A stretch of DNA of 39,717 bases from Lentibacillus juripiscarius JCM 12147 (GTDB lineage Bacteria; Bacillota; Bacilli; Bacillales_D; Amphibacillaceae). The notes under the pieces were generated by a model. That model was given only the letters and a program-made list of their open reading frames with translations. It did not search any database and was not told where the DNA came from. The translations under genes and the position numbers were made by a program. Below, one piece after another: positions 1-39,717 of the stretch (position 1 is the first letter of the stretch; every line of letters starts with the position of its first letter). The stretch is taken from NCBI GenBank assembly GCA_001311805.1, contig BBCA01000026.1, forward strand, positions 1 to 39,717, read 5' to 3'.

Positions 1-28
1 AAAAAACCAGTATCTCTATTGATACTGG
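1..28 (-). terminator. Rho-independent terminator after ymxH
   Basis: An 8-bp perfect stem CCAGTATC (7-14) / GATACTGG (21-28) with a 6-nt loop is followed on the minus strand by six T (positions 6 to 1, cut by the window edge). It lies about 25 bp beyond the ymxH stop and would end the mlpA-ymxH transcript. Confidence 0.8.
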
Positions 29-53
29 CTTAAGGCAATATTTAAACTCACTC

Positions 54-286
54 TCACGAATCAATCATAATCATATCCTCGCCGATTTTACGGATGGAGC
101 TCCACCTTATTTTCGTTTCGGCTCCTTCTTTCTTCAGACCGAACCATTTGTAACTTGGGATGATAAAACGACTCAATCTGACCCGTTTTTTCATCAATTT
201 CAAGATCTGTCTGACCTAAAAACGCCAAGTCTCGCTCCCTCATTGACGTCAATTATTTCTTTTCCACTGATATCTTTATAACGCAT
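54..286 (-). CDS. ymxH: YlmC/YmxH family PRC-barrel-like sporulation protein (frame-disrupted)
   Basis: Small protein of about 76 aa with the YlmC/YmxH pattern: it starts MRYKDISGKEIIDVNEGARL and, after frame correction, continues through DLEIDEKTGQIESF to IRKIGEDMIMIDS. The family belongs to the PRC-barrel-like group; its exact role is not settled. Start ATG at 286 follows a GGAGG-type site. Two apparent one-base T insertions, in GTTTTTAGG (about 215) and TCGTTTTATC (about 157), break the frame and match the indel pattern seen across the window. It follows mlpA as in Bacillus and ends at a terminator at the window edge. Confidence 0.75.
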
Positions 287-354
287 TCGATCCGCCTCCA
301 AAGGAATTCGTTACTAAAGTATATTCCAGCGGCACAAAAGTATGCTGCAGCAGT

Positions 355-1568
355 TTAGGAAGCTGGTGCAATCAATGCGGTGGATGGTGACTGCTCGAAA
401 ATTAACTCAATGACGTGCCGGATTTTTCATGATTGACGGCATCAATCTCCTCAATCATCTCATCCATTGAGCGGTGGCGATTTAGTAACAGCTCATTTCG
501 GCCATTCCGGCTCATTCGGCTGCTGGTGCTTTCCAGGCTTAGCATCAGATTACCTTTCAGCTGTTCCTTGCTGTTATTCAATTCCTTATCTGTTAGTCCG
601 TCTGACACCAAGTCATCGATTGTTTTATGAATGATATCTTTCAACTGTGGCAGCTGATCTTTTCCGGTGCCGGCATAGATGGTCAGAAGTCCACTGTCCA
701 GAAATGAAGCATGGTAAGAAAAGACAGAATAGGCAAGGCCCTGTTTTTCCCGTACTTCCTGAAAAAGCCGTGAGCTCATACTACCGCCCAAAACATTATT
801 CATAATGATCAGGCTATGCATATGTTCATCATCCACAGGCAGTCCATTATAACCAAGACATAGATGGGCCTGTTCGGTATCTTTGGCTTTTTCAATGGCA
901 TTGCCTAAAAATCCCGGACGCATCACTTGTTCTTGGCTGGTGTTCTCCTGAAATCTGCTGAAATAGTCTTCAGCTGTATGAATAAATGAATCATCGACAT
1001 TACCGGCAATAGAAATAACGACATTATCCGGTGTGTACCGTTCGTTAATATACTGTTTTAAACTTTCCGGCGTAAATGACTCCAGCTGTTTTTCCGTTCC
1101 AAGAATCGGATACCCCAGTGGATGCTGACCGAAAGCAGCACGCGCAAGTATATCATGCACGATGTCATCTGGTGTGTCCTCGTACATCTTAATTTCTTCC
1201 AGGACTACTTTCTTTTCCCGTTCCATTTCTTCTTCGTCAAAGGACGAATTGAAAAACATGTCTGCCAGAATCTCCATCGCATATTCTTTGTGCGTATCAA
1301 TTACCTTGGCATAAAAACAGGTATACTCTTTCGACGTGAACGCATTCACCTGTCCGCCAATTGCATCAAAAGCTTCCGCAATGTCCTGCGGCGATCTTGT
1401 CTTGGTTCCCTTAAAAAACATATGTTCCAAAAGTGCGAAATGCCATTTATTTCTTCTGTCTCATTCCTGGAGCCTGTCCGTACCCATATACCAATGGTTA
1501 CCGACCGGACGGCTGGTATTTTCCATAACAATCCGAAGTCCGTTATCACTTGTATGCTTTTCTACCAA
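355..1568 (-). CDS. mlpA: M16 family zinc peptidase MlpA/YmxG (frame-disrupted)
   Basis: Processing-protease-like M16 metallopeptidase of about 404 aa, the usual length. The N-terminus reads VEKHTSDNGLRIVMEN. The inverted zinc motif HFLEH is split by loss of one T at about 1432, because the run reads CACTTTTGGAA instead of CACTTTTTGGAA. The rest is clear: MFFKGTKTRSPQDIAEAFDAIGGQVNAFTSKEY, then the C-terminal half with NNVLGGSMSSRLFQEVREKQGLAYS. A second slip near 430 hides the true C-terminus (RHVIELIFEQSPSTALIAPAS, stop at 355). The likely start is TTG at 1568, directly after GGAGGAAGGAA, which follows the ylxY stop. In B. subtilis the neighbour of pnp and ylxY is also mlpA. The gene is probably functional if the indels are sequencing errors. 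Confidence 0.85.
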
Positions 1569-1579
1569 ATTCCTTCCTC

Positions 1580-2549
1580 CTATTTGAGGGTATGTTGTCG
1601 TTCTTCACTTAGTAGTTGGTCAATTGTACCGATTTTATATCCCTTTTCCTTAATGCCTGTTATCAGAGAATCCAACCCTTCCGCAATTGGAGATGTGGGA
1701 TGCATTAAAACAGTTGCACCAGGGTGAATATTGGTCATTACCCGGTTTATCATAACAGATTCAGACGGATTCTTCCAATCGATTGTATCGACCGTCCATA
1801 AAATGGTTTCCATATCTTTCTTCGCGGCTGTAGTAACTGTCTGATCAGAATAGCTGCCGCTCGGCGGTGCAAACCATTTCGGTACATCCCCGGTTATAGC
1901 CTTCAAAATCTCGTTTGTACGCGTTAATTGTTCATTTGTTTGCCGGCTGGACAGACGCGCCATATCCGGGTGGTTATACGCATGATTGCCGATGACGTGT
2001 CCCTGTTCATTAATCATTTTGACATAATCAGAATTTTCCTTTGCCCATTTTCCCTCCACAAAAAGGTTGCCTTTACATTGTTTTCCTTTAACGTGTTCAG
2101 TATGGGCGGAATATATTCCTTTCCCCATGATACATTTATCATAAGTGCAACCATATTCTTGTCAGGATGGCCGCGGTAAATTGGTGCAGCAGGCAGTTCA
2201 TCCATGCTTACCTCCGGAGGGATCTGTTCATATGCTAAGAGTGTTTCGTCAAAGACACCCTCTTTTTCATTTGTTCATAAGATTGATCAAGATCCACTTT
2301 CAAACCGTTGAGACCCGGAGTCTTTTTCCACACTTTATCGATGACAGCATTCTCCGGCTCTTTTTCATAGTCGGAACGCTTTTGTTTTATTTCTGCATAC
2401 AGCGGATCCTCCTGTTTACTGACCTCACTGACGGTATGTGAAAATGTGACGGCTTCATTTGCCTTGAATGGATTATAGGTATTCCCAAATGAAGCAATCA
2501 CTAGCAGCGTAAATAGACACACATGTACAAGCCCCCGGTAACGGAACAT
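1580..2549 (-). CDS. ylxY: YlxY-type polysaccharide deacetylase-like protein (frame-disrupted)
   Basis: Protein of about 320 aa with an N-terminal hydrophobic signal/anchor (MFRYRGLVHVCLFTLLVIASF) and a C-terminal NodB-fold domain. Recognisable parts are VALMINVSWGKEYIP, the metal-site-like GNHAYNHPDM, WFAPPSGSYSDQTV and GATVLMHPTSPIAEGLDSLI. In catalytic NodB enzymes the first motif is TFDDG. Here it is INVSWG, as in B. subtilis YlxY, so the general-base Asp is missing and deacetylase activity is doubtful. Frame breaks fall near 2260 and 2075. The start ATG at 2549 follows a GGGGGGA site. The position between pnp and mlpA is the conserved one. Confidence 0.85.
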
Positions 2550-2612
2550 CCATATCCCCCCTCACTAATCCGTATGAGCGGGAAGGACAAGATATGTATT
2601 GGAAAACGTGAT

Positions 2613-2640
2613 AAAAAAGAAACTGGTTCTCCAGCTTCTT
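2613..2640 (-). terminator. Rho-independent terminator after pnp
   Basis: On the minus strand AGAAGCTGG-agaa-CCAGTTTCT forms a 9-bp stem with one G-T pair and a tetraloop, continuing into a T-rich run. It lies 10 bp past the pnp stop. Confidence 0.7.
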
Positions 2641-2648
2641 GTTTGTGC

Positions 2649-4767
2649 TTATGAATTTGATTTCTCACTCTTTTCCCGCTCTTCTTTTAGTATGGCTTTA
2701 CGGGATAGGTTGACCCGACCCTGGTTGTCAATTTCCTTGACCTTCACCATAATCTGATCACCGACGGAAACCACATCTTCTACTTTGTTGGTCCGTTCCT
2801 CGGCCAGCTCCGAAATGTGAACCAGTCCATCTTTGCCTTTAAAGAGTTCGACAAAGGCGCCGAATTTCTCGATCCGTTTTACCGTGCCAAGATAAACTTG
2901 TCCTACTTCGACCTCGCGTACAAGATCCTCAATGATCTGTTTTGCTTTGATTCATTTCAGCATCTGGAGAAGAAATGAATACACTTCCATCCTGCTCGAT
3001 GTCAATTTTCACACCGGTTTCATCAATAATCTTATTGATCTGTTTTCCGCTCGGTCCAATGACATCCCGGATTTTATCAGGATTGATGGCCATCGTCATG
3101 ATTTTGGCGCATGTTCAGACAGGTGTTCTCTTGGTCCACTGAGTGTAGCCAGCATCGAGTCAAGAATTTGCATTCGCCCTTTTTTAGCCTGTTCCAATGC
3201 TTCCTGTAAAATCTCCTTAGACAGCCCTTCAATTTTGATATCCATTTGCAGCGCAGTCACACCCTGTTCGGTTCCTGCCACTTTGAAATCCATATCTCCA
3301 AGCGCATCTTCCATGCCTTGTATATCCGTCAGTATGGTGTAGTCATCACCTGATTTAACAAGTCCCATAGCTATACCGGCAACCGGTGCTTTTATCGGTA
3401 TCCCCGCATCCATCATGGCCAGGGAACTTGCACAAATACTTGCCTGTGATGTGGAACCATTTGACTCCAACACTTCGGAAACAAGACGAATCGTATATGG
3501 AAAATCTTTTTCAGTTGGAACAACTTTCTCTAGTGCCCGCTCACCCAAAGCACCATGGCCAATTTCACGGCGGCCTGGCCCTCTAATCGGTCCTGTTTCT
3601 CCGACACTGTATTGCGGGAAGTTATAATGATGCATGAACCGTTTCGACTCTTCCAAGTCCAAACCATCAAGAATTTGCACATCACCCAGTGCGCCCAGCG
3701 TGCAGACACTTAATGCCTGTGTTTGACCGCGAGTGAACAACCCTGAACCATGTGTCCGCGGCAATACGTTAACTCGTGATGATAATGGTCGGATTTCATC
3801 GGGTTTCCGCCCATCCGGACGTGTTTTTTCTTTTGTTATCAGGCGCCGCACTTCCGCTTTGACCATATTTTCCAGTACAGAAGCAACCTGCTTCAGGACA
3901 TCCTCTTCTTCCCCTTCTTCTTCAAATGAAGCCTTGACATCATCCTTGACTGCATCAATTGCTTCATCACGGGCATGTTTTCCTTCAGTCTGAATGGCCT
4001 CGACCAGCCTGTCCTTTGCCTTTGCTTCTACTCGAGCAGTCAAGTCATTAGCTGCAGTATTAGCCTGGAAATCCTTTTTCGCTACACCGACTTCTGCAAT
4101 GACTTTCTCCTGAAATTCGATCAAGCGGATGATTTCCTGATGACCGAACATAATAGCTTCCAGCATAACATCTTCAGGAATTTCGTCAGCACCGGCTTCC
4201 ACCATATTGATGGCATCCTTCGTCCCGGCAACGGTCAGATCAATATCACTTTTTTCTTCTTGTTCGACAGTGGGATTGATGACGAATTCACCGTCAATTC
4301 GTCCGACATGAACCCCTGCTATCGGTTCCGAAAACGGAATGTCGGAAATAGAAAGCGCAATCGATGAACCAATCATGGCGGCTATTTCAGATGAACAATC
4401 CTGATCAACGCTCATAACTGTGCTGATAACTTGCACTTCATTTCTGTATCCATCCGGGAAAAGCGGCCGAATCGGGCGGTCAATCAGCCGTGAGGTCAAT
4501 GTTGCTTTTTCACTTGGACGGCCTTCCCGTTTGATGAAACCACCAGGAATTTTTCCCTACTGCATATAGTCGCTCTTCATAATTTACAGTTAATGGGAAA
4601 AACGGTAAATCTTTTGGTTCATTGGATGCCGTTGCTACCGATAATACGGATGTATCACCATAGCGAATCATAGCTGCTCCATTTGCTTGTTTTGCCAGTT
4701 CTCCAGTTTCAACGGCAAATGTTCTGCCGCCAATCTCTGTAGAGAACGTTTTCTTTGCTTCTTCCAT
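2649..4767 (-). CDS. pnp: Polyribonucleotide nucleotidyltransferase (frame-disrupted)
   Basis: PNPase, the phosphorolytic 3'-5' exoribonuclease of the RNA degradosome, about 705 aa. Domain order is visible: first RNase PH core ([20 protein letters not shown], then [20 protein letters not shown]), alpha-helical linker, second RNase PH core ([16 protein letters not shown], then [15 protein letters not shown]), KH domain ([19 protein letters not shown]) and S1 domain ([21 protein letters not shown]). Single-base slips at about 4553 (extra A in GGGAAAAATTCC), 3107 (missing A before ATCATGACG) and near 2950 split it. The true stop is TAA at 2649. The start ATG at 4767 lies after AAGGGAG. It follows rpsO as usual. 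Confidence 0.95.
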
Positions 4768-4803
4768 CAGTTATAGAACTCCCTTCAAAAACTTTCTGGA
4801 GGC

Positions 4804-4854
4804 TGCTCAAAAAGGGTCCGGTAAAAATGAAAGCCTACCAATCCTTTTTGAACA
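4804..4854. repeat. Family A MITE-like repeat, 51-bp variant
   Basis: Sits between rpsO and pnp. It has inverted ends TGCTCAAAAAGG and CCTTTTTGAACA, and the inner segment TCCGGTAAAAATGA matches the right end of the full element at 18769-18914 on the opposite strand. It is able to fold as a hairpin. Confidence 0.65.
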
Positions 4855-4983
4855 CCCACTTCTACCCTCATTTATAGTTAATGGGCGTAAATGTAAATTT
4901 TATGTATCGAAGAAACTCATTATCTGTCAGAAAAAAAATGGTTCCATAAATGACAAAGGAGAAACCAAAGCTGATTAAAAGAG

Positions 4984-5010
4984 AAAAAAGCAGGATTTCT
5001 CCTGCTTTTT
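4984..5010 (-). terminator. Terminator-like hairpin after rpsO
   Basis: Symmetrical stem AAAAGCAGGA / TCCTGCTTTT with a 4-nt loop, T-rich on both strands, 13 bp downstream of the corrected rpsO stop. It may only partly stop read-through to pnp. Confidence 0.7.
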
Positions 5011-5022
5011 CGCTTTCGTTTC

Positions 5023-5291
5023 TTATCGGCGAGGCCGAGCTTTTTAATCAAATCACGATAGCGCGTTACGTCTTTTTTACGCAGGTAATTAAGCAAGTTA
5101 CGGCGCTTACCTACCATTTGCAAAAGACCGCGGCGTGAATGGTGGTCTTTTTTATGAAAGCGCAAATGTTCGTTAAGTGTTGTAATTTCCTCTGTCATAA
5201 CAGCAATCTGCACTTCCGGAGAACCAGTATCATTCTCATGAACTTTGAATTCATTTATGATTTCATTCTTACGTTCTTTTGTGACAGCCAT
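5023..5291 (-). CDS. rpsO: 30S ribosomal protein S15 (3'-end frameshift)
   Basis: S15 of 89 aa. It reads [19 protein letters not shown] through [26 protein letters not shown] to KLGLRR. The last codons are shifted by one missing C (CTCGCCGATAA where CTCCGCCGATAA is expected at about 5029). Uncorrected, the frame would run on through the terminator. Start ATG at 5291 has the strong site GGAGGTGACCCTG, so the upstream in-frame codons are not used. It binds 16S rRNA helix 22 in the family and is a primary assembly protein. Confidence 0.95.
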
Positions 5292-5379
5292 CAGGGTCAC
5301 CTCCATTAAATTAAATATATCCCCATTCTCCTAGCAAGCGCCGGAGTTACGAATTGCCAAGAGATGGTTTACGTTACTA

Positions 5380-5408
5380 AGGGTACACCTTTTTAATATG
5401 AAATGCAA
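5380..5408 (-). promoter_or_regulatory. Candidate sigma-A promoter and S15 leader
   Basis: TTGCAT (5403-5408), 17-bp spacer, TACCCT (5380-5385) upstream of rpsO. The -10 is weak (3 of 6). It gives a leader of about 80 nt (5292-5373), long enough for the autoregulatory leader structure often found ahead of rpsO. I did not resolve a specific fold. Confidence 0.45.
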
Positions 5409-5430
5409 GAGACAGATCGAATTTTTGCAC

Positions 5431-6369
5431 CTAATGGCGGAAGAAATCCCGTATACGTCGTTCATCATCTTCTATTTGCTTTACTAGTTCAGCAGCACTA
5501 TCGAACTTCTCTTCATCCCGGATGAAACTGTGCCATTCAAGAATCAGTTCTTCGCCATACAAATCATTACTGTAATCAAAAATATTTACTTCAATGATCG
5601 GTTCCTTCCTGTCCTCTGTAAATGTTGGATTATACCCCAGACTGGCCATTCCCTCATACACTTCGTTTTTGTACAGGACGTTGACAGCATAAACGCCCAC
5701 TTTCGGAAGCAGAGCATCGTTACTGACATCCATATTCGCCGTTGGATAACCAATTGTTCTGCCGCGCTTGTCTCCCTCTTTTACAATGCCGCGGACGGAC
5801 AGCGGTCTACCCAAGAGCGAATTCGCTTTACTAACCCAGCCATTCTGCAACAGTTCTCTGATTCTAGTCGAGCTTATCTTTTCACCATCCATTTTTACTT
5901 CACCAACGGAGGCAAATGTGAACATCCCCCTTGCATGTTCTTGTATTGTGTGCACATTCCCGCGTCCTTTGTGCCCATATGAAAAATCAAAACCTGAAAC
6001 AAGATGCTTTATATTCAAATCAATGATGAAATGGTCGATAAAGTCTTGTGGTTCCAGTGCGGATAATGTTTTATCAAACGTAATAACATACAGACGATCA
6101 ACGCCCAGCCGTTTTAAAATCTCCTGTTTTTCCCGTAATGGGGTTATATACTTCACATGCTGCACATCTTTCCGCAAAACAACGGACGGATGCGGATGAA
6201 AGGTGATCACCGCACTTTGCATTTGCCTTGCCTTGGCTTCATCTACCGCAGTCTGAATCACCTTTTGATGACCTTTATGAACACCATCAAAAAAGCCGAT
6301 GGCAGCAACCGTTTCCGGCAGCTCATCCAATACTACTGAATGGGGGTACGTCAGCATAATCGTTTGCAA
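5431..6369 (-). CDS. ribF: Bifunctional riboflavin kinase/FMN adenylyltransferase
   Basis: Intact, 312 aa. It makes FMN from riboflavin and FAD from FMN. The N-terminal nucleotidyltransferase domain shows GFFDGVHKGHQKVI (about 26-39), FSYGHKGRG and ISSTRIRELL. The C-terminal flavokinase domain shows GRTIGYPTANM and the EVNIFDYSNDLYG stretch. The likely start is TTG at 6369, seven bases after AGGTG; the alternative ATG lies four codons in. It is followed by a candidate promoter for rpsO and preceded by truB after 17 bp, the usual truB-ribF pair. Confidence 0.95.
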   Translation of the reverse strand: MQTIMLTYPHSVVLDELPETVAAIGFFDGVHKGHQKVIQTAVDEAKARQMQSAVITFHPHPSVVLRKDVQHVKYITPLREKQEILKRLGVDRLYVITFDKTLSALEPQDFIDHFIIDLNIKHLVSGFDFSYGHKGRGNVHTIQEHARGMFTFASVGEVKMDGEKISSTRIRELLQNGWVSKANSLLGRPLSVRGIVKEGDKRGRTIGYPTANMDVSNDALLPKVGVYAVNVLYKNEVYEGMASLGYNPTFTEDRKEPIIEVNIFDYSNDLYGEELILEWHSFIRDEEKFDSAAELVKQIEDDERRIRDFFRH

Positions 6370-6386
6370 TTTGATTCACCTACTTT

Positions 6387-7280
6387 TCAATCGTTGAAAA
6401 CCCTTACTGGTTTCATGATTCCGCTGTCCTCCGGATGTGTCTGATAGATAGCCAGCACCTCTTCACCCAACATCATTAGAAACGGATTGGCATCCGGCGT
6501 GTCAGCGGGTTTTGACAGTTTTTGCCCATGAAGTATCCGCTTTTGGCAGCTGTATCTACATACAATCGCTCCATGTGTCCAAGTCCATGGGCGATTGGGA
6601 GCAGGATCCGGCCAAGTGTATCGTTTTCCGCAGCCTGTTCCACTTGCTGAAATGTTACCGTATCTTCTTTTCTGATTCCACCTGATCCTGTCCGATACAA
6701 TTCACCCATGTGTGCCGGATATCCCAACTTTGCACCGATGTCTACACATAGTGTCCTTATGTATGTACCCTTGGAACAAACTGCCCGCACCTCGAAAGAA
6801 TGATGACGAATGCTTCCTTCCACCAGCTCAAGATCAAAAATGGTCACATAGCGCTCAGGACGTTCAACCTGTTCATTTTCCCTGGCATATTCATATAATT
6901 TCTTGCCATCTACTTTAACAGCCGAGTACATAGGGGGAATCTGTGTGATGTTACCCCGGAACAATTGTAACACGTTTTCAATTTTCTGTTGAGAAGGAGG
7001 AATCGCCACGTTTTTCATTTCAGTAACTTTCCCATGGCTGTCCTCGGTTTCTGTAGCAGTACCGAGCTTGATTTCTGCCGTATATGTCTTTTTGGTATCG
7101 GTCAGAAAAGGGACAATTTTAGTTGCCTGGCCTATGCAAATAGGCAGTACACCTTCCACCTCCGGATCAAGCGTCCCTGTATGTCCAACTTTTTTTTATA
7201 TGCAGCAGCTTGCGGATTTTCATAACACAATCGTGTGATGTCATGCCTCTTGGTTTCCATAAAGGTAAAATGCCTTTCAT
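6387..7280 (-). CDS. truB: tRNA pseudouridine(55) synthase (frame-disrupted)
   Basis: About 297 aa. It isomerises U55 in the T-loop of tRNAs. The N-terminus is [20 protein letters not shown], followed by the catalytic GHTGTLDP, where Asp is the nucleophile. A run of eight T at 7190-7197 (one more than the frame allows) breaks the gene just before this motif. A short A-run at about 6519-6523 (one base missing) shifts the C-terminus, whose corrected reading ends [12 protein letters not shown] at 6387. Start ATG at 7280 follows GGAGGT with a 6-nt spacer. Confidence 0.93.
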
Positions 7281-7310
7281 GCCGCTACCTCCAGTCCATA
7301 AGTTTTTTCC

Positions 7311-7404
7311 GCGTCTTAGAAAACTTGGCTTATCGCCAAGCTTTCATGGCGAAAGCCTTAGTTGCAATTATGCAGTAAGAAAGTATTTATACTTTCTTAT
7401 CTGC
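7311..7404. repeat. Family B dispersed repeat, short copy
   Basis: The segment between truB and rbfA shares GCTTATCGC, a GCAG-AAGAAAGTATT block and a final TTA-CTGC with the segment at 24501-24626. It contains small palindromes (AAAGTATTTATACTTT; TTGGCTTATCGCCAA). It appears to be the same element with an inner deletion. Confidence 0.6.
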
Positions 7405-7442
7405 CAAGAAAAGCAGGCCTGTTTCCCAAATGAACATACACG

Positions 7443-7481
7443 GAAAAATCTGACCCGTCAGCTTAGTGCCGACGGGTCAGA
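7443..7481 (-). terminator. Rho-independent terminator after rbfA
   Basis: Perfect 11-bp stem TCTGACCCGTC (7449-7459) / GACGGGTCAGA (7471-7481), followed on the minus strand by five T. It closes the rimP-nusA-infB-rbfA operon, so truB-ribF need another promoter or read-through. Confidence 0.9.
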
Positions 7482-7500
7482 TTGTATCCCGTGCTGCTGT

Positions 7501-7842
7501 TTAATTATTCAAGTCACGCAGAATTTTTTCGATACGATTACCGTACTCAAAAGCTTCATCAAATTCAAACGTGATTTCCGGTGTTTTTCTCAGTCGTATG
7601 CGTTTGCCGATTTCCGAGCGAATAAATCCTTTCGCTTTCGCAAGACCAGTGAGTGTTTCGTGCTTTTCTTCCTCACTACCAAGCACGGAGATGAATATCT
7701 TCGCCTGCTGCAGATCACCGGTCACTTCCACATCGGTAACTGTCACGAATCCAACCCGGGGATCCTTAATTTTCTGGCTTAACAGCTCACCCAATTCCTT
7801 TTTCATTTGTTCTGCTACACGATTTGAACGAATATCACCCAT
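7501..7842 (-). CDS. rbfA: 30S ribosome-binding factor A
   Basis: Intact, 113 aa, KH-like fold. It acts in late maturation of the 30S subunit near the 5' end of 16S rRNA. It reads [20 protein letters not shown], then [31 protein letters not shown] and [15 protein letters not shown]. The start is chosen at ATG 7842 because GAGGTG precedes it; upstream in-frame codons overlap ylxP and lack homology. It is the last gene before the operon terminator. Confidence 0.95.
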
Positions 7843-7876
7843 TTTGATCACCTCAATTCCTATGACGATCTGCCTG

Positions 7877-8155
7877 CTATAAATGCTCAACATCTGTAAT
7901 GGTACGTTCCAGTTCAGGAACTCCATCCACAATCCTTAGTGCTTCCTGGATTACTTGTTCGCCATGTACCCCATCGATAGAAATTGTCACGATCCCAAGT
8001 TTTGTCCGCTGCCACAAATCATGGTAATCCAGCTCCGTGACGGCAACATTCAAGTCATTCCGCAATTTGGCAGTTATGCGTTTGATGACGGAACGTTTTT
8101 GCTTTAGGGACTGGCCTTCATACAGCATGCATTCCATTTCGGCATAAACAATCAT
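7877..8155 (-). CDS. ylxP: YlxP, DUF503 family protein
   Basis: Intact, 92 aa, compact alpha/beta protein of the DUF503 family ([27 protein letters not shown], then [24 protein letters not shown]). It is found between infB and rbfA throughout Bacillaceae; a role linked to ribosome biogenesis is inferred only from that setting. Its ATG overlaps the infB stop as ATGA, which suggests translational coupling. Confidence 0.9.
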
Positions 8156-10458
8156 GTACGCTTAATTTCCTCCATTACGAATGCTTCCAATATATCTCCC
8201 TCTTTAATATCATTGAAACTTTTTATGGTTATACCACATTCGTAGTTTTGTGCAACTTCTTTCACATCGTCTTTATAACGTTTTTAAGGTGTCAATTTCA
8301 CCTTCAAACTGGACAACCCCTTCACGTATAAGACGCACGCCTGAATCACGTGTTATCTTTCCTTCTGTCACGTAGCAGCCTGCAATTGTGCCAATACGTG
8401 AAACTTTGAACGTTTCCCTGACTTCAGCCTGCCCGATCACCTTTTCTTCATATTCCGGATCGAGCATACCTTTCATTGCTGCCTCAATTTCCTCTATTAC
8501 TTTATAAATAATACGATGCGGACGGACATCTACTTTTTCTGTTTCAGCAGCTTTTTTAGCATTGACATCCGGACGCACGTTGAATCCGATGACAATGGCA
8601 TTGGATGCAGAAGCAAGAATGATATCCGATTCTTTAATCGCGCCAACACCAGTATGAATGATTTTGATTTTAACACCTTCCACATCAATCTTTTCAAGGG
8701 AAGATGCGAGTGCCTCAGCAGATCCTTGCACATCGGCCTTAATGACAATGTTAATCTCTTTCATTTCACCTTGTTTAATTTGTTCAAACAAGTCATCCAC
8801 ACTGACTTTCGTTGTTTCGGATCGGGTTTCTTGAATGTGTTTTTGCTGACGTGCCTCACCGACCTGGCGAGACTTTTTCTCATCCGAGAATACAAGGAAC
8901 TGATCACCAGCTTGCGGTACATCATTTAAGCCTGTAATTTCCACGGGAGTGGATGGTTCAGCCGACTGCACACGTTTCCCCTCGTCATTGACCATTGTCC
9001 GGACACGGCCAAATGTACTGCCGACAACAACGGAATCACTGACATGCAGTGTGCCATTCTGTACCAGCAAGGTAGCAACAGGTCCTCTTCCTTTATCAAG
9101 CTCGGCCTCAATAACTGTTCCAAATGCGTTTGCCTTAGGATTAGCTTTCAACTCTTCCATTTCGGAAACAAGCTGAAGCATCTCCAGAAGGCTGTCTATT
9201 CCCTCATGTTTGAAGGCAGCCATGTTGACAAAATGGTATTGCCGCCCCAGTCTTCCGGAATCAATTCGTATTCCGTCAGTTCCTGCATGACGCGGTCCGG
9301 ATTTGCCCCTTCTTTGTCCATCTTGTTAACAGCAACAATGATCGGAACTTCGGCGGCTTTCGCATGATTAATTGCTTCAACCGTCTGTGGCATCACACCG
9401 TCATCTGCCGCGACAACGAGGACAGCAATATCAGTTACCTGAGCACCACGGGAGCGCATGCTCGTAAAAGCAGCGTGACCTGGCGTATCAAGAAAGGTCA
9501 GTTTCCTTCCATCGTTTTCCACCTGATAGGCACCGATATGCTGTGTAATTCCGCCAGCTTCTCCTTCTGTTACCTTCGTATGGCGGATAGCATCAAGAAG
9601 TGTTGTTTTACCATGGTCAACATGACCCATAATCGTCACAACTGCAGGACGTCAACTAATTCCGCCTTATCATCCTGATCACGGTATTTATCAAAATCAG
9701 TGTCTTCCAGAATAATTTCTTTTTCCACTTCAACACCAAATTCATCACAAATCAATTCGACAGCATCATCATCAAGATCTTGGTTCTTGGTAGCCATGAC
9801 ACCGAGGAACATAAGTTTTTTGATAATTTCCGAAGCCTCTTTATTCAGCTTGGCTGCCAATTCCTCAACGGTCAGTGTTTCACTGTAGGTGATTTTCTCC
9901 GGTGTTTTTTGACAGGTTTTGGCGCTGTGTTGGTATTGTTGTTTCTGTTGTTACGTTTATGCTGCTGATTCTTGTTCTGCCGTCCCTTTTTCTTTTGCTG
10001 ATCCTGGCGCTTTTGATTGCCGCCCTGTTTCTGCTGTCCCTGCGGCGCTTGCTTATTGTTCGGCCTTGTTTGTTTCTGCTGTCCTTGCGTCACTTGTTTC
10101 TTATTAGCATTTGAATTTGCTTGCTTCTGCTGTTCTTGTGACGCTTTCTTTTTATTCGGGTTTTCCTGATTTTGGTTATTTGATTTTTTATTTGTTTGTT
10201 GTTTGTTCATACGCTGTCCGCTTTCATTTTTATTTTTATTGTGGTTCGAACTGCTGATTTGCTGATTATTGTTCCCGGGTTTACTTTTAGTTCCGTTCCC
10301 GTTTGATGCGAATTTTTATCCAGTTCCACGATTGTGTCAATGGAAATAGTTGACATATGGTTTTGACATCCACATCTAAATTTTTTTAATTGCTGGATTA
10401 CTTCTTTACTGGTTGTGTTATTCTGCCTTGCATATTCATATATGCGCATTTTGCTCAT
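8152..10458 (-). CDS. infB: Translation initiation factor IF-2 (frame-disrupted)
   Basis: About 768 aa after repair. It delivers fMet-tRNA to the 30S subunit and promotes subunit joining with GTP. Order: N-terminal [20 protein letters not shown] helical domain; a long Lys/Asn/Gln-rich linker (about 9870-10300) with QGQQKQ repeats; a second IF2N-like domain ([26 protein letters not shown]); G domain with GHVDHGKTT (G1), DTPGH (G3) and NKMD (G4); then beta-barrel and C-terminal domains ending [16 protein letters not shown]. Breaks fall at about 10350, 10210, 9870, 9640, 9215 and 8281-8285, mostly in A/T runs. ATG at 10458 follows GGGGTGGATGT. The stop overlaps the ylxP start. Confidence 0.95.
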
Positions 10459-10477
10459 ACATCCACCCCAAAAATTT

Positions 10478-10775
10478 TCACCCTAGCAGCGATTGGATTT
10501 TGGCTGCGAAACCTTCATCCAGTATTGCTGCTGCCACTCGTTGGGATTTCCCGATTGCATTTGACAGTGTTTCTCTGTCATCCACAAAAGCAAATGGCAC
10601 CTCATAGGTATGGCATTTATTCATGAGTTTTTTGTGTGCGGGGTCCAATATCACTTGCCAGCAGAACGAGTTTTGCTCTTTTCTGCCGGATATCTTTTAC
10701 GATTGTATCTTCCCCGATGGAACACTTCCCCGCCCGGTAGGCGAGTCCGACTATATTCAGATAATTATTTTTCAT
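10478..10775 (-). CDS. ylxQ: YlxQ, L7Ae-family RNA-binding protein (frame-disrupted)
   Basis: About 98 aa, ribosomal L7Ae/L30e-like fold that binds kink-turn RNA in the family. It reads MKNNYLNIVGLAYRAGKCSI, then KLVLLASDIGP, AHKKLMNKC, EVPFAFVDDRETLSNAIGK and AAAILDEGFAAKIQSLLG. One extra C in GGACCCCGCAC (about 10640) breaks the frame. The start ATG at 10775 lies inside the end of ylxR (the two overlap by 11 bp), a sign of coupling. It lies between ylxR and infB as in all Bacillus. Confidence 0.88.
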
Positions 10776-11049
10776 TTATTTTACCTTCCGCGGCTTGTTT
10801 CAGTTCGGCATAAAACAACCGGATCGATTTCGGCATTCAGCTGCCTGCTGAGAAAATCTCCCTTTTCGGCTTTGGCAATGACTTCCGGATCGGCCGAAAC
10901 ATAGGCACCGCGCCCATTTTTCTTGCCGGTGAGGTCGACAAATACCTCACCTTCCTTATTACGGACTACCCGTATCAGTTTCTTTTTTTGGTTTCATTTC
11001 ATTTGACACAATACATTTGCGCAGTGGTGTTTTCTTTTTTTTTAACCAT
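10765..11049 (-). CDS. ylxR: YlxR, DUF448 family (frame-disrupted)
   Basis: About 93 aa. The N-terminus MVKKKKTPLRKCIVSNEMKP and the DUF448 core (ELIRVVRNKEGEVFVDLTG, then KNGRGAYVSADPEVI) are clear. Slips in the long A-runs near 11035 and 10985 and a swapped TA at about 10806 disturb the frame. Corrected, the C-terminus is YAELKQAAEGKINEK and the stop overlaps the ylxQ start. The ATG at 11049 has GGGGGAA before it. The family is a nucleoid/RNase P-associated regulator in B. subtilis; here that is by homology only. Confidence 0.85.
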
Positions 11050-11061
11050 TGGACTTCCCCC

Positions 11062-12181
11062 TTATTCAAACAAGTCTTCCTCGTTGTCAGAATAAGCATC
11101 ATCATCACTAAAGTTCATCGGAATCATCATCTGTTAAAAGCCCTTCTTCGCGTGCTTCCGATTCGCTTTTGATATCAATTTTCCATCCGGTCAATTTGGC
11201 CGCCAGGCGGGCATTCTGACCTCGTTTGCCGATGGCCAGTGACAATTGATAATCCGGTACAATTACCGTTGTTGCCTTGTCTTCCTCATCCACAAGAACG
11301 TCTACCACTTTGGACGGGCTTAGGGCATTGGAAACATAAACAACAGGATCTTCTGACCATTCAACAACGTCAATTTTTCACCTTTCAGTTCATCGACGAC
11401 GACTTGTATCCGCTGCCCACGCTGTCCGACACAAGACCCAACTGCATCAATCTCCGGATCATCGGCATGAACTGAAATCTTGGAACGGTCACCTGCTTCA
11501 CGGGCTACTGATTGTATTTCCACAGTACCATCATATATTTCCGGCACTTCCATTTCAAATAAGCGTTTCAACAACCCCGGATGGGAACGCGATATATAAA
11601 TCTGTGGCCCTTTACTTGTGTTCTCCACTTTTGTGACAAATACCTTTAGTCGGTCATGCACGTAGTATTCTTCAGTCGGCATTTGCTCCGATTCAGCAAG
11701 TTTCGCTTCAATTTTTCCGAGATTAACATAGACGAAACGCGGATCTTTACGCGATATGATGCCTGTCATCACGTCTTCCTCACGGTCAGCATACTCACTG
11801 AAAATCACACCGCGCTCTGCCTCTCGGACGCGCTGCGTAACAACTTGTTTGGCTGCCTGGGCCGCAATTCGTCCAAAGTTTTTTTGGAGTCACTTCCACT
11901 TCAATAACATCATCAGCCTCATAATTCGGATCAATCTCTCTTGCTTCATCCAGGGATATTTCTTCAAGATTGTTTTCGACCTCATCCACCACAGTTTTGC
12001 GTGAAAATACCTTTAATGAAGCTGACTCCTCATCAATATCAACACGTACGTTTGAAGCAGATTTAAAGTTCTTTTTATAGGCGGAAATAAGGGCTGCTTC
12101 CAGTGCCTCCATCAATATATCTTTATCTATCCCTTTTTCCTCTTCCAAATAATCAATGGCATCAAACAATTGACTGTTCAC
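11062..12181 (-). CDS. nusA: Transcription termination/antitermination factor NusA (frame-disrupted)
   Basis: About 372 aa, full length. It binds RNA polymerase and modulates pausing and intrinsic termination. The N-terminal domain is [22 protein letters not shown]; then S1 ([20 protein letters not shown]), KH1 ([19 protein letters not shown]) and KH2 ([25 protein letters not shown]). It ends with an acidic tail [15 protein letters not shown] that is hidden by an extra T at about 11117. Other breaks are near 11885 and 11310. The start is GTG at 12181 after GGGGGAAACGAAA. It follows rimP by 14 bp. Confidence 0.94.
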
Positions 12182-12195
12182 TTTCGTTTCCCCCT

Positions 12196-12665
12196 TTACA
12201 ATGTGACCGCTAATCTTGCTTTTGCAATCTTGTCGTATGGTACTTCTGCAATCTTTGTCCGGGTTTTGACTTTATATTCAATGGCGGCTGTTTCACCATC
12301 AAATGTCTTTAGTGTTCCCTCATATTCCTTTTGACCGTCTATGGGTTCATAGAGTTTGACATACACATTAGATCCTAGATTTTTTGGAAATCGTCTTTTG
12401 TTTTCAACGGGCGCTCGACACCTGGTGATGATACTTCCAAAAAATAAGCCCCTTTAACAGGATCAGCCTGATCAAGCTTTTCACCCAGCTGCTCGGAGAC
12501 GATTCCGCATTCATTGATATCAACACCGCCGTCTTTGTCAATATAAACACGCAGGAACCAGTCCTTGCCTTCTTTCACATATTCAATATCAACCAGTTCC
12601 AGTCCCTTTTCCTCCAAAATGGGTGCTGCCAATTCTTCGGTAGTTTTGATTACATGGGAACTCAA
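12196..12665 (-). CDS. rimP: Ribosome maturation factor RimP (frame-disrupted)
   Basis: About 156 aa. It is needed for 30S assembly in the family. It reads [66 protein letters not shown], then after one slip at about 12378 [20 protein letters not shown] and [13 protein letters not shown]. Two adjacent TTG codons follow GGAGG; I favour the second (12665), which leaves a six-base spacer. It heads the nusA-infB operon behind a structured leader. Confidence 0.9.
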
Positions 12666-12814
12666 CAAAATCCTCCTTTATTCAATTGTAATTATTTCCT
12701 AGTATGGACCATCATACACTTTTCATTGCACATAGACTGCTGCTTCCTGCATCCAGAATCCCTTTATCCCTAAAGTGTTCCGAAAAACATGGAATGAGAT
12801 GCTATGATAATATA

Positions 12815-12895
12815 AACCCCCTGCCGGAAGATGTGGCAAGGGGGACAGTGTGGAAGTCAGCAGTATGAATAAAGAGTGGGGGGCTCCCACTCTTT
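12815..12895 (-). promoter_or_regulatory. Tandem hairpins in the rimP-nusA leader (attenuator-like)
   Basis: Two stems lie in the roughly 250-nt leader. The first is AAAGAGTGGG (12871-12880) / CCCACTCTTT (12886-12895), 10 bp perfect. The second is a GC-rich stem, CCCCCTtGCC with GGCAGGGGG, about 12817-12845. On the minus strand the latter is followed by TTTATATT, a weak U-tract. B. subtilis NusA is known to control its own operon through termination in this leader, so an equivalent attenuator is likely. Confidence 0.6.
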
Positions 12896-12925
12896 AACTG
12901 CACCGTATCATTACGTACCTTTAAA

Positions 12926-12954
12926 ACTATAGCATATGTACAATAATGATGCAA
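12926..12954 (-). promoter_or_regulatory. Sigma-A promoter of the rimP-nusA-infB operon
   Basis: TTGCAT (12949-12954), 17-bp spacer, TATAGT (12926-12931). Transcription would start near 12919, 24 nt before the first leader hairpin. It sits just downstream of the RsbR-like gene end. Confidence 0.75.
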
Positions 12955-12982
12955 GAATTTGGTTGTTACGTCTCTTTGCGGT

Positions 12983-13844
12983 TTATTCAAGAACACCCGC
13001 TGATGCATTTTTATTATTTTCTGCATTCAAATAGCCATCCAGTGCTTGTTGCAATGTTCCTTTCGTTTCCACATTCTGACCAAATTTTACATCTAAATCT
13101 ACCATATTCTGCACGATTTCCGGTCGTAAACCAGTAATCACAGGTTTACAGCCCATCATTGAAACTCCGTCCAGTAATCTCATAAAAGTTGAATTGCTTC
13201 CATTTCCATATCTGCAATTCCGGACAGATCCATTATTAATGTCTGTACACGCCGCCCACCGATTTCAAGCAACACTTTCTCTTCAATAATGTTTGCCCTA
13301 TTTCTGTCCATGGATCCGATTAACGGCAATATGCTTATCATTGATGTGATTGGGATAATTGGTACCGATAGATTTTCCACCAGTTTTCGCTGGTCTTCAA
13401 GCTGTTTATCTTTAAAGGAGGAATAACTGATAAAAATCCATTTAGAAACTTATCAATCAAATCATTTACTTTATTTTCCATCTGGTAGAATTCATCACGG
13501 CTGTTTATTTTTTCATTTATCTTGTCGTGTTCATAAAGAAAATCCCATAGTGTTCGGCGTATTGCCTGAATCCACTCAATTTTCAGTGCGAGAGTAAGTG
13601 AGTATTTTGCCCAGGCAATACCTTCCTGCTCTGCAAACTCCTCTACTTCCTGCTCTTTTTCATCGACAACAAACAGAACTAGTTTATGCGCATTACGCAG
13701 CAGATTAATATTCCCGATCAGCTGAATTTCCTCAATCTTACCGCGAACATTTTTCGCCTCACAAAGCAATTTGTCTTCAAAAACCTGCTTGTTGCAGGTA
13801 AGAAACTCTCGGATTGATTGATTATGTCCGTTCGTGAATTCCAA
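12983..13844 (-). CDS. RsbR-like stressosome co-antagonist with STAS domain (frame-disrupted)
   Basis: About 287 aa. The N-terminal half is helical and non-haem globin-like, as in RsbR paralogues (EWIQAIRRTLWDFLYEHDKINEK). The C-terminal STAS domain reads VENLSVPIIPITSMISILPLIGSMD, IMDLSGIADMEMEAIQLL, LLDGVSMMGCKPVITGLRPEIVQNMVDL and TKGTLQQALDGYL. Frame slips lie in T-runs at about 13425 and 13182. By eye, the residue matching the conserved phosphoacceptor Thr (usually VVDT) is Met. The probable TTG start at 13844 follows GAGGGAAG. RsbR proteins form the stressosome with RsbS and hold RsbT, but no rsb partners are nearby. It is not a usual neighbour of rimP or polC. Confidence 0.75.
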
Positions 13845-13943
13845 ATTACCACTTCCCTCTGTGATTTCTGGTATTGAGAAAACAGGCTAATTTTAAAACA
13901 AGGCCCTTTTCCATACATCACTGTTTTCCAGTACAGTTGATGT

Positions 13944-14300
13944 AAACTGCGACACAAGTGCTACGTTGATTTCCACTCCGGGCAGTCGCTTTCCGCGGGC
14001 ACGGCTTCAGCCTCCTCGCGGAAAACCGCCGCTGCGGGGTCTTCAGACACGTGCTGTTCCCGCAGGAGTCGACTGCCCTCCGTTCCAATCAACCAACACA
14101 ATAGAGATTTAATCAAGCAACAAATAAATGTATGAACGCACAACACTAGCGGAGGAAATACACGGAGACTCCTGTGGGAGCAGAGGCCTAGATGAGACCC
14201 CGCAGTGCAAAGCACGAGGAGGCTCATCAGTCGCCCACGGAAAGCGAAGTGTATTTCCGTAGCGGTGGTCTAACACTCATACAAAGTTGTGTCGCATTTT
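13944..14300. repeat. Family C dispersed element with inverted ends, 357 bp
   Basis: Fills most of the 522-bp gene-free gap between polC and the RsbR-like gene. The ends AAACTGCGACACAA (13944-13957) and TTGTGTCGCATTTT (14287-14300) are inverted copies with one mismatch. The inside is GC-rich and has nested near-palindromes (CGGGCAGTCGCTTTCCGCGG with TCAGTCGCCCACGGAAAGCG). A related copy begins at 39521. No ORF in it has protein support, so it looks like a non-autonomous repeat. Confidence 0.7.
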
Positions 14301-14366
14301 ATAGAAACTGCCCAGTAAGATTTCATTATCATCCCTGGAAATAACAATGATTGTTTAGAAAACAGC

Positions 14367-17300
14367 CTAGAACAATGACAGCTGGTTTTTTCGGCCATTC
14401 CATCGAGGCAGCCATGGTTGTCCAGGTATTCCAGTACTGTTTTTGAAATCTTACTGCGCTGGCGGAGATCCTCTTTGGAAAGGAACTCGCCGTCTTGCCG
14501 AGCATTGACAATATTGATGGCCGCGTTTGTTCCAAGTCCATCCACAGCATCAAACGGTGGAATTAGTGAGTGACCATCAACAATAAACTCGGACGCTTTC
14601 GATTGATACAAATCTACCTTTTGAAATGAATAACCGCGTTCACACATCTCCAGCGCTACTTCCAATACTGTCAAAAGACTTTTTTCTTTTGGCGACGCAT
14701 CGTTCCCTTGTGCCATAATACCTTCAATCCGCTGTCTAATCACATCTGAACCTTTGATCATCGTATCCAGCTCAAAATCGCCGGCACGGACAGAAAAGTA
14801 AGCAGCATAAAAGTAAATCGGGTAGTGCACTTTGAAATAGGCAATCCGAACTGCCATTAAAACATAAGCGGCAGCGTGCGCTTTCGGGAACATATATTTA
14901 ATCTTTTTGCATGATTCAATATACCAGTCCGGCACCCCATGCTTTTTCATTTCTTCTATCCATTCATCTTTAAGCCCTCTGCCTTTACGAACATATTCCA
15001 TGATCGTAAAAGCCATGGATGCTTCCAGTCCCTTATGCAGAAGATATACCATGATATCGTCACGGCAACCGATAACATCAGGCAGTTCACAAATACCATC
15101 ATTAATTAGCTGTTCGGCATTTCCAAGCCATACATCCGTACCGTGCGACAACCCGGATATAATGACAAGTTCAGCAAATGTATTTGGCTTTGTATCCTCC
15201 AGCATCTGACGGACAAATCTTGTACCAAACTCCGGAACACCAAGGGTACCTGTCTGGCAATTAATCTGTTCGGGTGTCACACCAAGTGTTTCCGTCCCTG
15301 AGAAGATTTTCATCACTTCTTCGTCATCGGTTGGAACTGTTTTTGGATCAATTCCACTCAAATCTTGCAGCATGCGTATAACTGTCGGATCATCGTGCCC
15401 GAGAATATCCAGTTTGAGCAAATTGTTATCGATGGAATGGAAGTCGAAATGTGTTGTTTTCCATTCACTATTCCGGTCATCCGCAGGGTATTGGATTGGT
15501 GTAAAATCATAAATCTCCTTATCTTCCGGGACAACAATGATTCCGCCTGGATGCTGGCCTGTTGTCCGTTTAACACCGGTACACCCCTGAACAAGCCTGT
15601 CAATTTCTGCGTTTTTGTACACGAGCTGTTTATCGGAAGCGTACCCTTTCACATAGCCATACGCTGTTTTCTCTGCGATTGTCCCGATAGTCCCTGCACG
15701 GTAAACATTCTCTTCACCGAATAACACTTTCGTATAATTATGCGCTCTTGGCTGGTATTCTCCCGAGAAGTTCAAATCGATATCTGGCACTTTGTCCCCT
15801 TTAAACCCTAAAAAGGTTTCAAATGGAATATCTTGTCCATCTTTTGTCAAAGGGATTTCGCAGTTTGGACAGTTTTTGTCCGGAAGATCGAAACCGCTGC
15901 CGACCGATCCATCTGTGATAAATTCATGATAATGACACCCGGTACATACATAATGGGGCTGCAAGGGGTTCACTTCTGTTATCTCAGACATCGTTGCTAC
16001 CAATGAGGAGCCGACCGATCCGCGCGACCCCACCAGATACCCATCATCCAATGATTTCTTCACCAGCTTATGCGAAATAAGATAAATAACAGAGAATCCG
16101 TGACCGATGATACTGGACAGTTCTTTTTCCAGCCGGTCGGTTACGATATTCGGAACAGGATCACCATAAATGGATTTGGCCCGATTATAGCAGAGATCCC
16201 GCATTTCCTGGTCCGCCCCTTCAATTGTCGGTGTGAAAAGACCATCTTTTACCGGGGACAGATCCCCAATGCTGTCCGCCAATGCGTTCGAGTTGTCAAC
16301 CACTATCTCTTGCGCTTTATCTTCGCCAAGAAAGCGGAAGCATTCCAACATCTCATCCGTTGTCCGGAAAGGTGTATCAGGCAAGGTTTGTCGATTTAGC
16401 GGATTCCCGGACTGGGATGCGATTAAGATTTGCCGGTATATTTTGTCATGTCCCTCCAAATAATGTGCGTTACCGGTTGCGACCACCATTTTATCCATCC
16501 GTTTACCCAAATCTGTCAGTTTTGATATAATATCAAGAATTTGTGCTTCATTCTGGACCAGTTCCTTTTCAACCAAGTGTGCGTAATTGGATGGCGGCTG
16601 CACTTCAATATAATCATAGAATGCGGCAGCTTTCTCTGCTTCATCTGCGGATTTCTGCATCATGGTTTCAAACACTTCACCCTGGTCACAGGCTGATCCG
16701 ACAAGAATCCCTTTACGGTGCTTCTGAAGCAGGGAACGGGGGGATTCTTGGTACACGGTAAAAATAGTCCACGTGTGCTGCTGAAACCAGTTTATAGAGA
16801 TTTTTCATTCCTTCGTCTGTCTGTGCCAGCAGAATGCAATGGGACGGGCGAGAGCGTTTGTACGCGTCCCCTTCACCCATGTGATTGTTCAATTGCATAT
16901 GATTGGTGATGTCCTTTTTCAAAAGTCCCTGCACCAGTTTCCACAATAAATACCCGGTTGCCTCAGCGTCATAAATGGCACGGTGATGCTGCGTGAGCTC
17001 AATGTCCAAGTGCTTACACATCGTATTCAGCCGGTGGTTCTTCAATTCCGGATATAAAAACGTGACAACTCCAGCGTATCAATAACAGGGTTGGCTGTTT
17101 TTGCATAACCGATCCGCCGAAAGCCCTGGTTCAGAAAACCGATGTCAAAACTTGCATTGTGTGCAACCAGAATACAGTCATCCATCCATTCATAAAAATC
17201 CTTTAGCACCTCGTTCACTTCTGGAGCATCCTTGACCATATCATCCGTAATGCCGGTAAGATCAGTTGTTGTCTGTGATAATGGATGATGCGGATTAGCA

Positions 17301-18663
17301 AATGATTCGAAACGGTCAATAATTTCGCCTTGATGTATCTTTACTCCGGCTAGCTCGATAATGGTGTCATAAACAGCTGACAGCCCTGTCGTTTCCACGT
17401 CAAATACAACATAAGTTCCATTGTCCAGCTGTTCGTCACTTTCATTATAGGCAATGGGAACACCGTCATCGACAAGATTAGCTTCAACGCCATAAATGAC
17501 TTTAACGCCATGTTTTTGCCCTGCATCATGCGCTTCCGGAAATCCTTGCACGCCGGCATGGTCCGTAATTGCCACGGCTTTGTGGCCCCAGGATGCTGCC
17601 TGTTTAATAAAGGCGGATGGTGACATAACCGCATCCATTTGGCTCATTGTCGTGTGCGCATGAAATTCTACACGTTTTTTCCCCATCGGGAGCAGAGTCT
17701 TGTCGTGCTTCCACTTTTACTTCATGGATATCATTCGCCATCATGGCCAACTCATTTGTGTACATGTCTGTCTGAATGCTTCCCCGTGCCTTAATCCACA
17801 TTCCTTCCGTCAGCAATGTGAATTTTCCGGCGTCCTCATCGCCCTTGGAGAACATTTTGATTTGAAGGGAATCGGTATAATCGGTGATCTTGGCAATCAG
17901 TAGGCTTCTCCCAGAACGAAGCTCGCGGATTTCCGCAGAAAACACATAGCCCTGTACAGTAACACGGCGCTCTTCGTCTTGTATGTCTTCCATTTGCATC
18001 GGTTCATCCTGAATGTTATACCCGAGCATGAGCGGTTTATTCTGTTCACCAGTTTGTTTATCTTTATCCCGCTTTTCCTTTTCCTGTACGGTTTTCATGA
18101 CAAGCTCCTGGTCTTCCTTCGCCTTTTGCTCCCGGAATTTAGCCAACTCTTCTGCTTCTGCTTCTTTTACTTCAATCGCAATGGAGAAAACTGGGGCACC
18201 AACCTTTTTGCAATAATCCTGAAAAGGCTTTTCCAGCCGTCTCTTCAGTGCATTTCCCTCTGCCTCATTCCTGGCAGTCAAGGATATTTTTTGATTCGTT
18301 ACACGTGGCGTCTGATCAAAAACAAGGTCTTTATAGGCCGGTGATAGATCTGACACGGATTGCAGGAAGTTTTGCCAATACCCACAAATTGTCTCAGCAT
18401 CTGTATGATTATCCTCTGTGTATATCGTTAAGTCAACATATGCTAATGGAGTGAACGTTTCCTTCAATTTGGAAAAAGGATCGAATAAACCTCTGCTGGC
18501 AGCAGCTTTCTCACTTGTATATGAAAGTGCCATGTTTTTGTCTGTTTAAGGACTTCCAATTTCAACAGCCGGCTTCATGAAAATGATCATTGGCATATGT
18601 TTCCGGCATGCTGATCTGCTGCAGCAGCAAACCCATTTTTTCACTTGTTGAAATATCCATCAT
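14367..18663 (-). CDS. polC: DNA polymerase III alpha subunit, PolC type (frame-disrupted)
   Basis: The replicative polymerase of low-GC Gram-positives, about 1432 aa (normal length). Order: N-terminal domain ([20 protein letters not shown]); OB fold ([20 protein letters not shown]); PHP domain split around the exonuclease ([16 protein letters not shown]); DEDD proofreading exonuclease ([24 protein letters not shown]); zinc-binding CTGCHYHEF...CPNC; polymerase palm ([13 protein letters not shown]) and [20 protein letters not shown]; and C-terminal [13 protein letters not shown]. Breaks occur at about 18585, 18505, 17690, 17042, 16750 and in the T-run at 14386-14391. The corrected ending is NQLSLF with TAG at 14367. 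GGGGGAAAAC precedes two adjacent ATG codons (18663, 18660). Confidence 0.95.
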
Positions 18664-18703
18664 GTTTTCCCCCTGATTCTGTTCAAAAAAAGCGACCCTA
18701 ATT

Positions 18704-18742
18704 TGTGGAACCCTTGCCACGTGTGCTGGACAAGGGTTCACA
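18704..18742 (-). terminator. Hairpin upstream of polC
   Basis: Stem GAACCCTTG (18708-18716) / CAAGGGTTC (18731-18739), extended by TGTG/ACA with one bulge. A run of seven T follows only about 14 nt later on the minus strand. It may be the former terminator of the operon upstream of polC or a recognition structure. Confidence 0.45.
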
Positions 18743-18768
18743 ACGAATGCATGGTTCCTGTTATTGCG

Positions 18769-18914
18769 TGTTCAAAAAGGAGGATAAAAAGGACCGAGAA
18801 TTTCGAGGCGACGTAGTTTCGAGCAACGGAATGTATGCATAGAGATACATGAGTAGCGGAGAAACAAGTCAACGAAGAAATTCGAAGTGTCATTTTTACC
18901 GGACTTTTTGAACA
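18769..18914. repeat. Family A MITE-like repeat, full 146-bp copy
   Basis: The ends TGTTCAAAAAG and CTTTTTGAACA are inverted; over 22 bp the two ends agree at 18 positions. The interior contains GACCGAGAATTTCGAGGCGA and, near the other end, AAGAAATTCGAAGTGTCA, which are partly complementary, so the whole unit can fold. It occupies the place between rseP and polC where proS is usually found. Shorter copies are at 4804, 23491 and 33760. Confidence 0.75.
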
Positions 18915-18922
18915 ACCTTTTA

Positions 18923-20176
18923 TTAGAAAAGCCGCTGGATATCATTCCATGTCACAACAATCATCAATAGCATCAATAGCGCAAGGCCAATAAATGAACA
19001 ATTCCTTCTTTCTGCGGGTCTACAGGTTTACCCCGGACGGCCTCAATACCAACGAACAGCAAACGGCCTCCATCAAGTGCAGGTATCGGCACCAAATTGA
19101 TGATGCCCAAATTAACGCTCAAAATGGCCGTCCACATCAGAAATGATATAAACCCGGCCTGCACCACCTGGTCTGTTGCGTCATAAATTCCTACAGGACC
19201 GGAGAGCATCTCAATCGAATACTGCCCGGTTACGAGCATTCCTAAGTTGGTCAGAATCATCTTTGTCGTGTCATACGTCTTCTCAAAACCGAATTGGATG
19301 GTTCCGGCATACGATTGTTCAAATGCCCGCTGAACGCCTACTTGTCCAATGGTAATGCCCTGCCCCTCGAGTTTATCTGGTGTGACGGTCAAGGTTTCTG
19401 TGCTTCCATTACGCTTTACCGTCATATCCAGTTCTTTCCCAGGGCTATCTTTGACGATCTTGTCGAACTCATCCCATCCAGCAATGGCATTGCCTTCAAT
19501 TCTTACAATTTTATCGCCCTTCTGAAAGCCCGCTTCTTCAGCTGGACTTCCCGACACGATGCCGTCAACCAATGCTTTGTCTGACGGGACCCCCTGGATG
19601 AGGCCCACAATGAAGAAAATAACAATTGCCAATAAAAAGTTCATCATTGGCCCGGCAAATAACTGCATCGCTCTTTTGCCGGCACTTTGGAAGCAAATTG
19701 ACGGTCGTAAGGAGCAATCTGTGTTTCTTCCTCATCCATGACAAAGAAAGCCTTGCGATCAACCGAAAACCGTAACTTTTCACCCTCTTCATCCGGTTCA
19801 TACCCTTCAATGATTAGCTGGTGGTCCAGATCAGCATGTTCTACCTCAATGACTCTCGCATCCGGATGTTTGGATTTGTGGTTAACAATTATTTTTGCAC
19901 ATTATCTTCCGGGTTGAATTCAAGGCCAATATGCTGGCCTGGCTTCAGCTCAATTATTTCCGGGTCATCACCGGCAACCCGTACATATCCCCCAATCGGA
20001 AGCAGGCGAATCGTATACACGGTTTCGTTTTTGGTAAACGAAAATACTTTGGGCCCGAAACCAATGGCAAACTCACGGGCAAGCATTCCTGCCCGTTTCG
20101 CGAAAATTAAGTGGCCGAACTCGTGAATAAATACAAGCAGGCCGAACATGATGATAAACGCAATAACTGTGGTCAA
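18923..20176 (-). CDS. rseP: Site-2 protease RseP/RasP (frame-disrupted)
   Basis: Membrane zinc metalloprotease of about 417 aa that cuts anti-sigma factors and leftover signal peptides within the membrane. The first membrane segment carries the HEFGH zinc motif ([20 protein letters not shown]). Then come [12 protein letters not shown] and [14 protein letters not shown], a PDZ domain ([20 protein letters not shown]), the [14 protein letters not shown] loop and the third zinc ligand motif [14 protein letters not shown]. The C-terminus is [17 protein letters not shown]. Breaks lie near 19890, 19700 and 18990. I take TTG at 20176 as the start, since the upstream GTG sits inside GGAAGGTGG. dxr would normally precede it. 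Confidence 0.9.
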
Positions 20177-20246
20177 AAGAACCACCTTCCTTCACTTAGT
20201 GGGGTGTTTATAGTTGTCATAGGCATAACAAAACCTTTCTTCCTAT

Positions 20247-21041
20247 TTATGAGAAAAATTGGATGAAATGCAAAATCGGCAATACAAACAGTAAACTGTC
20301 CAGCCTGTCAAGAATACCTCCGTGCCCCGGCAGCAAATTCCCGGAATCCTTCACACCGTAATACCGTTTAAAGGCTGATTCTACCAAGTCTCCAATTTGG
20401 CCGAACACAGATACCAAAACGGTGACAGCAACTACAACCATCATATCATTTTGAAATGGGTGAACCATATGGAAAGAAATCCCAATGACGCAGGCCAGTA
20501 AAACACCGCCAATAGCACCCTCAACAGTCTTATTCGGGCTAATCTCAGGCCACAATTTGCGCCTGCCAAAAGCACGTCCGAAAAATAAGCGCCAGTATCC
20601 GTAGCCCAGATAACCAGAAGTACATACAGCAGGTTGGTCAATCCCTGAACATTGGTGCCCGCATCACGGGTTTCAATCAGATAGAAGAAGCCCATGCCCA
20701 CATAAATGAAAGCCAAAAGAATAAACCCTGCATCGTCAAAAGCAAATTTGTTTTTGGCCATAACCGTATATGCCAGCAGGAAGAGAACAATATCATGATG
20801 ATTTCTGATTTCCCCAGCCCTGGTAATACAGCTGCAGGGTCATTAAGCATCAATAGCCATAACAGTATGATTGCCAGCAAAACAGGAATATAATAACTGC
20901 CGATTTTCCGCATGCGGATTAGCTCTATGAATGCAATGGCTGCAAGCAGGAAAACAAAACCCGAAACGTCACACCGCCAATCAACACAAATGGAATAAAT
21001 ATAATAAATGCTAAGATTGCTGTCTGAATTCGCTGTCTCAT
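20247..21041 (-). CDS. cdsA: Phosphatidate cytidylyltransferase (frame-disrupted)
   Basis: About 264 aa, polytopic membrane enzyme making CDP-diacylglycerol from phosphatidate and CTP, the branch point for phospholipids. The N-terminus MRQRIQTAILAFIIFIPFVL and several hydrophobic segments are seen. The signature lies near the C-terminus: ISPNKTVEGAIGG, then SAFKRYYGVKDSGNLLPGHG and GILDRLDSLLF. Frame slips occur near 20955, 20780, 20715 and 20560. ATG at 21041 is preceded by AAGGTG, which overlaps the uppS stop, so the two are coupled. It ends directly before a good AGGAAGAAAGG site that now lacks its gene (see findings). Confidence 0.9.
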
Positions 21042-21056
21042 CTATTGTTCAACACC

Positions 21057-21815
21057 TTATACGCCCCCGTAACGCCGTTTCCGCTGCTGATAATCATGAA
21101 GCGCGTCTTTAAACATTTCCTCGGAAAAGTCCGGCCACAGCACATCCGTGAACCAGAATTCGGAATAAGCAGCCTGCCATAGCAGGAAATTGCTTAATCG
21201 CTTCTCCCCGCTTGTCCGGATCAACAAATCAGGATCCGATAATCCATTTGTATAAAGATAGGCCGCAAACGTCTTTTCATCGAGGGAATCAAGCTTCAAT
21301 TGATTATCATCAATGTCAGCAACAATTCGCCTAATCGCTTCCATGATTTCGAATCTACTTCCATAGTTTAAAGCAAAATTCAATAATAATCCATCATTAT
21401 CTTTCGTTTTTTCCTTGGCATAGTGAACAGCTTCTTTTGTATGATCCGGGAGCAGCTCCAACTCACCAATCGTTTCAATCCGGACGTGTTCTCAATCAGT
21501 TCGGGCAAATAGATATGTAAAAATTCTTTCGGCAGCCGCAGCAAGTAATCAACTTCTGAGTCCGGTCGTTTCCAATTTTCGGTTGAGAACGCATAAAGGG
21601 TTAAAATTTCAATATGAAAGGATACAGCCGTTTTCACTACATCTCGTACAACGTCCATGCCTTCTTTATGGCCAGCAATCCGCGGCAGTCCTCTTTTTTT
21701 TTTGCCCAGCGGCCATTCCCATCCATAATAATGGCGACATGTTTCGGTATCGTATCAAACTCGGATTGTTCTTTCGGTTCGGGTTTCTTTTTAAAAAAGG
21801 AAGTTTCATTGACAT
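21057..21815 (-). CDS. uppS: Isoprenyl transferase (undecaprenyl diphosphate synthase; frame-disrupted)
   Basis: About 252 aa, cis-prenyltransferase that makes the C55 lipid carrier for peptidoglycan and teichoic acids. Motifs: [20 protein letters not shown] (catalytic Asp in MDGNGRW), LTLYAFSTENWKRP, then LNFALNYGSR, DLLIRTSGEKRLSNFLLWQ and the C-terminal FTDVLWPDF. Breaks are near 21770, 21700 (a nine-T run) and 21475. ATG at 21815 follows GGAGGACAAATT. It is followed by cdsA after 15 bp. Confidence 0.93.
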
Positions 21816-21854
21816 AATTTGTCCTCCGATATCGTCTATGCCCTGTCTTTCATT

Positions 21855-21891
21855 AAAAAGGGCCCGGGAGTATTGTGAGCAGTGGCGGGCC
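21855..21891 (-). promoter_or_regulatory. Terminator-like hairpin in the uppS leader
   Basis: On the minus strand GGCCCG (91-86) pairs with CGGGCC (66-61), directly followed by CTTTTT. The stem is only six GC pairs with a 19-nt loop. Placed about 40 bp ahead of the uppS start codon, it could be an attenuator; no ligand or antiterminator is apparent. Confidence 0.4.
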
Positions 21892-21943
21892 AGTATCACA
21901 TAAAAATGTGAATACTATCCCTATCCTATTAGAATGAATCATC

Positions 21944-21952
21944 ATTATATCA
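21944..21952 (-). promoter_or_regulatory. Extended -10 promoter candidate for uppS-cdsA
   Basis: TGATATAAT on the minus strand is a TG-n-TATAAT extended -10 with no convincing -35. It lies downstream of the frr terminator and about 130 bp before uppS, so it is well placed to start the uppS-cdsA unit. Confidence 0.45.
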
Positions 21953-21990
21953 CTATAATCGGTTAATTTTTAAAACATTTCATTGAAACA

Positions 21991-22034
21991 TCAGGAAAAC
22001 AAGGCTTTTGTTAATCAAACCCTTGTTTTACTGA
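21991..22034 (-). terminator. Second hairpin between frr and uppS
   Basis: TCAGGAAAACAAGG (21991-22004) pairs with CCTTGTTTTACTGA (22021-22034) with one internal mismatch and a 16-nt loop. It backs up the frr terminator or shields the uppS promoter from read-through. No gene is visible in 21816-22135. Confidence 0.5.
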
Positions 22035-22074
22035 TAGTTCAAGGAAATGCATGTAACCGCACTTGCTGCTATAG

Positions 22075-22103
22075 AAACAAAAGCCCTCTTCTATAAGAGG
22101 GCT
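22075..22103 (-). terminator. Rho-independent terminator after frr
   Basis: Perfect 9-bp stem AGCCCTCTT / AAGAGGGCT with a 4-nt loop, followed on the minus strand by TTGTTT. It separates pyrH-frr from uppS. Confidence 0.85.
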
Positions 22104-22135
22104 ATAGTTCCTTATTTGACTAGTCCTTCATTTCT

Positions 22136-22693
22136 TTATACTTCTAATATTTCTTTTTCCTTCTCTTTGACAAGCTGATCAATTTTATCGATGTGTTTAT
22201 CTGTTTCTTTCTGTACATTATCCTGCTCTTTTTTCAAATCGTCTTCTGTCAGGTCGCCATTTTTTTCTGCTTTCTTAAGCTGATCATTCGCTTCACGCCG
22301 CACATTCCGCACTTGCACACGTGACTCCTCCGCGTACTTCCCAACAATTTTCACCAGCTCTTTGCGGCGTTCTTCCGTGAGAGCGGGTATATTTATCCGG
22401 ACCACATTACCGTCACTCGACGGAGATAGGCCAAGATCAGCCTTTTGAATTGCTTTTTCAATATTTTCTATCGATGACTTGTCAAATGGGGTAATGACCA
22501 AAAGCCGAGCCTCCGGTGCAGAAATGTTGGACAGCTGATTAAGCGGTGTAACTGCACCATAGTAATCAACATTTACACTGTCCAAAATAGCCGGATTTGC
22601 CCGACCAGCCCTTACCGTCGCCAAATTCTTTGAAAAAGCCTGTACAGCCTCTTCCATTTTACTTTGCATGTCCTTGACTATATCATCAGCCAT
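22136..22693 (-). CDS. frr: Ribosome recycling factor
   Basis: Intact, 185 aa, normal length. With EF-G it splits the post-termination ribosome. It reads [49 protein letters not shown], then [26 protein letters not shown] and the long C-terminal helix. The start overlaps the pyrH stop as TAATG, with AAGGGGG as binding site. It is one of the few undamaged genes here. Confidence 0.97.
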
Positions 22694-23418
22694 TATTCGT
22701 TCCCCCTTATCATTGTACCAATTGGCTCACCTTGCACAACGCGTCGAATATTGCCTTTTTCCATTATCGAGAATACAATAAGCTTGATATCATTGTCCAT
22801 ACACAGTGATGAAGCTGTCGAATCCATTACGCCGAGACCTTTGTTCAGCATTTGCATATAGGAAATCTCCGTATACTTCTCAGCTTCTGTGTTTACTTTT
22901 GGATCATCTGAATAGACACCATCCACATTGTTTTTAGCCATCAGGATCACTTCTGCTTCAATTTCTGCAGCCCGTAATGCAGCTGTCGTATCGGTTGAGA
23001 AATAAGGATTTCCTGTGCCCGCAGCAAAAATGACAACACGTTTCTTTTCAAGATGGCGGATTGCTTTTCTCCTTATGTAAGGTTCCGCAACTTGACGCAT
23101 TTCTATGGATGTCTGTACTCGGGTTGGAATGCCGCCTTTTTCGAGGCTGTCCTGAAGTGCCAGCGAATTCATAATGGTTGCAAGCATGCCCATATAGTCA
23201 GCTGTAGCACGATCCATGCCCATTTCGCTGCCAACCTTGCCGCGCCAGATATTACCGCCGCCGACAACAACGGCAACTTCCACACCAAGTTCAGCAACTT
23301 CTCTGACCTGTGCGGCAATCGACTGAATCACTTGCGGTTCAATTCCATAGCCCTGGTTTCCGCTTAAAGCTTCTCCACTTAACTTTAACACAATTCTACG
23401 GTATCGAGCTGTTGTCAT
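22693..23418 (-). CDS. pyrH: UMP kinase
   Basis: Intact, 241 aa. It phosphorylates UMP to UDP; an amino-acid-kinase fold unrelated to eukaryotic UMP kinases. Motifs: [79 protein letters not shown]. The start is ATG 23418 after GGAGGTAGTT. It precedes frr with a 1-bp overlap, as in most Firmicutes, and follows tsf after the terminator and a short repeat. Confidence 0.97.
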
Positions 23419-23490
23419 AACTACCTCCACCTGAACGTTTCATATTGTCTGCAAGCATCCATAAAGGTCTGAAAACTTGTTTTAGTTCCG

Positions 23491-23525
23491 TGTTCAAAAA
23501 TGAGGATAACCGGACTTTTTGAACA
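23491..23525. repeat. Family A short-form repeat (35 bp)
   Basis: TGTTCAAAAATGAGGATAA joined to CCGGACTTTTTGAACA, the two ends of the 146-bp element without its middle. It folds as a 10-bp perfect stem. The copy at 33760 has the same join. It lies between tsf and pyrH. Confidence 0.7.
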
Positions 23526-23534
23526 ACCTCTTTA

Positions 23535-23571
23535 GTGAAATAGGGAACAGCCATCCCGTTGTTCCCTATTT
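23535..23571 (-). terminator. Terminator after tsf
   Basis: Perfect 12-bp stem AAATAGGGAACA (23538-23549) / TGTTCCCTATTT (23560-23571) with a 10-nt loop, 12 bp past tsf. The T-tract after the stem is short. Confidence 0.75.
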
Positions 23572-23582
23572 CTATTTCAATC

Positions 23583-24466
23583 TTAGTTATTCATTTGATT
23601 CATAACTTCTTCGGCAAAGTTCTCTTCGCGTTTTTCCATTCCTTCGCCAACTTCATACCGGACAAAAGTTTTCACAGATGCATTTTTGCTTTCAACGTAT
23701 TGCTTCACTTTTTGGTCAGGGTCTTTGACAAAATCCTGCTCAAGCAGACAAATCTCTTCGAAGAATTTACCAAGGCGACCTTCAACCATCTTATCCACGA
23801 TGTGCTCTGGCTTGCCTTCATTCATTGCCTGTGTCTTCAGTACTTCCCGTTCACTCGCAACTTCCTCTTCTGGCACTTCATCACGCGAAACATAACGGGG
23901 GCTGACAGCAGCTGCATGCATGGCAATGTCTTTAGCTGCGTCTTGATCGGTGGATCCTTCCAGCAATGTCAGGACGCCGATGCTCCCACCCATATGAATG
24001 TATGCTCCAAAGGCATCGTTATCTGTTTTGTTCAGCAGTGTGAAGCGACGAAGTGAGATTTTCTCACCGATTTTGGCAACAGTGGCATTAATATACTTCT
24101 CGACAGTTTCACCGTCACCATGAAGTTCTTGCTGCAAAGCTTCTTCAACAGTTTCCGGTTTTTGCTCGACGATATGTTTTCCTAGTTCACTAAGAAGAGC
24201 CTGGAACTGATCATTTTTGACAACGAAGTCCGTTTCACAATTCACTTCCAAGAGAGCTGCTGTATTGTTGTCCATTTCAATGTGAGCAGCACCTTCAGCG
24301 GCAATGCGATCTGCTTTCTTAGCCGCTTTTGCCATACCTTTTTCACGCAAATGTTCCATTGCTTTGTCGAGATCTCCGTCTGTTTCCTGAAGTGCCTTTT
24401 TGCAGTCCATCATGCCGGCACCTGTTTTTCACGCAGTTCTTTAACCAGTTTCGCAGTTATTGCCAT
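23583..24466 (-). CDS. tsf: Elongation factor Ts (5' frameshift)
   Basis: 294 aa after repair, nucleotide exchange factor for EF-Tu. The N-terminus is [20 protein letters not shown]; one A is missing in GAAAAACAGG at 24425-24429, which splits off the first 15 codons. The body continues [36 protein letters not shown], then [36 protein letters not shown] and the C-terminal [20 protein letters not shown] at 24466 is preceded by GGAGGAATAACT. Located downstream of rpsB as expected. Confidence 0.95.
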
Positions 24467-24500
24467 AGTTATTCCTCCTTCAGATCTTGTTAAACGTTTG

Positions 24501-24626
24501 TACTTTCTTCAGAAAATTCAGCTTATCGCTAAAGGGATTCTTAGTAGGCATCCTTGGCTTTCCTCGAAGCCCTTATGCTTTGGAGTGCAAGTCGCAGCAA
24601 GAAAGTATTCACACTTTATTAACTGC
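24501..24626. repeat. Family B dispersed repeat, longer copy
   Basis: Between rpsB and tsf. It shares AAAATT-GCTTATCGC at one side and GCAGCAAGAAAGTATTCACACTTT...TTA-CTGC at the other with 7311-7404; the middle is about 30 bp longer. No coding potential is supported. Confidence 0.6.
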
Positions 24627-24664
24627 TAAAAAGGTGATAAAAGGCTCGCATCCCCTTATCACCT
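24627..24664 (-). terminator. Rho-independent terminator after rpsB
   Basis: Stem AGGTGATAA (24632-24640) / TTATCACCT (24656-24664) followed on the minus strand by five T. It lies 14 bp beyond the rpsB stop. Confidence 0.85.
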
Positions 24665-24677
24665 GTCCTTTCACCTT

Positions 24678-25440
24678 TTACGTATTATCTGTTTCTGATT
24701 CTGACTCTGCTTCTCCGGCAGCTACCGCCTGTTCTTCCGCTTCTGGTTCTTCTGTTTCTTCACCTTGTTTCACTTCAAGAACAGCATCCGCCATTTTGGA
24801 AGTCATCAGTTTCACCGCACGGATCGCATCGTCGTTTGCAGGGATGACATAATCAATTTCATCCGGATCGCAATTGGTGTCAACCATGGCGATAATCGGA
24901 ATGTTTAATTTATGAGCCTCCGCGATTGCAATCCGTTCTTTGCGCGGATCAATAACAAACATAGCGTCTGGCAGATTATCCATCTCTTTGATTCCACCAA
25001 GGAACTTAACGAGACGGTCTTTTTCTTTCAAGAGATCAACAACCTCTTTTTTCGGAAGCACTTCAAACGTGCCATCCTCTTCCATGCGTTCAATATCCTT
25101 CAGACGGTTAATACGCTTGCGGATTGTCTGGAAGTTTGTCAACGTGCCACCCAACCAGCGCTGGTTCACAAAAACATGCCTGAACGGGTTGCTTCATCCC
25201 GGACAGAATCCTGTGCCTGTTTCTTCGTGCCGACAAAAAGGATGGAACCACCGTTTGCAGCGATATCCCGCACGTAGTTGTAGGCTTCCTCCACCTTTTT
25301 AACCGTTTTTTGCAGGTCAATATGTAAATGCCGTTGCGCTCCGTGAAGATATATTTCTTCATCTTCGGGTTCCAGCGGCGTGTCTGGTGACCAAAATGTA
25401 CACCAGCTTCCAACAGTTGTTTCATTGAAATAACTGACAT
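24678..25440 (-). CDS. rpsB: 30S ribosomal protein S2 (frame-disrupted)
   Basis: About 254 aa. It reads [31 protein letters not shown]; then, after slips near 25317 and 25180, [42 protein letters not shown] and [30 protein letters not shown]. It ends in an unusually Glu/Ser-rich acidic tail of about 30 residues. ATG at 25440 follows AGGAGGAATATTTT. A strong promoter and a leader of about 200 nt precede it. rpsB-tsf is the normal pair. Confidence 0.95.
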
Positions 25441-25655
25441 AAAATATTCCTCCTAATGGTTTTTCCTCCGCTCAAGCTCATCTTTGCATAAACACCATTA
25501 CCGGAACAACGCTCAGCAGCTGTTCAAAGGGCTTTCCGTCCCTCGCTTTTAAAGCGTCATTACGTTTCAAAAATGGCACCAAATACACAAATCACTTGGC
25601 GTGTGTATTCCAGTGTGTTCACACAAAAAGCAAACACAGTTTTACACCAGAGATA

Positions 25656-25684
25656 AATATACCATAACTATGATAACCTATCAA
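25656..25684 (-). promoter_or_regulatory. Sigma-A promoter of rpsB
   Basis: TTGATA (25679-25684), 17-bp spacer, TATATT (25656-25661). Transcription would begin near 25649, leaving a leader of about 209 nt to the rpsB start. The leader contains a hairpin around GTGTGAACACAC. Confidence 0.8.
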
Positions 25685-25876
25685 GCATTATTATAAGCAT
25701 TGTTTTGTAATTTTATAATCAGTTCTGCTTATGGAGATGCCTGCCTATGGTGATGTGGCAGCTTCCAATGAACGGATGCGTATCGGCTTCCTGAAACATA
25801 GAAGTCCTTCAGCGGCAACTGACGCTCCCAAATAGTGATGAACGATGCCGCATTTATACGGATGATGATTAAAGAT
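25685..25876. other. Unassigned gap between fliY and the rpsB promoter
   Basis: In Bacillus this junction holds cheY, fliO to flhG, the che genes, sigD and ylxL (well over 10 kb). Here only about 190 bp remain, and I could not match any frame to those proteins. The segment 25740-25865 is GC-richer and has the look of a dispersed repeat, but no second copy is in the window. Confidence 0.5.
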
Positions 25877-26440
25877 CTACTTTAACTTCATAAGCCTGTC
25901 AGACTGGCTGATAATATCCATTACCCGAACTCCGAAACTCTCCTCAATGACAACGACTTCCCCTTTTGCAACTAATTTTTCGTTGACAAGTATATCGACT
26001 GGTTCCCCTGCCAGCTTATCCAGTTCAATAACCGAACCAGCAGACAGTTCAAGAATATTCTTAATCGTTTGCTTCGCATGGCCAAGTTCAACGGATACTT
26101 TTAGGGGTATATCCATAAGCATATCGAGATTACGTTTTTCACTTTGATTCAAACTTATCTGTTCCAGTTCAGAAAACGTTGCTTGCTGGATACTCGCATC
26201 TTTTTGATTGATATTATCGCCAATATATTGTGTGTGTTTTTCTTCTTCGTTCTGTACATTTGCTGCGCGCGCCCCTTCTTCCGCTGCAGTTTTGGACGCT
26301 GTTGTATGTTTTGTTTCAGCCGTTGTTACTGCCACTTCCGGTTCCCCGTCCTGTTCATACGTCGGCCACGTCTCTTCATCCTCTTCTCCCGCTTTCAGGA
26401 GTGCATCGATATCATCCTGGGATAACTTTCTCTCATTCAT
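25877..26440 (-). CDS. fliY: Short FliY/FliN-like flagellar switch protein lacking the CheC-like domain
   Basis: 187 aa, uninterrupted frame, about half of B. subtilis FliY (about 378 aa). Residues 5-14 ([11 protein letters not shown]) match the N-terminal segment shared with FliM. A charged linker of about 80 residues follows directly. Then comes the C-terminal SpoA/FliN domain: [66 protein letters not shown]. The middle CheC/FliY phosphatase domains are absent and the joint stays in frame. The start overlaps fliM by 8 bp. It is either a natural FliN-type variant or a deletion within a decaying operon; given the neighbours I favour deletion. Confidence 0.8.
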
Positions 26441-27427
26441 TTTCGTCTCCCCTTTTCCATTCTTTCAGCACTTGAACAGACAGCTTGTTTTTATGGGTTC
26501 CAGGCTGCACATAAAATTTCGGCCGGTCATTCACTTCCATTAATAGCGGATCCTCAATTGACTGGTGTAAAGCAATCACGTCATCACTGTCCAAAGACAG
26601 CAGCTGCTGGAGATTGATGGTCGTTTCACCGAGCAGCACTTTTGCATCCACATTTGCAAGCTGAATATTGTTCGTCAATTTTTCATATGCCTCAGGGTCC
26701 CTTTCTTTCGCTGTCGTCTGCATCCGATGGTGAACAGTTAGATTCGGGATAATCGGTTCCAGTACAAAATGCGGGATGCAAATATTAATCATACCGCTTG
26801 TTTCACCAATCGTCGTGTTAAGCGACACAACGATCACCGTTTCATTCGGTGATACCATCTGTAAAAATTGCGGGTTCACCTCAAACTCTTCCAAAACTGG
26901 GTCGATTTCACTGATGGAAGACCAGGCTTCCCGAAGATTAACAGCAGCTTTTTCAAACAGCTGTGACATCAGCATCGTTTCAATTTCCGTCAGATTCTCT
27001 ATTTTGTTAATGCTGCATCCCTTTCCGCCAAGCACCCTGTCCAGCATACCGTAGGCAACATGCGGGCTGACTTCCATCAAAACTCTTCCATCAAGCGGCC
27101 GGGCACTGTAAATGTTCAGGATGGTCATCTTCGGAACGGAGCGAATAAACTCTTCATATGGGACCTGGTCCACCGATGCAACAGAAATATCCACGTGTGT
27201 CCGCAGCTGTGCTGAAAAATACGTAGTCAATAATCGCGCATAATTTTCATGTATTTGTGTCAAGCTGCGGATTTGATCCTTTGAAAACCGCAGTGCCCGC
27301 TTAAATCATACACTCTCACTTTTTGTTCTTTTTCCTCTTGCTTCAATTCCTCGGCATCCATTTCCCCGGAAGATATGGAGGATAACAATGAATCGATCTC
27401 ATTTTGCGAAAGCACTTCATCTGCCAA
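26433..27427 (-). CDS. fliM: Flagellar motor switch protein FliM (one frameshift)
   Basis: About 331 aa, near the usual length. The N-terminal CheY-P-binding peptide [10 protein letters not shown] is present, then [16 protein letters not shown]. One T is missing at 27303-27305 before [13 protein letters not shown]. The middle domain reads [48 protein letters not shown], then [21 protein letters not shown]. The C-terminal SpoA domain runs from about residue 245. The likely TTG start at 27427 follows GGGAGG. It couples to fliY by overlap. Upstream fliL to fliH are missing, so a working switch is unlikely. The 186 bp to fliG hold nothing I recognise. Confidence 0.88.
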
Positions 27428-27613
27428 AAAGCCTTACCTCCCCATTGGTGCACTTGTATCGCGCTATTGTAAGATGATACTTATCATATAACGTCGGTGA
27501 TGGAACCATTTTATTATTCCAGCTGCACTACATCTTCCAAACGGCAGTCCCGTCTTTATTTTAGAAAGGTCTTTAATTATTTCGTTTATATATATATATG
27601 TTCATGATAAATG

Positions 27614-28619
27614 CTAGATAATGATATCATCTCCTCCGCCACGAGCGATTACGATTTCACCTATTTCTTCCAAGTAGCGGATGACACCGACAGTTTTTGT
27701 CTGTGCTTCTTCGACATCACGCAGGCGGACAGGTCCCATGTACTCCATTTCTTCCTTGAACGCCTTTTCCGTCCGCTGCGACATATTATTAAAGACAATT
27801 TCCTTCACTTCATCACTGGCAACTTTAAGGGATAAGCGGAGGTCCTCATGATCCACTTCCCGAATAACTCGCTGGATTGCACAGTTGTCAAGGACCACAA
27901 TATCCTCAAAAACAAACATCCGTTTTTGATTTCTTCTGCCAGTTCGGGGTCTTGTATTTCCAGCACATCCAGAATAGTTTTCTCTGTACTACGGTCCACC
28001 CCTTTCAACACTTCAACCACAGACTGGATACCTCCGGGCTGTGTATAATCCGCTACCGACGATGACAATTTTTGTTCCAGTGCCTGCTCCACCTGACTGA
28101 TAATTTCCGATGAAATTGAATCCATGGTGGCAATTCGTTTAGCAATTTCCGCCTGTATCTCCTGCGGAAGTTCGGATAAAATCTGACCGGACTGTTCAGG
28201 GTCAAGATACGACAAAACCAGCGCAATTGTCTGCGGGTGTTCGTTCTGGATAATATTCAGCACCTGATGTGGATTTGCTTTTCGGGCAAAGTCAAAAGGC
28301 CGCACTTGCAATGATGCGGTAAGGCGATTCATCATCCTGTCCGCCTCCTGGCCACCAAAAGCCTTAACCAGCACTGTTTTCGCATAGCTAATTCCGCCTT
28401 GCGTAATATGATCCTGTGCCAATGCAATCTGGTAAAACTCTTCAAGCACATTTTCTTTCATATCTGATTCCACTTTTTAATAGATGAAATTTCCAGACTT
28501 AGCTTTTCGATCTCTTCTTCTGTTAAATGTTCATAGACTTGTGCAGATACATCGGGACCGAGCGAAATTAACAGAATCGCTGCTTTCTGTTTTCCAGTGA
28601 GCGTTTCCTGCCGTGCCAT
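27614..28619 (-). CDS. fliG: Flagellar motor switch protein FliG (two frameshifts)
   Basis: About 335 aa, full length. The N-terminus is ARQETLTGKQKAAILLISLGPDVSAQVYEHL; middle ANPHQVLNIIQNEHPQTIALVLSYLDP with the EHPQ hub; C-terminal torque domain FVFEDIVVLDNCAIQRVIREVDHEDLRLSLK. Single A/T losses at 28474-28478 and 27924-27928 split it; both sit in runs of five. ATG at 28619 follows GGAGTGAAAGG, 14 bp after the fliF stop. Both breaks fit sequencing error, so the gene itself may be intact while its operon partners are gone. Confidence 0.9.
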
Positions 28620-28633
28620 AATCCTTTCACTCC

Positions 28634-29139
28634 TTAATCATCCGCAATCCAGCTTCTCAGCAATCTAGCAAAGTCTTCCGGATTGTCTCTGGCCATTTTT
28701 TCCAATTGTTTTTCATGGGTTATTGCTTCGGATACTACGTCTTTCTCCATTCCGGGTACTTTTTCTTCAGTTTGAGAAGGCGTGTCCACTTCCGTTACGG
28801 TTTCTGTTTCCTGATTTCGTTTCCGGCTGCGCAACAGCAGAACCGTCAGTAAATGATAATCACGAGCAATGCTGCACCTGCTGCGTATAGCCATATATGG
28901 ACTGCTGGCGGTGGAGGTGATGGTGGCCCTACCGTCTCGCTTAATATCTGGCTGACTTCCTGTAGTGATAAGTCATTGTATAAAGGAGCGAACTTAGAAT
29001 CAGCAGAAAGAAATAGAATGACCGCAAGCAGGGCAATACCTAATGCCGCGGAACCGATGAAGATTCCTTTTTGTCCTTTCGTGCGTTCAGTCCAAAAGGA
29101 AGCTGCCGTATTTTTAATTGTTAATAGTTTTTCCTTCAT
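28634..29139 (-). pseudogene. fliF: fliF relic: MS-ring protein with about two thirds deleted
   Basis: FliF is normally about 530 aa; only about 168 codons remain. Present: the N-terminal cytoplasmic part and first membrane helix (GIFIGSAALGIALLAVILFL), then FAPLYNDLSLQEVSQI. It is joined directly to the C-terminal region: Pro-rich PPSPPPPAVHIW, second membrane helix LYAAGAALLVIIILLTVLLL, and the FliG-binding tail KQLEKMARDNPEDFARLLRSWIADD. The ring-building domains between the two helices are missing, and the join stays in frame. A further one-T slip at 28851-28853 breaks the second helix. It cannot build an MS ring. Confidence 0.85.
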
Positions 29140-29218
29140 ATTTTATCCCGCCAAATTCCAAATCTTTAATGCTGACCTTTTTTACTTCATTCAAAATCTG
29201 ACTTTTAAACAGTTCCGG

Positions 29219-29514
29219 CTAAATTTGCATACGCATAGTCTCGTTATATGCATCAATGACCTTTCGCCGCACTTATACGGATGTTCCCAGTGTAATACTT
29301 GCTTTTGTGCCGTAATCATTACATTATGCAAATTATCTATCCGACCTTCATCAGCGCTTCCGTCTTTTTATCCGACATCGTTTGTGTATCATTCACGTGG
29401 TCTATGGCAGTCTGAAACCCATCTGCTGTGCCTTATGGGGTGTTACAGGCTATTTCATTAGTCCGGAGTAAGCATGGCAGGCTGTATATGTATTCCATTG
29501 ACAAGCGGATTCAT
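29219..29514 (-). pseudogene. fliE: fliE relic: basal-body protein with nonsense codon and frameshifts
   Basis: Reading across frames gives a FliE-like protein of about 97 aa: MNPLVNGIHIQPAMLTP, KAQQMGFQTAIDHVND, TQTMSDKKTEALMKVG, IDNLHNVMITAQKASITLGT, then SV-stop-VRRKVIDAYNETMRMQI. The C-terminal VRxKVIDAYxExMRMQ is diagnostic. At 29270-29272 the codon expected to be CAA or GAA is TAA, a substitution rather than an indel. At least three frame slips also occur. No good ribosome-binding site was seen. It directly precedes fliF as in Bacillus, but flgB and flgC are absent upstream. Confidence 0.7.
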
Positions 29515-29716
29515 ATCGTGTATACGAACATTTTAATTTAAATAGATTACAAAGTCTATCACGTTACGACACTTTTCAACTTATGAAAATGAATTGGTTA
29601 CAAATAACTAAGACTTTTGACTCTTTTATTTACTCATTTTTACAAAATCTTAGATGAATTTGCTTTTTTAGTTAAATGAGAAGCGGCACAATCTTTTTAA
29701 TAACGGTGAGAAATCA

Positions 29717-29752
29717 TAAAAAAACAGCTATCTGATCGGATAGCTGTTTTTT
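29717..29752 (-). terminator. Bidirectional terminator after codY
   Basis: Perfect 12-bp stem AAAACAGCTATC / GATAGCTGTTTT (29721-29732, 29739-29750) with a 6-nt loop and T-runs on both strands. It isolates codY from the flagellar relic. The rest of 29515-29716 is AT-rich and holds no gene. Confidence 0.92.
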
Positions 29753-29777
29753 AATACTACATGCAATTGTTGGTTTA

Positions 29778-30556
29778 TTATTTGGAACGAAGCTTTTCTA
29801 GCTCAACAAGAAACTTGTCATTCAATACTTTGATGTAAGTTCCTTTCATACCAAGGGAGCGTGATTCAATGACCCCAGCACTTTCCAGTTTTCTTAGCGC
29901 ATTAACGATAACGGATCTGGTAATGCCCACCCGATCAGCGATTTTACTGGCTACGAGCAATCCTTCACTGCCGTTGAGTTCTTCAAAAATGTGATCGATT
30001 GCTTCCAGTTCACTATATGACAGCGAACTGATAGCCATTTGCACGACAGCTTTGCTTCTTGCTTCCATTTCAATTTCTTCCGTTTTTTCATGCAATATTT
30101 CCATTCCTACCACAGTAGCACCATACTCGGCTAACAGCAGGTCATCATCGCTGAAGCTGTCGGACAATCTGCTTACACTAATGTTCCAAGCCGTTCACCG
30201 CCGCCAATAATCGGTGTAATTGTTGTCAGGCCGTTTTTGAACAATTCACGGTTTTCTTCCGGGAATGCCGTATACGGACTGTCAATTCCAAGGTTCGCAG
30301 TCGTTTCATTAAAATTGAACAACCCTTGTGTATATTCTTCAGGAAACTGCCTTTCTTCAAGCATCGACTTCATACGCTCATTTTCAATTTCCTGGTTAAT
30401 CGCAAATCCGAGCAGCTTCCCGCGCCGACTGACAATAAAGATATTCCCTTTAATGGCATCCCTTAAAGTTGCCGACATGTCATTGAAGTTCACTGACTTT
30501 CCAGTAGTTTTCTGCAGCATTGCATTAATTTTTCTTGCACGATCTAAAAGTTCCAT
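29778..30556 (-). CDS. codY: GTP- and branched-chain-amino-acid-sensing repressor CodY (one frameshift)
   Basis: 259 aa, the family length. The N-terminal GAF domain runs from [20 protein letters not shown] through [21 protein letters not shown] to [13 protein letters not shown]. One T is lost at about 30172 (GTGTAAGC for GTGTTAAGC). The C-terminal winged HTH is strictly conserved: [73 protein letters not shown] chose ATG 30556, which has GGAGG upstream and matches the family start. It ends the xerC-hslVU-codY operon at a strong terminator. Confidence 0.96.
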
Positions 30557-30591
30557 AATGTTTTGTCCTCCATTTCGTTCCATTCAATTTT

Positions 30592-31988
30592 TTAAAGAAT
30601 GAATTGACTTAAATCTTTGTCTTTTATAATAGTACTTAGCTTCTCATCCACATAGGAATCCGTAATTTCGATTGTCTCCATATTAATGTCAGGAGCCTCG
30701 AATGACAAATCTTCCAACAGTTTTTCCAGGATAGTGTGGAGCCGTCTTGCACCAATATTATCTGTCTCCTGATTCACTTGAAGAGCAATTTCTGCCAATC
30801 TATTTACAGCTTGGTCGGTAAACACAACATTTATACCTTCTGTTTTTAATAATGCTGAATATTGTTTCAACAGCGCATTCGATGGTTCTTGCAGTATCCG
30901 CTTAAAGTCATCAATGGTCAGTTTATCAAGTTCCACTCGAATCGGGAATCTTCCCTGCAGCTCCGGTATCAGATCAGATGGTTTTGCTGTATGGAACGCA
31001 CCGGCTGCAATAAACAGCATATGATCTGTTTTCACCGGACCATGTTTCGTGACGATGGTTGACCCTTCTACGATTGGAAGGATATCACGCTGCACGCCTT
31101 CACGGGAGACGTTTGCGGAATTATCCTGCTTACCGGCAACTTTATCCATTTCATCAATAAACAGAATCCCTGTCTGTTCTGCACGTGTGATAGCCTCTTC
31201 TGCCGCTTCGTCCATGTCAATAAGCTTTTGGGCTTCCTGCTGAGTCAGTACTTTTCTCGCTTCCGACACCGGCAGTTTGCGCTTTTTCTTCTTCTTCGGC
31301 ATGAACTGGCCTAGTGCATCCTGCATATTCATGCCCATCTGCTCCATTCCGGACCCCTGCAGCATATCAAACATGGATGCCTGCTGCTCCTCTATTTCAA
31401 TGGTCACTTGTCTATCTTCCAATTCACCCATTGCCAGCTGCTGCTCCACCCGTTTCCGTTTATTCCGGATATCTTCATCGTTCGCGGATGTTTGATGGTC
31501 CTGTTCGTCATCATCATCCTGGGCAGAAAACAGCATTCCAAACGGATTTTTCATATTGTTTTGTTTTTTCTCTTGCGGGACAAGCAGCTGGACAAGTTTC
31601 TTGTTTGCTTCCTGGCCTGCTTTATCCTTTACTTCTTCCATTTTCTCTTCCTTCACCATACGGAGGGCCATCTCTACAAGGTCCCGCACCATCGATTCCA
31701 CATCACGGCCAACATAGCCAACTTCCGTAAATTTTGTTGCTTCCACTTTCACAAAAGGGGCACGGACCATTTTCGCCAATCGTCTGGCAATTTCCGTTTT
31801 ACCGACCCCGGTCGGGCCGATCATCAAAATATTTTCGGAACAATCTCATCTCGCAGCTGCTCGTCAAGTTTCATGCGGCGATATCTGTTTCTCAAAGCAA
31901 CGGCAACTGATTTTTTGGCATCTGACTGGCCAACGATATAGTGATCAAGCTGATCAACGATTTGTTTTGGAGTATAATGAACTCCCAT
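30592..31988 (-). CDS. hslU: HslU/ClpY ATPase subunit (5' frameshift)
   Basis: AAA+ unfoldase of about 465 aa that feeds substrates to HslV. The N-terminus is [20 protein letters not shown]; one A is missing at 31832-31835 just before Walker A ([18 protein letters not shown]). Then come the variable, Glu/Lys-rich I-domain (about 110-240), Walker B ([17 protein letters not shown]), sensor region ([17 protein letters not shown]) and the C-terminal [19 protein letters not shown]. The usual C-terminal hydrophobic end (DLSQFIL) that docks into HslV is intact. ATG 31988 follows GGAGG. It lies 17 bp after hslV. Confidence 0.95.
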
Positions 31989-32005
31989 GAACAAAAGCCT
32001 CCTAA

Positions 32006-32551
32006 CTAATCAAGTACCTCTAACGTAATTTGATTATTCGTATAGACACAAACTTCCCCGGCAATTTCCAAAGCGGCCCTGGCTATCGCTTCAGCAGTCA
32101 TATCGCTTGAATGCCTGACTAAGGCCCTGCCAGCACTGAGGGCAAAGTTTCCGCCCGAGCCGATAGAAAGAATGTCATCATCCGGCTCAATGACTTCTCC
32201 TGTTCCGGAAACAAGGAACATCTTTTCTTTGTTCATGACAATAAGCATTGCCTCCAATTTGCGGAGAACTTTGTCACTTCGCCATTCCTTCGCGAGTTCA
32301 ACGGCCGATCTGGCAAGATTGCCGTCAAATGATTCCAGTTTACCTTCAAATTTCTCAAACAATGTGAATGCATCTGCAACCGAACCGGCAAAGCCTGCCA
32401 GAACTTGACCATTGTACAGCGTGCGAACCTTTTTGGCGTTGTGTTTCATAATGGTTGCATTTCCCAGGGTGACTTGCCCATCCCCGCTCATTGCACATTG
32501 TCCATTATGCCTGAGAGCAAATATCGTTGTCGCATGCATTTCAGTCGGCAT
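32006..32551 (-). CDS. hslV: HslV/ClpQ peptidase subunit
   Basis: Intact, 181 aa, proteasome-beta-like threonine/serine peptidase. It reads [59 protein letters not shown] and [31 protein letters not shown]. The start is placed at ATG 32551, 6 nt after AGAGGTG; a longer reading would begin inside that site. As in other Bacillaceae, a short extension precedes the HATTIF core. In B. subtilis the protein begins MSSFHATT and uses an N-terminal Ser, whereas here residue 2 is Pro (see findings). It lies between xerC and hslU. Confidence 0.94.
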
Positions 32552-32576
32552 ACCTATCACCTCTTTAAAAGGGTTA

Positions 32577-33483
32577 TCAATCTGTTGCCCGCGGATGACT
32601 GTTCATGTACACACTCCGCAGCCGATCTTTTGTCACATGTGTGTAGATTTGCGTCGATGTCAGATTCTCATGTCCCAAGAGTTCCTGTACAGTTCGGAGG
32701 TCAGCACCTTCGTTCAGCATATGAGTAGCAAATGTATGCCGCAGTTTGTGCGGGTGCACATGTACTGTCAGGGCTGCACTTTCGACCATTTTATTCAGAA
32801 TGACACGGATGCCCCTCGCTGTCAGTGCACCGCCTCTATGATTCAGAAACACAGCGTCTGTAGGTGCCGATGCCTTTTCAAGCAGCTTTCTTCTGCCATC
32901 ATTTATGTATGTTTCAAGTGCAATTTCCGCAAAAACGGCCGAATGGAATATACCGCTCTTTGCTTCCTTTCCCTTTAACGAACATGGTTCCGATGACAAA
33001 GTCTATATCCGAAAGCTGCATGCGCTGGCATTCACTGACACGAATGCCGGTAGCATAGAGCGTTTCAATAAGCGCCTGATTGCGCTGGCCAATCGGATCA
33101 CTCAGATCACTTACATCAAAAGTTTTTCTAGCTCCTCCATATAGAGGAAGCCAGGAATAGGTTTTTCGGCCATAGGAAGGGTAACATGAAGGAATGGATT
33201 GCCATGCACTTTGTTTCCCGTTCCAAAAACCTGAAAAACTTTTTAGACTGGAGATTTTCCTGGAAACGGACCTTCTCCCCAATTTTCTGTCATACAGGGC
33301 AGTCAAAAAGGATCGGATAACCCGGTAATCGACATTTTGAAGGTCATCTATCCCTTCCTGATGCAAAAATCGACTGAAAGATTCAAGGTCATCCGCATAA
33401 TACGTAACGGTATATGGTGAAGCATTTTTTTCAATCTGCAAATACTCCATGAATGCTTTGCTCGACTCCGTCAATTGATCCAC
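32577..33483 (-). CDS. xerC: Tyrosine recombinase XerC/CodV (frame-disrupted)
   Basis: About 302 aa, acts with XerD at dif to resolve chromosome dimers. The N-terminal core-binding SAM-like domain is [27 protein letters not shown]. The catalytic domain shows [15 protein letters not shown] sequence ([16 protein letters not shown]), the HxxR box [19 protein letters not shown] and the nucleophile Tyr in [13 protein letters not shown]. Three slips (about 33240, 33135, 32935) disturb the middle. GTG at 33483 follows GGGGTG. It heads the xerC-hslV-hslU-codY operon behind three promoters. Confidence 0.93.
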
Positions 33484-33510
33484 GATTTCACCCCGCTAAG
33501 CAGCGAATAA

Positions 33511-33653
33511 AGCATACCATAGATAGCAGTGAAAGGCAATAAACTTAACAAAATTGTAACAAAATTCTGAAACAAGTTCAATCCAGTCCATAAAATTAAG
33601 TAACAATTCCCGCGCCAAGCACGATTAAAACGCAGTCTGAATGCATCTGTCAA
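33511..33653 (-). promoter_or_regulatory. Three tandem sigma-A-like promoters for xerC-hslVU-codY
   Basis: P1: TTGACA (33648-33653), 18 bp, TTTAAT (33524... read at 33624-33629). P2: TTGAAC (33576-33581), 17 bp, TACAAT (33553-33558). P3: TTGCCT (33534-33539), 17 bp, TATGCT (33511-33516). All face xerC. The correct P1 -10 coordinates are 33624-33629. This compact region replaces the trmFO gene that usually precedes xerC. Confidence 0.65.
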
Positions 33654-33759
33654 GTAAATTACCTTACCGATGCGCAATTATATCGGTTTCCCCTGAAATA
33701 GTCAATAAATACGAATTGAATTATCAAAAGAGTTTTACAAGTAATCTGCTATTCGTGTG

Positions 33760-33792
33760 TGTTCACAAACGAGGATAACCGAACTTTTGACA
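33760..33792. repeat. Family A short-form repeat (33 bp, degenerate)
   Basis: TGTTCACAAACGAGGATAAC followed by CGAACTTTTGACA. It has the same join as the 35-bp copy at 23491 with a few changes. It lies between topA and the xerC promoters. Confidence 0.6.
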
Positions 33793-33858
33793 ATCTCTAT
33801 TAGCATACATTATGGTATTATTCCCCGTTCAGAAACTCTTCAAACATTTCAGCATTAG

Positions 33859-33904
33859 AAAAACTCGCCACTCGCCCGTCTTATAGCGAGTGACGAGGTT
33901 TTTC
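33859..33904. terminator. Bidirectional terminator between topA and xerC
   Basis: CTCG-c-CACTCGC pairs with GCGAGTG-a-CGAG (33864-33875, 33886-33897) and is flanked by A-runs and T-runs, giving an intrinsic terminator on either strand. It separates the topA unit from the xerC operon. Apart from this, the repeat and the promoters, the 488-bp gap 33484-33971 holds no gene. Confidence 0.8.
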
Positions 33905-33940
33905 TTATAAGGTCATCCATAATCTATAGTTTCGGACGTT

Positions 33941-33971
33941 AAAAAAAAGACCGCCAGAAGTAGCGCGGCCG
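33941..33971 (-). terminator. Terminator directly after topA
   Basis: On the minus strand GACGGCCGC and GGCGGTC can pair with one bulged G, followed by eight T. It starts at the topA stop codon. Confidence 0.6.
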
Positions 33972-36050
33972 TCAGTTACCTTCACTTTCTCTATAATCAC
34001 AATTCGTACATTGCACACGTGATTCTTTTTGTTTTCTTCTCCACCATGAATGATCCGCATTTTGGGCATGGCCTGGAAATAGGTTTATCCCATGAAACAA
34101 ATTCACACTCCGGATACCGGTCACAGCCATAAAATTTCCGGTTCTTTTTGGATTTCCTTTCCACAACATCGCCTTTTTGGCAGCTGGGGCAGGTAACACC
34201 AATTTTCTTGAGGATTGGCTTTGTGTTCCGGCATTCCGGGAAGTTGGAGCAGGCCATGAACTTACCATATCTTCCCATTTTATAAACCATTTCATGTCCG
34301 CAGTTCTCACACGTAACGCCAGCAGGTTCGTCCCGGATTTCCACTTTTTCCATTTCTTCTTCTGCTTTTTCCAGGCGTTTCGAAAATCGCCATAAAATTC
34401 ATCCAGCACTTGGACCCATTCCGCTTTTCCTTCTTCTACAGAGTCCAGATCTTCTTCCATTTTGACAGTAAAGTCAACATCAATAATTTTCGGGAAAAAT
34501 TCTTTTAGAATTTCGGTCACAATTTCGCCCAATTCCGTTGGGACAAACCGTTTATTGTCCAGCTGCACATACCCTCTACGCTGGATGGTATCCAATGTCG
34601 GAGCATACGTGGACGGCCTGCCGATCCCCTGCTCTTCCATTGTTCGGACCAGTCTTGCTTCTGTGTATCTTGGCGGTGGCTGTGTAAAATGCTGGTTTGG
34701 TGTAATTTCATTCGCTTCAATAATCATGCCTTCCGTCAATTCCGGCAAGAATTTATTTTCATCTTTTTTCTTTTTATCGTCTGTTCCTTCCACATACACT
34801 TTCATGAACCCCTTGAACTTGACTTTTGAGCCAGTTGCCCGGAATTCAACCCCATTATTTAACAAGTGTACTGTCATAGTGTCCATGACTGCAGGTGCCA
34901 TCTGACTGGCCAGGAACCGCTCCCAGATCAATTTATATAAACGAAACTGATCACGCGACAAAATTGGCTTCAGTGACTGCGGATCACGCATGACAGAGGT
35001 GGGCCTTACTGCTTCATGGGCATCTTGGGCACCTTCCTGCTGTTTTGCTTTTTTGGAAAAGCCGAGAATTTTTACCGTAGTTTTCTTCAATATAGGTTTT
35101 CGCTTCCTGTTTGGCCGTGTCGGATATACGAGTGGAATCCGTACGCATATATGTGATAAGACCAGTGATTCCGCCTGCTTTCTTGCCCAAGTCGATTCCC
35201 TCATACAATTGCTGGGCAACCATCATGGTTTTCTTCGCTCGAAAGTTCAATTTACGGGCTGCTTCCTGCTGGAGCGAAGATGTAGTAAACGGTTTGGCAG
35301 GATTACGCTTCCGTTCACGCTTATTTACCTTATCAACTGAAAATTTCTTTCCGTCCAGTTTTCCTGTAATGGCTTTTACATCGGCTTCTGATTTTAGTTC
35401 TTGTTTCTTACCGCCTACCCCATAAAATGCTCCTTCAAAAATGTTCCGAGTCCTTTTGAAAATCAGCTTCAATGGACCAATACTCTTCCGGTTTAAAATT
35501 TTGGATTTCTTTTTCCCGGTCGATAATCATTTTTACGGCGGTGGACTGGACACGTCCTGCGCTCAATCCCTTTTTAACCTTTTTTCCATAATAATGGACT
35601 TATATTGTAGCCCACAAGCCTGTCAAGTACCCGTCTTGCTTGCTGGGCATTCACTAAATCATGGTCAATCGATCTAGGGTTTTTAAATGATTCTTTAATG
35701 GCATCTTTCGTAATTTCGTTAAAAACGACACGGCATTCAGAATCTTCGTCAACATTCAATGCATATGCTAAGTGCCAGGCGATTGCCTCCCCTTCTCTAT
35801 CGGGGTCTGCTGCAAGAAAAACCTTTTTTGCCTTTTTAGCGGCTGATTTTAAGTCTTTTAAGACATCCCCTTTGCCGCGAATCGTTATATAATTCGGTTC
35901 AAATTGATTATCCGGATCAACAGCCATTCGACTTTTCGGCAAATCGCGGACATGCCCCATGGATGCTTTAACTTTGTATTTTTTTCCTAAATAACGTTCG
36001 ATCGTTTTTGCCTTTGCCGGCGATTCCACGATCACGAGATAATCTGACAT
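33972..36050 (-). CDS. topA: DNA topoisomerase I (frame-disrupted)
   Basis: About 692 aa, type IA enzyme relaxing negative supercoils. The Toprim domain starts [22 protein letters not shown] with [18 protein letters not shown] (acidic metal site). The active-site Tyr is in [14 protein letters not shown]. Later blocks are [37 protein letters not shown] and [15 protein letters not shown]. Three C-terminal zinc ribbons follow ([35 protein letters not shown]...[13 protein letters not shown]...CTNCDY). Breaks occur at about 35580, 35465, 35065, 34365 and 34030. ATG at 36050 follows GGGAGGAGAACAC. It lies between dprA and the xerC unit; trmFO, normally next, is missing. Confidence 0.95.
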
Positions 36051-36180
36051 GTGTTCTCCTCCCAGATGAGGATCGCATTTCGAATGGTAGATATTGCAAT
36101 TCCTCTTCTAAATTGGAAATCTTCACTAATCGTAAATAGTTCCATTTCGTTTGTCAACTATGGTATGTGCTTATTCGTGT

Positions 36181-37073
36181 TTATATGACCCAATGAGATT
36201 CCATTCTTTTCCAGTCTTCGGCAATATCTGCCGTACTCTGTACCAGTTTCGCCCCATCCTGGATCATTTTATTGCAGCCTTTCGTATGTTCAGCTAGCGG
36301 GGATCCAGGCAGTGCATAGACATCACGCCCCTGATCCAGCGCCTGATCAACTGTTATTAACGTGCCGCTCCGTTCAGTGGCTTCAATGACAAATGTTCCA
36401 AATGAGAGTCCGCTGATGATTCGATTTCGCTCTGGAAAATGATAGCGTTCCGGTGGCGTGTTCGGAGGGTATTCGGTCAGTACTAACCCGCTGGCCGCGA
36501 TTTGCCTGAACAATTGCATGTGCTTTTTGGGTAAATATAATCAAATCCACTTCCCAGTACAGCAATGGTTCTTCCACTACTGTTCAGAGCCAGCCGATGT
36601 GCATAACTGTCAATTCCCATGGCCATGCCGCTAACGATGACCCATCCCTCTTGAATGAGTGGCAGCACATACTCTTTCATCTTTGGCATTGCCTCATTTG
36701 ATGGCTTCCTTGTACCAATGACACTAAGCATAGGGTGAAGGGTCAATAAATCTATATCACCCATGGCATATAATACGAGCGGCGCATCTTTAATTGTTTT
36801 TAACACAGGTGGATAGATATCGTCAACTATGGTTATCATTCTGCAGTATGTCAGCTCATGCTTGATTTGTGTTTTCAGGCTGGGATTTCGGAGATCCGAA
36901 TGGAACAGGGCTGCCTTTTTAGGTGGTAGTGAGAAGAATTGACTAATGTCAGAGGATGAAAGCTTATAGATGGATTCCAGAGTGCTATCATGACGGATAA
37001 ACTTTCGTATTGTCCTGCGGGTAATGCCACGGCATCGGGAGATATGAATAAGCCGTTTGCGAATTTTTTCCAA
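36181..37073 (-). CDS. dprA: DNA-processing protein DprA/Smf (one frameshift)
   Basis: About 297 aa. It binds incoming single-stranded DNA and loads RecA in natural transformation. The N-terminal part is HhH/SAM-like (RGITRRTIRKFIRHD). The Rossmann-like core reads LVLYAMGDIDLL, SVIGTRKPSNEAM, WVIVSGMAMGIDSYAHRLAL, TIAVLGSGFDYIYPK. One A is missing at 36524-36528. It continues VLTEYPPNTPPERYHFPERNRIISGLS, FVIEATERSGTLITVDQALDQGRDVYALPGS and GAKLV. The probable start is TTG at 37073 behind a GGTGA site. Between sucD and topA, as in Bacillus. Confidence 0.93.
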
Positions 37074-37137
37074 TTCACCACTGCCTTTCTAAATTTTATT
37101 ATGTGCCTGTCCGATAGGCGGAAAAAATGATATAAGA

Positions 37138-37168
37138 GGAACCCAGAAGAAAAAAGCTCCCGGGTCCC
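37138..37168 (-). terminator. Terminator after sucD
   Basis: GGAACCCAG (37138-37146) pairs with CCGGGTCCC (37160-37168), with G-T pairs in the transcript. It is followed by a T-rich stretch ending in six T. It lies 12 bp past sucD. Confidence 0.6.
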
Positions 37169-37179
37169 CAAAATGACAA

Positions 37180-38080
37180 TTAATGTGTCTTGCATTTCTC
37201 TTGCAAGCCATTTTCTTTCAGTACATCAATCATGGTCTCACCGATGTCTGCCGGTGTAGCAGCGGTTTTAATGCCGGCATCGTTCATCGTACGAATCTTT
37301 TCTTCAGCCGTTCCTTTCCCGCCTGAAATGATCGCACCAGCATGACCCATACGCTTTCCTGGAGGTGCAGTTGCTCCCCCAATAAAGCCGACAACTGGTT
37401 TATTCATGTTTGCCTTAACCCATTCGGACGCTTCTTCTTCAGCTGTGCCGCCAATTTCGCCAATCATGACGACGGCTTCTGTTTCCGGATCTTCATTGAA
37501 AGCTTTTAGTGCATCAATAAAGTCTGTCCCATTGACAGGGTCCCCACCGATACCAACGGCAGTCGTTTGACCATAGCCCGCTTCTGACAGCTGATGCACG
37601 GCTTCATACGTTAATGTGCCGGAACGGGAGACAACACCAATGTGTCCTTTTTATGGATGTAGCCCGGCATGATACCGATTTTACATTCATCAGCAGTGAT
37701 AACGCCTGGGCAGTTTGGTCCGACTAGACGTGTTTTCTTGCCTTCCATAGCGCGTTCACTTTAACCATATCCATGACCGGAATATGCTCGGTAATGCAGA
37801 TAACCAGGTCCAGCTCAGCATCAACAGCCTCCAAAATTGCATCAGCTGCTGCCGGGGCCGGAACGTAGACAACAGATGCATTCGCACCAGTTGCATCAAC
37901 GGCATCCTGCACCGTATTGTACACTGGAACACCTTCCACTTCTGTTCCGCCTTTTTTCGGTGTGACACCACCGACTACTTGTGTGCCGTATTCAAGCATT
38001 TGTTTTGTATGGAATTTGGCAGTTCCGCCAGTAATTCCCTGGACAATAACTTTTGTATCTTTATTGACATATACACTCAT
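37180..38080 (-). CDS. sucD: Succinyl-CoA synthetase alpha subunit (frame-disrupted)
   Basis: About 300 aa. With SucC it converts succinyl-CoA to succinate and makes ATP. The CoA-binding domain is [45 protein letters not shown]. After slips at about 37748 and 37648-37652 it continues [39 protein letters not shown] and [17 protein letters not shown]. The phosphorylated His lies in [21 protein letters not shown] at 38080 follows GGAC-type sequence and is 69 bp from sucC. Confidence 0.95.
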
Positions 38081-38149
38081 TTTCGTCCGTCCTTTCTACA
38101 TATGAACTATCCGATAAATTCTGTGTGCAGCAGCAATCTCAGCACATAA

Positions 38150-39308
38150 TTATTTTACTGCGGAAACAATCTTCTCCGCACCATCAGCCATCGATCCGGC
38201 AGATGTGATATTTAAGCCTGACTCATCAAGAATTTGTTTACCCATTTCAACGTTTGTCCCTTCCAAACGCACGACGAGCGGGATATCAAGGCCTACTTGT
38301 TTGTTGCTTCCACAACACCTTCCGCGATGACATCACATTTCATAATTCCGCCGAAAATGTTGACAAAAATTCCTTTTACATTTGAATCGGACAAAATGAT
38401 TTTGAATGCTTCGGTAACTTTTTCTGCTGTCGCACCGCCGCCAACATCCAGGAAGTTCGCAGGTTCGCCGCCATAATGTTTGATAATGTCCATCGTTGAC
38501 ATTGCAAGACCTGCACCATAACCATGCATCCGATATTACCATCCAATGCCACATAGCTCAGATCATACTTGGATGCTTCGATTTCTTTCTCGTCTTCTTC
38601 TTCCAAGTCGCGCAACTCGACTATGTCTTTATGACGGAACAATGCGTTATCATCAAAATTCAGCTTGGCATCCAGTGCCATGACTTCCCCGTCACCAGTC
38701 GTTACCAGTGGGTTGATTTCAGCGATGGAACAGTCTTTTTCTACAAAGACATTATAAAGCCCAATCATGAATTTCGCGGCTTTACCAACCAGTTCATCAG
38801 GAATATTGATATTAAATGCCAGTCTGCGAGCTTGATAGCCGGACAGTCCGACAACAGGATCAATCACTTCTTTAAATATTTTCTCCGGTGTTTCGGCAGC
38901 CACTTCTTCAATTTCTGTGCCGCCTTCTTCCGATGCCATCATGACAACACGGGAAGTAGCACGGTCAAGGACGAGGCCGACATAATATTCGTTCTTAATG
39001 TCACAGCCTTCCTCAATCAAAAGCCGTTTTACTTCTTTGCCTTCAGGTCCTGTCTGATGTGTCACCAGGTTTTTGCCTAAAAGTTCATTCGCATATGTAC
39101 GCACATCATCCGAATTTTTGGCAATTTTGACACCGCCGGCCTTACCCCGTCCGCCGGCATGAATTTGCGCTTTTACAACGTTGACGTCACCATTTAGTTT
39201 ACTGGCAGCTTCTACTGCTTCGTCAACCGTATATGCCACATGCCCATTCGGGACACTTACGCCGGACGCACGCAAAATATCTTTGCCTTGATACTCATGA
39301 ATGTTCAT
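38150..39308 (-). CDS. sucC: Succinyl-CoA synthetase beta subunit (frame-disrupted)
   Basis: About 385 aa, ATP-grasp subunit. It reads [47 protein letters not shown] (nucleotide-binding), FIEKDCS-type stretch [20 protein letters not shown] and [22 protein letters not shown]. After a slip near 38530 it continues [32 protein letters not shown] and [19 protein letters not shown]. After another near 38295 it reads [19 protein letters not shown], ending AEKIVSAVK at 38150. ATG 39308 follows GGGAGGATGAAAG. First gene of the sucCD unit. Confidence 0.95.
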
Positions 39309-39342
39309 CTTTCATCCTCCCATCAAATTTCACTGCATTCCC

Positions 39343-39369
39343 ATTGTATAAAAACAACTGATTTCACAA
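39343..39369 (-). promoter_or_regulatory. Weak promoter candidate for sucCD
   Basis: TACAAT (39343-39348) is a good -10 about 35 bp before sucC. The nearest -35-like hexamer TTGTGA (39364-39369) leaves only 15 bp, so the -35 is uncertain. The rest of 39370-39520 shows no gene. Confidence 0.35.
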
Positions 39370-39520
39370 GAAATAGCGATTTATGACAGATGATGCCTGA
39401 TCATCCCTATAATCGACCATTCGATAAAAAAGTGTTATTAAAATAAAGGCTGATTTCTAAAAGATTGTTGCTTTTTGCGTCACTCTCTCTAGAGAATGAA
39501 ACCTACTTAACAATTTCCAT

Positions 39521-39717
39521 AAACTGCGGCACAGGGGCAAGGGAGATTTCCGCTCCGGGCAGTCGCTTTCACCACAGGGCATAAGCGCGACATCTGCTCA
39601 ACCTCACGCTTTTCGCAGTGTCTTCTTTACCGCGGGCACGGCTTCAGCCGGCTTCAGGAAAAGCGCCGCTCAAAGTCCGTGAGAAGGCTTCTCAAGGCCA
39701 AAAGCCACCTAAAAGCA
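39521..39717. repeat. Family C dispersed element, partial copy at the window edge
   Basis: Begins AAACTGCGGCACA, like the left end of the 13944 element. It then shares TTTCC-CTCCGGGCAGTCGCTTTC and GCGGGCACGGCTTCAGCC before diverging. It continues past the window, so its other end is not visible. Confidence 0.65.

Follow-up and report, generated by a model that had tools for sequence, protein, structure and literature searches.

Apparently recent, stepwise loss of the flagellar operon between codY and rpsB in Lentibacillus juripiscarius

Flagellar loss is common, and genomes mostly show its start or its end. Non-motile species that possess partial flagellar sets, with rotor proteins present and the filament missing, are described in a recent article (ISME J 2025, PMC12199754). 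Within the genus Lentibacillus, L. cibarius (G021) possesses the complete fla/che operon and Lentibacillus sp. CBA3610 (G001) also carries the operon, while in four other relatives (G006, L. jeotgali; G020; G023; G024) codY adjoins rpsB, and FliM and FlhA were not found. Here, we describe the corresponding locus of the salt-loving L. juripiscarius, contained in a contig of 39,717 nucleotides that was analyzed over its whole length (the window). The window agrees with L. cibarius and CBA3610 in the place, order, and strand of the operon, in its leader, and in the fliL-fliM junction; it differs from them in having lost ~21 kb in at least five pieces, in a dead fliE, and in shortened FliF and FliY. 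In the four genomes devoid of the operon the loss is clean and the gap gives no match to fla genes, whereas in the window remnants persist. As in the cases of PMC12199754, rotor genes outlast export genes, here at the codY–rpsB locus; unlike those cases as presented there, the individual deletions that shaped the window remnant, read at the codY–rpsB locus alone, can be told apart, and constraint on what is left was examined. A literature search, to which most subscription papers were out of reach, returned no papers on L. juripiscarius motility genes. Our verdict is that the window probably represents an ordinary, recent, and stepwise operon loss caught at an intermediate step; a half-erased operon with readable breakpoints, paired with a near relative that bears the complete one, furnishes a useful case of large-operon removal.

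A RibF search of genome contigs guided the choice of reference and returned 19 loci, with CBA3610 as the best (77%); among 12 genomes of the genus, L. cibarius was nearest to the window (PyrH 98%, FliM 86%). Relative to L. cibarius, the codY–rpsB interval is contracted from ~24.7 kb to 3.8 kb, a net loss of ~21 kb. When the 27 operon proteins of L. cibarius were queried against the window (tblastn, E 1e-3), five, namely fliE, fliF, fliG, fliM, and fliY, gave same-strand, colinear matches, and 21 gave zero matches. The sixth matching query, cheY, aligned over 17 residues on the opposite strand only, leaving 22 of the 27 proteins, export and rod genes among them, without a same-strand match. The remnant genes keep the ancestral order seen in the relatives between codY and rpsB. 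At the level of sequence, the collapse is real, and the reduction to these same five remnants proposed in the initial annotation is borne out. Its further claim that flgB/flgC, fliH to fliL, and cheY to sigD are absent holds for the most part, the exceptions being a persisting 3′ tail of fliL and an inverted piece of cheY (Table 1). Genes within the operon are named from their order, and from Pfam domains where these were searched.

Table 1 Features of the codY–rpsB locus in the L. juripiscarius window.
Feature	Coordinates	Strand	Description
codY	29778..30556	-	Full length, 259 aa; upstream flank; tblastn 94-95% to L. cibarius; coverage 1.00; one frameshift near 30173
Intrinsic-terminator-like stem	29719..29752	-	3′ of codY; 14-pair stem and T run
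fla/che operon leader	29521..29669	-	Upstream of flgB; blastn 76% to L. cibarius 3423487-3423636
fliE pseudogene	29222..29514	-	Begins at its start codon; 102 codons with 4 frameshifts and 2 nonsense codons in frame
fliF remnant	28637..29139	-	N-terminal stretch joined in frame to C-terminal stretch; one frameshift near 28852
fliG	27614..28619	-	Full length; two frameshifts adjoining A5 runs; no nonsense
fliL 3′ tail and fliM leader	27428..27541	-	Right edge of fliH-fliL deletion
fliM	26433..27427	-	Full length; one frameshift near 27305, not in L. juripiscarius FliM P0123
Shortened FliY	25877..26440	-	187 aa; in-frame deletion of the CheC part; IDALL-type peptide (N-terminal) and FliN domain retained
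Inverted cheY fragment	25832..25882	+	Codons 6-22; cheY-swrB deletion junction; abuts fliY end
rpsB	24678..25440	-	Full length; downstream flank; 2 frameshifts

Alignment of colinear blocks to L. cibarius resolved at least five separate deletions, which removed flgB-flgC (net loss of 942 bp, with a poorly matching fliE start retained), the middle of FliF (1,092 bp), fliH to most of fliL (6,974 bp between fliG and fliL), the CheC part of FliY (591 bp; the block spacing is 138 bp here and 729 bp in L. cibarius), and cheY-swrB (11,351 bp). Outside the operon, no net loss between blocks exceeds 451 bp (near 2.6 kb), and the second largest is 222 bp. Two other candidates were dropped: a deletion edge internal to fliE that had featured in the first map, as the frameshift-tolerant alignment covers fliE from the start codon, and the absence of dxr, proS, and trmFO as extra deletions, as these are also missing from the CBA3610 gene order.

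The edges of the deletions are marked by recognizable pieces of the lost genes. The leader match lies next to the flgB open reading frame (ORF) of L. cibarius, which begins at 3423685. The fliL tail aligns window positions 27507-27420 with 3434661-3434747 of L. cibarius, and further matches upstream of fliM were detected at 27521-27539 (19/19 to G005) and at 27517-27541 (88% to G022). The inverted cheY piece of ~50 nt was recovered by blastn at E ≤1e-4 in six of ten relatives (best 7e-7), a value reached by 0 of 100 shuffles. Spacer origin was queried by blastn against the ten relatives (E 0.05); the matches comprised the fliL and cheY pieces together with one weak second place in G022. The spacers also give weak tblastx matches (E 0.002-0.009), and the inverted cheY piece was also seen as a weak antisense tblastn match and as a DNA match in one of eight genomes. 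The flgB leader, the fliL 3′ tail, and the inverted cheY piece had not been listed in the initial annotation, whose proposal of stepwise loss finds support here in the five separated deletions and the inversion scar. Several deletions of medium size, together with one small inversion, mark the route taken, not a single excision.

Frameshifts are frequent along the contig. Frameshift-tolerant alignment to L. cibarius of 25 non-flagellar genes (8,047 codons; infB, pnp, a polysaccharide deacetylase gene, a low-end peptidase gene, and others in the window were omitted from this count) revealed 45 frameshifts, or 1.86/kb, with 19 of the 25 genes hit, rpsB, polC, topA, and nusA among them. These comprise 34 losses and 11 gains, and in 30 of the 45 the surrounding 14 bases include a run of at least 4 A or T, which is true of 17.5% of all positions in these genes. 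We infer that an indel-prone platform lies behind the contig. Since housekeeping genes such as rpsB are frameshifted too, lone frameshifts prove no decay. Length is kept in all 25 genes (coverage ≥0.99), and none possesses an internal nonsense codon, the single scored stop being the last codon of sucC. A general decay of the genome was rejected on these grounds and on the pairwise dN/dS of 0.04 for 15 core genes. The same coverage, together with other net losses of at most 451 bp as against 591–11,351 bp in the operon, supports, at this locus, the earlier view that erosion is confined to the operon. That codY and rpsB are complete holds for their length, but both are frameshifted in the contig sequence; we judge the codY frameshift and both rpsB frameshifts to be sequencing errors. 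Similarly, of the terminator and promoter that the flanks had been said to possess, the terminator stem downstream of codY was found; the count of promoter-like sites in 25400-29800 (7 over both strands) does not exceed the 9.3 expected by chance and speaks neither for nor against an rpsB promoter.

Disabling mutations above this error background were found in fliE, and not in fliG, fliM, fliF, or fliY individually. The frameshift-tolerant alignment of fliE scores 264, with eight shuffles reaching at most 27, and the tabulated frameshifts and nonsense codons were obtained under both scoring schemes; under the same schemes, 13 other genes (2,544 codons) yielded 16 or 17 frameshifts, and internal stops were absent from them. 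Both nonsense codons sit in the short fliE, where 0.35 would be expected. As judged from its sequence, fliE is dead. A cut fliE stretch had been counted lower (3 frameshifts and 2 stops) than the whole stretch (4 and 2). The two stretches of fliF meet in frame at ...EVSQI-LSETVG..., and nearly all of the ring-domain region is deleted; of the Pfam domains of L. cibarius FliF, YscJ_FliF (residues 47-220) and YscJ_FliF_C (257-398), neither was detected in the two FliF pieces of the window. At the C-terminal end of FliF, 24 of the last 26 residues are identical to L. cibarius. Across the two fliF pieces, fliG, fliM, and the C-terminal part of FliY, four frameshifts in 979 codons are within background. 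The initial description of fliE and fliF as broken is sustained by the fliE nonsense codons and the deleted middle of FliF; the frameshifts alone prove neither, as rpsB and other genes are frameshifted too.

FliG, FliM, and the FliN domain of FliY remain readable. A separately named L. juripiscarius FliM (P0123, 331 aa, intact) exhibits 100% identity over the 276-aa window FliM ORF, and the first 41 FliM residues, which are encoded in the other frame, agree with P0123 by eye, excepting a TTG start shown as L. As P0123 is identical, including the 41 residues of the other frame, a sequencing error very probably accounts for the frameshift in fliM, and the window would derive from L. juripiscarius or from an organism that has this same FliM. 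For FliY, the loss of its middle is confirmed, with FliMN_C as the sole Pfam match of the window protein and the CheC matches gone.

To what extent the surviving genes are still constrained was queried by comparing the branches that lead to the window and to L. cibarius. For 15 core genes, the branch dN was 0.024 for the window and 0.023 for L. cibarius (ratio 1.05, 0.94-1.17; 4 outgroups, 50 resamplings), while for fliG and fliM together it was 0.050 and 0.019 (ratio 2.65, 1.84-4.46; 9 outgroups, 200 resamplings). By gene, the ratio was 4.45x (2.49-9.54) for fliG and 1.93x (1.19-3.37) for fliF, clear only just for fliE (1.86x, 1.05-3.99; compared with no fliE row from G002) and fliM (1.71x, 1.02-2.81), and spanned 1 for fliY (1.39x, 0.95-2.21); loss of constraint is thus seen in the remnant genes, with fliY alone not clear. 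Lineage-unique amino acid changes in FliG, FliM, FliY, and FliF, counted by parsimony after dropping sites with <8 outgroup residues (<12 in the rate and invariant-FliG analysis), numbered 80 in the window and 26 in L. cibarius. This excess is greatest in FliG (32 vs 5) and slight in FliM (13 vs 9; at invariant sites 5 vs 4). Among relatives, FliG is the most conserved of the five remnant proteins, and 15 of its 211 invariant sites are changed in the window, as compared to 1 in L. cibarius. Of the 54 extra changes, 25 (46%) fall on invariant sites, which make up 44% of the sites compared; an excess so close to the share of such sites is the pattern of changes without constraint, and the rotor remnants look unconstrained. 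The pairwise dN/dS of fliG and fliM between the window and L. cibarius is still only 0.037, with dS near saturation (0.57 for core genes, 0.94 for fliG and fliM), and the relaxation must therefore be recent; so low a value also counts against plain drift.

These substitutions also bear on whether the operon is intact in the cell and the contig joins its pieces wrongly. The contig is rich in indel errors, a 303,826-bp L. juripiscarius contig encodes an intact 331-aa FliM, and the 187-aa FliY (P0001) is listed with the 39,717-bp contig only; this last argument is weak, as annotation may treat a truncated gene as a pseudogene. However, faulty assembly would have to concentrate five joins and the inverted 50-nt scar in a single operon while leaving no coding block missing from 25 neighboring genes, and joins make no substitutions of the kind seen in fliE (nonsense codons) and at the invariant sites of FliG. 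Nor are the FliM substitutions of the window read errors, because the separately named FliM is 100% identical. We consider an artefact of assembly very unlikely.

The anatomy of the remnant suggests a different possibility, that a working mini rotor composed of shortened FliF, FliG, FliM, and FliN-like FliY is under selection to serve some purpose other than swimming. What can still be read coincides with the rotor set, and the internal deletions in FliF and FliY are in frame and remove domains. The shortened FliF presumably retains two membrane-anchored ends and the FliG-binding tail, and the near identity of its last 26 residues to L. cibarius points the same way, as do two proteins (P0054 and P0099) among seven examined, which are CheC-less, FliN-like, similar in length, and carry the N-terminal motif. 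Across 974 compared codons of FliG, FliM, FliY, and FliF there are no nonsense codons while fliE has two, but their absence is not significant (2.85 expected, P of none 0.065; or 1.73 and 0.18 when the extra changes are taken as only 32). The extra changes match the share of invariant sites, and FliG, the most conserved of the five in relatives, accelerates most. A search with the 97-aa FliF piece returned itself and an ordinary FliF N-terminal piece only, the ~168-aa whole form being at the upper length limit, and FliM occurs without FlhA in 0 of 159 family genomes; the same layout was not found in other lineages by either route. We regard a rotor maintained by selection as unlikely, and quite improbable the more specific proposal that a stripped rotor is still made and used outside swimming, for example as a membrane-bound scaffold or signal sink. 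A kept rotor module, likely from anatomy, was set aside with the site-class test against it, which favors plain drift of the rotor genes, although it retains some support from the lack of nonsense codons and from deletions that keep the frame; both were counted against plain drift and could mean retained use. Because of these same two features, it is conceivable that selection briefly kept the rotor frames open once fliE had died. Leftover rotor genes may seem functional for some time after motility loss.

The explanation that we favor, and hold to be very probable, is that the fla/che operon was recently put out of use and is being removed piecemeal, with its remnants drifting and motility presumably lost. 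The operon, complete in the sister L. cibarius, would have been inactivated recently in the L. juripiscarius lineage; its piecewise removal would then be reflected in the five or more deletions and the small inversion that it contains, events of comparable size being absent from the neighboring genes examined. After inactivation, all remnants would drift, the rotor genes included, and motility would be lost. By a rough estimate, the operon may have been inactive for only a final few percent of the period following the L. cibarius split, as calculated from an extra dN of ~0.03 over half of the pairwise dS (0.57 core; 0.94 fliG and fliM). The endpoint would be a clean codY–rpsB gap of ~347-450 bp, as in the four relatives devoid of the operon.

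Across the 12 genomes of the genus, FliM and FlhA are both present in eight, and the same four lack both. The codY–rpsB gaps of these four are ~385, 450, 353, and 347 bp, with no match to any of the 27 operon proteins. Each of the 12 genomes has 0 or 1 FlhA match, which argues against a second complete flagellar cluster that would power swimming from elsewhere while only the codY–rpsB copy decays; we deem this extremely improbable. A tree of seven neighboring genes (G002 with four of the seven, G001 with a partial rpsB) groups the window with operon-bearing L. cibarius, G020 with operon-bearing L. persicus, and G006 with G023 (support of 100 each); G024 stands apart, and the nodes around G022 and G024 are weak (47-53). 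If the operon is ancestral at codY–rpsB, at least four losses would have occurred in the genus, the window included. Among 159 genomes of the family (completeness not given), FlhA and FliM are both found in 149, neither in 10, and one alone in 0, and since these markers are all-or-nothing the half-lost state seems short-lived. Of the 10 genomes with neither, nine have no flagellin match and all 10 have no match to the window FliG. Elsewhere in the stretch read for G006, flhF-like matches were observed.

Housekeeping genes in the window carry approximately 1.9 frameshifts per kb (45 in 8,047 codons; example sites are listed in the table below), and an A/T run of four or more lies beside 30 of these 45 frameshifts, as compared to 17.5% of positions. 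The contig thus has an indel-prone background, by which any pseudogene count on it would be misled. In the survey of FlhA and FliM across 159 family genomes, FlhA was matched as two adjoining pieces in genome G132, and FliM as two pieces in genome G046; these split matches may mark the beginnings of loss, or else be due to sequencing errors.

The inverted cheY piece and the fliE pseudogene have an 18-nt stretch in common, with a single mismatch between them, and one of the fliE stops falls within it. Allowing up to three mismatches, a 19-nt form of this stretch occurs at three places in the window, counting itself, against 0.01 expected; an exact copy was found in none of 75 loci.

Positions of the features discussed
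Feature	Position	Location
Example frameshift sites	30173, 25321, 25169, 31833, 35581, 17674	window
18-nt stretch, cheY copy	25847-25864	inverted cheY piece
18-nt stretch, fliE copy	29266-29283	fliE
Gene with a STAS-domain counterpart	13001-13844	between polC and rimP
proS, expected position	18664-18925	between rseP and polC
dxr, expected position	20186-20249	between cdsA and rseP
trmFO, expected position	33496-33974	between topA and xerC
Split FlhA match	G132:C1:1506448-1508402	genome G132
Split FliM match	G046:C87:443871-444447	genome G046

The gene at 13001-13844 has a 284-residue counterpart in L. cibarius that possesses a STAS domain and likewise lies between polC and rimP; no matching same-strand ORF was detected in the stretch from Lentibacillus sp. 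CBA3610. At the tabulated positions, where the Bacillus gene order would place them, proS and trmFO are absent from the window, and they are likewise absent from the corresponding places in the CBA3610 stretch. The window also lacks dxr between cdsA and rseP, its location in Bacillus. Because the DXP reductoisomerase family had no match in any of the four relatives searched, while HMG-CoA reductase was present in all four, this group may furnish isoprenoids via the mevalonate route.
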